A DNA stretch of 47,105 nucleotides. It comes from Verrucomicrobiia bacterium (GTDB lineage: Bacteria > Verrucomicrobiota > Verrucomicrobiia > Limisphaerales > UBA8199). Location: contig DASYZB010000109.1 of assembly GCA_035946615.1 (NCBI GenBank), forward strand, positions 1 through 47,105, in the 5' to 3' direction. The position numbers and the translations under genes are program-made. Of the stretch, positions 1 to 47,105 are shown piece by piece. Every line of letters starts with the position of its first letter. The first letter of the stretch is position 1. The notes under the pieces were generated by a model. The model worked only from the letters and a program-made list of their open reading frames with translations, made no database searches and was not told where the DNA came from.

Positions 1-2
1 AG

Positions 3-110
3 GACATCCTTCGCCAGATGCAACGGCTCAGCCGGGAAGAACTCTTCGAATCGTTACCCGGTCCCAAGCGCCGAAAGAAGCTCAGCAAAAAGGTCCTAGG
101 ACTGGTGTAA
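3..110 (+). CDS. C-terminal end of an unidentified protein (partial)
   Basis: An open frame enters from the left edge and stops at a TAA at 108-110. The 35 visible residues are charged and basic near the end, containing MQRLSREELFESLPG followed by a Lys/Arg-rich stretch (KRRKKLSKK). I do not recognise a family in so short a piece. The basic tail could suit a nucleic-acid-binding protein, but that is only a guess. No codon-level anomaly is visible. Confidence 0.45.
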   Translation, partial: DILRQMQRLSREELFESLPGPKRRKKLSKKVLGLV

Positions 111-259
111 GAGGATTACCGGCTCCGAAGGTATTTTAAACTCACCCAGAGGACCGCTCCTGTGAGTTGGAAAGCTCTTGAAAGCAGCAAAACCGCCCAA
201 CACTGCGGAAAACTAAGGTCTGAACCTCGAATAACCTCCCATAAATTAGCGCCAAAATG

Positions 260-919
260 TCAGCCATAAAAGGTGTCACCTGAGGAAATCAACCCTGCCT
301 GTGGGTAGGCCCCACCGCTGTTGAAGATGCTGAACACGTATAGGTATCTGAAACCCGTTCCATCTTTGTTGATCTCGAAAACCGATCCAGGATCCGGCTG
401 ATAGCCAAAGCTCGGTGTCGCACCAAAACTGGTCCCGTATAGTGTGATACCCGACATGACCAACGGTGCCCGAGGACTCATTCCGCTGTCCAAAAAAGGA
501 AAAAAATGCAGTGTCCGAAAGGCCATGCCATCTGTGTTTATAGCAAACACGCTGCCATAGCAACACTCTGTGGTCCCGAACAGGGTGTTGCCTGACGATA
601 TCAAACCGGCAAGAGGATTTGCGGAATTGGTGAAATAATGCAGAACTGTAAAGCCCGTGCCGTCTACGTTGACCTTAAAAACAGTACCGATCCCGGAAAT
701 GCCGCCTGATTGTGCAGTACCGTAGAGAGTGTTGCCCAAAGCGATTACACCAACAGGACGTGATCCATCGTTGTTAGTTGGAAATCCACAACAGGTGGAT
801 TGTGCCGTAAAATTATAAATCGTGGTCAGGGCTTGAGCCGGCAAGCAATCAACGAGAGTCAAAGCCGAGACGATCACGAGCAAGACAAAATGAAGGCGAA
901 TAGTTGACGGTTTTTCCAC
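260..919 (-). CDS. Exported GloVer-type tandem-repeat protein, apparently truncated
   Basis: A 219-residue protein starting at ATG 919 (MEKPSTIRLHF). A signal peptide (hydrophobic LLVIVSALTLV, likely cleavage after PAQA) is followed by about four copies of a roughly 50-residue repeat with the pattern GTVFxVNxDGTGFxxLHxF...AGLISSGxTLxGT. This is the 'choice-of-anchor tandem repeat GloVer' architecture, probably a beta-propeller-like surface protein. Such proteins usually have many more repeats and a C-terminal anchor. This one stops in the middle of a repeat, right after GDTFYG, and no further repeat was found in any frame downstream (110-259). It may be a decayed allele or an incomplete propeller. 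Its function is unknown. Confidence 0.7.
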   Translation of the reverse strand: MEKPSTIRLHFVLLVIVSALTLVDCLPAQALTTIYNFTAQSTCCGFPTNNDGSRPVGVIALGNTLYGTAQSGGISGIGTVFKVNVDGTGFTVLHYFTNSANPLAGLISSGNTLFGTTECCYGSVFAINTDGMAFRTLHFFPFLDSGMSPRAPLVMSGITLYGTSFGATPSFGYQPDPGSVFEINKDGTGFRYLYVFSIFNSGGAYPQAGLISSGDTFYG

Positions 920-1704
920 GGTTATTCTTGTTTCATTATAAGCTTAACGCATTAAACCGCAAAGGTGAACCTCGGTATTGAGATCACCCGCGCAGCGTAC
1001 AAAACAATTCGCGTGCCAAAAAGCAATCTATCAGTTTCAATTTAATGCTCTGCCGAAGGGCTAAGAGATGTGGCGAGGCACTTATTTAGGTTGCAGGACG
1101 TGGGGGAGAAATCGCGGTAACTCGTCATCACCTGGCGGGTCTGTGCGGGCGTTGGGATACCTGCTGCCGGGGGGTGCGTCCTAATGCACGATTTGCTTCA
1201 GACTGGTTGGGCCTAGCGGGGCCTAGCGGCTAGCCCACTACTCGGAGGGTTTGGATGTAGAACTTGTAATCCCGCCCCTGGGTCGCCCCTCAGATGGAAA
1301 GGAGGAAACGACCCCATCGAAACGGCTGGCCCTTTCCAAGACAGTGGGGTGTTTCCATGAGAAGCAAGCTTCTGGCGCTGGCGCTGATTCCGCTTTCTTT
1401 CAGCATAGCGGGATTCGCACCTGGCCCACGGTCCAGGCCTACGGCTACGCGCCGTGACATCGGGGAGGACGCCAATGCCTGCTGGGGTTTTTTCCGCATG
1501 TTGCCAGGAACACATTGAAGACACAACTCGGCCTGCTCTCGTTCCTTCGCGGCTCAAAAAAATTCTTTAGGCGAGGCGAGGTTTTGGGTTATCCGTTGCG
1601 GATTGCGGCGCCTTGCGCAAAGGCATATTTTCGCACTGTGAAATCGCTGCGTCACGTTTACCCGCGCCGGAAGCTCCGTCGCGCGGCCTCACGCGACGAG
1701 TCTT
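920..1704. other. 785-bp gene-poor region
   Basis: No confident gene lies here except a possible 53-codon peptide at 1357. The stretch contains a tandem duplicate of GGGCCTAGCGG near 1210-1230 and local complementarities around 1275-1365: GGGTCG with CGACCC, and GGAAAG with CTTTCC. These could form a folded leader. The short frames on both strands look like non-coding readthrough. Confidence 0.5.
1357..1518 (+). CDS. Possible 53-residue exported peptide
   Basis: The frame beginning at ATG 1357 gives MRSKLLALALIPLSFSIAGFA, a clean signal-peptide-like start, followed by about 32 residues of low-complexity Arg/Pro-rich sequence. No clear Shine-Dalgarno sequence is placed for this start. Only the N-terminus looks gene-like. 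It may be the surviving 5' end of a degraded exported-protein gene or a chance frame. Confidence 0.25.
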   Translation: MRSKLLALALIPLSFSIAGFAPGPRSRPTATRRDIGEDANACWGFFRMLPGTH

Positions 1705-2919
1705 ATGACCCCAGCCACAACTGAATTGCCTTCCTTTCCGCCGTTAGCTCCTGTTCCTGGTTTGCGGAGCCTCGAAGGTGCACGGCTGGTTCATGTGACC
1801 CAGTCCGTCTCCCGGCTGGCCGGCGGTCTCTTCGAGAGCGTTCGGCATTTATCGCAAAGCGTCCAGGACGCGACCGGGGCGGACCTGACCGTTCTGGGCC
1901 TTGAAGACGAACGCGCCGGGCACGACGTGCCCTGCTGGGCTCCTTTGCGCGTTCGCACCCAGGCGGTCATTGGCCCAGGAAGGTTTGGCTATGCGCCCGG
2001 CCTGTCTCGCGCCCTGAAAGAAAACCACCCTGTGCTGGTCCATTTGCATGGGCTTTGGAAATATCCGGCAGTGGCGGTTTGGCGCTGGGCCCGCCGGACC
2101 CGCCGGCCTTACATCGTTTCGCCTCACGGGATGCTCGAACCATGGGCCCTGACACAATCCCTATTGGCAAAGCGCCTGGCTGCCATGCTCTATCAACGCG
2201 CTTGCTTGCGAGCCGCAACCTGCCTGCGCGCCACCTCGAACATGGAAGCCGATGGCATTCGGCGTGGCGGCTACTCCAACCGGATTGCGCTCGTGCCGAA
2301 TGGGGTTGAAGTGCCCGAGCGCCTTCCAGCGCGCACCGCGCGCAGCAGGCGCAATCGGCGGCTCCTGTTCCTCTCGCGCATTCATCCTAAAAAAGGATTG
2401 CTGAACTTGGTCAAGGCCTGGCACGCCGCCGGCCCGAGCGATTGGGAACTGGTCATCGCCGGACCCGATGAAGGTGGACATCTGGCCGAGGTGAAGGCGG
2501 CGGCGCAGGCGCGCGGGTTGGGGCAACGGGTCATCTTTTGCGGCGAAGTCTGGGGGCGCGATAAGGTAAAGCTCTATTGCGAATCAGACCTGTTCGTGCT
2601 GCCGTCGTTGAGTGAGAATTTTGGGCTCGTGGTGCCCGAGGCGCTGAGCTGCGAACTCCCGGTCATCACGACCCAGGCAACTCCCTGGCAGGAACTCGAA
2701 CGCCACCAATGCGGTTGGTGGATCGGCACGGGAGTAGCGCCGCTGGCCCAGGCGCTCAAGACGGCGTGCGCTTTGCCGGACGCTGCCTTGTACGAGATGG
2801 GGCGCCGCGGCAGGGAACTGGTCGCCGCCAAATATACTTGGGGGCCTATCGGCATCCAGATGGCGCAGGTCTATGAATGGATGCTGGGCCTGGGCGAAAG
2901 GCCAGAGTGTGTGGTGTGA
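1705..2919 (+). CDS. GT4-family glycosyltransferase
   Basis: A 404-residue protein of typical GT-B/GT4 length. The N-terminal Rossmann-like half (about 25-190) contains LVHVTQSVSRLAGGLFESV, the G-G donor-loop region, and later SPHGMLEPWAL. The C-terminal nucleotide-sugar half (about 205-375) begins VPNGVEVPERL and contains LLFLSRIHPKKGL. The family E-x7-E motif is present as SENFGLVVPEAL, with Glu304 and Glu312. The likely role is transfer of a sugar from a nucleotide donor during cell-surface polysaccharide or lipid glycosylation in the cytoplasm or at the inner face of the membrane. Substrates cannot be told from sequence, and no polysaccharide cluster surrounds it. Start ATG 1705 is the first in frame; a later start is possible because residues 1-24 are poorly conserved in character. 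Confidence 0.88.
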   Translation: MTPATTELPSFPPLAPVPGLRSLEGARLVHVTQSVSRLAGGLFESVRHLSQSVQDATGADLTVLGLEDERAGHDVPCWAPLRVRTQAVIGPGRFGYAPGLSRALKENHPVLVHLHGLWKYPAVAVWRWARRTRRPYIVSPHGMLEPWALTQSLLAKRLAAMLYQRACLRAATCLRATSNMEADGIRRGGYSNRIALVPNGVEVPERLPARTARSRRNRRLLFLSRIHPKKGLLNLVKAWHAAGPSDWELVIAGPDEGGHLAEVKAAAQARGLGQRVIFCGEVWGRDKVKLYCESDLFVLPSLSENFGLVVPEALSCELPVITTQATPWQELERHQCGWWIGTGVAPLAQALKTACALPDAALYEMGRRGRELVAAKYTWGPIGIQMAQVYEWMLGLGERPECVV

Positions 2920-2964
2920 ATTGCTCGCAAATACGGATACAAAGCGAGGAACGCGCTATAATCC

Positions 2965-3438
2965 ATGAGCCGCAAAGTCCTACCGTGGCTAACGATCCCG
3001 GCGGCAATCGTCCTCCTGCTCGGTGGTTGTTGGTGGGCAGCCAAGGGGAGATACGAACACGCCCGGGCCGCATGGAAGACGGAAACGCTAGGCCGCCTAG
3101 CCGGATTATCGATCACGAATGAGGAGATCAGCAAAGAACTCGACGGGCTTAAAGGCCTTACTCCCTGGACGAGCGACAATGTTGTCCGAATGACCAACGG
3201 CGAGTTCATTATTTACGCGTTTTGGCACGGCGCCAACAGTGGATTTGTGCACCATTTGTTTCTTGGGCATGCCTCTGATGGGCGATGGCTCTACAGCTCC
3301 TACCATTTCTGCAACAGCATGGTCGCGGTTTCTTCCGACGATCCTCCCGGCTCGATTGGCGAGTTTGAGCAGCGATATTCGGTGCGCGAGTTCGACGGCA
3401 AATCAGACGAGTGCCTACAGGCAACCTGGCCAAACTAA
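2965..3438 (+). CDS. Small membrane-anchored protein of unknown function
   Basis: A 157-residue protein with one N-terminal hydrophobic segment (WLTIPAAIVLLLGGCWWAA), which could be an uncleaved anchor or, given GGC, a weak lipobox. The soluble part has a compact aromatic-rich core (GEFIIYAFWHGANSG, DGRWLYSSYHFCNSMV) that looks like a folded extracytoplasmic domain. I do not recognise a named family. It begins 45 nt after the glycosyltransferase and may be co-transcribed with it. It converges with xylB. Confidence 0.6.
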   Translation: MSRKVLPWLTIPAAIVLLLGGCWWAAKGRYEHARAAWKTETLGRLAGLSITNEEISKELDGLKGLTPWTSDNVVRMTNGEFIIYAFWHGANSGFVHHLFLGHASDGRWLYSSYHFCNSMVAVSSDDPPGSIGEFEQRYSVREFDGKSDECLQATWPN

Positions 3439-3479
3439 CAATAACGCACTATGACTGATCGCCGCCATCCTCCTCGTCC

Positions 3480-3512
3480 TCGTCCTCGATTCTCCAGGGG
3501 TTTCGAGGACGA
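3480..3512. terminator. Possible bidirectional hairpin between convergent genes
   Basis: The arms TCGTCCTCG (3480-3488) and CGAGGACGA (3504-3512) form a 9-bp stem with a 15-nt loop. It lies between the stop of the small anchored protein and the stop of xylB. No strong T-run follows on either strand, so termination is inferred mainly from position. Confidence 0.35.
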
Positions 3513-3525
3513 CGGGAGAGCCGCT

Positions 3526-5076
3526 CTAAGTGATATCCCTTCCAGGCAATCCGCGCAGCATCAACCGGCGATGCTTGCTAAACGCGCCCCTCAAAGCCAG
3601 CGAAAGGTCATCTTGCAGCTCCTGCATCTGCCGATACACCTCCGCGTCTTTTGGACAAGGTTCCGCTGTTTCGGCTGAGTTCAGTTCAACAAATTGATGG
3701 GTAATCTCGCTGATCGAGACCTTCTCGCCCTGTTGCCGGCGCCAGCACCAGAGGGCCTGCAACGCCGCCCCATAGGCAGCCCCTTCGCTCACTTTCAAGG
3801 TGACCACTTCCGTGTTGAAAATATCCGCCATAATCTGGCGCCAGACCTTGGACTTTGCGCCGCCTCCCGTGGCGCGGATTTGGACCGGCTTGACCCCTAA
3901 TTCCGCCAAGCGCCGCAAGCCATAATTCATTCCCAGCGTGACGCCTTCCATTGCGGCTCGGGCAAAATGGCCTGCCTCAAAAGTCTTTTGAGTCACACCG
4001 AACCAGACGCCTGTGCCGTCCGGCACATTGGGAGTCCGTTCCCCTTCAAAATAGGGGAGCAACATAAGCCCGTTAGAACCGGGGGCCACGCGCGCCGCCT
4101 CCGCCGCGAATTTCTCGTGCGACCACCCGAAATCGTCGCGCGCCATCTCCGTGGCCACCGTGACGTTCATGGTGCAGAGCAAGGGCAGCCAGCGGTTGGT
4201 CGAGTCGCAGAAGGCGGCGATCTCGCCTTGGGGATCGACGATGGGTTTTTCGGCGCAGGCGAAAATGGTGCCGCTGGTGCCGAAGCTCGCGGTAATAACC
4301 CCGGCACGGGTGTTGCCCGTTCCGATGGCGCCCATCATGTTATCGCCTCCGCCGGCGCTGACCAGCACGCCCGGGTTTAAATCCAGCAGCTTGGCCGTCG
4401 CTGAGTGCAGGACTCCCGCCGGCTGGTCGCTGCCGATGAGCGGCGGCAGCTTGCCCGCAAGGTCCGGGTCGATAGCCTCCAACGCCGTATCGGACCATTT
4501 ACGCTTGCGCACGTCGAGCAGCGCCGTGCCGCTGGCGTCGCCGTACTCCATCACCCGCTCGCCGGTCAGCCAGAAATTCAAGTAATCATGCGGCAACAGC
4601 ACCGTAGCAAGCCGCTGATAATTCTTGGGTTCATGCTTCTTGAGCCAGAGAATCTTCGATGCGGTGAATCCAGGCAGGACGGCATTGCCCAGCGCGCGTA
4701 CCGTCTTTTTGAGGCCGCCGAGCCGTTCCATGATTTCGTCGCACTCGGCGGCAGTGGAAGTGTCGCACCACAGTTTGGCTGGCCGGATGACTTCGCCGTT
4801 GCGGTCAAGCGGCACGAAGCCGTGCTGCTGACCGCTAACGCCGATGGCCTTGACCTCGGCGGCGACCGCTTTGGCCTGGCGCAACGCGCGGCGAATCCCG
4901 CTGGCGGTCGCCTCGCGCCAGGTGTGCGGGTGCTGTTCCTTGGCCCCGGGCGGCAGGTCTGGCAATAGCTCGTATTCCTGCGCCGCCGCTGCCAGGACCT
5001 TGCCGTCGCGCGCATCGACGACGAGGACCTTGGTGGATTGTGTGCCGCTGTCAATGCCCAGCAAGAGTGTTCTCAT
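3526..5076 (-). CDS. xylB: Xylulokinase (FGGY carbohydrate kinase)
   Basis: A 516-residue FGGY kinase. It phosphorylates D-xylulose to xylulose 5-phosphate, which feeds the pentose phosphate pathway. Visible motifs are the N-terminal phosphate loop LLGIDSGTQSTKVLVVD, the substrate-side motif GVSGQQHGFVPLD, the catalytic region SAGGGDNMMGAIGTG with the Asp near residue 244, and the C-terminal signature TGGGAKSKVWRQIMADIFN. I chose ATG 5076 (MRTLLLGIDSG) because the upstream extension to 5121 does not resemble the family. It is the last gene of the minus-strand carbon block (zwf, pgl, accA, manA, xylB), 72 nt after manA. Other pentulose substrates are possible. No xylose isomerase is in view. 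Confidence 0.9.
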   Translation of the reverse strand: MRTLLLGIDSGTQSTKVLVVDARDGKVLAAAAQEYELLPDLPPGAKEQHPHTWREATASGIRRALRQAKAVAAEVKAIGVSGQQHGFVPLDRNGEVIRPAKLWCDTSTAAECDEIMERLGGLKKTVRALGNAVLPGFTASKILWLKKHEPKNYQRLATVLLPHDYLNFWLTGERVMEYGDASGTALLDVRKRKWSDTALEAIDPDLAGKLPPLIGSDQPAGVLHSATAKLLDLNPGVLVSAGGGDNMMGAIGTGNTRAGVITASFGTSGTIFACAEKPIVDPQGEIAAFCDSTNRWLPLLCTMNVTVATEMARDDFGWSHEKFAAEAARVAPGSNGLMLLPYFEGERTPNVPDGTGVWFGVTQKTFEAGHFARAAMEGVTLGMNYGLRRLAELGVKPVQIRATGGGAKSKVWRQIMADIFNTEVVTLKVSEGAAYGAALQALWCWRRQQGEKVSISEITHQFVELNSAETAEPCPKDAEVYRQMQELQDDLSLALRGAFSKHRRLMLRGLPGRDIT

Positions 5077-5148
5077 GAAGAAGTCGAGCAGAGAATGAAC
5101 GCATCGGTTCGCATTGTCCACTCTGGAAATGAGCCTCAGAACACCGTC

Positions 5149-6150
5149 TCACTCCTTTTGCACGGGATCAGGAAGTCTGAGCTGCACAAGGAGAAAACTG
5201 GCAGGACGCTCTGTTGAAATCGAGGCCTGGGCCAAGCAGGCGGGGATGAGGACGAATTGGCCCGGAAGCAGCACATTCAAATGGGTGGCGCGCAGTTCGA
5301 GTTGGCCGCTAATAACGCCCAGGATTTGCATTCGATGCGGCTGGAGGCTGAAAGTTGCGAGCGGACCGATGCGATAGCGTTGCACCACAAAAAGCGGGTC
5401 GTTCACGAGGGTCTGCGACCGAATCTCAGTGCCGGGGCTTATGGGGCGGAACTCGTTGCTGACAAGGCCCGGCTCGAAATCCTGGAAATCAATGCTCTCG
5501 AGTGATTCGCGCAAGTGAAGCGGGCGCGGCTTGCCGTCGAGCCCCGCCCGGTTCCAATCGAACACGCGGTAGGTCGTGTCCGAGTTTTGCTGGATTTCAA
5601 AGATAACGAGACCGGCGCCGATGGCATGAACCCTGCCACTGGGCAAGAACATCGCGTCGCCCGCTTGAACGGGGATACGGTGGAAACAATCTGCCACCGA
5701 GCCATCGCGCAGTTTCTGTTCGAATCCCGCGCGGGTCACTCGCTGTTTGAGCCCTGCATAAAGCTCGGCGCCGGGCTCGGCATGGGCGATATACCACATT
5801 TCGGTTTTGGGCTCGCCACCCAACTGCGCTGCCTTGGCCGGCGGCGGGTGGACCTGGAGCGAGAGTTTTTCCCTCGCATCGAGGATTTTGATAAGGAGCG
5901 GAAAACGCGCCTCAGGAGGGGTTGAATGTCCAAGCAATTCGCTGGAATGCTGTTCGAGCAGCCAACGCAGGTCTTTGCCTGCCAACGGGCCATTGGCGAT
6001 GACGCTGACGTCGCCGGGCCGATCACTGACTTCCCAGGATTCACCGATGGGCGCCGAAGGGGGGAGCCCTTTGCCGTAAAGGCGCTCCAACTCGCGTCCG
6101 CCCCATACCCGCTGCTTAAAGATTGGGTGAAAGGTAAAGGGATATAACAT
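5149..6150 (-). CDS. manA: Mannose-6-phosphate isomerase, type I-like
   Basis: A 333-residue cupin-type isomerase interconverting fructose 6-phosphate and mannose 6-phosphate, a source of GDP-mannose precursors. It opens with FHPIFKQRVWGGRELERLYG and contains IGESWEVSDRPGDVSVIANG. Metal-ligand motifs are LSLQVHPPP (Gln, His), KTEMWY (Glu) and SGRVHAIGAGLVIFEIQQ (His). The length fits the short bacterial class of type I enzymes. It starts 23 nt after the accA stop, so co-transcription is likely. Confidence 0.9.
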   Translation of the reverse strand: MLYPFTFHPIFKQRVWGGRELERLYGKGLPPSAPIGESWEVSDRPGDVSVIANGPLAGKDLRWLLEQHSSELLGHSTPPEARFPLLIKILDAREKLSLQVHPPPAKAAQLGGEPKTEMWYIAHAEPGAELYAGLKQRVTRAGFEQKLRDGSVADCFHRIPVQAGDAMFLPSGRVHAIGAGLVIFEIQQNSDTTYRVFDWNRAGLDGKPRPLHLRESLESIDFQDFEPGLVSNEFRPISPGTEIRSQTLVNDPLFVVQRYRIGPLATFSLQPHRMQILGVISGQLELRATHLNVLLPGQFVLIPACLAQASISTERPASFLLVQLRLPDPVQKE

Positions 6151-6173
6151 TCCAATCCCGCGAATGAAGTGGG

Positions 6174-7175
6174 TTATTGGGTTGGGGTGTCGGCGCCGTT
6201 TAGCGCTGCCGGTTTCTTTTCGTTGAAATGACCGAAACTTCGGAATTTGGCGTATCGTTGCTTGAGCCGTTCTGCGGCAGACAGCGCCAGGAGTTGTTCC
6301 AGGTGCCGCAGAAGGACGCCCTTCAAGGTCTCAGTAGTGCGGTCGTGGTCGGTGTGGGCGCCGCCAAGCGGCTCGGGGACCACCTCGTCCACCAGACCCA
6401 ATTCCAGCAGGTGTTTGGCGGTTATCTTGAGAGCCTCGGCGGCCTTAGGAGCGGCCGAGCGGTCCTTCCAGAGAATCGCGGCGCACCCTTCAGGGCTGAT
6501 GACCGAGTAATAGGCGTTTTCCAGGATGAGCACGCGATCGGCGACACCGATGCCCAGGGCGCCGCCAGAGCCCCCTTCCCCGATGACTGCGGCAATGATG
6601 GGCACTTGGAGCAGCATCATTTCACGCAAGTTCACCGCGATGGCCTCAGCGATGTGGCGTTCCTCAGCGCCGATGCCCGGATAGGCGCCGGCTGTATCAA
6701 TCAATGTGATGATCGGCAGTCCAAATTTATCCGCCAACCGCATTAAACGCAGGGCCTTACGATAGCCCTCCGGATGCGCAGACCCGAAGTTGCGCAGGAT
6801 ATTTTCCTTGGTGTCACGCCCTTTTTGCGTGCCGATGACCACCAGTTTGTGCGGCCCCAGCGACGCAAATCCCCCCACCACCGCGCGGTCTTCGGCGAAA
6901 AGCCGGTCGCCATGCAGTTCATTGAAATCAGTAAACGCGGACTGGAAATAATCCAGGGAAAACGGTCGCTTGGGATGGCGTGCGATCTTGATCCGGTCCC
7001 AGGCGCTGAGATTCAAAAAAATCTGCCGCTTGGTTTCTTCGAGTTTCTTTTCGATTAACGCCACCTCCTCATCCACGCTCAGGTCGAGGGAGTGGGTTTC
7101 GGGATGTTTCTTCAATTCGTCGAGCTTGGTTTGCAATTCTGCAATCGGCTTTTCGAAATCGAGGTGATGTTTCAT
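6174..7175 (-). CDS. accA: Acetyl-CoA carboxylase carboxyltransferase subunit alpha
   Basis: A 333-residue AccA. With AccD it transfers CO2 from carboxy-biotin to acetyl-CoA, making malonyl-CoA for fatty-acid synthesis in the cytoplasm. Features are the N-terminal helix MKHHLDFEKPIAELQTKLDEL, the carboxyltransferase core LIDTAGAYPGIGAEERH, GEGGSGGALGIGVADRVL, and SPEGCAAILWKD. ATG 7175 gives the standard AccA start; an in-frame start at 7223 would run into the upstream terminator. accD is not adjacent. A structured RNA with an intrinsic terminator ends about 40 nt upstream of this start, which raises the possibility of attenuation control. Confidence 0.95.
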   Translation of the reverse strand: MKHHLDFEKPIAELQTKLDELKKHPETHSLDLSVDEEVALIEKKLEETKRQIFLNLSAWDRIKIARHPKRPFSLDYFQSAFTDFNELHGDRLFAEDRAVVGGFASLGPHKLVVIGTQKGRDTKENILRNFGSAHPEGYRKALRLMRLADKFGLPIITLIDTAGAYPGIGAEERHIAEAIAVNLREMMLLQVPIIAAVIGEGGSGGALGIGVADRVLILENAYYSVISPEGCAAILWKDRSAAPKAAEALKITAKHLLELGLVDEVVPEPLGGAHTDHDRTTETLKGVLLRHLEQLLALSAAERLKQRYAKFRSFGHFNEKKPAALNGADTPTQ

Positions 7176-7211
7176 CGTCCCGAAAGTTAGTGCAAGGGCG
7201 GGGATGTCAAA

Positions 7212-7395
7212 AGCAAAAAACAAAGAGCCGGATTTGCATCCGGCTCTCAGTGGTGACGAGGTTTATACGCCTTCACCCAGGCGCTCAGAAGGGTAATGCG
7301 GCCAACTATTTGCTCGCTGTTCGAACCGCATTACAAGCAAAACCTCTATACTAACCCTAAACGAACAGCGAAATCTGCTTCGCAACTGCTATAAT
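7212..7395 (-). ncRNA. Candidate structured RNA (pseudoknot plus three helices) ending in a terminator upstream of accA
   Basis: Read on the minus strand, the 310-bp gap between pgl and accA holds several exact complementarities. P1 is GAGGTTT/AAACCTC (7346-7340 with 7264-7258). P2 is a 9-bp stem GTAATGCGG/CCGCATTAC (7334-7326 with 7301-7293). P3 is CGCC/GGCG (7283-7280 with 7271-7268). A 9-nt segment CGCTGTTCG (7370-7362) is perfectly complementary to CGAACAGCG inside the P2 loop (7323-7315), which makes a pseudoknot or a mutually exclusive helix. A 9-bp terminator hairpin and T-tract follow. A TATTAT box at 7396-7391 could be the -10 element, but no good -35 is correctly spaced. It could be an independent small RNA or a leader acting on accA. 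I do not match it to a known family. Confidence 0.5.
7213..7247 (-). terminator. Rho-independent terminator upstream of accA
   Basis: The hairpin AGAGCCGGA - TGCAAA - TCCGGCTCT (7247-7224 on the minus strand) has a perfect 9-bp stem and is followed by TTGTTTTTTGC. The T-tract exists only on the minus strand, so it ends transcripts coming from the pgl side. It lies 48 nt before the accA start. Confidence 0.8.
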
Positions 7396-7533
7396 AGATG
7401 CAATAGCGACGCTACTTGTTCAAAAAATCTTCTCTTTTTCAAAGATGCTCGTGGCCGTCACAAAAACACTGCTCTGGCCGCCCCGGCCAGGGAAGAGCTT
7501 CATGGTTACTCATTCCATTGAAGCGCCGCCGCG

Positions 7534-8265
7534 TCAAGTTGGAATGGCCAGGTCAGTAAAAACTCGTGTGTGGGAGCGCATAGCCAGCACACGGGCCAAG
7601 GGTGTGCGGCGAGTTTGCGCAAGTGATTCGCGCAATGCCTCTTCCTTTCCTTCACCGGATGCCAGAAGCCACACCTGGCGCGCGGCAGCCAGAGCGGGGT
7701 AGCCGAGGGTAATTCGACGGGGCGGCGGTTTAGGTGTTACCACGGGGCGAAACACAGCGGGGCTGAGGGCGAGGTCTTCGGGTTCACCTGGAAACAACGA
7801 GCAGACATGGCCTTCTGGACCCATGCCCAGGAAGACCAGGTCGATGACCGGCTGGCCATTGGCGGCGCGCTGGGCCTTCGAGCAGAGCTCGGCCTCGGCT
7901 TGGGCTGCTGCCAACTCGGGTTGGTCCTCACCGCGAATCCGATGGATTTGGGCCTCTGGAATTCTCAGAGGCTGCAAAAAACATTGGCGCGCCATTCCGA
8001 AATTGCTTTCCGGGTCGTCCGGCGGCACGCAACGTTCGTCACCCCAAAAGAAATGAACAGAACGGAAGATTTTATCTGCGCTTGCCTTCCCAAGCTCTGA
8101 TGCGCGTTGCAGGAAGCGAGCCGCAATGCGCCCGCCGGAAAGAGCCACCAGATAAGGCCCCGGCTGGGTGGCGGCCCGCCCAAGCTCATCGAGCCACGCG
8201 GCAGCGGCTGCCTGGGCCAGGCTCTCGGGATTGGGATGCTTGAGGAGGTCGAAATGGCTCATCAC
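7534..8265 (-). CDS. pgl: 6-phosphogluconolactonase
   Basis: A 243-residue protein of the DevB/NagB-like 6-phosphogluconolactonase family, hydrolysing 6-phosphoglucono-lactone in the oxidative pentose phosphate pathway. Typical segments are LVALSGGRIAARFL, HFFWGDERCVPPDDPESN and VIDLVFLGMGPEGHVCSLFPG. It follows zwf by only 7 nt, so the two consecutive enzymes of the pathway are almost certainly one transcript. The second Met (MSHFDLL, 8262) is an equally possible start. Confidence 0.92.
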   Translation of the reverse strand: MMSHFDLLKHPNPESLAQAAAAAWLDELGRAATQPGPYLVALSGGRIAARFLQRASELGKASADKIFRSVHFFWGDERCVPPDDPESNFGMARQCFLQPLRIPEAQIHRIRGEDQPELAAAQAEAELCSKAQRAANGQPVIDLVFLGMGPEGHVCSLFPGEPEDLALSPAVFRPVVTPKPPPRRITLGYPALAAARQVWLLASGEGKEEALRESLAQTRRTPLARVLAMRSHTRVFTDLAIPT

Positions 8266-8272
8266 AGTGAAA

Positions 8273-9889
8273 TCAGGAGCGTGGCACAGGGCTATCTTCG
8301 GCGATTCTCGCGGCAGGCCCTTTGCCGGTCAGCACTGCCGGTTCGCGCCAGGCATGGCCCGATTGGGCGAGCAGGTCATCGGCCGCGACCGGCCCCCAGG
8401 TGCCGGCTGAATAAAACTCGCGATTGGTCAGCGGCTTGGCATCCCAGGCCTGGCGGATGGAATCCACGATTTGCCACGCGGTCTCCACCTCGTCGCGCCT
8501 GATGAACAGAGTGGCATCGCCCGCCATGGCCTCCAGCAGGAGCCGTTCGTAGGCCTCGGGCGTGTAGGCGCCAAATTCGCTGTCGTAACTGAAATGCATG
8601 CGCACGGGACGGACAGCCAGGCTGGTGCCAGGCACCTTTCCGTTGAAACGGAGTGTAATGCCCTCGTTGGGTTGCAAACGCAGCGTCAGAGAGTTGGAGT
8701 CAAGTTGTTGGCCGCACTCTGCGGCAAACAGGACGTGAGGCGTGGGGCGGAACTGCACGCGCACTTCACTGGCGCTGAGCGGGAGACACTTGCCGGTGCG
8801 CAGGAAAAAGGGAACACCCGACCAGCGCCAATTATCGATGAACAATTCAAGCCCTACATAGGTTTCCACATTCGAATCGGGTTTTACCTTCGGCTCCTGC
8901 CGATAGCCGACCCGCAGTTCGCTATCGACTTTGCCGGCAAAGTACTGGCCGCGAACGACCTGGCGCGCCACCTCTTGGGGTGTCAGGCGCCGGATGGATT
9001 TGAGCAGCTTGACTTTTTCATCCCGGATGCACTCGGCTTCGAGTGAAACCGGCGGCTCCATGGCGACCAGCGAAAGGACCTGCAGCAGATGGTTCTGAAC
9101 CATATCGCGCAACGCCCCGGCTTCTTCGTAATAGCCTCCGCGCTGCCCCACGCCCAATTCCTCGCTGACGGTGATCTGCACATGATCAATCGAGTCCCGA
9201 TTCCAGAGCCGCTCGAAAGTCGCGTTCGAAAAGCGAAACATCAGGATGTTCTGGACGGTCTCCTTGCCCAGATAATGGTCGATGCGAAAGACCTGCTGTT
9301 CGCTGGCATAGCGGGTCAGTTCCCGGTTGAGCTGGCGGGCCGTTTCCAGGTCATGGCCGAAGGGTTTCTCGACCACAATCCGTTGCCAGCCCCGGCCGTT
9401 GGCATCATTTTTTTGCAAAAGCCCCGCCTGATGGAGCTGTTCGATAACCGACCCAAACTGGCTGGGCAAGGTTGCGAGATAAAACAGCAGGTTCTTGCGC
9501 AACGGTTCGCTGCCCAGGGCAGTGAGTTGCTGTTCGAGCCGTTGATAGGCCCCTGGGTCAGTCAGGTCGCCCCGGCAATAGGAGATGTGCTGTGAGAATT
9601 GTTCCCACACGTTGTTATCGACGGGTTTGGTGCGGGAGAACTGGTCCAAGGCCTGGCGCAGTTCCTGGCGCCAGGATGCGTCGGTTTTCTCCCGCCGCGC
9701 AAATCCGATGATGCGGAAATCCGGCGGCATTTGATTGTCGATGAAAAGGTGGTAGAGGGCCGGGACCAGTTTGCGCGCGGTCAAATCGCCGCTGGCCCCG
9801 AAGATGACGATGGAACAGGGGGCCAGTGCTTTGCGGACCTCGCCCAACCGGCACGTACCGATTTCATCGAGTGTTACGGATTGATTCAC
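8273..9889 (-). CDS. zwf: Glucose-6-phosphate 1-dehydrogenase
   Basis: A 538-residue Zwf oxidising glucose 6-phosphate to 6-phosphogluconolactone with NAD(P)+. The Rossmann motif is IVIFGASGDLTARKL. The family active-site signature RIDHYLGKETVQN carries the catalytic His and the substrate-binding Lys. Further landmarks are EKPFGHDLETA and the C-terminal EAYERLLLEAMAGDATLF. It is the first gene of the minus-strand carbon block and is followed at once by pgl. It is slightly longer than the usual 480-510 residues because of extensions at both ends. Confidence 0.95.
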   Translation of the reverse strand: MNQSVTLDEIGTCRLGEVRKALAPCSIVIFGASGDLTARKLVPALYHLFIDNQMPPDFRIIGFARREKTDASWRQELRQALDQFSRTKPVDNNVWEQFSQHISYCRGDLTDPGAYQRLEQQLTALGSEPLRKNLLFYLATLPSQFGSVIEQLHQAGLLQKNDANGRGWQRIVVEKPFGHDLETARQLNRELTRYASEQQVFRIDHYLGKETVQNILMFRFSNATFERLWNRDSIDHVQITVSEELGVGQRGGYYEEAGALRDMVQNHLLQVLSLVAMEPPVSLEAECIRDEKVKLLKSIRRLTPQEVARQVVRGQYFAGKVDSELRVGYRQEPKVKPDSNVETYVGLELFIDNWRWSGVPFFLRTGKCLPLSASEVRVQFRPTPHVLFAAECGQQLDSNSLTLRLQPNEGITLRFNGKVPGTSLAVRPVRMHFSYDSEFGAYTPEAYERLLLEAMAGDATLFIRRDEVETAWQIVDSIRQAWDAKPLTNREFYSAGTWGPVAADDLLAQSGHAWREPAVLTGKGPAARIAEDSPVPRS

Positions 9890-9971
9890 GAGCGAACATC
9901 GCTGAGGTGATGCCTAAATTCAACCGTCCTTTCTATGCGGTCCGCGGTCCGTAGGCTGCAGTTCTTTGCGC

Positions 9972-9999
9972 TTGCGGGCGGTCTTTATTGTTCCATAAT
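9972..9999 (+). promoter_or_regulatory. Candidate sigma-70 promoter of the tRNA gene
   Basis: TTGCGG (9972-9977) and CATAAT (9994-9999) are separated by 16 nt and lie just upstream of the mature tRNA 5' end at 10018. Box fit and position are the only evidence. Confidence 0.45.
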
Positions 10000-10017
10000 A
10001 ATTCCCATTAACGTGAT

Positions 10018-10093
10018 GGGGTCGTAGCTCAGTTGGTAGAGCGTCTCGTTCGCAATGAGAAGGTCGCAGGTTCGATTCCTGTCGGCTCCACCA
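10018..10093 (+). tRNA. tRNA-Ala (anticodon CGC)
   Basis: A full 76-nt cloverleaf. The acceptor stem is GGGGTCG/CGGCTCC with the G3-U70 wobble pair that marks alanine tRNAs. The D stem is GCTC/GAGC. The anticodon stem is TCTCG/TGAGA around the loop TTCGCAA, giving anticodon CGC. The T arm is GCAGG-TTCGATT-CCTGT. The CCA end is encoded. Confidence 0.97.
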
Positions 10094-10416
10094 TATTGAA
10101 TTTCGTTCGGATTTGGTCGCTGCGCGTTGCGCAGCGGCGGTGGTTTCAGCCGAGAAATTCCAGGGTTTTTTGAAGGAAACGGCTAGCGTCTGAGAGCGAA
10201 CAAGGCGGTTCAATCCGACTTTTTGGAGAAATGACTTCATTTCCAATCAGTTGTCGCAAGAAACCCATTTTCTGGCCTGATTTACCTGCAAAACGAGGTT
10301 TTTGAGGGGTTCAACCCGCGGCGGCATAGGCCGCAGGCTGGGCGGTGCGCAAATCTGGTTCGAGAAAAAGCACCTTTCCCTGTCCGATTTCTGACCCGGT
10401 GGCTAACATGCAATGA
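10094..10416. other. Intergenic region between tRNA-Ala and the ECF fusion gene
   Basis: This 323-bp stretch contains a GCTGCGC - gtt - GCGCAGC hairpin (10119-10135) about 25 nt after the tRNA, with no T-run. It may be a weak tRNA terminator. The rest, up to the GTG at 10417, should contain the promoter of the sigma-factor gene, but I see no convincing -35/-10 pair. Confidence 0.4.
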
Positions 10417-12117
10417 GTGACGGATCGGACCGACAGCCTATTGCTGAAAGCCTACGTCGAACGCAGGCTTGAGGCCGCGTTCAACGAACTGGTCCACCGC
10501 CATGTGGACCTTGTCTATTCAGCCGCCATTCGAATGGTTCGTGATCCGCATCTTGCCGAAGACGTGACCCAAGGCGCATTCATCGCGCTGGCCAGGCAAG
10601 CTTCCGAACTGGTGGAGCGGGCGACTTTGGCGGGGTGGCTGCACCGGACCGCGCAAAACATCGCCGCCCAGACCGTCCGCGCCATCGAACGCCGTCGGGC
10701 GCGCGAACAGGAGGCCTTTGCCATGAGCGAACCGATTTCAACTTCAGCGGATGCCGGGTGGGAGCAGATCGAACCGCACCTGGATGCCGCGCTGGGCGAA
10801 TTGACTGACGCTGACCGCGATGCCGTGGTGCTGCGCTATTTTCATAAGAAATCCGCCGCCGAAATCGCCACCATTCTCGGGGTGAGCGACGATGCCGCGC
10901 AAAAACGGGTGAGCCGTGCAGTGGAAAAACTGCGCGAGATTTTCGCGAAGAACAAAATCACCATGGGCGCGGGCAGTCTGGGAATTTTGATTTCCGCGAA
11001 TGCCGTGCACGCTGCCCCGGTGGGACTGGCTGCGAAAATCTTAGCCGCAACTTCCGCAATAACCGTTACCGCCGGAATCGCCATGCTCCAAAAGCTTTTT
11101 ATCGCTGGATTTGCCGCGGTCGCGATTGGCGCCGGCATTTACTCGTTTCATTTGCAAAAGCAAGTCGCCGCGTTACAGGAACAACAAACATCGCAGAACC
11201 AGCAAATTGCGCAAATGAGCCAGGAACGCGACGACGCAAAAAGTCAATTGGCGGCGGCACAACGGGAAAATGAGCAGCAACAAAACAATCGGGATGAACT
11301 CTTGCGATTGCGCGGCGAAACCGCCGTTTTGCGGCGGCAACTGGACGAAGCGACTAAACAACATCGCGCGCTGCCGGCCGTAGTTGTGGCAATGAACACC
11401 AATTCGTCCGTGCCGCAAATCGAGATGGAAGCCAGATTCATGACGGTGCCGAACGACGTATCTGCCGGTTGGTATGACTCGACCAGTCCCAGTGTTCTTA
11501 CCAGCGAAAGCTTCTTAACCGGGCTAAAGCAATTACGCTCACGCGATGATGTTGAAGGTCTCGCTGAGCAGAGAGTCGTGACCCTGAGCGGACGCCAGGT
11601 TCAAATCGGGACAACACAAACCATTTCTGTCGTGACCAATTTTTGCCTTAAGGAAACAAATGGCACTTGCAGCATCGTTCCTCAAGCAGGGCCTATCGAG
11701 TGTGGTCCGGTTCTCGACGCGGTGCCGACAGTCTTGTCCGACGGTTATACAGTCAGATTACCGGTCATCACTTCGGTGACCGAATTCTTAGGTTACGCCC
11801 CATCTGCGAACACGACGCCAGCTTATAATTCAGCGGGGCAGGAATTTGATATCCCGACAGTCTCACCTCAATTTCGCGTGCAGCAAACAACGAATTCAGT
11901 GAATATGCTGGACGGCCAAACGCTGGTTTTTAGATTGAATGATGATCAAATGCCTGCGGCCGCCGCGCTTGCGGAACTGGATGGCAGCAAATCAAACTCT
12001 CTTAATCGGCACACGCTCGTGTTCGTCACCGCAACCATCATTGACCCTGCAGGTAATCGGGTGCACGCGGATGCCGGAAGCTATACAAATATTCCGCCGC
12101 AAACAGTCAGCCAGTGA
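10417..12117 (+). CDS. Membrane-tethered ECF sigma factor fused to a secretin-like C-terminal domain
   Basis: A 566-residue fusion. Residues 1-180 are an ECF sigma factor: region 2 (FNELVHRHVDLVYSAAIRMV, then LAEDVTQGAFIALARQ) and region 4 (LTDADRDAVVLRYFHKKSA, then AEIATILGVSDDAAQKRVS). A hydrophobic stretch leads to a transmembrane segment near 227-244 (LFIAGFAAVAIGAGIYSF) and a Gln-rich coiled coil at about 246-320. The rest is beta-rich and resembles the secretin (PF00263) core: QIEMEARFMTV, then GPVLDAVPTVLSDGYTVRLP, then SVTEFLGY, and near the end RHTLVFVTATIIDPAGNRVH. The start is GTG 10417; the ATG at 10413 is in another frame. If the orientation is N-in, the secretin-like part lies outside the cytoplasmic membrane and could sense the envelope while holding sigma at the membrane. 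No separate anti-sigma gene is adjacent. Confidence 0.85.
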   Translation: MTDRTDSLLLKAYVERRLEAAFNELVHRHVDLVYSAAIRMVRDPHLAEDVTQGAFIALARQASELVERATLAGWLHRTAQNIAAQTVRAIERRRAREQEAFAMSEPISTSADAGWEQIEPHLDAALGELTDADRDAVVLRYFHKKSAAEIATILGVSDDAAQKRVSRAVEKLREIFAKNKITMGAGSLGILISANAVHAAPVGLAAKILAATSAITVTAGIAMLQKLFIAGFAAVAIGAGIYSFHLQKQVAALQEQQTSQNQQIAQMSQERDDAKSQLAAAQRENEQQQNNRDELLRLRGETAVLRRQLDEATKQHRALPAVVVAMNTNSSVPQIEMEARFMTVPNDVSAGWYDSTSPSVLTSESFLTGLKQLRSRDDVEGLAEQRVVTLSGRQVQIGTTQTISVVTNFCLKETNGTCSIVPQAGPIECGPVLDAVPTVLSDGYTVRLPVITSVTEFLGYAPSANTTPAYNSAGQEFDIPTVSPQFRVQQTTNSVNMLDGQTLVFRLNDDQMPAAAALAELDGSKSNSLNRHTLVFVTATIIDPAGNRVHADAGSYTNIPPQTVSQ

Positions 12118-12189
12118 CGTTTGTTTGCTGACCAAGACCGAGCCCTTCTACGGACGGCCTCCCCGATACCGCCCGCCCGATCAACTGAT

Positions 12190-12271
12190 GGCATTACTGC
12201 AAAGCCTCTGATAATGCCGAGTCGAAAAAATAAGAAAGGGGGTGATCCCTCAGTGTTTTGAAGAGTCACCC
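12190..12271. terminator. Hairpins between convergent genes (possible terminators)
   Basis: Two hairpins occupy the gap between the ECF fusion and the convergent TIM-barrel gene: GGCATTA/TAATGCC (12190-12218), followed by an A-rich tract, and GGGTGA/TCACCC (12240-12271). Neither has a strong T-run on the plus strand. Termination is inferred from position. Confidence 0.35.
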
Positions 12272-12308
12272 AAGGCAAGACCCACTTTTTCCTGGGACGA
12301 CCTTGTTG

Positions 12309-13823
12309 CTAGCTCTGCCTTACCGCCTGCCCGGCGGCAGAGAGATTGGCGAGTCGCATTTCGGAATATTTGCGCGAGAGAATGATCCCCTGCGCCCCTG
12401 CCTTGAGCGCGGCTGAGACTGCCGCATAAGTGTCTTCGGGTGAAGCTTTGCGGCTGTTTTTTCCTGTCGGAATTCCGATATCGATGCCTGGGAGCACTTT
12501 GCATTTGCCTTTCACTCCATCCAAGGCCCGCCTGGTCTCTCGCGCGACATAATCGGGGGAAAGACCGGCCTGGGGCAACTCCTTCAAACCGGCCTCATTG
12601 GCATAATTCAACAAATGATTGTTGAAGCGCAAAAGCTCTTCCTGCGGCACATCACGAAAGACCGTCGCGCCGACGTTCCGGATGAAGTGGGCATAGCGCT
12701 CACCACCGCAATTGTTATAGACAACCACCTTCAAGAAATCGGCTTTCTGGGCCAGCTCGTCGTAGCGACGCGTTGCGCGGAAGATCGGATTAAACGAGTT
12801 GACATGCTCGATGTGAAAGCCCGCCTCCAGGGCGGGATTCACCCGTTTTACAGCCGCCCGCACATCCGCCACGACCTGGTGCTTGCTGATATCGAATAGC
12901 CTGTCCCAGGCCAGGATTTCAGGATTCTCGACCAGCACCCGCCAGAACTCGACGAAGTAGCCATCGCTTGGCCGCTGGCCGGTCAGGGCCTGCTGCACGA
13001 ATTCGTCCAGCTTTCTATAACCCTGGCGGGCGCGCTCGATGTCGATGCCGCGCGCCTGGGCCGCCAGCCGATGATGCTCGCAGAAACAGGTCACGCGGCC
13101 AGAAGCGATGCTTTGCGCATGGCTTGCTCCCAGGGCATTGAGCAGCGGACCATTGCGTTCGTTGAAAAACAAAACCCCGTCCACCGGATATGACCGGCAA
13201 TAATCGGTCGCCAGGTCCACCCAGAAATTGCGCACATTCGGATTGAAAAGGCATTGCGAACCGGTTTTGTGCCCGTTGAGATCGACCTCGGCGACCTCTT
13301 CAAAGCCAGGGACCGACGGGCGCCAGGCGTCTTCACAAGAGCAAAACACTTTCATCCCGCGCTCCTTCGCTTTGGGGAGCACCGCTCGCAGAATATCGAG
13401 GTTGCCGAAGTCCGGCGCGCGGGTCTGTTTCAGAACGGTGTCCTTATAGAACTCGGGGTGCGGGGTGGCGTAATTGCCTCCATGAAAGAAGCGTTCATCG
13501 GAATCCTGCACGCCGTGGTCGGGGAAAGGCTGGCCTGGTATCTGGCGGCCAGCCAGACCGCGGCCATAAGTAAAGGCTCCCAAAAAGATCGTGTTCACCG
13601 CCCCCTGTTCCTGAAAGATGTCCAGCACCCGCTCGACGCCCTCATCCACAAAAGAAACCGCCCCGGCCTGAATGCCGATCATTTTTTGTCCAGTGTTTCC
13701 TCCCGTCTCCGGCGCCCCTTCAGCCAGGGCGGCCGCATTCAAGGCCGCCCCCAGTGAAACCGCCGTCGTCGTTTTCAAAAAGTCCCTCCGCGAAACTCCC
13801 AGGCCACTCGCTTCATCATTCAT
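12309..13823 (-). CDS. Tat-exported TIM-barrel protein, glycoside-hydrolase-like
   Basis: A 504-residue protein. The N-terminus carries a twin-arginine signal, SRRDFLKTTTAVSLGAALNA, predicting folded export. The body alternates strands and helices as in a TIM barrel and includes KERGMKVFCSCEDAW, NPNVRNFWVDLATDYC, DGVLFFNERNG and LEAGFHIEHVNSFNP, with acidic residues in positions reminiscent of glycoside hydrolases. I cannot assign a numbered GH family. ATG 13823 is chosen because AAGGAGGAAG lies 7-8 nt upstream; an in-frame ATG at 13850 has no such site. The start overlaps the end of xseA by 8 nt, so the two are translationally coupled although functionally unrelated. Confidence 0.7.
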   Translation of the reverse strand: MNDEASGLGVSRRDFLKTTTAVSLGAALNAAALAEGAPETGGNTGQKMIGIQAGAVSFVDEGVERVLDIFQEQGAVNTIFLGAFTYGRGLAGRQIPGQPFPDHGVQDSDERFFHGGNYATPHPEFYKDTVLKQTRAPDFGNLDILRAVLPKAKERGMKVFCSCEDAWRPSVPGFEEVAEVDLNGHKTGSQCLFNPNVRNFWVDLATDYCRSYPVDGVLFFNERNGPLLNALGASHAQSIASGRVTCFCEHHRLAAQARGIDIERARQGYRKLDEFVQQALTGQRPSDGYFVEFWRVLVENPEILAWDRLFDISKHQVVADVRAAVKRVNPALEAGFHIEHVNSFNPIFRATRRYDELAQKADFLKVVVYNNCGGERYAHFIRNVGATVFRDVPQEELLRFNNHLLNYANEAGLKELPQAGLSPDYVARETRRALDGVKGKCKVLPGIDIGIPTGKNSRKASPEDTYAAVSAALKAGAQGIILSRKYSEMRLANLSAAGQAVRQS

Positions 13824-15246
13824 AACTCTTCCTCCTTCGTTCCTCATCATTCGTGTCCACTCTGCTCACAATCTCTCCCTGTGCCAGCCTTGTCCTCAAG
13901 GTCTGTCCCTGGCGCGCCTCGGCGGCGGCCCGCAGCACCCTTCCTGAAGCCGTATCCATGGTAATCGAATAGCCGCGCGCCAAAACTTGTTCCGGTCCCA
14001 GCAGGCGGAGGCGTATTTGCAGTGCATCCAACCGTTGTTGGGTCTCGCGGAGCCTGTGGCGGACCTGTTCGCGCAGGCGTTGGCCGGCCTGGTCCAACAC
14101 CTCGCGCCGTTGTTTGAGCACAAAAGCGGGACGCAATCGCCCCAGGCGGTCAGAAAGATTCCGCCATGCCAGCCGCTGGCGCCTGACGCCCTGTTGCGCG
14201 CAACGGCTCAGAGTCGTCTGCAGGTCATCCAGCCGCTGCAGCCACTCGTTGAACCGGCGGCGTGGGTGCAGACGACCCAGCCGCAGCCCGGCCTGGTTCA
14301 GCACGTATTGCTTATCAGCCATTTGTTGCCTGGCCAATTGGCCGAGGCGGGCGGTTGCCTCGGAAACAAACTGGCAACTCGAAAAGACACCTTCGGTCAG
14401 AACCTCGGCTGCAGCGCTGGGGGTGGCGGCGCGGACATCGGCGACAAAATCGCTGATGGTGAAGTCGATTTCATGGCCGACTGCGGAAACCACCGGCAGC
14501 GCCGACTCAAAAATTGCGCGGGCTACCCTTTCCTCGTTAAAGGCCCACAAATCTTCCAGGCTCCCCCCGCCGCGGGTCACCAATATCAAATCGAGGCCGC
14601 CCTGCTGCCGCTTATGGAAATCATTCAGCAAGCGAATCGCGGCGGCTATTTCCAGGGCTGCCCCGTCCCCTTGAACACGGCAGGGGGCCAAAATGAGTTC
14701 GAGCCCGGGGTTGCGCCGTTTGACCACGTGCAACACGTCCCGAATCGCCGCGCCGGTGGGTGAGGTGACCAAACCGATTCGCTGTGGAAAGCGAGGCAGA
14801 GGCCGCTTCCGTTCCGTCGCAAACAGGCCCTCTGCTTTTAATTTCAGCTTGAGCTTTTCAAAAGCGGCCTGGAGGGCGCCTAACCCCTGCAACTCAACCG
14901 TGGTGACGCGCAACTGATATTGTCCACGGAGTTCATAAACGGTGATGTCGCCGCCCAAAACCACCTTGCGCCCATCCTGCAACAAGGCGCTATCGACCTG
15001 CAATTCCCCGCGAAACAACACACAGCTCAACTGCGCCCCGGCATCTTTCAAGGTGAAATAGATATGGCCGGAACCTTGGACGCGCAGATTTGTAATCTCG
15101 CCGGTCACCCAAATCAACCCGACATGCTTTTCCAGCACGCGCCGAATTTCCCAGGTCAACTCGGTCACCGAGAGCACCTTGCGGGTCTGTTCGACTGGGA
15201 ACAGCTCGCCAAAATCCCATTGTGATTTCATCGGCCCGGCCATCAA
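13816..15246 (-). CDS. xseA: Exodeoxyribonuclease VII large subunit
   Basis: A 476-residue XseA, the catalytic subunit of the nuclease that degrades single-stranded DNA in both directions. The N-terminal OB fold reads WVTGEITNLRVQGSGHIYF. The conserved nuclease core contains IGLVTSPTGAAIRDVLHVV, LVTRGGGSLEDLWAFNEE and SAVGHEIDFTISDFVADV, followed by an ATPSAAAEVL segment and a long helical, Arg/Gln-rich C-terminal region. The start could be 15246 or the internal Met of MKSQWDF. The small subunit gene xseB is not in this window. Confidence 0.93.
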   Translation of the reverse strand: MMAGPMKSQWDFGELFPVEQTRKVLSVTELTWEIRRVLEKHVGLIWVTGEITNLRVQGSGHIYFTLKDAGAQLSCVLFRGELQVDSALLQDGRKVVLGGDITVYELRGQYQLRVTTVELQGLGALQAAFEKLKLKLKAEGLFATERKRPLPRFPQRIGLVTSPTGAAIRDVLHVVKRRNPGLELILAPCRVQGDGAALEIAAAIRLLNDFHKRQQGGLDLILVTRGGGSLEDLWAFNEERVARAIFESALPVVSAVGHEIDFTISDFVADVRAATPSAAAEVLTEGVFSSCQFVSEATARLGQLARQQMADKQYVLNQAGLRLGRLHPRRRFNEWLQRLDDLQTTLSRCAQQGVRRQRLAWRNLSDRLGRLRPAFVLKQRREVLDQAGQRLREQVRHRLRETQQRLDALQIRLRLLGPEQVLARGYSITMDTASGRVLRAAAEARQGQTLRTRLAQGEIVSRVDTNDEERRRKSYE

Positions 15247-15325
15247 CCCCCTATTAAACAGAAACCCTCCACGCTTTCAATCTCTTGCCGTACAGGGCTT
15301 ACGGTGAAAGAAAGGTCCTAAGTGT

Positions 15326-15343
15326 ATCGGGGACATCCCCGAT
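15326..15343. promoter_or_regulatory. 18-bp palindrome upstream of the signalling island (operator copy 1)
   Basis: ATCGGGGACATCCCCGAT is a perfect inverted repeat with 8-bp arms and a 2-bp centre, 106 nt before the kinase-stub start. It recurs almost identically at 19334-19351. The GGGG-(4-5 nt)-CCCC core reappears at 19758, 23742 and 25024, each time upstream of signalling genes. Confidence 0.5.
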
Positions 15344-15448
15344 TAGACAGTTTGGAGCAAAGGGTAGATGTTGGAGTGGTTCGCTGGGCCGACGGGGCCG
15401 ACAGTAACCACAGGCCGCCCTAAATGGCAGGGCGAGTTCGGACAGAAA

Positions 15449-16156
15449 ATGAAACCCAAAGTGAACGCATTATCGAGTCGATATGCAGCAGCGTTGAAGA
15501 AGCACCTGAGGCAAAAGCCGCGGGCAGGGCTGAAAACGGCGCGGGGACTGGGCTGCCGGGCGGCGTCGATGGGGCTGGAGACACTGGACGTGGCGAGGAT
15601 TCACGAGCGCGCCCTGGAGAAACTGGAGGCAGGCAGCAGCAGGGATGGGGTACTCGAACGGGCGGGGGAATTCTTTGCGGAGACGATCACGCCAATCGAG
15701 GAGACGCATCGCGCGGCGCTCAAAGCCAGCGCCCGGTTGAAGCGACTGAGCAAGGCGCTCGACCGGCGCACCCTGGCACTGGCTGGCGCCAACCGGCTAT
15801 TGAAACTGGGGATCGCCCGGCGCCGGTCCGCGGAGGAAGCGCTCAAGAAAAGCGGGAAGTACTATCGAACCCTGCTGGAGGAATCGCTGGCGCTGCAAAA
15901 GCATCTGCAGCACCTCACCCACCAGATTCTGTCGGCGCAGGAGCATAAGCGAAAGCAGATTAGTCACGATTTGCAGGATGAAATCGCCCAGACGCTGTTG
16001 GGAATCAATGTGCGCCTATTGACGGTGAAAGAGGCGGCCGGCCACAACGCCAAGCAGCTCCAAGAGGAGATTGCCCGCACGGGGCGGTTGGTGGATCGGT
16101 CGGTAAGAACCATAGAGCGGTTCACCAGTGAATACGGGAGATGCCATGAATCGTAA
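15449..16156 (+). CDS. Degenerate histidine kinase stub (no phospho-His, no ATPase domain)
   Basis: A 235-residue paralogue of the N-terminal 60% of the next gene. Its N-terminal helical region matches the neighbour (MKPKVNALSSRYAAALKKHL; ETLDVARIHERALEKLEAG; AGEFFAETITPIEETHR), followed by a coiled coil and a HisKA_3-like segment. In the neighbour this segment reads SRELHDVIAQTL; here it reads SHDLQDEIAQTL, so the phospho-accepting His is Gln176. The protein ends right after this helix pair, with no HATPase domain. The frame is intact and overlaps the neighbour's start by 11 nt, which argues for co-expression. A dimerisation partner or inhibitor of the full kinase is a reasonable inference. 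ATG 15449 is chosen by alignment with the neighbour; an in-frame ATG at 15368 is less likely. Confidence 0.75.
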   Translation: MKPKVNALSSRYAAALKKHLRQKPRAGLKTARGLGCRAASMGLETLDVARIHERALEKLEAGSSRDGVLERAGEFFAETITPIEETHRAALKASARLKRLSKALDRRTLALAGANRLLKLGIARRRSAEEALKKSGKYYRTLLEESLALQKHLQHLTHQILSAQEHKRKQISHDLQDEIAQTLLGINVRLLTVKEAAGHNAKQLQEEIARTGRLVDRSVRTIERFTSEYGRCHES

Positions 16157-17303
16157 GCTAGGTCAGCTTTCAAGGCAATACTGGACGGCGTTGCGGAAAC
16201 ATCTCAAGCAAGGTCCGCGGGCGAGCTTGCAGCCGGCGCAGAACTTGGGACGCCGAGCTATTAACCTGGAACTGGAGACGCTGGACCTGGTCAGGATTCA
16301 CGAGCGGACGTTGCTGCAATTGGTGGCGCCGAGCGATTCGCCGGCGAGCCGGGGGGCAGTCGTGCGCCGAGCCGGTAATTTTTTTGCGGCGGCCATCACT
16401 CCGATCGAGGAGCTTCATCGGACGGCGATCGAGACCAATCAGCGCCTGGAGCAACTGACCCAGGCGTTATGCCAGCGCAGTATGGACCTGGCCGCCTCCA
16501 ACCAGCGGTTGAAGGCGGAAACCGAGCAGCGGCGGCTGGCGGAGGAGTCGCTCAAGAAAAGCGAGCAACACTATGGGCGGTTGTTGGAGCATTCGCGGAA
16601 CATGCAAGAACAATTGCGGCTGTTGTCCCGGCAGCTCCTCTCGGCGCAGGAGGAAGAGCGCAAGAAGATCAGCCGGGAGCTGCATGATGTGATCGCCCAG
16701 ACCTTGACGAGTATCAATGTGCGCCTGGCGGCTTTAAGGAAAGAGGCCACGCTCAACACCAAAGGCATCGAACGAAGCATCGAGCTGACGCAACAATTGG
16801 TGGAGCGCTCGGTGAAGATCGTGCACCGTTTTGCCCGCGAATTGCGCCCGACGGTGTTGGACGACCTGGGCCTGATTCCGGCCCTGCATTCGTATCTGAA
16901 GAACTTCCGGGCCGAGACGGGTATCCGGGTCACGTTGTCGGCGCTGGCGGCGGCGGAGAAAGTGAACGGAGACAAACGCACGGCGCTCTTTCGCGTGGCC
17001 CAGGAAGCGCTCGCCAATGTCTCACGCCACGCCCATGCCACGCAGGCAGAGGTGAAGTTCCAGATCCTGGACGGCACTCTTTGCATGCAAATAATGGACA
17101 ATGGCAAAGGCTTTCTGCAGGAATGCGTAGTGCGTGGCAATAAGAGCAAACGATTGGGGCTGCTAGGCATGAAAGAACGATTGGAAATGGTGGGCGGCAA
17201 TTTCGTTGTCACGTCCGCCCTCGGCAAAGGCACCACCATCCTTGCACAAATTCCACTAAAGGATCGGAATCGGCCCCCCCCCCGGGGGGGGAGGAGAAGC
17301 TGA
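16146..17303 (+). CDS. NarL-type sensor histidine kinase (HisKA_3/HATPase), cytoplasmic
   Basis: A 385-residue kinase. Residues 1-150 are a helical N-terminal region without membrane segments. HisKA_3 at about 165-235 carries ISRELHDVIAQTL with His180 as the phospho-acceptor. The HATPase_c domain follows, with N box FRVAQEALANVSRHAHATQA, G1 box IMDNGKGF and G2 region GLLGMKERLEMVGG. It should phosphorylate the LuxR-type regulator that begins 36 nt downstream. With no transmembrane segment, it probably senses a cytoplasmic signal or depends on a partner such as the upstream stub. The last codons run through a C10-G8 tract, giving a PPPRGG tail. ATG 16146 lies inside the end of the stub gene. 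Confidence 0.9.
   Translation: MNRKLGQLSRQYWTALRKHLKQGPRASLQPAQNLGRRAINLELETLDLVRIHERTLLQLVAPSDSPASRGAVVRRAGNFFAAAITPIEELHRTAIETNQRLEQLTQALCQRSMDLAASNQRLKAETEQRRLAEESLKKSEQHYGRLLEHSRNMQEQLRLLSRQLLSAQEEERKKISRELHDVIAQTLTSINVRLAALRKEATLNTKGIERSIELTQQLVERSVKIVHRFARELRPTVLDDLGLIPALHSYLKNFRAETGIRVTLSALAAAEKVNGDKRTALFRVAQEALANVSRHAHATQAEVKFQILDGTLCMQIMDNGKGFLQECVVRGNKSKRLGLLGMKERLEMVGGNFVVTSALGKGTTILAQIPLKDRNRPPPRGGRRS
17274..17291 (+). repeat. C10-G8 homopolymer tract at the end of the kinase gene
   Basis: Ten C (17274-17283) are followed directly by eight G (17284-17291), inside the last codons of the kinase and 49 nt before the regulator start. The tract is self-complementary and prone to slippage. 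It could alter the kinase C-terminus, or it could be a sequencing artefact. Confidence 0.8.
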
Positions 17304-17339
17304 GCTGACTCAATCAATTAATAGAACACTTTGACTTAT

Positions 17340-18017
17340 ATGAATCAGATTACCGTCCTGTTGGCTGAAGACCACCGTGTGGTCCGAGAAGGTTTCCGGT
17401 CGTTATTGGAACACGAAAGCGATATTCAAGTCGTGGGCGAAGCGGCCACGGGCCGCGAGGCCGTGCAACTGACCCGAAAATTGAAGCCAGCGGTGGTCGT
17501 AATGGACATCGCGATGCCGCTGCTCAACGGATTGGAAGCGACCCGGCAGATCCGCAAAAACTTTCCCGAGACGAAAGTGCTCATTCTGTCCGCCCACAGC
17601 GATAGCGCGTATGTCGAGCAGGTGGCCACGTTAGGAGCGGCGGGGTTTTTGCTCAAACAGACCTCGTCAGACGTTCTGGCCAAAGCCATTCGCGAAGTCC
17701 AAAAAGGAAACACGTTTTTCAGTCCGGTGGTCGCCAAACGGGTCAACGGTGGGGAAGGCAGCTACCGCGATCGCGCGGGACAATCCAAGCGGAGAACCAA
17801 CCGCCTGAGCTCGCGCGAGGTCGAGGTGCTCCAATTAATCGCTGAGGGCAAACCGAATAAGCAGGTCGCCGCCGAGCTGGGGGTGAGCTTCAAAACCGTG
17901 GACAAGCATCGGCAGAATCTCATGACCAAGCTCAACATCCACGACGTCGCGGGCCTCACCCGTTACGCCATCGCCGAGGGGATCATCGAGAGCAGTGTTC
18001 GGCTAACTATTACTTAG
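17340..18017 (+). CDS. NarL/FixJ-family response regulator
   Basis: A 225-residue two-domain regulator. The receiver has the acidic pair AEDH, phospho-acceptor Asp56 in VVMDIAMPLLNG and the conserved Lys in GFLLKQTS. The C-terminal LuxR HTH is LSSREVEVLQLIAEGKPNKQ through FKTVDKHRQNLMTKLNIHD. ATG 17340 starts at MNQITVLLAEDH. It follows the HisKA_3 kinase by 36 nt and is its likely partner. It probably activates or represses transcription as a phosphorylated dimer; the target could include the GGGG/CCCC palindromes of this island. Confidence 0.93.
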   Translation: MNQITVLLAEDHRVVREGFRSLLEHESDIQVVGEAATGREAVQLTRKLKPAVVVMDIAMPLLNGLEATRQIRKNFPETKVLILSAHSDSAYVEQVATLGAAGFLLKQTSSDVLAKAIREVQKGNTFFSPVVAKRVNGGEGSYRDRAGQSKRRTNRLSSREVEVLQLIAEGKPNKQVAAELGVSFKTVDKHRQNLMTKLNIHDVAGLTRYAIAEGIIESSVRLTIT

Positions 18018-18132
18018 CCAGCTTCGTCCTGCGCCGGCTCGATGGGGCTGCCGCTAGTCCGCACGGACGCGGATATTCCCCTCAGATTCAGGAAAGCCGC
18101 GATATTCCGAGTGCTCTCGATGTTCCCCATGA

Positions 18133-18279
18133 TCAAGGAACTGGCGTTCTAAGCTGAAAGTAGCGCTGAGGGTCGGTGAACATGTTGGTTAGCGGACTCG
18201 ACGCGCCGGTAACCGGAACATAGGGCCCCAGAACATTCGTTGCAGTGACCAGTTGGTAATCACCACTCCAGGAAAGCAT
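18133..18279 (-). pseudogene. Relic of the C-terminus of an exported Verrucomicrobia-type protein
   Basis: The minus-strand frame reads MLSWSGDYQLVTATNVLGPY, then VPVTGASSPLTNMFTDPQRY and FQLRTPVP before a stop at 18133. The pattern LSWxGxYxLxTATNxxGP...F(F/Y)xLRxP is the usual last domain of many large secreted proteins in this phylum. Upstream of it the frame is interrupted and unrelated, so only the tail survives. Confidence 0.55.
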
Positions 18280-18329
18280 CACGCTCTCGGAAGCCAAGGC
18301 GGAGAGGCATGGCGGGAACGATTTCCCCG

Positions 18330-18491
18330 GTTCCCAGCATTCGCGCCGGATAACGCAACTTTGCCAACCGTGCCGCGGGCGGAAATGATCGTTGTGCCGA
18401 CTGGCAAAACCTGGGTTGAGGAGTTATCAACGCCCAACCACTTTTTTGAGTCGGTGACATGGTTTGTCACCTCGGTGACACACTTTGTCAC
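18330..18491 (-). pseudogene. Possible relic of a type I restriction specificity subunit (HsdS)
   Basis: One minus-strand frame contains DSKKWLGVDNSSTQ followed by VLPVGTTIISARGTVGKVAL. From knowledge of the family, the string 'PxGTTIISARGTVGK' is characteristic of HsdS target-recognition domains. No start, second domain, or hsdM/hsdR gene is present, so this is a fragment at most. The preceding Val-Thr repeats are encoded by the tandem palindromes. Confidence 0.45.
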
Positions 18492-18492
18492 C
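18453..18492. repeat. Two tandem 19-bp palindromes
   Basis: GGTGACATGGTTTGTCACC (18453-18471) and GGTGACACACTTTGTCACC (18474-18492) are imperfect inverted repeats with 6-7 bp arms, separated by 2 bp. Tandem operators, cruciform sites or coding repeats of a decayed gene are all possible. Confidence 0.75.
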
Positions 18493-18580
18493 CCATACAG
18501 GGTGAAGTGAAAAACGCAATCGAAACCAAAAAAACCAACGCCAAATGGGGCTCGCTCGCCCGGAGGATTGAATGCCTGAA

Positions 18581-18608
18581 GGAGAATACCCCACGGTGAA
18601 TACCCCAC
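18581..18608 (+). promoter_or_regulatory. Diverged copy of the shared leader motif
   Basis: GGAGAATACCCCACGGTGAA followed by TACCCCA resembles the copy at 25024 (AACACCCCACGGTTAATCCC). It lies 26 nt upstream of the stand-alone receiver gene. The left GGGG arm is broken here. Confidence 0.35.
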
Positions 18609-18633
18609 CTGACGCGGAGGTTTCTGCAGTGTT

Positions 18634-19149
18634 ATGGTAGTAGTTGTGACAGGCAACAACACCTTGAACGCCGGAGAACCACTCGCAACACAAACCCGAC
18701 GCCAGGCCACTGGCCGGATTCGCATCCTGGTGGTCGATGATGACGCGACCCTTCTCCTGTGGAGCGCCACGGTGCTGGGCGACTCCGGCTACCAGGTGGA
18801 CACGGCCGAAGATGGCGACGGCGGCTGGGAAGCGCTGCATGCCAGGAACTACGATCTGCTGATCACCGACAACAACATGCCGAAGGTTTCGGGCGTGGAG
18901 CTGGTCAAGCGGCTGCGTGGCGAAGCCTGGGCCATTCCGGTCATTCTGGTGTCCGGAGAGATGCCGAGGGATGAGCTGAAGCGGAATCCGTGGCTGCACC
19001 TGGCGGGGACGCTGGAGAAGCCTTTTTCCCGCAAGGAGCTATTGGAAGCGGTGAAGGAGGTCTTGGGTCAAAGCGCCAATGTCCGCGAGTATATCAAGCC
19101 GCGGCCCGTCCGGGAAAGCGGGCGGGCAGTCGAATCCTTGCAGCGGTGA
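18634..19149 (+). CDS. Stand-alone receiver-domain response regulator
   Basis: A 171-residue protein. A 27-residue lead precedes a single receiver domain: IRILVVDDDATLLL, phospho-acceptor Asp79 in LLITDNNMPKVSG, a Ser/Thr position in VILVSGEMP, and the conserved Lys in GTLEKPFSRKELL. No output domain follows, only a short basic tail. It may act as a phosphate sink, a protein-interaction switch or part of a phosphorelay with the nearby PAS kinases. The start is uncertain: ATG 18634 has no clear Shine-Dalgarno, but the upstream sequence carries a leader motif. Confidence 0.85.
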   Translation: MVVVVTGNNTLNAGEPLATQTRRQATGRIRILVVDDDATLLLWSATVLGDSGYQVDTAEDGDGGWEALHARNYDLLITDNNMPKVSGVELVKRLRGEAWAIPVILVSGEMPRDELKRNPWLHLAGTLEKPFSRKELLEAVKEVLGQSANVREYIKPRPVRESGRAVESLQR

Positions 19150-19177
19150 TGGTTCGCACCTGAACACTGCCACCGCA

Positions 19178-19252
19178 CCGGCAGCGGGACGCTGCCGGAA
19201 CTCGCAGGCGTGAACGCCTGCGTTACGTAGCGCAGCGTCCCGGCTGCGAGTT
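19178..19252. repeat. REP-like composite palindrome
   Basis: Two perfect 9-bp hairpins follow each other: CCGGCAGCG/CGCTGCCGG (19178-19198) and CGCAGGCGT/ACGCCTGCG (19203-19222). Parts of both also pair with the right end: GGGACGCTGC with GCAGCGTCCC (19232-19241), and AACTCGCAG with CTGCGAGTT (19244-19252). Such alternative nested pairing is typical of REP/BIME-like extragenic repeats. It follows the receiver gene and may stabilise or end its mRNA. Confidence 0.65.
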
Positions 19253-19333
19253 CGAGGGGCGTCTGCGCCTCCTTGATACTCTCAGTGAGCATTGTCAATA
19301 GCCAATGGCGGGGAAGAGTTCAAAAAAACGCCC

Positions 19334-19351
19334 ATCGGGGGAATCCCCGAT
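19334..19351. promoter_or_regulatory. 18-bp palindrome (operator copy 2)
   Basis: ATCGGGGGAATCCCCGAT differs from copy 1 (15326-15343) at only two central positions, keeping both 7-bp arms. It lies 21 nt upstream of a possible small ORF at 19373 and about 490 nt upstream of the PAS kinase. Confidence 0.5.
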
Positions 19352-19372
19352 GCGGGGTGTGACGGTTACGTG

Positions 19373-19516
19373 ATGAAAATAGAGACGGGCAATGGCGAGC
19401 ATTACGATTTCATAGAGGCACCTGGTACAATGGCCGAGCGGATCGCTGCAATTTGTTATGCAGAACATTTATGCCGCTGCGGCATCCTCTTCCGCCAAGG
19501 AAACTGGGGCAACTGA
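19373..19516 (+). CDS. Possible 47-residue protein
   Basis: ATG 19373 opens MKIETGNGEHYDFIEAPGTM and ends with a Cys-containing stretch (ICYAEHLCRCGILF). An upstream TTG at 19292 would extend it to 74 residues but would include the palindrome in the coding sequence. I recognise no family. Its position directly after operator copy 2 is the main reason to list it. Confidence 0.3.
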   Translation: MKIETGNGEHYDFIEAPGTMAERIAAICYAEHLCRCGILFRQGNWGN

Positions 19517-19579
19517 GCGAACACCGCACCCTGCTGCGGCTGCCTGCAACCACGCTCGTTCCTGACTCGCCGAAGCAAG

Positions 19580-19616
19580 CCCTGCGACCGGTTCAGCCCG
19601 GTCGCAGGGTTAATTT
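19580..19616 (+). terminator. Intrinsic terminator-like hairpin
   Basis: CCCTGCGACC (19580-19589) and GGTCGCAGGG (19600-19609) form a perfect 10-bp stem with a 10-nt loop, followed by TTAATTTT. It would end transcripts from the receiver / small-ORF side and insulate the PAS kinase unit that follows. Confidence 0.65.
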
Positions 19617-19757
19617 TAACCCGGCCCCGCGCCGGGCGCTGGCAGCCCGGTCATCCGGTTTCGCGGGCTCCCTTCACGCGAGCCCTTCCCGATAAATCCC
19701 GCGGTCCGCTATGGAGTATTCATGCTCCAATGCAAGTATGGACCCTTCCTGGTTATG

Positions 19758-19794
19758 TGGGGGGAATCCCCCAAGGTTTTCCCCATAATACCCC
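19758..19794 (+). promoter_or_regulatory. Shared leader: palindrome plus CCCCATAATACCCC box (copy A)
   Basis: TGGGGGGAATCCCCCA (19758-19773) is followed by AAGGTTTT and CCCCATAATACCCC (19781-19794). The block recurs nearly base for base at 23742-23778. CATAAT could be a -10 element with the palindrome as an overlapping operator. It sits 29 nt before the PAS kinase start at 19824, so the kinase frame should not be extended to 19722. Confidence 0.55.
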
Positions 19795-19823
19795 AGTCCA
19801 TGCAAATGGTCTATTGTCAACGC

Positions 19824-21059
19824 ATGACCGCAAACATGAAATTAAGCCCAAGGCTGTCTGGAAGAGCCGAAACGAGCCGGGCAGGGGTGGCAGGCGGCGT
19901 CACCGAGGTTTGGGGCTCGCGAGCGTCCATGCGAGCCTCGGAGATTCGTTACCGGCGGTTGTTCGAGGCGGCCCGCGACGGGATACTTATCCTGGACCCA
20001 AACACGGGAAAAATTACCGACGCCAATCCGTTCATGACCGAGTTATTGGGCTACCCCCACGCCGAATTGCTCGGCAAAGAGCTCTGGGAAATCGGGTTGC
20101 TGAAGGATGAAAGCGCCAGCAGGGCCGCATTTCAAGAATTGCGGAGCAACCACTTTATTCGCTACGAAGATTTGCCGCTCCAAAATAAAGCGGGCCAGCA
20201 TCATGAGGTGGAGTTCATCAGCAACCTTTACGACGAGGACGGCCAGGAAGTCATCCAATGCAATATCCGTGACATCACGGAGCGCAAGCGGGCCGAGCGT
20301 GAGTTGCGGGCGGCCAAAGATGTCATCAGCCAGCACGCCAGCCAACTCGAAGGACTGGTCGATGAGCGCACCTCGGAGCTGCGTGAAACGGTGAGCGAAC
20401 TGGAAGCTTTTTCCTACAGCGTGTCGCACGACATGCGGGCGCCGCTGCGAGCGATGCAGGGCTATGCGAACGTAATCAGCGAGGAGTACACGGACAAGGC
20501 TCTGGACGGCAGGGCGGCGGATTACCTTCAGCGCATCTCCCGGGCTGCCCTGCGGCTGGACCACCTGATCCAGGATGTGTTGAGCTACACCAAAGTGCTG
20601 CGCGCTGAGGCGCCGATCACGCGGGTGGATTTGGATAGACTCATGCGTGACATCATCGAGACCCAGCCGTCGCAATCCGGAGCCGAGATACGGATCGAAG
20701 CGGCCCTGCCGCCGGTCTTGGGCAACGAAGCCTTATTGACTCAGTGCATTTCGAACCTGTTGAGCAATGCGCTGAAATTTGTCTCGCAGGGAACCCTCCC
20801 GCGTGTCCGGATTCGGGCTGAGGCGGTGCAGGCGGGGGTCCGCGTGTGGTTCGAGGACAATGGCATCGGCATCGCCCAGCGGGACCATGGCCGGATTTTC
20901 CGAATGTTCGAGCGCATCCACCCGGCCTCGCAATACGAAGGCACGGGCATTGGGTTGACGATTGTGCGCAAAGCCATTGAGCGCATGGGGGCGCGGGTCG
21001 GTTTCGACTCTGAGTTAGGCAAAGGCAGTCAATTTTGGATTCAATTAACGAAAGGCTAA
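19824..21059 (+). CDS. PAS-domain sensor histidine kinase
   Basis: A 411-residue soluble kinase. One PAS domain (about 40-155) begins IRYRRLFEAARDGILILDPN and ends CNIRDITERKRAE. A coiled-coil linker leads to HisKA, with SYSVSHDMRAPLRAM placing the phospho-acceptor at His202. The HATPase_c domain has N box CISNLLSNALKF, G1 DNGIGI, F box FRMFERIH and G2 GTGIGLTIV. It lacks membrane segments. It is followed 3 nt later by a Rcp1-like receiver. It is close in sequence to the second half of the kinase at 25088, so the two arose by duplication. ATG 19824 is used because the palindromic leader occupies the sequence just before it; ATG 19836 is also possible. Confidence 0.9.
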   Translation: MTANMKLSPRLSGRAETSRAGVAGGVTEVWGSRASMRASEIRYRRLFEAARDGILILDPNTGKITDANPFMTELLGYPHAELLGKELWEIGLLKDESASRAAFQELRSNHFIRYEDLPLQNKAGQHHEVEFISNLYDEDGQEVIQCNIRDITERKRAERELRAAKDVISQHASQLEGLVDERTSELRETVSELEAFSYSVSHDMRAPLRAMQGYANVISEEYTDKALDGRAADYLQRISRAALRLDHLIQDVLSYTKVLRAEAPITRVDLDRLMRDIIETQPSQSGAEIRIEAALPPVLGNEALLTQCISNLLSNALKFVSQGTLPRVRIRAEAVQAGVRVWFEDNGIGIAQRDHGRIFRMFERIHPASQYEGTGIGLTIVRKAIERMGARVGFDSELGKGSQFWIQLTKG

Positions 21060-21062
21060 GAG

Positions 21063-21620
21063 ATGATTACCAAACCAATCCTTCTGGTGGAAGACGACGA
21101 AAACGATGTGTTTTTCTTTCAACGGGCGATGAGCAAGGCGGGCATGACAAATCCCCTCCAGGTGGCCGGGGATGGCCAGGAGGCCATTGACTATCTGCGC
21201 GGGGCGGGCAAGTTCGCCGACCGATCGAGATTCCCGCTGCCAGAGCTGATCCTGCTCGATTTGAAGCTGCCCTTCGTGATGGGGTTGGATGTCCTGAGAT
21301 GGATCCGCGAGCAGTCCGAATTGGTCCCCATCGTGATCATCCTCAGTTCTTCCCGGGAGGAGGAGGACATCGCGGCGGCTTATAAACTGGGCGCCAACGC
21401 CTATTTGGTGAAACCGGTTGAAGTCAACAAACTGGGCGAAATGGCCAAGGCCATTAACGATTTCTGGCTGGCGCAAAACACCCCTTCGCGCCTCGCTCGG
21501 AGGCGCCGAAGGTGGGAGAGTGCGGCAGACCGGCCCGCCGAGGGGCTTGGCGCGCGCGCGTGCCTGGCAACAACCAACTTCCTGGCGGGGGTGCCTTCAG
21601 AGATACGGAGCGATCTATGA
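21063..21620 (+). CDS. Rcp1-like single-domain response regulator with a C-terminal extension
   Basis: A 185-residue protein. The receiver (1-140) has LLVEDDENDVFFFQRAM, phospho-acceptor Asp66 in LILLDLKLPFVMGLDVLRWI, Ser at IILSSSREEED and Lys in AYLVKPVEV. The long loop around residues 55-60 is typical of the Rcp1/phytochrome-partner subfamily, which lack DNA-binding domains. The last 45 residues after DFWLAQNTP are Arg-rich and disordered, and read through what was probably an intergenic leader. It starts 3 nt after the PAS kinase stop and is its likely direct partner. Its TGA overlaps the ATG of the next remnant (ATGA). Confidence 0.88.
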   Translation: MITKPILLVEDDENDVFFFQRAMSKAGMTNPLQVAGDGQEAIDYLRGAGKFADRSRFPLPELILLDLKLPFVMGLDVLRWIREQSELVPIVIILSSSREEEDIAAAYKLGANAYLVKPVEVNKLGEMAKAINDFWLAQNTPSRLARRRRRWESAADRPAEGLGARACLATTNFLAGVPSEIRSDL

Positions 21621-21826
21621 ATTCCATCCGAGTGTTGCTGAGCATCAAGACGGTGGAAAAGCATCGGCAGAGCCTCATGGTTAAGCTGAATATCCATAAG
21701 ACCGCGGTCTTGACCCGCTACGCGGTTTCCAGCGGAGTTGTTGAAGTTAACCGCGCGCCCATTTGGCTGGCAAGCCGAGGGCTGGCCCATGAGCCGGTGA
21801 GTGAAAAGAGACTCGCCAGGATGTGA
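21617..21826 (+). pseudogene. Internally deleted NarL-family regulator (start plus DNA-recognition end only)
   Basis: The 69-residue frame starts MNSIRVLL, matching the start of the regulator at 23856 (MKPIKVLL), including an identical upstream GGAGCGATCTATGAA. It then jumps directly to the end of the LuxR HTH: SIKTVEKHRQSLMVKLNIHK, then TAVLTRYAVSSGVVE. The missing middle, nearly 180 codons, covers the whole receiver and half of the HTH. The deletion is in frame, so a small protein carrying the recognition helix could still be made. By synteny it is the third gene of the first kinase-Rcp1-NarL cassette. A pseudogene is the simplest reading; a micro-regulator cannot be excluded. Confidence 0.75.
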
Positions 21827-21864
21827 CCGCGAATCCGCGAACATCCCATTAGGACGAGACATTC

Positions 21865-22653
21865 ATGAGCGGCCTTGCCAAATTGGGGAAGGTAGTTTGG
21901 GCACAGGGGGATGAATTGAGGCATGCGGCGGCGGTGATCGGAACTGTGCTGTGCCTCTGTGTTCAACCGCGGTACTGGGCGCGCAGAGCGCGGAACCTTT
22001 TCGCACGGCAGGTTCTGGAGGCCGGGGTCGAACCGGCCGGCTTTGTCTGCGCAGTAGCGGCGTTTGTCGGAATGTCGGTTGTGGTCCAGCTCGCCTTCTG
22101 GACTGGCGAAGCGGGGCAGTCACAACTGCTCGGGCCGCTGCTGGTGGCGGTCGTGGCCCGCGAACTTGGCCCGCTGCTGACGAACGTGGTGGTGATCGTG
22201 CGCAGCAGCAGCCCGATGGCGACAGAACTCGGGGTCTTGAAAATCAACGGAGAGCTTCGTGTCCTGCAAAGGGAGGGAAACGATCCCTTCGAATACCTCG
22301 TGATGCCGCGCGTGCTGGGTCTGGCTGTGTCCACACTGTGCCTGACGATTCTTTTTATCCTGGTGGCGCTTGCCAGCGGGTATTTGTTCGGGGCCTGGCT
22401 GGGCACGGGCAGCCGGGACGTGTGGTTTTTCACCAACAGCGTGCTCAAGGCGCTGCATCCCCAGGACATCGCGGGCATCGTGGCCAAGAGCATCCTTCCG
22501 GCCCTGTTTACCAGCGCCTCCTGTTGCATCGGCGGGCTGGGCGTCGGCGGGCCGGTTACGGACATCCCGCGCGCTACGCAGCGCGCGCTGACTCGGTCCG
22601 TCGCCGGACTGTTTGTCATTTCGGCGGTTGTGTCGTTGCTGAGTTACCTCTAG
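21865..22653 (+). CDS. MlaE-type ABC transporter permease
   Basis: A 262-residue membrane protein with about six hydrophobic segments, for example VCAVAAFVGMSVVVQLAFW and LTILFILVALASGYLFGAWL. The MlaE/YrbE signature region LVAVVARELGPLLTNVVVIV is followed by the coupling region ATELGVLKINGELRVLQREG and DPFEYLVMPRVLGLAVSTL. It is the inner-membrane permease of an MCE-type lipid transporter moving phospholipids or other hydrophobic molecules between membranes. It precedes an MCE-domain gene by 67 nt. No ATPase gene lies beside it; the only candidate in the window is at 35728-36534 on the other strand. Confidence 0.85.
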   Translation: MSGLAKLGKVVWAQGDELRHAAAVIGTVLCLCVQPRYWARRARNLFARQVLEAGVEPAGFVCAVAAFVGMSVVVQLAFWTGEAGQSQLLGPLLVAVVARELGPLLTNVVVIVRSSSPMATELGVLKINGELRVLQREGNDPFEYLVMPRVLGLAVSTLCLTILFILVALASGYLFGAWLGTGSRDVWFFTNSVLKALHPQDIAGIVAKSILPALFTSASCCIGGLGVGGPVTDIPRATQRALTRSVAGLFVISAVVSLLSYL

Positions 22654-22720
22654 CCGTGAACAAACCGATTTGCATCCTGAGGTGCGACGAGCTGACCGCC
22701 GAGGCAACCCAGCCATCGTG

Positions 22721-23707
22721 ATGGAAGAGCGCTTCAAATTCCGGCACGTTCACGCGATCACGGGCACTTTCGTGCTCGTCGTGCTCGCAGTCCTCATCGC
22801 CGCGCTGGTGCTGGCGGGCCGCAGCCAGCGCTGGTTCATCGGCAATGTCACCCTGCGGATTGTTTTGCCCGAGGAAGGCGCCGCGGGCATCCGGGAAGGC
22901 TCGGAGGTCTATTTCCTGGGCACCCTCATGGGGACCGTTTCCGATGTCAGCGCCAACCCCGCCGGACGCATGGAGGCAGAGGTGAACATTCGCCGGGACT
23001 TCTTCCGGTTCGTGCGCGCCGACTCCTCCGCTGTCGTCAAAAGAAAGTTCGGCCTGGTGGGAGATGCCTACTTCGAGATCACGCGCGGTCATGGCCAGCC
23101 GTTGCCGGAGAAAAATGCCAGCATTATCTGTACCCAGCAGCTTCCCAGCGCGCTGGAATCCGCGGTCGAGGAAATCCGCCAAGAGGCGGTGCCCGCGTTG
23201 AAGAAACTGAGGGCGGGCCTTGAAACGTGGAGCGGATTGGGCTCGAACCTGATTACTTCGCGCGAGCGGCTCGACCAGCTCATCGGACGCATGGACAGCA
23301 TCGCTGCCGGGCTCCAGCAGGGCAAAGGCACGGCGGGCAGGCTTCTGAGCGATCCCGCGGCCGCAGAGGAGTTGAAGACCCTCCTCGGCAAAGCCAGCCG
23401 GTCGGTGGACGAAATGCAGCTTACGCTGACCAATCTGCAGGCGGCGAGCGGCGACCTGCGGGTTGCCAGCACCAATCTGCCGGCGATCAGCGCGGCCGTT
23501 GGCCACGAGGCTGGACAACTTCCCGGGCTGGCTTTGCAGACGCAGATTTCGATGCGCGAATTGGAACGGTTGGTTGAAGCGATGCAACGGCACTGGCTCC
23601 TGCGCAAGTACGTGAATTGGACCAATCCGCCGCCCCTGCGGCCCTTGCCATCGAGCGCGGAAGCGCCGGTGAGGGGGTTGGGTTCACCCAAGGCTTCAAA
23701 CAGGTGA
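22721..23707 (+). CDS. MlaD/MCE-domain substrate-binding protein
   Basis: A 328-residue protein. One N-terminal transmembrane anchor (ITGTFVLVVLAVLIAALVLA) is followed by an MCE domain at about 40-125 (VTLRIVLPEEGAAGIREGSE, then VYFLGTLMGTVSDVS, then FGLVGDAYFEITRG). A long helical region (about 140-290) ends in a Pro-rich tail. The MCE domain hexamerises in the periplasm and passes lipid to or from the MlaE permease. The helical extension suggests a short tunnel or bridge as in PqiB/YebT-like relatives. ATG 22721 (MEERFKF) is preferred over the upstream frame from 22670. The pair sits between two signalling cassettes, possibly as the regulated output. Confidence 0.85.
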   Translation: MEERFKFRHVHAITGTFVLVVLAVLIAALVLAGRSQRWFIGNVTLRIVLPEEGAAGIREGSEVYFLGTLMGTVSDVSANPAGRMEAEVNIRRDFFRFVRADSSAVVKRKFGLVGDAYFEITRGHGQPLPEKNASIICTQQLPSALESAVEEIRQEAVPALKKLRAGLETWSGLGSNLITSRERLDQLIGRMDSIAAGLQQGKGTAGRLLSDPAAAEELKTLLGKASRSVDEMQLTLTNLQAASGDLRVASTNLPAISAAVGHEAGQLPGLALQTQISMRELERLVEAMQRHWLLRKYVNWTNPPPLRPLPSSAEAPVRGLGSPKASNR

Positions 23708-23741
23708 GTGCGCGGAGCGCCGCGGCTTTCCCTGCCTTGTA

Positions 23742-23778
23742 TGGGGCGAATCCCCTAAGGTTATCCCCATAATACCCC
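23742..23778 (+). promoter_or_regulatory. Shared leader: palindrome plus CCCCATAATACCCC box (copy B)
   Basis: TGGGGCGAATCCCCTA (23742-23757), AAGGTTAT and CCCCATAATACCCC (23765-23778) match copy A almost fully. The similarity continues past it: both copies are followed by GGTCTATT, then CATGACCG and, soon after, TAAGCCCA. So about 100 bp is duplicated, although copy A leads a kinase and copy B leads a regulator. Confidence 0.55.
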
Positions 23779-23855
23779 ATACCGCCTTGCCGGTCTATTT
23801 TCACGACATGACCGTAAGCACAGGAATAAGCCCACCGCTGCAGCCGGAGCGATCT

Positions 23856-24593
23856 ATGAAACCCATCAAAGTGTTGCTGGTTGACGACCACGCCATTGTT
23901 CGAGCGGGACTCAGGGCCCTGCTGGAGGCGGCAGGAGATATGGAGGTGGCCGGCGAAGCGGAAAATGGCCAGCAGGCCGTGAGCGAGGCCGAAAGGCTTT
24001 GGCCAGATGTGGTCCTGCTGGACTTGGCCATGCCCCTGTTGAACGGAGTAGGAGCCGCGCGAAAGATTGCGCGCAGGGTCCCCACAGCCAAGGTGCTCAT
24101 CCTTTCGAGTTATAGTGACGCGCAACACCTGCGCGAGGCCATTGAGGCAGGGGTTGCCGGTTATTTGATGAAAGAATCCGCCGGGGATAATTTGTTGGAA
24201 TCCATCCGCGAGGCGCGCGATGGAGGCGCCCCCTTTAGCCCCCCGCTCCTCGTCCGTCTCTCAAAAGAATATTGGGAAGCGCGCCGTGATAGCCGCCGCC
24301 CGGTTAACGGAACCCCGACCTTGTCCAGGCGTCAAGAGGAGGTCCTCCAATTGGTCGCCGAAGGCTTTGCCAACAAACAAATAGCCGGCTTGCTGCGCGT
24401 AAGTGTAAAAACGGTCGAGAAACATCGGCAGAGCATCATGACCAAGCTGAGCATCCACAAGACTGCCATGCTGACCCGTTACGCCGTTTCCAGCGGAATG
24501 GTTGAGACCAGCCTCGCGCCCATTTGGCCAGTCGGCTCAGGCCCAGCCCGCCCACAGGTGAGGAGAGAAGCCGAGCCGGTGATAAGCGAATAA
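23856..24593 (+). CDS. NarL/FixJ-family response regulator
   Basis: A 245-residue regulator. The receiver has VLLVDDHAIVRAGLRALLEA, Asp56 in VLLDLAMPLLNG and Lys in GYLMKESAG. The LuxR HTH is LSRRQEEVLQLVAEGFANKQ through VKTVEKHRQSIMTKLSIHK. ATG 23856 follows GGAGCGATCT. The leader upstream carries the shared palindrome. Its own kinase is not immediately adjacent; the PAS kinase at 25088 lies 494 nt downstream, and the remnant at 21617 is its close paralogue. It has a polar, Pro/Arg-rich 30-residue tail. Confidence 0.92.
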   Translation: MKPIKVLLVDDHAIVRAGLRALLEAAGDMEVAGEAENGQQAVSEAERLWPDVVLLDLAMPLLNGVGAARKIARRVPTAKVLILSSYSDAQHLREAIEAGVAGYLMKESAGDNLLESIREARDGGAPFSPPLLVRLSKEYWEARRDSRRPVNGTPTLSRRQEEVLQLVAEGFANKQIAGLLRVSVKTVEKHRQSIMTKLSIHKTAMLTRYAVSSGMVETSLAPIWPVGSGPARPQVRREAEPVISE

Positions 24594-25087
24594 ATCAAGC
24601 ACACATCGGAAGAAGAGATATTGTGGCGAACTTCAAAGACAGCCACGGAATCCCGCGCCCGGCAAATTCCATGAGCAGCAGGGGCCTACTGGTCCTCTTG
24701 CGAAATGAGCTTTGGAAAAGCCAGGCGGAGGAAAAGCGAAGGGCGGCAGACGCCGGTGGAGAAAGCGACGAGGGGTCTCGCCGATCAATCGATAGCAACC
24801 AGCGAACCCGAAAGCGGTCTCGGAGACATCTCAAAAAGGCTCCTTTCAGATGTTTGGCAGGATCGACGCGCTCGAAAAGTAGCCCAGGTTTCAACCTGTT
24901 GTATCACCGGCTTCCAGTTGGCCGGTCGTCGGCATGCCGCAGCGCTGCAGATTGGAAATGATTGGACATCGGCGATACAGCAGGGTCAAACCTGCCTTGC
25001 ACGAGTTCCGCAAATGCCTCCGAGGGGGAAACACCCCACGGTTAATCCCAGAATACCAGCGCGCGCCTTCTCGGTTAAGGTTGTGGG
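24594..25087. other. 494-bp region without a confident gene
   Basis: The frames here are Arg/Ser-rich and lack domain-like patterns. It contains an AGCCCAGGTTTCAACCTG segment near 24882 of repeat character, and the diverged shared leader (copy C, 25024-25056) directly before the next kinase. The rest may be decayed coding sequence from the island's duplications. Confidence 0.45.
25024..25056 (+). promoter_or_regulatory. Shared leader (copy C, diverged)
   Basis: GGGGGAAACACCCCA (25024-25038) is followed by CGGTTAATCCCAGAATACC. It has the same order of elements as copies A and B: G-run, C-run, GGTT, TCCCAnAATACC. It ends 32 nt before the GTG start of the three-PAS kinase. Confidence 0.45.
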
Positions 25088-27076
25088 GTGGAAATCAAAG
25101 CTCGGAAACGGCCGCCACGGAGGGGCAACCCGCAACGCGCGCGCCAACAGGAGCGGCCGAAGCTCGAAGAGGCCTTGCTGCTGCAGAATCAACTGCTCGC
25201 CGCGCGCGACTATGCCGAAGCGGTCATCGAGGCGGTGCCGCCTTTGTTGGTTCTCGACGAAAAACTGCGCGTGCGGACGGCCAACCAGTCGTTCTGCAAA
25301 GCTTTCAAAATTTCCCCACGCCAGACCCTCAACCGCCTGGTGTATAAATTGGGCAATGGGCAGTGGAACATTCCCAAGCTGCGCACCTTGCTGGAGGAGG
25401 TGCTGCCACGGAAGAAGTTTTTCAAAGAATTCGAAGTGACGCACGAGTTTGAAAGCATCGGCCAGCGCACGATGCTGCTGAGCGGACGCCAGGTGGATCA
25501 CTTGCAGAGAATTCTGCTGTTCATAGAAGACATTACTGAGCGGCGGCGGGCCCAGGCCGCCATCCAGGTCTCGGAGATTCGCTACCGCCGCCTCTTTGAA
25601 GCGGCCCGGGACGGAATTCTGATTCTCGATCCCACCACCCGCAAAATCACGGACGCCAATCCGTTCATGTCGGAATTATTGGGCTACCCTCGCGGCGAAT
25701 TGCTCGGGAAGGACCTTTGGGAAATCGGCTTGCTGAAAGATGAAAAGGCGAACCAGTCGGCTTTTCGGGAGTTGCAAAAGAAACATTTCATTCGCTACGA
25801 GGACCTGCCGCTCCAAAACAAAACGGGTCAGCGCCGCGAGGTCGAGTTTGTCAGCAATCTCTACGATGAAGGCGGGCGGAAAGTCATCCAGTGCAACATC
25901 CGCGACATCACCCAGCGCAAACAGGCCGAGGAATCGCTGCGGAAAAGTGAGAAGCGGTTTTACGCCATTTTCAGCCAGGCCACCGCCGGGATAGCGCAAA
26001 CGGATATGAATGGACGCTTCACACTCGTCAATAAATGTTACAGCGACATTGCCGGGCGCACGGCCAAGGAATTGCTCGGCTTGCGAATGCAGGACCTCGT
26101 CCACCCGGACGACCAGGCCCGCAACACAGCCCTTCTGAAAAAGCTAAGAAAGGAAGGCGGGGGATTCTCCATCGAAAAGCGCTGCCTGCGACCCAACGGA
26201 GACATCGTTTGGGTGCGCAGCAGCGTTTCCTGCATCAATCACGCTCCCGCTGGCGAGCAATACTTTCTCGCAGTGACACTGGATATTACCGAGAACAAGC
26301 GGGCGGAGCGGGCGCTCTTGGATGCGAAAGACGAGATTGGGCGCCGCGCCCTCGATCTGGAGGAAGTGGTCGCGGAACGCACCAGTGAGCTTCGCAAAAC
26401 CATTGGCGAACTGGAAGGATTCTCCTACAGCGTCTCGCACGACATGCGGGCGCCGTTGCGGGCCATGCAAAGCTTCGCTCAATTCCTGGTGGATGAATAC
26501 GGCAGCAAGCTCGATGAACAAGGGGTCGATTATCTGCACCGGATCATGCGCTCAGCCGTGCGGCTCGATCGGCTTATCCAGGATGTTTTGAGTTACACCA
26601 AGGTTCTCCACTCCAACCTCCCGCTGGAGCGGGTGAATCTGGACCGCCTGGTGCGCGACATGGTTGAAACCTTCCCGAACGGACAGCGTATCAAACCGGA
26701 GATTCGCATCCAAGGCACGCTGCCCCAGGTGATGGGCAACGAGGCGCTGCTGGCCCAGTGCGTCTCCAACTTGCTGAGCAATGGCACAAAATTTGTTGCG
26801 CCCGGAACCACGCCACGTCTCGAGGTCTCGGCCGAAAAGGTGGAAGACGCCTCCATACGGGTATGGTTCAAGGACAATGGGATCGGCATTGCCCCCGAAA
26901 ATCACGAGCGCATTTTTCGCTTGTTCGAGCGGATTCAGCCGGCGACCGAGTACGAGGGAACCGGCATTGGGCTGTCCATCGTGCGAAAGGCGAGCGAACG
27001 CATGGGCGCGGAGATCGGTTTCGAATCGGAACTGGGCAAGGGCGCCCGCTTCTGGATTCAACTACAGAAGGCATAA
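25088..27076 (+). CDS. Multi-PAS sensor histidine kinase
   Basis: A 662-residue soluble kinase. Three PAS-type domains are visible. The first (about 35-155) runs from NQLLAARDYAEAVIEAVPPL to LLFIEDITERRRAQA. The second (about 165-280) matches the PAS of the kinase at 19824 (IRYRRLFEAARDGILILDPT, LLGYPRGELLGKDLWEIGLL). The third (about 295-415) contains YAIFSQATAGIAQTDMNGRF and HPDD. HisKA SYSVSHDMRAPLRAM places the phospho-acceptor at His451. HATPase_c has N box CVSNLLSNGTKF, G1 DNGIGI, F box FRLFERIQ and G2 GTGIGLSIV. The start is GTG 25088. It heads a four-gene operon with three response regulators, suggesting a branched output. Confidence 0.92.
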   Translation: MEIKARKRPPRRGNPQRARQQERPKLEEALLLQNQLLAARDYAEAVIEAVPPLLVLDEKLRVRTANQSFCKAFKISPRQTLNRLVYKLGNGQWNIPKLRTLLEEVLPRKKFFKEFEVTHEFESIGQRTMLLSGRQVDHLQRILLFIEDITERRRAQAAIQVSEIRYRRLFEAARDGILILDPTTRKITDANPFMSELLGYPRGELLGKDLWEIGLLKDEKANQSAFRELQKKHFIRYEDLPLQNKTGQRREVEFVSNLYDEGGRKVIQCNIRDITQRKQAEESLRKSEKRFYAIFSQATAGIAQTDMNGRFTLVNKCYSDIAGRTAKELLGLRMQDLVHPDDQARNTALLKKLRKEGGGFSIEKRCLRPNGDIVWVRSSVSCINHAPAGEQYFLAVTLDITENKRAERALLDAKDEIGRRALDLEEVVAERTSELRKTIGELEGFSYSVSHDMRAPLRAMQSFAQFLVDEYGSKLDEQGVDYLHRIMRSAVRLDRLIQDVLSYTKVLHSNLPLERVNLDRLVRDMVETFPNGQRIKPEIRIQGTLPQVMGNEALLAQCVSNLLSNGTKFVAPGTTPRLEVSAEKVEDASIRVWFKDNGIGIAPENHERIFRLFERIQPATEYEGTGIGLSIVRKASERMGAEIGFESELGKGARFWIQLQKA

Positions 27077-27080
27077 AACC

Positions 27081-27644
27081 GTGAAAACAGTTCTCCAGGT
27101 CGATGACGATCCCAACGATGTCTTCCTTCTGCGGCACGCGATGACGAAAGTCGGCGTTGCTAATCCCATCCAGGTCGCGAGTGACGGACAGCAGGCCATT
27201 AACTATTTGCAAGGCTCCGGCAGATTCGCTGACCGCGAAGAATTCCCGTTTCCGTGCCTGGTGCTGATGGATTTGAAATTGCCTTACGTGATGGGGCTGG
27301 ATGTCCTGCGATGGATTCGCCAGCAACCCGGGATGGCCTTGACGGTCCTCATGCTGACCGCCTCTGGTTCAGAGGCAGACATTGTGGAAGCCTATCGCCT
27401 GGGCGCCAGTGGGTTTCTGACCAAGCCGTCCGAAGCGAGCAAGCTTGAGGAGATGGTCAAAGCCATCAAGGATTTCTGGCTGACACACAACACGCTGCCG
27501 CAGGAGCCTGCGCTGGAAGCTCCCTTGGAACGAGTCGTGTGGCTCGCCCATCCATCCCTCACCGGTTTTGCGCCGAAGCATCGGTCACACGTTAATGGGG
27601 TGCGCCGACCAAAGCGGTCCCGCTATCTCAAAGGAAGCCTATGA
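27081..27644 (+). CDS. Rcp1-like single-domain response regulator
   Basis: A 187-residue protein with start GTG 27081, four nt after the kinase stop and with AAGG 11 nt upstream. The receiver has VLQVDDDPNDVFLLRHAM, phospho-acceptor Asp64 in LMDLKLPYVMGLDVLRWI, Thr in VLMLTASGSEAD and Lys in GFLTKPSEAS. The remaining 45 residues are Pro/Arg-rich and unstructured. It is the paralogue of the gene at 21063 and sits in the same place after its kinase. Rcp1-type receivers usually relay phosphate or bind proteins and not DNA. Its end overlaps the next gene (ATGA). Confidence 0.9.
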   Translation: MKTVLQVDDDPNDVFLLRHAMTKVGVANPIQVASDGQQAINYLQGSGRFADREEFPFPCLVLMDLKLPYVMGLDVLRWIRQQPGMALTVLMLTASGSEADIVEAYRLGASGFLTKPSEASKLEEMVKAIKDFWLTHNTLPQEPALEAPLERVVWLAHPSLTGFAPKHRSHVNGVRRPKRSRYLKGSL

Positions 27645-28384
27645 AAAAAATCACTGTCTTGCTCTCGGACGATCACGCCGTTTTCCGCGAAGGGCTGCGG
27701 TCTCTGCTGAAAGCAACCGACGACATCGATGTCATCGGGGAGGCCGAGAATGGCTACCGGGCAGTGGGCGAGGCCAGAAGACTTCAGCCGGATGTGGTCC
27801 TGATGGACCTCGCGATGCCGCTGTTAAACGGGATGGAAGCCGCCCGGCGGATTGCCCGGAAAGTTCCTGCCGCCAAGGTGCTTATTCTCTCCACCTACAG
27901 CGACGACCAGCACGTGCAACAAGCCGTCGAGGCGGGGGCTGCGGGTTATTTAACTAAAGAATCCGCTTCCGAGAGTCTGCTGAAGGCGATCCGCGAGGCA
28001 TTCAAGGGAAACGCCGTCTTCAGTCCGCCCATAGCCAGCCGCTTATTGAAACAGTGGCAACACCGCAATCTCAAATCCAGTTCACCGGCCCGCCCGGCTT
28101 TGACCAACCGCCAAATGGACGTCTTGCAATTGATAGCCGAGGGCCTGTCTGGCAAGGAAATTGGCCGCCTGCTCTCTGTGAGCCTTAAAACCGTAGAGAA
28201 GCACCGGCAGTCTCTCATGGATAAGCTGGATATTCATGAAATCGCCACTTTAACCCGCTATGCGGTTTCCAAAGGTGTCGTGGAATCCAACTTCGCCCCA
28301 ATTAACCGGCCAGGCGCATCGGCGCGCTCGCACCTGCGCGCGCCCCCTGGAGGGCCGCACCCAGGCGCCCGAAAGCAATCATGA
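27641..28384 (+). CDS. NarL/FixJ-family response regulator
   Basis: A 247-residue regulator. The receiver has VLLSDDHAVFREGLRSLLKA, with Ser replacing the usual first acidic-cluster neighbour but the Asp pair kept, Asp56 in VLMDLAMPLLNGMEAA and Lys in GYLTKESAS. The LuxR HTH is LTNRQMDVLQLIAEGLSGKE through LKTVEKHRQSLMDKLDIHE. It overlaps both the preceding receiver gene and the next regulator by ATGA, so all three are translationally coupled. It is the intact counterpart of the remnant at 21617. Confidence 0.93.
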   Translation: MKKITVLLSDDHAVFREGLRSLLKATDDIDVIGEAENGYRAVGEARRLQPDVVLMDLAMPLLNGMEAARRIARKVPAAKVLILSTYSDDQHVQQAVEAGAAGYLTKESASESLLKAIREAFKGNAVFSPPIASRLLKQWQHRNLKSSSPARPALTNRQMDVLQLIAEGLSGKEIGRLLSVSLKTVEKHRQSLMDKLDIHEIATLTRYAVSKGVVESNFAPINRPGASARSHLRAPPGGPHPGARKQS

Positions 28385-29028
28385 GGATTCTTTTAGTGGA
28401 CGATCACACCGTCGTGCGCCGTGGGTTGAAGCAGATATTGGCCGATGAGTTTAAACAGGCGGCCTTCGGCGAGGCAGGCAGCGCCCAGCAGGCCCTCGAC
28501 CTGGTTGGGAAGGAGCACTGGGACATCGTTGTCCTGGACATCACAATGCCGGGGCGAAGTGGTCTCGATGTGATGCGCGAGATCAGAAACTCGCGGCCCA
28601 GGCTCCCGGTGCTGGTGCTCAGCATCCACCCGGAGAACCAGTTTGCGGTCCGTGTGCTTACGCTTGGCGCGGCAGGCTACATGACCAAAGAGAGCGCCGC
28701 CGAGGAATTGGTGGGGGCAGTCAAAAAGGTGCTCGCCGGGGGCCGCTACGTCAGCACGGCGCTGGCGGAAAGACTGGCTACGAATCTTTCGAGGGACCGG
28801 GTAAAACCGCCTCAGGAACTGCTCTCCGACCGGGAATTCCAGGTCCTGCGCCTGATCGCTTCGGGCAAGATCGTCAGCCAAATCGCCGCCGAGCTTGCCT
28901 TGAGCGTCAAGACTATCAGCACCTACCGCACCCGTATCCTGGAGAAAATGGGCCTGAGAAACAACGCCGAGTTGATGCACTACGCGATGCAGCATCAGCT
29001 CGTCGAAATGACGTTGGGCGCGCAATGA
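28381..29028 (+). CDS. NarL/FixJ-family response regulator (distinct subgroup)
   Basis: A 215-residue regulator. The receiver has ILLVDDHTVVRRGLKQILAD, Asp53 in VVLDITMPGRSGLDVM and Lys in GYMTKESAA. The LuxR HTH is LSDREFQVLRLIASGKIVSQ through VKTISTYRTRILEKMGLRNN. Its recognition helix (TISTYRTRILEK) differs from the TVEKHRQSLMDK type of the other regulators here, so it should read a different DNA site. Last gene of the kinase operon, ATGA-coupled to the one before. One kinase with three regulators points to a branched or competitive circuit. Confidence 0.93.
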   Translation: MRILLVDDHTVVRRGLKQILADEFKQAAFGEAGSAQQALDLVGKEHWDIVVLDITMPGRSGLDVMREIRNSRPRLPVLVLSIHPENQFAVRVLTLGAAGYMTKESAAEELVGAVKKVLAGGRYVSTALAERLATNLSRDRVKPPQELLSDREFQVLRLIASGKIVSQIAAELALSVKTISTYRTRILEKMGLRNNAELMHYAMQHQLVEMTLGAQ

Positions 29029-29380
29029 ACACCATCCAAAAGCGTTGCAGCCTGCACGACAAGCCCCGCCGCGCCATGCACTTTGCACGGTGGACAAGAG
29101 GTTTCAACTGGCCGCTGAAAACCGTTCGACCACCGGTTGGCGACCCGTGTCAGCGGGGATCGCCAAAGGACATTGTTGCTGGCAATGGGGTTGCGGGCTT
29201 TTTGCAGGGAGCCCGCCTGGAGCTGCTTTCCGGTGCGGTGCTGGGAAGCGAACGTGGCACACCCCACGCTAATTGGATGGCACGGGCACGAAGGGGCCCT
29301 ATATGAAAAGGCGGCCGGATTACCGTTACTAAGAGCCAAAACAAAAGATTAGACACTGAGGATTCACGAAGATCACAATT
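29029..29380. other. 352-bp region without a confident gene
   Basis: A 93-codon frame overlaps the end of the previous regulator (ATG 29025) by ATGA, but its product is Arg/Pro/Gly-rich with no domain pattern, so I do not call it. The stretch should hold the promoter of the lipoprotein gene at 29381; no strong box pair was seen. Confidence 0.4.
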
Positions 29381-29827
29381 ATGAACAATAAGATATTAAC
29401 TCTCGCACTGCTTTGCGCTGCCGCTTTTGCGGTGGGATGCAATAAAGAGCAAACCACCTCTCAACAGCTCGACAATGCCCAGACGGAAACAAAACAGGCC
29501 GCGCAGGACATGAAGGATTACACCTACGCCCAAAAATCCTCCTTCGTCGAGAAAATGCAAGGCCAGTTGGCCGCGCTCAATCAGGATTTGGACCAGCTTT
29601 CGGCAAAGGTCGAAAGCTCCAGCGACGCCGTCAAGGCCGATGCCAAGCCCAAACTCGAGGGGCTGCGCAACCAAACGGCGCAGTTGAGCAAACAGCTTGA
29701 CGGTGTCAGAAACGCGACCGAGTCCACCTGGGACAGCGTCAAAAGCGGTTTCGAAAAAGCCTACGAATCATCGAAGGACGGGTTCAGCCAGGCACGCCAG
29801 TGGGTGAGCGACAAAATCGCGCCATGA
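29381..29827 (+). CDS. Small helical lipoprotein
   Basis: A 148-residue protein with a lipoprotein signal: LTLALLCAAAFAVGCNKE, lipobox AVGC. The mature part is almost entirely helical and polar, with heptad-like spacing (QLDNAQTETKQAAQDMKDYT, then LAALNQDLDQLSAKVESSSD). It resembles coiled-coil stress or envelope-spacer lipoproteins of the LEA/YtxH-like kind; no enzyme motif is present. It precedes two other small envelope-type genes and may be induced with them by stress. Confidence 0.75.
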   Translation: MNNKILTLALLCAAAFAVGCNKEQTTSQQLDNAQTETKQAAQDMKDYTYAQKSSFVEKMQGQLAALNQDLDQLSAKVESSSDAVKADAKPKLEGLRNQTAQLSKQLDGVRNATESTWDSVKSGFEKAYESSKDGFSQARQWVSDKIAP

Positions 29828-29858
29828 GGCGGAAGGGTTTTATGGAGAAAAGCTGCAT

Positions 29859-30434
29859 ATGAAAACAACAAACTCGGGAATGATTGAAACAGTAAAAGAC
29901 AAGATCGTGACCGCGATCAAAGGCACGGGAAACATCGTCCAGGCGACAGTGGATACCGTTGCTCAAATCCTCGCGACCACAATCAAAGACACCGGAAAGG
30001 TGGGCACGTCGGTGACGGGTGCCATCGCCAACGTTGCCAGCGGCGCGATCCGCGCCGCGGCGCAGATTGGCGTGGACCTCACGCAGGCGGCCAAAGGGAT
30101 CATGCTCGGGGTGCTGCGCGGCACTAAAGAGACAGGCACGGCGGTCCTGGACGCCATCAGTCATACGGCACAAGTTGCCGTGCGAGATACGGCCAAGGTC
30201 GGAGGCAACCTCGAGGCTGCGGCCACGGGTCTCGTCCAGGGGGCGATCCAGGGCGCTAAGGAATTAGGAGTCAATGCCGAGGAGGCCGCCGCGGCCGCTG
30301 CCAGCGGCGCTTTGAAAGGCGCCGGGGAAGTGGGTTCGACGGCGGTCGAGGCGGTCCGCAAGGCGGTGAGCAAACCCATCAATGGCGTCAGGGTGGCGCT
30401 GAAAGAACCCGAGATGGTTGTGTCCGCGAATTAA
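29859..30434 (+). CDS. Ala/Gly/Thr-rich repeat protein of unknown function
   Basis: A 191-residue protein built from degenerate repeats of about 30-35 residues with the pattern (G)xIxGTxxTGxxxxxAVxxxxxxA, for example TAIKGTGNIVQATVDTVAQI, GVLRGTKETGTAVLDAISHT and GAIQGAKELGVNAEEAAAAA. It has no signal peptide and no strongly hydrophobic transmembrane segment. The repeats should form amphipathic helices, as in phasins, apolipoprotein-like or LEA proteins. A role at a lipid or granule surface or in desiccation stress is a guess. It begins 31 nt after the lipoprotein stop. Confidence 0.65.
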   Translation: MKTTNSGMIETVKDKIVTAIKGTGNIVQATVDTVAQILATTIKDTGKVGTSVTGAIANVASGAIRAAAQIGVDLTQAAKGIMLGVLRGTKETGTAVLDAISHTAQVAVRDTAKVGGNLEAAATGLVQGAIQGAKELGVNAEEAAAAAASGALKGAGEVGSTAVEAVRKAVSKPINGVRVALKEPEMVVSAN

Positions 30435-30518
30435 TTTTGGCGAACCCCAGCCGACGAGCGTCTGGAAGCGCGCGTCGGCGGCGGGTTCCAAGAACAAAAC
30501 GGAAAGGAAAAACAAATT

Positions 30519-30671
30519 ATGTTATACACAATTGCGGTCGTCCTGATCCTCCTGTGGCTGCTGGGTCTGGTTACCGGCTACACGATGGGCTCATTTATTC
30601 ACGTGCTGTTAGTCATTGCAGTCATCATGATCCTGGTCAACCTCATTTCCGGTCGCAGACGGCTGCTCTGA
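30519..30671 (+). CDS. lmo0937-family small membrane protein
   Basis: A 50-residue protein with start ATG 30519 after AAAGGAAAAA. It contains two transmembrane helices, MLYTIAVVLILLWLLGLVTG and SFIHVLLVIAVIMILVNLIS, and a short basic tail (GRRRLL). Length, the WLLGLVTGYTMG turn and the basic end fit the lmo0937 family of tiny stress-associated membrane proteins, whose molecular role is unknown. It is the third member of the small envelope/stress group after the lipoprotein and the repeat protein. Confidence 0.8.
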   Translation: MLYTIAVVLILLWLLGLVTGYTMGSFIHVLLVIAVIMILVNLISGRRRLL

Positions 30672-30889
30672 GACGCTGCAAACCGAACCTGACGCCTCGG
30701 ATGCCCTTCCGAAGAATCGTTGGTCCCCTTGAGCTGACGATCACTAATCTCCAGACGGACTCCGACCACAGAAATATTTTTGCGCTTTCCGGCATGTCCA
30801 TGCAGAACAGCGGCGGCGCGAAAAATTTTCTTGGCTTTTTGGGGGAACCCATTTTAACTGGCGCTGTTCTTTGAAAGTGATGGACCTTT

Positions 30890-31062
30890 GGGTTCATCAT
30901 CTCGTCACAACCAAATGTCAGGGAACCCCGTGTGAATCGGGGACGGTTGCGCCACTGTAACGGGTCACAGACTCCCAAAGCCACTGGTCCACCAGGCCGG
31001 GAAGGCGGGAGCGAGGTTTTGAGCCCGAAGTCAGGATACCGGTTTGGCTGTGCTCGTCACGA
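30890..31062 (+). promoter_or_regulatory. Cobalamin (B12) riboswitch
   Basis: Conserved elements appear in order: GTCAGGGAACCCCGTGTGAAT (the 5' part of the core), GCGCCACTGTAACGGG, then GAGCCCGAAGTCAGGATACC (the B12-box end). These are the hallmarks of the AdoCbl-type aptamer. It lies about 210 nt upstream of the exported-protein gene at 31274, with further hairpins in between (CTTCTC/GAGAAG near 31090; GTTCCG/CGGAAC just before the start). It should turn the downstream operon down when cobalamin is plentiful. Confidence 0.92.
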
Positions 31063-31273
31063 CCCCGCTCTGCGGGATCAACTTCTCCGTCAAAGAGAAG
31101 GATGAGGCCAGCCTGTTCCGTGAGTGCGGGATGGGATTCGCTGAGTGCCTTCATTCTCCGTTTTGCCGAGGGGTTTGAAGGTTTTTCATTTCAAGAACCT
31201 GCAAACTTCGCGCTGGTCTCTCAACTCAACCGTTCCGCGAATTTTTTTTCGGAACAGAAATGAAAGATCAGCC

Positions 31274-32296
31274 ATGAAAAAAATCCGCCTGCTGGCAATT
31301 GCCGGCCTGTTCGCGCTGCCCGCCGTCCGCGCGGCCACATTCACTGAGAGTTTTTCCACCAATCCGTTGCAAAACGGTTGGCAGGTTTTCGGCCAGACGA
31401 ATCTGTTCAAGTGGGATTCGGTGGGTCAAAATCTTGCCGTCACTTGGGATTCAGCGCAAACGAACAGTTGTTTTTACCATCCCCTGGGGACCATTCTCGC
31501 CCGCGACGACGATTTCAGCGTCGCGTTTGATCTGCGGCTCAATGACTTTATGGCTGGTGTGGACCCACAGATGCCCAGCACATTCCCATTGTCAGTCGGG
31601 CTGCTCAATCTGGCTCAAGCCTCACAACCCGGTTTCCTGCGCGGCACCGGGTATAACTCCCCTGACCTGGTCGAGTTCGCCTTTTTCCCTGATCCGGGCG
31701 GTTCTTGGATATATGGGCCGTCACTCACGGCGGTCATCAGTGATGCGACCGGTTTCAACTACGCATCCGGCGGTTATGCCCCAGACAGTCTGACGACCAA
31801 CGACCTTTACCGGGTGAACCTGGCTTATACTGCCAGCAACTCCAATCTGGTGATGACCATCCTGCGTAACAACCAGATGTTTGTTTCCAATTGCATCGCC
31901 ACGTTGGGAGCCAGTTTTACGGATTTTCGCGTCGATGCCATTTCCATCAGCAGCTACAGCCAGGCAGGACAGGATACAACCATTTATACCAATGCCGACG
32001 GCAGCACGATTATCTACGCAGGGTCGCTGCTCGCGCACGGCGTGGCGGACAATTTTGTTCTCACCCTGCCGACGCCGCCGGTGCAAAATTTGACCGGCGC
32101 CCTCAGTGATGGCCTGTGGCAGGCGCAATTCACCAGCCGCAGCAACTGGCTTTACACGCTTGAACGCACGACGGATTTTGTTTCGTGGACGGACGTTTCT
32201 CTTGCCGCCAGTGGCAACGGTGCGAATCTGGTTTTGCAGGACACGAATGCGCCGGCAAGCCAGGGTTTCTATCGCGTGCGCGCCCAACGCCCATAA
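31274..32296 (+). CDS. Exported beta-rich protein under B12-riboswitch control
   Basis: A 340-residue protein with signal peptide MKKIRLLAIAGLFALPAVRA. The mature part starts TFTESFSTNPLQNGWQVFG and contains FSVAFDLRLNDFMAG and VNLAYTASNSNLVMTILRN, the pattern of a LamG/concanavalin-like beta sandwich. The end (NWLYTLERTTDFVSWTDVSL to FYRVRAQRP) is the common terminal domain of secreted proteins in this phylum. No B12-binding family is recognisable, and no TonB-dependent receptor is present. As first gene after the riboswitch it is a candidate surface corrinoid-binding or processing protein; this is inference from context. ATG 31274 is chosen for its signal peptide; the frame extends upstream through the leader. 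Confidence 0.75.
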   Translation: MKKIRLLAIAGLFALPAVRAATFTESFSTNPLQNGWQVFGQTNLFKWDSVGQNLAVTWDSAQTNSCFYHPLGTILARDDDFSVAFDLRLNDFMAGVDPQMPSTFPLSVGLLNLAQASQPGFLRGTGYNSPDLVEFAFFPDPGGSWIYGPSLTAVISDATGFNYASGGYAPDSLTTNDLYRVNLAYTASNSNLVMTILRNNQMFVSNCIATLGASFTDFRVDAISISSYSQAGQDTTIYTNADGSTIIYAGSLLAHGVADNFVLTLPTPPVQNLTGALSDGLWQAQFTSRSNWLYTLERTTDFVSWTDVSLAASGNGANLVLQDTNAPASQGFYRVRAQRP

Positions 32297-32300
32297 TCGC

Positions 32301-33089
32301 ATGACCAAAGAGAAAATCCTTTTTTGTTGGAGCGGCGGCAAGGATTCCGCATTGGCGCTGAACCGGCTCCGGCAGGACAACCGCTACGAAATCGTTTCGC
32401 TGCTCACAACCTGCAACGAGCATTTCCAGCGCGTCTCGATGCACGGTGTCCGGCTGGAGCTGCTCGACGCGCAGGCCGAAGCCATCGGGTTGCCGCTGGA
32501 AAAGGTCTTTGTCAGCCAGCGCAGCTCCAACGAGGAGTATCAACAAAAAATGTCCGCGTGCTTGCTCGCGCACAAGGCGCGCGGCGTGAGCGGTTGCGCG
32601 TTCGGCGACATTTTCCTCAAAGACCTGAAGCGTTGGCGCGATGAAAACCTGGCAAAAATCGGTATGCGCGGGATTTACCCGATTTGGAAAGTGGATTCGC
32701 GCGAACTCATTCAGGAGTTTTTTGCTCTTGGCTTTCGCACAGTCATCTGCTGCGCCAACGATGCCTATCTTGGCGAAGAAATGGTGGGGCGCAACATCGA
32801 CGAAGAATTCCTGCGCGCCCTGCCGCCGGAAGTCGATCCCTGCGGCGAAAACGGTGAGTTCCATTCGTTTGCTTTTGCGGGTCCGGTTTTCAAGCAGCCG
32901 GTGAAATTCGAACTTGGCGAGAAAGTTTACCGCCCGGTTGAAGTGACCCATCCGAGCGATTCGACTTCGGCCTACGTTTGCCCGGCTGCTCCGCGCCGCA
33001 CCAAAGGCTTTTGGTTTTGCGATTTGTTACCAGACAACACAACAGAAGAAGTTTTAACCGGCCACAAACCGGAAAGGAAACAGATATGA
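32301..33089 (+). CDS. Dph6-like PP-loop ATPase (B12-operon member)
   Basis: A 262-residue protein of the diphthine-ammonia-ligase/MJ0570 family of adenine-nucleotide alpha hydrolases. The PP-loop is FCWSGGKDSALAL (residues 8-20), and GENGEFHSFAF is the typical later motif. In archaea and eukaryotes this family amidates diphthine using ATP and ammonium. Bacteria lack diphthamide, so the bacterial role is unknown. Here it lies 4 nt after the exported protein and overlaps the next gene (ATGA), all behind a B12 riboswitch. An ATP-dependent amidation or other step in corrinoid salvage is a plausible inference, not shown by the sequence. Confidence 0.85.
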   Translation: MTKEKILFCWSGGKDSALALNRLRQDNRYEIVSLLTTCNEHFQRVSMHGVRLELLDAQAEAIGLPLEKVFVSQRSSNEEYQQKMSACLLAHKARGVSGCAFGDIFLKDLKRWRDENLAKIGMRGIYPIWKVDSRELIQEFFALGFRTVICCANDAYLGEEMVGRNIDEEFLRALPPEVDPCGENGEFHSFAFAGPVFKQPVKFELGEKVYRPVEVTHPSDSTSAYVCPAAPRRTKGFWFCDLLPDNTTEEVLTGHKPERKQI

Positions 33090-33613
33090 ACAAAAGTAGA
33101 TTCATCGTGCTCGCGGGAATGATCCTGGGAGCGGCCGCCTCGCGTTTGATCCCGCATCCCCCAAACCTCACGCCCATTGCCGCTATCGCCCTGTTTGGCG
33201 GCGCGCAGTTCGCAGATAAACGCGTTGCGTTCCTGGTGCCGCTGGCTGGGCTGCTTTTGAGCGATCTCGCTTTAGGATTTTACGCGATCACCGCGGTGGT
33301 TTATGCGAGCTTCGCGCTCACGGTTTGCCTTGGTTTTTGGGTGCGCCGCCACCGCTCCGTGCGGCGCATCGCATTAGGAGTCCTGGCAGGGGCAATTTTA
33401 TTTTTCGCGCTGACGAATTTCGGCGTTTGGGCGATTGATAGCTTGTACCCGAAAACCCTGGCGGGCCTGATCGATTGTTATGTTGCCGGCATCCCCTTCT
33501 TCCGAAATATGCTATTGGGTGATTTGCTCTATTCGACGCTGCTCTTCGGGGGATTCGCCCTCGCAGAAAGCCGTTTTGTCCTTCTGCGCGAACCTGCGTT
33601 GGGAGTCGTCTGA
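33086..33613 (+). CDS. DUF6580-type putative transport membrane protein
   Basis: A 175-residue integral membrane protein with about five hydrophobic segments: FIVLAGMILGAAASRLI, the conserved-looking PHPPNLTPIAAIALFGGAQF, VAFLVPLAGLLLSDLALGFY, GVLAGAILFFALTNFGVW and a last helix after FFRNMLLGDLLYSTLLFGGF. Size and topology resemble S-components of ECF vitamin transporters, and I assign it to the DUF6580 'putative transport protein' group from memory of its N-terminal motif. In a B12-riboswitch operon it is the best candidate for the inner-membrane corrinoid or precursor transporter. It is coupled to both neighbours by ATGA and TGATG overlaps. Confidence 0.75.
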   Translation: MNKSRFIVLAGMILGAAASRLIPHPPNLTPIAAIALFGGAQFADKRVAFLVPLAGLLLSDLALGFYAITAVVYASFALTVCLGFWVRRHRSVRRIALGVLAGAILFFALTNFGVWAIDSLYPKTLAGLIDCYVAGIPFFRNMLLGDLLYSTLLFGGFALAESRFVLLREPALGVV

Positions 33614-33813
33614 TGACCATCGAATCCCCCTGTATTGACGTCTGCCTGATGTCCGAAGACAAAACGGTCTGCATCGGCTGTTTTCGGTCGTTATCTGAAA
33701 TCGCAAACTGGGGTCGCTTGACCGATGCCGAAAAGCTTCGTGTCATCGCCGCTGCTCGAGCAAGACAGTCGGCCTCGGAACGCAAGAAGACGCCATTTGA
33801 GCAAGTCCTATGA
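33613..33813 (+). CDS. DUF1289 Cys-rich protein
   Basis: A 66-residue protein. SPCIDVCLMSEDKTVCIGCF followed by RSLSEIANW is the DUF1289 signature, with four Cys likely binding a metal or Fe-S cluster. The rest is a charged helix. Its start overlaps the previous stop (TGATG) and its stop overlaps the next start (ATGA), so it belongs to the riboswitch operon. The role of DUF1289 is unknown. Confidence 0.88.
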   Translation: MTIESPCIDVCLMSEDKTVCIGCFRSLSEIANWGRLTDAEKLRVIAAARARQSASERKKTPFEQVL

Positions 33814-34913
33814 ACCCTGCGCGCATTGTTTCCTTTCTGCCGTCGGCGACGGAAATGGCATACGCCCTTGGCCTTGGGGACCAGGTCGTTGGCGTCTCCC
33901 ATGAATGCGACTTTCCTCCAGACGCCAGGACAAAACCGGTCGTGGTTCGGTGTTCGTTGCCGGTAGAAACGATGAGCCTGCGGGAAATTGATTCTGCGGT
34001 TGCCGAATGCATCGGCCAGGGCGGCAATCTTTACGAGGTGGACCAACAGGCCATCGCGCGGCTGGCGCCAACGCACATTCTCACCCAGGCGCTGTGCCAG
34101 GTCTGCGCGCCCTCCGGCGGCGAAATCGCGCGCGCCCTCAAAGCGCTGCCCTCCAAGCCCACAATCCTCTGGTTCACGCCCCATAGCATCGAGGACGTTT
34201 TCGACAACCTTCGCGAACTGGGCAAGGCCACTGGCCGTTCGGCCAACGCCGAAGAACTTGTCACTTCCGCGCGTGTGCGTTTGCAAAGAGTCACCGACCT
34301 GACGCAAACGGCGTCGCATCGTCGCGTTTTCTGCCTCGAATGGATTGACCCATATTACTGCAGCGGCCACTGGGTGCCGGAGATGGTCGAACTTGCCGGC
34401 GGCCAGGATGCGCTTGGGCGCAAGAAAACTGATTCCGTTCGGACCAAGTGGGCGGACATCGCGGCGTGGGCGCCGGAAATTCTAATCGTGTCGCCCTGCG
34501 GTTTTGGCATCGAAAAGGCCACAGAACAGGCGAATTTGCTTTTGCAGCAGCCGGGCTGGAGCGAGCTGCCGGCGGTCCGCGATAACTGTGTTTTCGCCGT
34601 AAACGCCAACGCCTATTTCGCCCGGCCCGGCCCGCGCCTGGTGGACGGAGTGGAACTGCTCGCGCATCTGTTCCACCCGGAACTGTTCGACTGGAACGGC
34701 CCCGCAGATGCCTTTCGCGCAATTCCAACATCGAGTGCCGGCGAATCCAAAAGCCGAATCAAAACTTGCCCCCTCTGCGGCCACGCGTTCGTGTGCAAAA
34801 TGGGCGGATGCTGGTGCGATGATTTTCCACCGCTCCAGCCGTCTAGCGCGCCCGGGGCGGCTTGCCTATGTCGTGCGTGTTTGGGGGAAGCGGTTGAACG
34901 CGTGCGGCGCTGA
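33810..34913 (+). CDS. BtuF-like cobalamin-binding protein fused to a Cys-rich CWC domain
   Basis: A 367-residue fusion. Residues 1-275 are a periplasmic-binding-protein fold of the BtuF/FepB class: RIVSFLPSATEMAYALGLGD, VGVSHECDFPPDAR, and the EWIDPYYCSGHWVPEMVELA segment typical of cobalamin-binding members. There is no signal peptide; the domain begins at residue 4, so it should stay in the cytoplasm. From residue 320 a second domain starts: CPLCGHAFVCKMGGCWCDDF followed by CLCRACL, matching the Cys_rich_CWC family, probably a zinc or Fe-S site. It ends the ATGA-coupled block behind the B12 riboswitch. The likely role is intracellular corrinoid binding, with the Cys-rich part for metal or redox chemistry or interaction. 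No BtuCD genes are nearby. Confidence 0.85.
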   Translation: MNPARIVSFLPSATEMAYALGLGDQVVGVSHECDFPPDARTKPVVVRCSLPVETMSLREIDSAVAECIGQGGNLYEVDQQAIARLAPTHILTQALCQVCAPSGGEIARALKALPSKPTILWFTPHSIEDVFDNLRELGKATGRSANAEELVTSARVRLQRVTDLTQTASHRRVFCLEWIDPYYCSGHWVPEMVELAGGQDALGRKKTDSVRTKWADIAAWAPEILIVSPCGFGIEKATEQANLLLQQPGWSELPAVRDNCVFAVNANAYFARPGPRLVDGVELLAHLFHPELFDWNGPADAFRAIPTSSAGESKSRIKTCPLCGHAFVCKMGGCWCDDFPPLQPSSAPGAACLCRACLGEAVERVRR

Positions 34914-34919
34914 AAGATC

Positions 34920-35654
34920 ATGAAGCGGCGCGCCTTCACATTGATTGAACTGCTGGTGGTGATTGCCCTCATTGGGATTCTTGCGGCGCTGCTGCTGCCG
35001 GCGCTGGCCAAAGCCAGGGCATCGGCCAATCGCGCCCGATGCGCAAGCAACTTGCGTCAACTGGGCGTCGCCACGCAACTCTACTGGAGTGACAGTGGAG
35101 GGAATTGCTTCACTTATTTATACGGCCCCACTAACGGTGGTCAGGCCTATTGGTTCGGCTGGATCGGGCCGGGACCCGAAGGCCATCGGCCCTTTGACTT
35201 GTCGGTTGGGAAATTATTTCCTTATCTCAATGGCAGCGATGTGCGGCTTTGCCCGGCACTTGACCCCACGTTGGCGCAGTTCAAATTGAAGGCCACCAAT
35301 GTGGTGTTCAGTTACGGTTACAATAACTATCTCTCGGTCAGTCTCAGCCAGGCGCCGATAAATTGCAGCCGAATCAAGCGGCCAACAGAAACCGCTTTGT
35401 TTGCTGACGCCGCGCAGGTGAACGATTTCCAGGCGCCGGCTTCGCACAGCAATCCGATGTTTGAAGAATGGTATTATGTGGATAACACAGTGAATTATCC
35501 CAACGGCCATTTCCGCCATGCTCAAAAGGCCAACGTCACTTTCTGTGATGGGCATGTGGCGCTGGAATCAATGCTGTCCGGTTCGCTGGACACAAGATTG
35601 CCCAACCAATTCATCGGCAGATTGCGCCCGGAAATCTTAATCCTGCCACCGTGA
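34920..35654 (+). CDS. Prepilin-like protein with H-X9-DG domain
   Basis: A 244-residue type II pseudopilin-like protein. The N-terminal cleavage/methylation motif is [20 protein letters not shown], with Phe as +1 after Ala and Glu at +5. The C-terminal H-X9-DG motif is in [15 protein letters not shown]. Such proteins are abundant in Planctomycetes and Verrucomicrobia and are thought to assemble in or be exported by a type II-like pseudopilus; individual functions are unknown. It begins 6 nt after the BtuF-CWC stop, so it could be read from the B12 operon, but it may be an unrelated neighbour. Confidence 0.88.
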
Positions 35655-35727
35655 GAGCGGCATTCATTCAGGATTATTGCGCCGCGCCTTCCTTTGCTCT
35701 GGGCGGGCTTGGCCTCGCGCTGAGCCG

Positions 35728-36534
35728 TCAGCCTGGCGTTCCTGAATTCCCCTCCCGTTCTGTCATCAACAATTCCTGCACCAGCTCGCCACTGGCCTCT
35801 TCGACCTGTTGCCACGCGCCCAGCACACGGAACTGTTTGCCCTCGATGATGGCAAATTGATGCGCCCGGGTTTTCCAGGGGCGCAAGTCTGCAGTCGTGG
35901 CAACCAGGGTCATGGCCTTTCCGCCGAACAAGGGATGGCCTTGTAACAATTTGTCTAGAAAATCCAGCCACCACTGCAAGTGCCGCAGGTCCAGCCCGGC
36001 GAGGGGATTATCCACCAGCAATATCTCCGGGCGCAGCATCAGGGCCCGGGCCAGGCCGACCCGCTTCTGCCAGTTCGGTCCGATGGCGCCCGGGGTGCTG
36101 TCGGCCCAAGGCTCCAGCTCCATCGCCTTAAGCACGGCGCGCACATCCGGTTCGGCCTCGGCTGGGGTCAGATTCCGATGGTAGCGCAACGGCAGCGAGA
36201 CATTCTCGCTCACCGTCAGGTGATTGAACAATTGGCCGCCGTCGAACACCAGACCCAGGCGCAGGCGCTGGTTCAGACGCGCCTGATCGAAGATTGGCAT
36301 GTCTTCTCCGAACAAGCGATAGCGTCCGCTCAGGGGCGGCAGCACGCCGCCGGTCATCATGAGGAAATCGCTCTTGCCGGAGCCCTGGAGGCCGGCTACG
36401 ACCCAGTAATCGCCCGCCTGCACCGACCAGTGGATGCCTTCGGCGGCGACGAGGCTGGGGTCGAGCATTGACCCGGCGGCGACGTCCTCCATCTGGATAA
36501 CCGGGAGCTGGAGTTGAGGGGCAGGCGAGTCCAT
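35728..36534 (-). CDS. MlaF-like ABC ATPase with degenerate catalytic motifs
   Basis: A 268-residue ABC ATPase. Walker A is GLQGSGKSD. The signature-helix position reads GPNWQKRVGLARALML, with NWQKR where LSGGQ is expected. Walker B is ILLVDNPLAGLD: Asp175 is kept, but the catalytic Glu is Asn176 (codon AAT). These changes should slow or block ATP hydrolysis. An N-terminal 30 residues precede the core, and the end is acidic. It overlaps the MlaE gene by TGATG and is therefore its partner. It may work with regulatory ATP binding only, or pair with a second ATPase encoded elsewhere. Start ATG 36534; a TTG one codon earlier is possible. Confidence 0.8.
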   Translation of the reverse strand: MDSPAPQLQLPVIQMEDVAAGSMLDPSLVAAEGIHWSVQAGDYWVVAGLQGSGKSDFLMMTGGVLPPLSGRYRLFGEDMPIFDQARLNQRLRLGLVFDGGQLFNHLTVSENVSLPLRYHRNLTPAEAEPDVRAVLKAMELEPWADSTPGAIGPNWQKRVGLARALMLRPEILLVDNPLAGLDLRHLQWWLDFLDKLLQGHPLFGGKAMTLVATTADLRPWKTRAHQFAIIEGKQFRVLGAWQQVEEASGELVQELLMTEREGNSGTPG

Positions 36535-37394
36535 CAAGTCGCGAGATAAATGATGATGAACAGCGCGTCAATGAGCACGCAGGCTATGACGCTCTGGGCG
36601 ACCGCGCGAACCGTCGCATGTGACACCTCTTCGAGGTGGAGCGGTTGGGCCAAGCCATGATAACAGGTGACGATGGCAATAACGAATCCGAATACGAGCG
36701 TCTTAAGCGCCAGCAAGGCAAAATCCAAACCGCTCAGCGACACGGCCAGTTGCCGGAAATAATCAGCCGGCAGCAGCGGCACATTTTGGAGAAATGCCCA
36801 AAGATAGCCGCTGAACAACGCCCCGATGATCAAATAAACCGTCAGGGCGAACACACCCAAGGCCATCCCGATCACGCGCGGGACAACCAGGTAATGGACC
36901 GGGTCAATGCCCAGCGCTTCCAATGCCTCGACCTCGCCGGTGGCCCGAGCGGTGCCCAACTCGACCACGTTAGCCGTGCCGATGCGCGCCAGCACCAACA
37001 GCGCCGTGATGAGCGGTCCGAGTTCACGCACGACCACCAGCACCATGATTGTGCCCAGGTAATTGATGGCTCCAACGCGCGTCAGCCAGGAGACGCTTTG
37101 ACCTATCACCAGCAGCCCAAGGCCGGCAGCCACAAACAAGAACATCGGCAGCAAGCGCAGGCCCGCCCGCGCCGTCTCGCGATGGATGAGCGGCCAAACC
37201 ACATGCCGCGCTGAGCGGAACTTGGCGAGGATGACGCCTAATGTGATGAGCGTGAAAGCGCCCAAACCCTGGACGGTTAGCAGCAGGCGAAGGAGGCTGC
37301 GGCCCAGGTAATGCGTGAAGGTCGGTGGCAAAGGCAAACGCCACAGGGCGCGCACATGGCGTGAATCAAACGCGCTGGCATTCCCTTTTTCCAC
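36534..37394 (-). CDS. MlaE-type ABC transporter permease
   Basis: A 286-residue membrane protein with about six transmembrane segments, for example FTLITLGVILAKF, MFLFVAAGLGLLVIGQSV and GMALGVFALTVYLIIGALFSGYL. The MlaE signature is IMVLVVVRELGPLITALLVL followed by VVELGTARATGEVEALEALG and DPVHYLVVPRVIGMA. It is the permease of an MCE-type lipid transporter, with its ATPase directly downstream. No MCE-domain (MlaD) gene accompanies it; the only one here is at 22721, whose locus in turn lacks an ATPase. The start is GTG 37394, just after a 14-bp perfect palindrome. Confidence 0.87.
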   Translation of the reverse strand: MEKGNASAFDSRHVRALWRLPLPPTFTHYLGRSLLRLLLTVQGLGAFTLITLGVILAKFRSARHVVWPLIHRETARAGLRLLPMFLFVAAGLGLLVIGQSVSWLTRVGAINYLGTIMVLVVVRELGPLITALLVLARIGTANVVELGTARATGEVEALEALGIDPVHYLVVPRVIGMALGVFALTVYLIIGALFSGYLWAFLQNVPLLPADYFRQLAVSLSGLDFALLALKTLVFGFVIAIVTCYHGLAQPLHLEEVSHATVRAVAQSVIACVLIDALFIIIYLAT

Positions 37395-37398
37395 AACC

Positions 37399-37412
37399 CC
37401 AACGTACGTTGG
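37399..37412. promoter_or_regulatory. 14-bp perfect palindrome before the mlaE-like gene
   Basis: CCAACGTACGTTGG lies 4 nt upstream of the GTG start of the permease, between it and comF. It could be an operator or a small hairpin hiding the ribosome-binding region. Confidence 0.4.
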
Positions 37413-37460
37413 CCGCTAAAACCGGTCAAAGGCAATTTCCAGGAACCAGCCTTCTAAATT

Positions 37461-38204
37461 TCAAATTCCGCGCGCAACTGTCCAGACACAAACTTCATCG
37501 GCGCCGCCGGCGCACAAAACCCGTGCGCAGGCGCTAGTGGTTGCGCCGGTAGTAAAGACGTCATCCACCAATAACAACCGCTCGCCATTCAGGCGGGCTC
37601 CCTTGCGCAGGGCGAAGGCGCGATTCACGTTGGCCAGGCGGTCCTCGCGGTTCAGGAGGGTTTGGGTGCGGGTTGGGAGCACGCGTCGCAGGATTCTGGT
37701 GTTCAGGGGAATTTGTGCGGCCGCGCTCAGCCGTTTGCCGAGGCGAGCAGCCTGGTTGAATTCCCGTTCCCGTTCCTTGATGGGATGCAATGGCACCGGA
37801 ACAATGGCATCCCATTTGCCCTCGAGCAATCCCGGCCCTGACGCCTTGACGAGCAACTCAGCCAGGAATGGCTCGAACCAAAGCGCGCGCCGGTACTTAT
37901 AGCGATGAATCACCTCGAGCACATTTCCTCGCGCCAGCACTGCTGAACGCGCCCAGTTAAAATGCCACTCACGCTCCTGGCAATTGGCGCACTCGAAGGT
38001 TGTGGTGATTGCGCCCTGATAAGGCAACCCGCAGCGCTCGCAAAAAGGCCGTTCGACCCATTGCACAGCAGCCCGGCAGTCCTGGCATAGGAAACACTCC
38101 GCCGGCCCTGCCCGCTGCTCTTGACAAATCTGGCACACCTCGGGATAGACAAAGCCCAGCCCGACGTTCAACCAATCTTTTGCTGATTCCAGCAGCCCGC
38201 TCAT
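37461..38204 (-). CDS. comF: ComF-family phosphoribosyltransferase-like protein
   Basis: A 247-residue protein. The N-terminus has a double zinc-ribbon: CQICQEQ, CFLCQDC, CERCG, CANC. The C-terminus is a phosphoribosyltransferase fold with the PRPP loop LLLVDDVFTTGATTSAC and the family motifs IHRYKYRRALW and PVPLHPIKEREREFNQA. ComF helps single-stranded DNA handling during natural transformation in competent bacteria; in others (GntX) the role is less clear. No other competence gene is adjacent. It is separated from the permease gene by 66 nt and could be co-transcribed with it. Confidence 0.9.
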   Translation of the reverse strand: MSGLLESAKDWLNVGLGFVYPEVCQICQEQRAGPAECFLCQDCRAAVQWVERPFCERCGLPYQGAITTTFECANCQEREWHFNWARSAVLARGNVLEVIHRYKYRRALWFEPFLAELLVKASGPGLLEGKWDAIVPVPLHPIKEREREFNQAARLGKRLSAAAQIPLNTRILRRVLPTRTQTLLNREDRLANVNRAFALRKGARLNGERLLLVDDVFTTGATTSACARVLCAGGADEVCVWTVARGI

Positions 38205-38507
38205 GCGGCTCTGCGGAAGCCTCGCGTCTCTGGCGTCTTGAGGACCAAATTCGACTGGAAGCGATTTATAGCTTTTTCAATTCTGTCTTGCACCCTTGCA
38301 TGGACAGTCTCAAAACAATTTGCTTTTGGCAATCAATATGCTGTGACATAATCCTGGTTCGAGTTTTCTGTCGAGAAAGTTCTGGTGGGTTCGTTCCCAT
38401 CGGCAAGCATTTTGGGCTATTTATTAGCAGCCGCAAAAGCGGCAGGACCGCGCGGCTAAAAGCGCCAGCCGGTGGAGTGTGCTGAAACGGGCCACCGGAA
38501 ACCAATA
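38205..38507. other. Leader/promoter region of the giant protein gene
   Basis: This 303-bp gap between comF and the giant ORF contains an AT-rich stretch at 38260-38350 (CAATTTGCTTTTGGCAATCA and TGACATAATCC), where a promoter is likely. A folded leader follows at 38401-38498, reported separately. No gene is seen. Confidence 0.45.
38401..38498 (+). promoter_or_regulatory. Candidate structured mRNA leader (riboswitch-like)
   Basis: Helix 1 is TTAGC/GCTAA (38424-38428 with 38455-38459), enclosing a GCCGC-AAAA-GCGGC tetraloop hairpin (38430-38443) and an asymmetric AGGACCGCGC strand. Helix 2 is CCGGTGG/CCACCGG (38469-38498), ending 9 nt before the ATG and containing the GGAAA that could serve the ribosome. 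The layout recalls the two-arm c-di-GMP-I (GEMM) aptamer, but the conserved GEMM bases (GGCAAACC, GGGACGCAAAGCC) are not matched, so identity is open. Confidence 0.35.
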
Positions 38508-41500
38508 ATGAGACAGATCATGCCTCGAAGCCGGAGATCGCTGAGAATGCCCAATAACAAAAATTCAACTCTCGCCATCAAGCAGGAGCGAGTCGGAAAC
38601 CCACAATCCTTTATGCAAAAACTAATCTCGGTTATGTTGGCCTTGACTGCCCTGGGGCAGGCGCCTCGAACGGAGGCTCAAACCTTTCTCGGCAATAACC
38701 AGCCGGGCGGCGGCTCATCCTTCGGGTTCAGCCTGGCCGCCGGCATAACCAATATATCCTTGGTGGCCACTAACTCCTCGGTGGCTTTTTCCTACCTGTA
38801 CCTCAAGCGTGGAGGAAACGCCGCCCTGACCAACTACGATTTCGTCTCGCGGCTCAACCAGACCACCAACAGCATCAATCTTGAAGTGCCCGAACTGGTC
38901 CCGGCTGGCAGTTACAGCTTGTTAGTTTTTACCCCGACTAATTCGACTGCCCAGGCCTTTGCCGCAACGCTTACGACCAATCGTGCTGACGCTCGGCTCG
39001 CCTCGATGCCGATCCTTAAGCCCCTGGTCTTTTCCACCACTGGAAGCATCGCTCCGGGCGGAGCCCAGTTTTTCCAGGTCGATGTTCCGACTAATCTCCC
39101 GGGCTGGCGCGTCGTGCTCGCCTCCTTTTCAGGCACGGCCATCCCCGACCTTTACGTCCAGCGCGGTGCGCTGCCCTCGACCACCAGCTACCTCAAACGG
39201 AGCACCGGCCGCTCTATTGAGACCGTCTTTTTGGATAGCACCGACGCGACTAACGGCACCTATTTCATCGGCGTCACTGTTCCCGCCACAGGCACTGGCA
39301 TGGCCACCTACACCCTTGCGGCAGAGATCGCCCCGATGGTGACACTCAACTGGGAACCCGGCTCGGCGGCCGTGCCAGTGGCGGTGTTCACCAACCAAAG
39401 TCTGTTGGGCGGCGATTATTTTTTCAAAATCACCCCACTCAATGCCGACTCGGGGGCCTGGCGCACGCGACTGGATGTCCTGGGCGGCGAGGCCAATCTC
39501 TTTCTGCGCCGAACCAACCTGCCCACCGCGACTGCGTATGATTATTCCTCCAGCCAGCCCGGCTCGGATGGCTTGGTCCTCTTGCAGAACCCCCCGGCTT
39601 CTCAGTACCAGACAGGCCAGGTGTGGTATGCCATGGTGAGCGCAAGCCCTGGGGCGCAATGGTCGATCTATTCGGGCAATCTGTTCGTTGCCCCTCTGCC
39701 ATCGCCCGGGGCCGATGCCTCCAGCGGGACCAATACGTTCATTGGCCCGGAGGGGATTAACTTTTATCGCACAACCATCGACTCCAACACAATCGCCTGG
39801 CGCCTGGGGTTGGGCGGACTGACCAATAACCTCTTTGTACACCAGGGCGCCACCGCCTTTACCAACTCCGCCAGCTATTATGATTGGAAACAGCCGGGCC
39901 AAATCCTGCTGGCGCCGCCTTATTTGAAATCCGGAACCGAGTACTTCGTGACGGTCGCCGGCACAAACAATCAGCCATTCACCTTGGACTCAAGACAACA
40001 GCCCATCATCGAACTGCCGTTCGATTCGGCTACGAACGTGACTGCCACCGATTACGGCTACGTCACCTTTCATGTTCAAGTGCCTCCGAACCAGATCGCC
40101 TGGCAACTCGACCTGCTGGCCAGCACAGGGGACCCGTCCATCGCCGTGCGCCAGTCGGCCGTCCCCAACGAGTATGTCAGCACCGCCTTCTCGGCCACCG
40201 CCAATGCCCCCTTCGAAACGGTCACCTTGGTTCCACCGACCCTCACCGACGGTTCTTTTTACCTGACGGTCTTTGGCGCCCCGCCCTTCTCGGCAAGTCT
40301 AACCAACTCGCGCCCGGCGGTTACGGTGGTGGATTACGTTTTCACCATTACCAACGACCTGCCCGCCCGCCAGGGCTGGCGCTTCTATACAGTCACTAAC
40401 ATCACCTCCCAAATCGGCTCGCTGGGGTGGGAACTGCTCCTCAACAACTTTGCCCCTGGCACCGAGATAGCGGTCCGGCACAGCGCCGTCCCGGGCCAGT
40501 GGACTTACCGGACTAATTACACCCAGGGTAATTCGTCCGGGGTCACCACTTGGATTGACGCGGCGTCAGTTACGGGCGCCTTGCAACAGCCACGGCACCC
40601 GGCCGATGTGTGGTATATAGGTGTCAATAATACCAACCAGCCCTTGGGACCTTTCGTGTTGTCCGGACGCGAGAGCGCGCGCACCGATTTAACCCTTGGG
40701 CCAACCCTGAGCATCAATCAGGTGAGCGATCAGCCCGCAGGCTGGTTTCAGTACTTCCATATTGATGTTCCAACAAACGCACTGGGCTTCGAACTGCAAT
40801 TGGCCAACATCACTACCGGAGACCCGCGCCTGGTGGTTTGCAAGGCCGAGTTGCCCGTCAGTCTCAATACTTGGCTGCTCACTAGCAACACTTGGTCTCC
40901 TAATACCTCGACCAATTGGCCTATTGGCGCTCAAGTTTATTATCCGAATGACTGGACCGGGTTCACCAGCGATAGCAGCGGCGCCAGCGAACAAGGCCAT
41001 TTTTTCTTTGCCAGCATGGGCAACCCGCTCGACTCGGGCACCTATTACATTGGTGTCGTCAACGGCGCACTGAGCACCAATGAGATGAACTATCAACTGC
41101 TTGTGCGGGGCATTTTCACCAATGGCTCGGTGACCGACGTTGCTTTCAGCGGCAGCAATTCAGCGACGGGCCTTGCGCCGCACCGGGTGGCCTGGCACCG
41201 CGTTGTGGTGCCTACCAACTCCCCAAGCTGGAATATGCGCCTGGGGTTGGACGCGGGCGATGGTTTCCTCGTGGCGCGCAAAGATGGCTTGCCCAATTAC
41301 GGCGCAACGTTCACTTCGCTGACAAACATTACCGGGTGCCTCGTACGCAAGCTCGGGGACGAGCATTTCCTGCTGCTGCCCAACCAGCCGGATACTAATC
41401 TCACCGCTGGGGCCTATTACGTAGGGGTTGTCTCTGAAGGTCAGTCGCCCTCCGGCAGCCGGGCGGGGTCCAACACATCGAGTTTTACATTCACCAGCCA

Positions 41501-44500
41501 GGGACCCCTGGCACTGGCCAACCTTGGCGCAGTCGATCCTCTCGGCCAGACCGCTTTGATAGCGCAGGCAACTCAAGCCGGTGGAGAAATCCTCGGTTAC
41601 CAATTTACAGTCCTGCCCAATACCCCTGTCATCGAGGTGCGGCTGACCAATCGGGTCTCTAATCCTCTCATGTCGTTGCGGGCAGATGTCCAACTGGGCC
41701 GCCCGTCCGACTCGACCTACGGCAGTATCGGGGGGTGGCCGGCAGCCTGGTCGGGTCCCAATGTCCTCCGGGTGCCCTGGCCCGCAGCGGGTGTTTACAC
41801 GCTTTTAGTGCAGGCCTCCAGTGTGAGCGGCCAATATACAAACACCAGCTACACGCTCCAGGTCTCGGCCGGCTCGTTCACGACCTTGGCCGCCGACAGC
41901 GGAATGATCGCTACGAACCAACCTTCCGATACATGGATGTATTTCGGGGTGCGGATTCCACCCGATGCCTTGGGTTGGGACCTGCGCCTGACCAACATCA
42001 CCAGCGGTGACCCGCGCCTGGTCATTTGCCGCACTAATTTCCCTTTTGACCTCACGACGCGGACGGCCACAGGCGGTTCCTGGACTCCCTACACCTCCAC
42101 GAATTGGCCCGCTGCGTGGGAAATTGCGCCCGACACCGATTGGACTGGCTATCGACTTTCCAATAAGGGGTCCAACTCCCTGGGCACGGTTTTCATGGCT
42201 GCGATGGGCAACCCGCTCGAACCCGGCGACTATGTGGTTGGGATTGCGAGCGGGACAGCCGCCCCCACCCCCGTTCCGATGAACTACACACTCCTGAGCC
42301 GCCTCATTGGGACCAATTACAGTCTGCCCATTACGCCGCTGGGGTTTAGCGGCGGGCAACTCGGCATGACCTCGACTCCTCCGCGCGAGGCAGTCTATTA
42401 CCGGGTTGATGTCCCCAGCAACACGCCCAGTTGGCAAGTCAACCTGGACCTGACCAATGGCGAGGGGCTTTTGCTCATCCGCAAGGATGGACTGCCGAAC
42501 TTCGGCGCAGCCATGACCACCTCGGTCACCAACCCGGCTGGTTGCAAGCTCCAGAAAACCGGCGACGAACATTTCGTGCTTCTGCCGGTCCAGCCGAGCA
42601 CAAACATTCCTCCGGGCTCGTACTATCTCGGCGTCGTAAGCGAGGGGATGTCGCCCTCGGCAACGACAAGCCGGATTGGGTCCAACAGTTGCGCCTACGT
42701 CCTCCAAAGCATCGGCGTCCTGCCGCTAACTGACTTGGGCACTATCGATACGAATTTCTATTTCGCGCGCGACATCGTTCAGCCGGGTGGCTCGGTGCTG
42801 GCGTTTGATTTCAATGTCACTCCCAATTCCGCCAACCTCGGGCCTATGGTGGTGCGGATCGATACCGTGAGTAATAACCCTGCCATGACCATTCGAGCGG
42901 GTCCTCTCTGCCCGAGCACGCTTGAAAACTATGGCCGCCAGGGCGGCTGGCAACCCGATTGGAGTAACCCGACCTATAACCGTTTGGACACACTGGCCGC
43001 TGGTGGCACTTATAACCTGCTGATCCAGGCTGAAGGCGTCTCGGGCCAATACCCGGATGCCGCCTACAAACTGCGCATCTATCCTCTGGCCTATTATACC
43101 ATTCCGCTGGCTTTTGACGGCGGCCAAACCAGCATCGCCGGCCACATTACAGGCGAGTGGCTCTTCTTCTCGGTTGATGTGCCGCCCACGGCGCTAGGCT
43201 GGGACATCCGCTTAACCAATATCATCAGCGGCAGCCCGCGGCTGGTGGTTTGCCGCTCCGGCTGGCCTTACGATTTAACTTCCCGGCTCACCAACGGCAC
43301 TGCCTGGGCTTGGGGCGCCGCCACAAATTGGCCCATCGGCGCCCAAGCCGCGCCCGCTATCGATTGGACCGGCTACCGCTACGACATCAACCCGTTCGAT
43401 GGCACGAGCACGAACCTCATCGATACGACCGGCACAGTCTTTGCCGCCGGCATAGGCAGCCCCCTCGAACCCGGCCACTATATCATCGGTGTGAGCAGCG
43501 CCCCTGGAAGCTCAACCGCCATGTCTTACTCGATCGTCAGCCGCGGCATTGGCCCCAGTTTCCTCGTTCCTGTCTCCCAGGTCAGCACCGGTTACTCCGT
43601 AGTCTCCCAGACCGGCCTGAACCCGCGCGACCCTGCTTACTTTTCGTTCAGTGTCCCGACCAACACGCCGCTCTGGGAACTTAACCTGGCGCCCTCCGTT
43701 GGAGACGCACTCCTGGCAGTACGCAAGGACGCGCTGCCAAACGTTACCGCTGCTACCAACCTGCTGGCTGCCGGCCCTGGAGGCGGCCATAAATTCCAGA
43801 AGGGCGGCGGCGAAAATGTTCTCCTGGGTGAACTGCTGGGACAGACCAACCTAACCGCGGGCACTTACTACGTTGCCGTCATCGGTGAAGGCATTTTGGC
43901 CCAACCATCAAAGGGCATCATCGGCGGCGGCACGATCGATTTCAGCATTGCCAGCACGCTGCCCTCTCCGCCGATCAACCTGGGTACCGTCCTGCCTGGG
44001 GCCGACCTGCTGGTCACCAATACACTGGATGCAGGCGCAACAGCCGCCTACCAGTTCACCCTCTCGCCAAACGCCCTCAATCACACCGTTAGCCTCGAAA
44101 GGGTTACGGGCATGCCTGTGGCGCGGTTGCGCAACGACCCGCACGTGCCGTTGAGCGCTTCGCTGTACGGCCAGGATGGAAGCTACCCGGCTATCTGGAG
44201 CGCAGTGACCAATGTCATTAACAATCCGACAAACGGCCTTTATTCGCTGGCAGTGCTGGCCGGCAACACTTCAAGCAACTGGCCGCCTCTGCAATATACT
44301 CTCCGGCTCCATGTCGAGTCGCCTCCGGGAACCCTGCCGTTTGACGGCGGCAGCATCCAGGTAAACAACCAAGCCAACGGCTGGACGGCCTTTATGATCA
44401 ATGTCCCTGCCACCGCACTCGGCTGGGACCTGCGTCTCTTGAATGTCAGCAGTGGCTCGCCTGGGCTGGTCATCCGCCGTGATCAAGCGCCAAGCACTTA

Positions 44501-47105
44501 TTCCAGTAGCGGCGTTACATTCGCCTCGGCAACCTGGCCCAGCGGAGCGCAGTTGGCCCCGACAAACGACTGGACTCTGCTCAACGAAGCCGATGGAACT
44601 TCCAGCGCTGGCCGGGTGTTCCAGGCCGGCCTGGGCAATCCGCTCCAGGCGGGAACTTATTACGTCGGTATTACAAACCTGGATAGCTCCCACCCAGCTT
44701 CCTATACCCTTGTCAGCCGCGGCATCGGTGCCGGCTTGAGCGTCCCGGTCCAGGATTTGCCATTTGCCGGCGGGAGCGCGACGGGAGTTCTTCCAGCGCG
44801 CGAAGCGGCCTGGTATCGCCTCGTCGTCTCGAATAACGTCCTGAGCTGGAAAGTCGCCTTGAACTTCGATACCGGCGACGGATTACTGCTGGCGCAGCGC
44901 GGCGCCTTGCCCAATGTGGCCGCTGCTTCGGCCAACGTTCTGACTGCCCAGAACAGCCCCGTCAATGGCGGCAAGAAAATGCAGAAACCGGGCGATGAAC
45001 ACCTGTTGAGCATGGCGGCCGGCGCAACCGTTCCGCTGATGCCTGGGACCTATTACCTTGGAGTTGTCAGCGAGGGTCTCAATCTGAGCAACTCTCTCGG
45101 GCGCATCGGCGCCGGAAGCGATTCCTTTACTCTTTACACCGACGGGAGCCTGCCGCCTCTGGACATGGGGTGGGTTGGGCCTTTGGATTTGCTGGGTCAA
45201 ACCGTGCTCACAGGGGGTGATAGCGACACTTGGGGCTTCACGGTGCCGTCCGGTGTGCTCGCCTTGCAAGTTGTCTTTGATCCGGCCCAAACTACCGGCA
45301 ACCCGGTTCTGACTATGACTTCGGGGGACTATCCGCCGGCAGCCGCTCCTTATCCAATGGCTACCCCGAACCGGTACGGCGCCGACGGCGGCGTTACCGC
45401 CCAACCGCAGTGGCTCCTAACCAATATCCAAACTGGCGTCATCACTATTCCCAACCCTTCGCCGAGCGATTTTTCCATCACCGTTCAAGCTGCTGGGTCC
45501 GGAACGAACTATCCCGATGCCAATGTCCGCTTTTGGGTGCGGGACCTGGTCATCCCCGACCTGAACTTCGATTCGACACTCAACACCAACGGCCTGGCCA
45601 ATGTCGCCCAAGCCATCTTGCAGGATGGGTTTAAAGGTTACTGGCGTGTTCAGATACCCTACACCTTGAATGGCCAGCCGGTTATGGGCTGGAAGCTCAG
45701 CCTCAGCTCCCTTTATGGCACGCCCAAAATGCGGCTGCGCCGAGGCGCCCTCCCGGACGACGTCCCCGGCGACGGCACTTCGACTAATTTCCTGCGCCAG
45801 GCGGTCTGTGTCCCAGATTACCTGAGCCCCGGCACTTGGTATGTCGAGGTCAGCGCAACCGGTCTGACCGACTACACCCTGACCAGCCAGGCGCTGACTC
45901 TCGCCCAAGCGGCCTGGCAGATGCCCGCCCTGGGCCAGGTTTTTGGTGATACCGGCCCTGTGGATTTGGAGCAGGACAGCTCGGATTATTACGCAGTCAT
46001 CGTGCCGCCGGGCAATGGAGGACTGCTGCGCACCGAATTGGACGCCTTCAGCGGCAATCCAAACCTCTACCTGCGCTACGCAAATCCTCCCACGCTCTCC
46101 CATAATGCCAACGGGGCCAGCGGCGCCATTTACGACCGCTTCCTCACCAACGCCTTCACCGAATACGGCAACTGGGTTCCGCTCAATGGCAAATCCGAGG
46201 TCGGGCTGACCCCCGGTGTTTGGTACATTGCCGTCCATGCCGGCTGGGGCGCCAATGTCACCTACCGCCTGCAGGTCTCGACTGGCGCCATCTCGGACCT
46301 GGCCTTTGCCGGAGGCAGCTTGGACAACCAGAGCCTGGCAGCCGGTGACTGGCGATATTACCGCGTGCAGTTGCCTCTGGACTTGCCGGATTCATGGACC
46401 CTGTCCTTAAGCGCCGACCGGGGCAGTATGGCGCTTTATGTTCGGGATACCATTCCCCCGGGGCAAGGAACCAACTCGACAGATAATCTGGACTGGAGCC
46501 GCGACCAAAAAGACCAAGGCCCGTATCCGCGTTTCCTCAACGCCGGCGCCTACACCCTCACCATCCCACCGGTGCGTCCTGGCAATGTGTACTTCCTTGG
46601 CGTGCAGGCCCTGAGTGATGCCACCTTCTCCATTCGCTCGACGCCAGGTCCCAACCTTATTGTCCTGGACGGCGTCATTCCATTTGCCGGTGGATATACT
46701 ACCAACCTGATCTCTCCCAACGGTGTCCTGCGCTATCGCATTGACGTGCCCGAGGGCGCCGCAGCCTGGTCGCACACGGCCATCCACTCAAGCGGCGTTC
46801 GGCTTTATCTCGAACAGGGCACGCTACCGACCATGACCCTGTCTGATCACTGGTTCAGCAGCGGCGCGGATTCCAGCTTCGATGTCAGCCTGCTCAACAG
46901 CTCCTGGCCGTGGTTGGCTGGTTGTCACTACTTCCTTGATGTGGTCAACACCTCCGGCTCAATCCAGCCCTTTTCTTTCCAAATGAACGGAGTCGGCAGT
47001 ACCAATCCAGCCCCGATAATCAGCGGGCTGTCTCTGAGCCCGGACGGCAGCAACTTCCTCTTCACCGTCAGCGCTACCGGCGGCCTGACCTACGGCCTGG
47101 AGGCT
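38508..47105 (+). CDS. Giant exported repeat protein with PPC-like domains (partial, open at the right edge)
   Basis: An open frame runs without a stop from ATG 38508 to the end of the window: at least 2866 codons. A long basic N-terminus leads to the hydrophobic signal FMQKLISVMLALTALGQAPR, with cleavage likely near TEAQ. The start is uncertain; 38508, 38520, 38547 (GGAGA upstream) and 38613 are all in frame. The rest is a string of beta-sandwich modules like the bacterial pre-peptidase C-terminal (PPC) domain: 'VPxxxxxWxLxLxxxxGxxxLxxRxGxLP', then 'GTYYxGVxxxxxxxxYxL'. It is very rich in Asn and Thr and nearly free of Lys. From about 40788 to 45689 a triplet of modules of about 400 residues is repeated four times. 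The visible end (SGLSLSPDGSNFLFTVSATG) starts a further domain type. It is most likely a surface or secreted adhesin or polymer-binding protein. Confidence 0.9.
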   Translation, partial: MRQIMPRSRRSLRMPNNKNSTLAIKQERVGNPQSFMQKLISVMLALTALGQAPRTEAQTFLGNNQPGGGSSFGFSLAAGITNISLVATNSSVAFSYLYLKRGGNAALTNYDFVSRLNQTTNSINLEVPELVPAGSYSLLVFTPTNSTAQAFAATLTTNRADARLASMPILKPLVFSTTGSIAPGGAQFFQVDVPTNLPGWRVVLASFSGTAIPDLYVQRGALPSTTSYLKRSTGRSIETVFLDSTDATNGTYFIGVTVPATGTGMATYTLAAEIAPMVTLNWEPGSAAVPVAVFTNQSLLGGDYFFKITPLNADSGAWRTRLDVLGGEANLFLRRTNLPTATAYDYSSSQPGSDGLVLLQNPPASQYQTGQVWYAMVSASPGAQWSIYSGNLFVAPLPSPGADASSGTNTFIGPEGINFYRTTIDSNTIAWRLGLGGLTNNLFVHQGATAFTNSASYYDWKQPGQILLAPPYLKSGTEYFVTVAGTNNQPFTLDSRQQPIIELPFDSATNVTATDYGYVTFHVQVPPNQIAWQLDLLASTGDPSIAVRQSAVPNEYVSTAFSATANAPFETVTLVPPTLTDGSFYLTVFGAPPFSASLTNSRPAVTVVDYVFTITNDLPARQGWRFYTVTNITSQIGSLGWELLLNNFAPGTEIAVRHSAVPGQWTYRTNYTQGNSSGVTTWIDAASVTGALQQPRHPADVWYIGVNNTNQPLGPFVLSGRESARTDLTLGPTLSINQVSDQPAGWFQYFHIDVPTNALGFELQLANITTGDPRLVVCKAELPVSLNTWLLTSNTWSPNTSTNWPIGAQVYYPNDWTGFTSDSSGASEQGHFFFASMGNPLDSGTYYIGVVNGALSTNEMNYQLLVRGIFTNGSVTDVAFSGSNSATGLAPHRVAWHRVVVPTNSPSWNMRLGLDAGDGFLVARKDGLPNYGATFTSLTNITGCLVRKLGDEHFLLLPNQPDTNLTAGAYYVGVVSEGQSPSGSRAGSNTSSFTFTSQGPLALANLGAVDPLGQTALIAQATQAGGEILGYQFTVLPNTPVIEVRLTNRVSNPLMSLRADVQLGRPSDSTYGSIGGWPAAWSGPNVLRVPWPAAGVYTLLVQASSVSGQYTNTSYTLQVSAGSFTTLAADSGMIATNQPSDTWMYFGVRIPPDALGWDLRLTNITSGDPRLVICRTNFPFDLTTRTATGGSWTPYTSTNWPAAWEIAPDTDWTGYRLSNKGSNSLGTVFMAAMGNPLEPGDYVVGIASGTAAPTPVPMNYTLLSRLIGTNYSLPITPLGFSGGQLGMTSTPPREAVYYRVDVPSNTPSWQVNLDLTNGEGLLLIRKDGLPNFGAAMTTSVTNPAGCKLQKTGDEHFVLLPVQPSTNIPPGSYYLGVVSEGMSPSATTSRIGSNSCAYVLQSIGVLPLTDLGTIDTNFYFARDIVQPGGSVLAFDFNVTPNSANLGPMVVRIDTVSNNPAMTIRAGPLCPSTLENYGRQGGWQPDWSNPTYNRLDTLAAGGTYNLLIQAEGVSGQYPDAAYKLRIYPLAYYTIPLAFDGGQTSIAGHITGEWLFFSVDVPPTALGWDIRLTNIISGSPRLVVCRSGWPYDLTSRLTNGTAWAWGAATNWPIGAQAAPAIDWTGYRYDINPFDGTSTNLIDTTGTVFAAGIGSPLEPGHYIIGVSSAPGSSTAMSYSIVSRGIGPSFLVPVSQVSTGYSVVSQTGLNPRDPAYFSFSVPTNTPLWELNLAPSVGDALLAVRKDALPNVTAATNLLAAGPGGGHKFQKGGGENVLLGELLGQTNLTAGTYYVAVIGEGILAQPSKGIIGGGTIDFSIASTLPSPPINLGTVLPGADLLVTNTLDAGATAAYQFTLSPNALNHTVSLERVTGMPVARLRNDPHVPLSASLYGQDGSYPAIWSAVTNVINNPTNGLYSLAVLAGNTSSNWPPLQYTLRLHVESPPGTLPFDGGSIQVNNQANGWTAFMINVPATALGWDLRLLNVSSGSPGLVIRRDQAPSTYSSSGVTFASATWPSGAQLAPTNDWTLLNEADGTSSAGRVFQAGLGNPLQAGTYYVGITNLDSSHPASYTLVSRGIGAGLSVPVQDLPFAGGSATGVLPAREAAWYRLVVSNNVLSWKVALNFDTGDGLLLAQRGALPNVAAASANVLTAQNSPVNGGKKMQKPGDEHLLSMAAGATVPLMPGTYYLGVVSEGLNLSNSLGRIGAGSDSFTLYTDGSLPPLDMGWVGPLDLLGQTVLTGGDSDTWGFTVPSGVLALQVVFDPAQTTGNPVLTMTSGDYPPAAAPYPMATPNRYGADGGVTAQPQWLLTNIQTGVITIPNPSPSDFSITVQAAGSGTNYPDANVRFWVRDLVIPDLNFDSTLNTNGLANVAQAILQDGFKGYWRVQIPYTLNGQPVMGWKLSLSSLYGTPKMRLRRGALPDDVPGDGTSTNFLRQAVCVPDYLSPGTWYVEVSATGLTDYTLTSQALTLAQAAWQMPALGQVFGDTGPVDLEQDSSDYYAVIVPPGNGGLLRTELDAFSGNPNLYLRYANPPTLSHNANGASGAIYDRFLTNAFTEYGNWVPLNGKSEVGLTPGVWYIAVHAGWGANVTYRLQVSTGAISDLAFAGGSLDNQSLAAGDWRYYRVQLPLDLPDSWTLSLSADRGSMALYVRDTIPPGQGTNSTDNLDWSRDQKDQGPYPRFLNAGAYTLTIPPVRPGNVYFLGVQALSDATFSIRSTPGPNLIVLDGVIPFAGGYTTNLISPNGVLRYRIDVPEGAAAWSHTAIHSSGVRLYLEQGTLPTMTLSDHWFSSGADSSFDVSLLNSSWPWLAGCHYFLDVVNTSGSIQPFSFQMNGVGSTNPAPIISGLSLSPDGSNFLFTVSATGGLTYGLEA
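40788..45689 (+). repeat. Four tandem ~1.2-kb coding repeats in the giant gene
   Basis: Taking the aromatic codon of the motif G(W/F)(D/E)LxLxNIxSGDPRLV as anchor, copies start at 40788, 41976, 43200 and 44424: spacings of 1188, 1224 and 1224 nt. A weaker fifth anchor (GWKLSLSSLYGTPKMRLRRG) is at 45690. Each unit has three sub-modules: the anchor module, a 'GDGxLLxRKDGLPNxGA ... GDEHxLLxP' module, and a 'GGxxLxFxFxVxPN ... NPxMxxRAG' module. The second and third spacings are identical at 408 codons. Confidence 0.8.

Follow-up and report, generated by a model that had tools for sequence, protein, structure and literature searches.

The window analyzed here, 47,105 nucleotides in length, contains a cobalamin riboswitch aptamer on the forward strand (RF00174, 30896..31061, 82.1 bits against a cut-off of 31.5, E 8e-19), the sole match found by covariance-model scanning of the 96%-complete draft genome. 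A sigma-70-like promoter, a consensus match only, sits at the aptamer's 5' edge (30871..30900, forward strand). Five genes on the same strand follow: exp, encoding an exported beta-sandwich protein (31274..32296), a DUF71-B12 PP-loop ATPase of the Dph6-like type (32301..33089; PF01902, 4e-35), a DUF6580 protein (33086..33613; PF20221, 3e-60, 203.5 bits versus a cut-off of 27), a small Cys-containing DUF1289 protein (33613..33813; PF06945, 1e-18) and a BtuF-type binding protein with a Cys-rich, CWC-like C-terminus (BtuF-CWC, 33810..34913; PF01497, 7e-20). The junctions are, in order, a 4-nt gap and overlaps of 4, 1 and 4 nt. This agrees with the original prediction of a riboswitch-led chain in which four genes are joined by overlaps of 1-4 nt, and the gene identities are borne out by Pfam, except that the CWC domain stays under threshold (18.1 bits, cut-off 24) and exp matches none of the Pfam families at E 0.1.

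The operon end had been placed at 34913, which is rejected as too early. A prepilin-like gene that had been missed (34920..35654, forward strand; N-terminal methylation motif PF07963, 2e-7, 30.8 bits versus 21.2) begins 6 nt past the end of BtuF-CWC, no sigma-70-like promoter was matched within 34800-35800, and homologues of the gene lie in riboswitch-controlled units of relatives. The unit is therefore taken to extend to 35654, with the prepilin-like gene as its probable last member. A terminator scan at the operon end gave results near chance (2 found, 1.4 expected). We assign a probability of roughly 0.78 to the reading that this layout represents a B12-repressed corrinoid-acquisition operon doing without BtuB and BtuCD.

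The product of exp is a candidate corrinoid-capture protein that may act outside the cell or at its surface, a role suggested by linkage to riboswitches. The original prediction was open to the objection that its genes might occur mostly without riboswitches; for exp the opposite was found, 32 of 36 listed strong homologues in the class having a listed riboswitch no more than 4 kb upstream. Sequence searches did not connect exp to any solved B12 binder, and they gave no convincing solved relative of two VVDY-like secreted proteins. The predicted exp model is poor (pLDDT 65, 7 rows in the alignment), so its resemblance to lectins is a hint only. The surface B12-capture proteins of Bacteroides, including DUF4465/BtuJ, are described in passages of two reports as riboswitch-controlled, secreted and of beta-jellyroll fold, and the DUF4465 family is shown there to bind B12 (PMC13398666, PMC12751083). 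Proteins occupying the place of exp in loci L161 and G210 do match DUF4465 (PF14717), whereas exp itself was rejected as a member and its operon has a prepilin instead of a TonB receptor partner.

How often these genes recur was surveyed in 50 riboswitch loci, all those listed for the order and including the window, although L105 has 196 bases downstream and L063 2.7 kb. A prepilin homologue is present in 37 of the 50; this homology figure is used because the motif scan undercounts (34/50). exp and prepilin occur together in 32/50 loci, whereas DUF6580 and DUF71 are found in 3 each, BtuF-type proteins in 5 and DUF1289 in 3, window included. Few loci of the order thus carry anything like the full gene set of the window. 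A BtuB-like receptor is found in 3/50 loci, although this query, which like those for NrdA and MetE was named by reading, missed a TonB receptor read in L120. Outside the order, the prepilin motif was found in 3 of 21 riboswitch loci. In the named scan, L152 and L170 agree with L063 and L066 in length and place and apparently duplicate those contigs, so the two locus sets overlap. Three subfamily-B alignment rows (L013, L015, L017) had been read in a wrong frame and were disregarded. Across the order, the riboswitch mostly controls a secreted protein together with an orthologous prepilin.

It is nearly an even bet that exp and the prepilin-like protein instead form an adhesion or secretion module which is merely co-regulated with B12 genes, with the prepilin exporting or anchoring exp and no uptake across the outer membrane. 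Prepilin-like proteins are common in the genome (69 matches to the window prepilin, its self-match counted), and the low-confidence exp model is lectin-like. However, the riboswitch-linked prepilins largely represent one family: 33 aligned relatives are 44-69% identical, compared with 38% for the best-scoring paralogue of the same genome. Two more, those of L085 and L103, are only 33% identical. Further, the prepilin that so often accompanies exp is found in none of the 3 loci with a BtuB-like receptor, and it recurs in a different phylum beside a capture protein of the DUF4465 family, in the Phycisphaerae locus L161, which combines riboswitch, DUF4465, prepilin, DUF71 and DUF6580.

For the inner membrane, the operon offers the DUF6580 protein, a term not found in the literature searched (subscription papers were mostly outside the search). 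Its predicted model is of high confidence (pLDDT 95), and the best solved chain is cobalamin-bound BtuM (8c7p/8ovv; Z 14.4, 159 residues, rmsd 2.9-3.0), followed by FolT, 4huq_S, BioY, ThiT and RibU. BtuM is ahead of the other S-components by just 1.3 Z, and VIA-align gave Z 8.9-13.1 for the model against S-components of ECF transporters, whose fold it is predicted to share. The first four Foldseek matches are also S-components, none of them at E 0.001. The S-component-like protein originally proposed is thus supported at the level of predicted fold. A solved relative recognizable by sequence was rejected: the DUF6580 A3 profile matched no PDB sequence at a threshold as loose as E 1, and no sequence relation to BtuM was detected.

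BtuM is described in passages of PMC6072759 as a solitary cobalamin transporter of Proteobacteria, predicted to carry B12 over the inner membrane in organisms that have BtuB but not BtuCDF. It functions without an ECF motor in a growth test and requires its invariant cysteine, which ligates cobalt (PMC6072759). DUF6580 resembles BtuM in being about equal in size as well as in its predicted fold. It differs, apart from the missing sequence relation, in that 51 DUF6580 homologues share no cysteine at 90% conservation or above to match the essential one, C131 being invariant in a 7-sequence set only, and in that DUF6580 is often accompanied by DUF71 and a signal-less BtuF among the places listed. 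A PHPPN motif is conserved in DUF6580.

Genomic linkage also points to corrinoids. A cobalamin riboswitch is present at E<1e-3 in 39 of 80 DUF6580 loci from several phyla, on the strand of DUF6580 in 38 of these 39. The remaining 41 loci, some on short contigs, have none at this threshold, so that the objection answered for exp is weakened rather than removed for DUF6580. Among 20 loci picked as positive with our own riboswitch model, an Rfam re-scan confirmed a cobalamin aptamer in 19, one being AdoCbl-II. Anywhere in the 80 loci, a TonB receptor was counted in 34, DUF71 in 26 and a BtuF-type protein in 15 (clusters Pfam-checked on one or few members), and a FecCD-like protein in 6 (this cluster, like that of the ABC-ATPases, was named by reading). 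DUF6580 lies within 6 kb of the methionine synthase gene metH in 11 of 100 genomes holding both, and in four families, among the places listed.

DUF6580 further replaces the FecCD permease in the class. The FecCD profile matches 222 of 286 genomes at E 1e-3, and FecCD was counted only where the best match reached at least 190 bits (73 genomes), a cut chosen after a gap was seen; the best listed match below it scores 52.1 bits, and such matches were taken as other permeases. Of 241 genomes of the class with metH, 8 hold FecCD and DUF6580, 61 FecCD only, 130 DUF6580 only and 42 neither. Within families the two exclude each other (odds ratio 0.038, p 2.4e-8, 6 informative families; the Fisher p-values ignore the relatedness of genomes). 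The 42 genomes with neither indicate that another B12 route exists and that absence arguments are not airtight. The modeled fold, the linkage to riboswitches, TonB receptors and metH, and the replacement of FecCD together make it probable that DUF6580 transports corrinoids across the inner membrane.

It is improbable that the cargo of DUF6580 is instead a metal, a lower-ligand base or a compound related to folate or methionine, with corrinoid entering otherwise. Its fold is common to folate, thiamin, biotin and riboflavin S-components with Z close to that of BtuM, and proximity to metH would fit folate or methionine as well. Corrinoid is nevertheless indicated by the two-gene units of direct order riboswitch-TonB-DUF6580 (10 of the 80 loci), by a riboswitch immediately 5' of DUF6580 (L160, L228, L221, L226), by the AdoCbl-II riboswitch preceding it in L184 and by the replacement of FecCD in metH genomes. 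Moreover, CobS was not found in the draft genome, so a lower-ligand base alone would be unusable by the known pathway.

The Dph6-like protein carries an ENGEFH motif at residue 183. The DUF71-B12 subfamily, as passages of PMC3541065 define it, has ENGEF/YH replacing the EGGE/DxE motif of Dph6, and 75 of its 102 members adjoin B12 transporter genes, so that a Dph6-like gene was already tied to B12 salvage in print. By its sequence the window gene is a member of this subfamily; its corrinoid activity is putative. Like published members it neighbors proposed B12 uptake genes; unlike them it adjoins DUF6580, not BtuCD. The role suggested there, in which pseudo-B12 would be salvaged in the manner of CbiZ and then re-assembled (PMC3541065), fits poorly with a genome that lacks CobS. 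BtuF-CWC matches solved BtuF chains in sequence, and on reading its N-terminus (MNPARIVSFLPSATEM) shows no apparent signal peptide, in line with the cytoplasmic BtuF originally proposed.

The draft genome, of 161 contigs, encodes metH and, at seven sites, B12-binding domains, of which 5 score above the cut-off. The predicted lack of BtuCD holds: a profile search returned 0 FecCD/BtuC permease matches, and 13 of 14 controls matched. BtuB is likewise missing from the operon, but elsewhere the genome has one intact and one truncated-looking TonB-receptor gene. The only EcfT-type (CbiQ) match contains an in-frame TGA, and its locus was read as a CbiM-type metal transporter. It should be noted that all absence arguments refer to this draft assembly. 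The regulatory logic and the BtuF-type protein are shared with BtuBFCD, and BtuFCD homologues occur in >90% of B12-uptaking organisms according to passages of a 2009 survey (PMC2667541); however, an ordinary Btu system, in which BtuF works with a distant ABC permease encoded elsewhere and the intact TonB receptor is generic and unrelated, is very unlikely given the lack of any FecCD match, the absence of an apparent signal peptide on the window BtuF and the absence of a riboswitch at the receptor gene, the one riboswitch found lying at the operon.

Starting from the observed riboswitch, operon layout, lack of FecCD and CobS in the draft genome, predicted fold and linkage and replacement pattern, we propose the following route for the B12-repressed corrinoid-acquisition operon. 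At low corrinoid the riboswitch would open, and secreted exp would catch corrinoid outside the cell or at its surface. The prepilin-like protein probably relies on a type IV pilus or type II secretion apparatus for its assembly; it may display or export exp or help corrinoid through the outer membrane, which is the weakest step. DUF6580, a solitary BtuM-like protein of predicted S-component fold, would then move corrinoid over the inner membrane with no need of an ABC motor, a step to which phylogenetic evidence also points. Inside, the signal-less BtuF-type protein would bind the corrinoid and the DUF71-B12 ATPase would modify it, and trapping by this binding and modification could pull uptake. 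An alternative corrinoid uptake route, as originally suggested, is the best reading of the comparative evidence.

A broader version is tentative and rather doubtful, namely that throughout the order and in some Phycisphaerae a capture protein and a dedicated pseudopilin replace BtuB, motor-less DUF6580 replaces BtuCD, and cytoplasmic BtuF and DUF71 act as the trap. If true, B12 would be imported along a full path from which every classical Btu transporter is missing. By what means many B12-dependent bacteria take up the vitamin is posed as an open question in passages of PMC6072759 and PMC6593275. DUF6580 provides a concrete B12 importer candidate across several phyla, and the prepilin-linked capture module, if active in uptake, would represent a new way of crossing the outer membrane.

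The predicted cobalamin riboswitch operon was confirmed and extended by one gene. An RF00174 aptamer (82.1 bits) is located at 30896-31061, overlapped by a sigma-70-like promoter at 30871-30900 that is a consensus match only. Downstream, and like both of these on the forward strand, follow genes for an exported β-sandwich protein (Exp, 31274-32296), a Dph6-like PP-loop ATPase (32301-33089), a DUF6580 membrane protein (33086-33613), a DUF1289 protein (33613-33813) and a BtuF-type protein whose C-terminus is Cys-rich and CWC-like (33810-34913), with genes two to five overlapping by 4, 1 and 4 nt. These five genes are as originally predicted; the proposed end of the operon did not hold, as a prepilin-like gene (34920-35654, forward strand) starting 6 nt past the BtuF-type gene had been overlooked. 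The next genes (35728-37394, codon-model gene caller) are found on the opposite strand. A hydrophobic 50-aa ORF (30519-30671) is located immediately 5' of the riboswitch region.

The 5.6-Mb draft genome (161 contigs, 96% complete; the window is contig 109) contains a single RF00174 match, metH and B12-binding domains in 7 places, 5 of them above cut-off. FecCD, the BtuC-type permease family, and CobS were not detected in the draft by searches matching 13 and 10 of 14 control genomes, respectively, in agreement with the proposed absence of BtuCD. The sole CbiQ match carries an in-frame TGA, and by reading of the genes, not by profile scan, its locus would encode a CbiM-type metal transporter. 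BtuB is likewise missing from the operon, as predicted: the genome encodes one intact and one seemingly truncated TonB receptor (the latter at G000:C47:29886-30104, locus L142), neither adjoining the riboswitch. Because metH and B12-binding domains are present while FecCD and CobS are absent from the draft, the organism seems to depend on complete imported corrinoid, yet without a classical permease.

On comparative and modeling evidence, we consider corrinoid transport by DUF6580 about 80% probable. An AlphaFold2 model (51-row alignment, pLDDT 95) supports the predicted S-component-like fold: the top four Foldseek matches and FolT (rank 8) are ECF S-components, none reaching E 0.001, and the best VIA-align match is cobalamin-bound BtuM, the solitary cobalamin transporter of Proteobacteria (Z 14.4, 159 residues, rmsd 2.9-3.0), leading FolT (13.1) by only 1.3, followed by 4huq_S, BioY, ThiT and RibU (12.3-12.8). 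DUF6580 may work in the same way as BtuM; however, it differs in two tested respects, as a PDB search returned no sequence relative among solved structures and no cysteine conserved at ≥90% in the DUF6580 alignment matches the one described as essential in the BtuM study (PMC6072759). DUF6580 scores in the class are bimodal, with a high-scoring A copy (187-203 bits) in 7 genomes and the next listed copy, of type B, at 138 bits; the window protein is type A, and its genome carries one of each. H24 of the PHPPN motif, kept in A and not in aligned B copies, could, speculatively, serve as a ligand in place of the BtuM cysteine.

Across the Verrucomicrobiia, DUF6580 is present in 146 of 286 genomes. 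With FecCD counted at ≥190 bits (73 genomes), a cut chosen after seeing the score gap, 9 genomes encode both, 64 FecCD only, 137 DUF6580 only and 76 neither (p 2e-15), the corresponding numbers for the 241 metH genomes being 8, 61, 130 and 42 (p 1.5e-20); both p-values ignore the relatedness of genomes. FecCD and DUF6580 tend to be mutually exclusive also inside families (odds ratio 0.038, p 2.4e-8, six informative families), for example 1/15/11/0 in family f33, but not in f37 (3/1/4/0, in the same order). Of the 100 genomes with listed matches to both genes, 11 (families f2, f37, f41 and f43) have DUF6580 no more than 6 kb from metH, always on the same strand. Replacement of FecCD by DUF6580 is countered by the 42 metH genomes with neither, about half of which (20) belong to one genus, g39 of family f25, which suggests another inner-membrane B12 route in these genomes.

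A scan of named genomes yielded at least 80 DUF6580 loci labeled Verrucomicrobia, Acidobacteria, Planctomycetes groups, Bacteroidetes groups, Proteobacteria and others; the closest relatives of the window protein among the matches listed are labeled Verrucomicrobia. Our own covariance model, built from 14 aptamers (E<1e-3), matched 39 of the 80 listed loci, 38 of them on the DUF6580 strand (in L165 the riboswitch is downstream of DUF6580). Rfam models recovered a cobalamin aptamer in 19 of 20 re-scanned positive loci (18 RF00174, one AdoCbl-II), L168 scoring below cut-off. The AdoCbl-II riboswitch (RF01689) precedes DUF6580 on a contig labeled Levybacteria (L184:8356-8434). Clustering of neighbors at any position in the locus identified TonB receptors in 34, DUF71 ATPases in 26, BtuF-type proteins in 15 and FecCD-like proteins in 6 of the 80 loci. 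Riboswitch, TonB receptor and DUF6580 directly follow one another in ten loci (L168, L172, L173, L175, L182, L183, L194, L196, L200 and L223), and the riboswitch is immediately ahead of DUF6580 in L160, L221, L226 and L228; L228 also carries a c-di-GMP-I riboswitch (5906-5993) a few kilobases away. The closest operon relative, L150, encodes an 80% identical DUF6580. Its exp gene is broken across two frames, and ORFs on both flanks (2-1354, 2307-3425, 9655-10563) were read, without a scan, as conjugative relaxase pieces and an integrase-like ORF.

The riboswitch, the BtuF-type protein and the DUF71-B12 ATPase are of already known kinds. The window ATPase contains ENGEFH, the type of motif that, according to PMC3541065, sets DUF71-B12 apart from Dph6; there, 75 of 102 DUF71-B12 genes adjoin B12 transporter genes and a role like that of bacterial CbiZ is proposed. 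Corrinoid cleavage and re-assembly is unlikely here because CobS is absent from the draft; the ATPase more plausibly modifies or releases corrinoid in some other way. Among the 11 DUF6580 loci with a BtuF-type gene and no FecCD-like gene, 8 encode a BtuF-type protein in which no signal peptide could be read (L150, L151, L160, L167, L168, L195, L228 and, by likely start, L212), L210 has a hydrophobic leader, and L164 and L211 are ambiguous at the N-terminus. In the four loci that do contain a FecCD-like gene, three have a hydrophobic leader (L193, L203 and L217, not L159). The CWC-like motif forms the BtuF C-terminal end in the window, L150 and L168; Cys-rich CPLCG...CWC-like ORFs also occur, within neighboring reading frames, at riboswitches where no BtuF was matched (L089, L090, L108, L109, L113 and L114).

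The regions downstream of 50 listed riboswitches of the Limisphaerales, that of the window among them, contain exp in 33 loci, prepilin in 37 and both in 32; the inner genes of the operon are less common (DUF6580, DUF71 and DUF1289 3 each, BtuF-type 5), a fuller set being present in the named relatives L150, L151 and L153. A second secreted family, here called VVDY, is encoded in 27 loci. BtuB-like receptors occur in 3 loci, all of them lacking the prepilin; L120 has an additional TonB receptor by reading. Four loci (L081, L082, L083 and L091) carry a class I ribonucleotide reductase, named by reading, in place of exp and prepilin. The concern that the gene set might occur mostly without riboswitches fails for exp, with 32 of 36 strong genes of the class following a listed riboswitch on their own strand at a distance of at most 4 kb, and is weakened for DUF6580, with riboswitches in the 39 of 80 listed loci. 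Three of the remaining four strong genes are on other contigs than the riboswitch and one genome (G274) has no listed riboswitch; 3 of 7 weak matches are beside one. Prepilin motifs were found once in 196 kb further downstream on the riboswitch strand, 4 times in 624 kb of opposite strand and in 3 of 21 riboswitch loci outside the order. The draft genome of the window has 69 matches to the window prepilin, itself included, indicating a large prepilin-like repertoire. Its best-scoring paralogue there is 38% identical over 216 residues, and riboswitch-linked relatives are 44-69% (33 proteins) or 33% (L085 and L103) identical. The Phycisphaerae locus L161 reads riboswitch, DUF4465 (E 3e-55), prepilin, DUF71, DUF6580, and genome G210 riboswitch, DUF4465, another secreted protein, prepilin; B12 binding by DUF4465 proteins is demonstrated in PMC13398666. 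Corrinoid binding by Exp is reasonably likely, and it is doubtful that the prepilin is part of uptake itself.

Neither DUF6580 as a B12 transporter nor the capture-plus-prepilin unit was found in the mostly open-access literature searched. We propose that Exp would capture corrinoid, with the prepilin possibly exporting or displaying the capture protein or aiding corrinoid passage through the outer membrane. DUF6580 would then move corrinoid inward without an ATP motor, and the apparently signal-less BtuF-type protein and the DUF71 ATPase may trap it.
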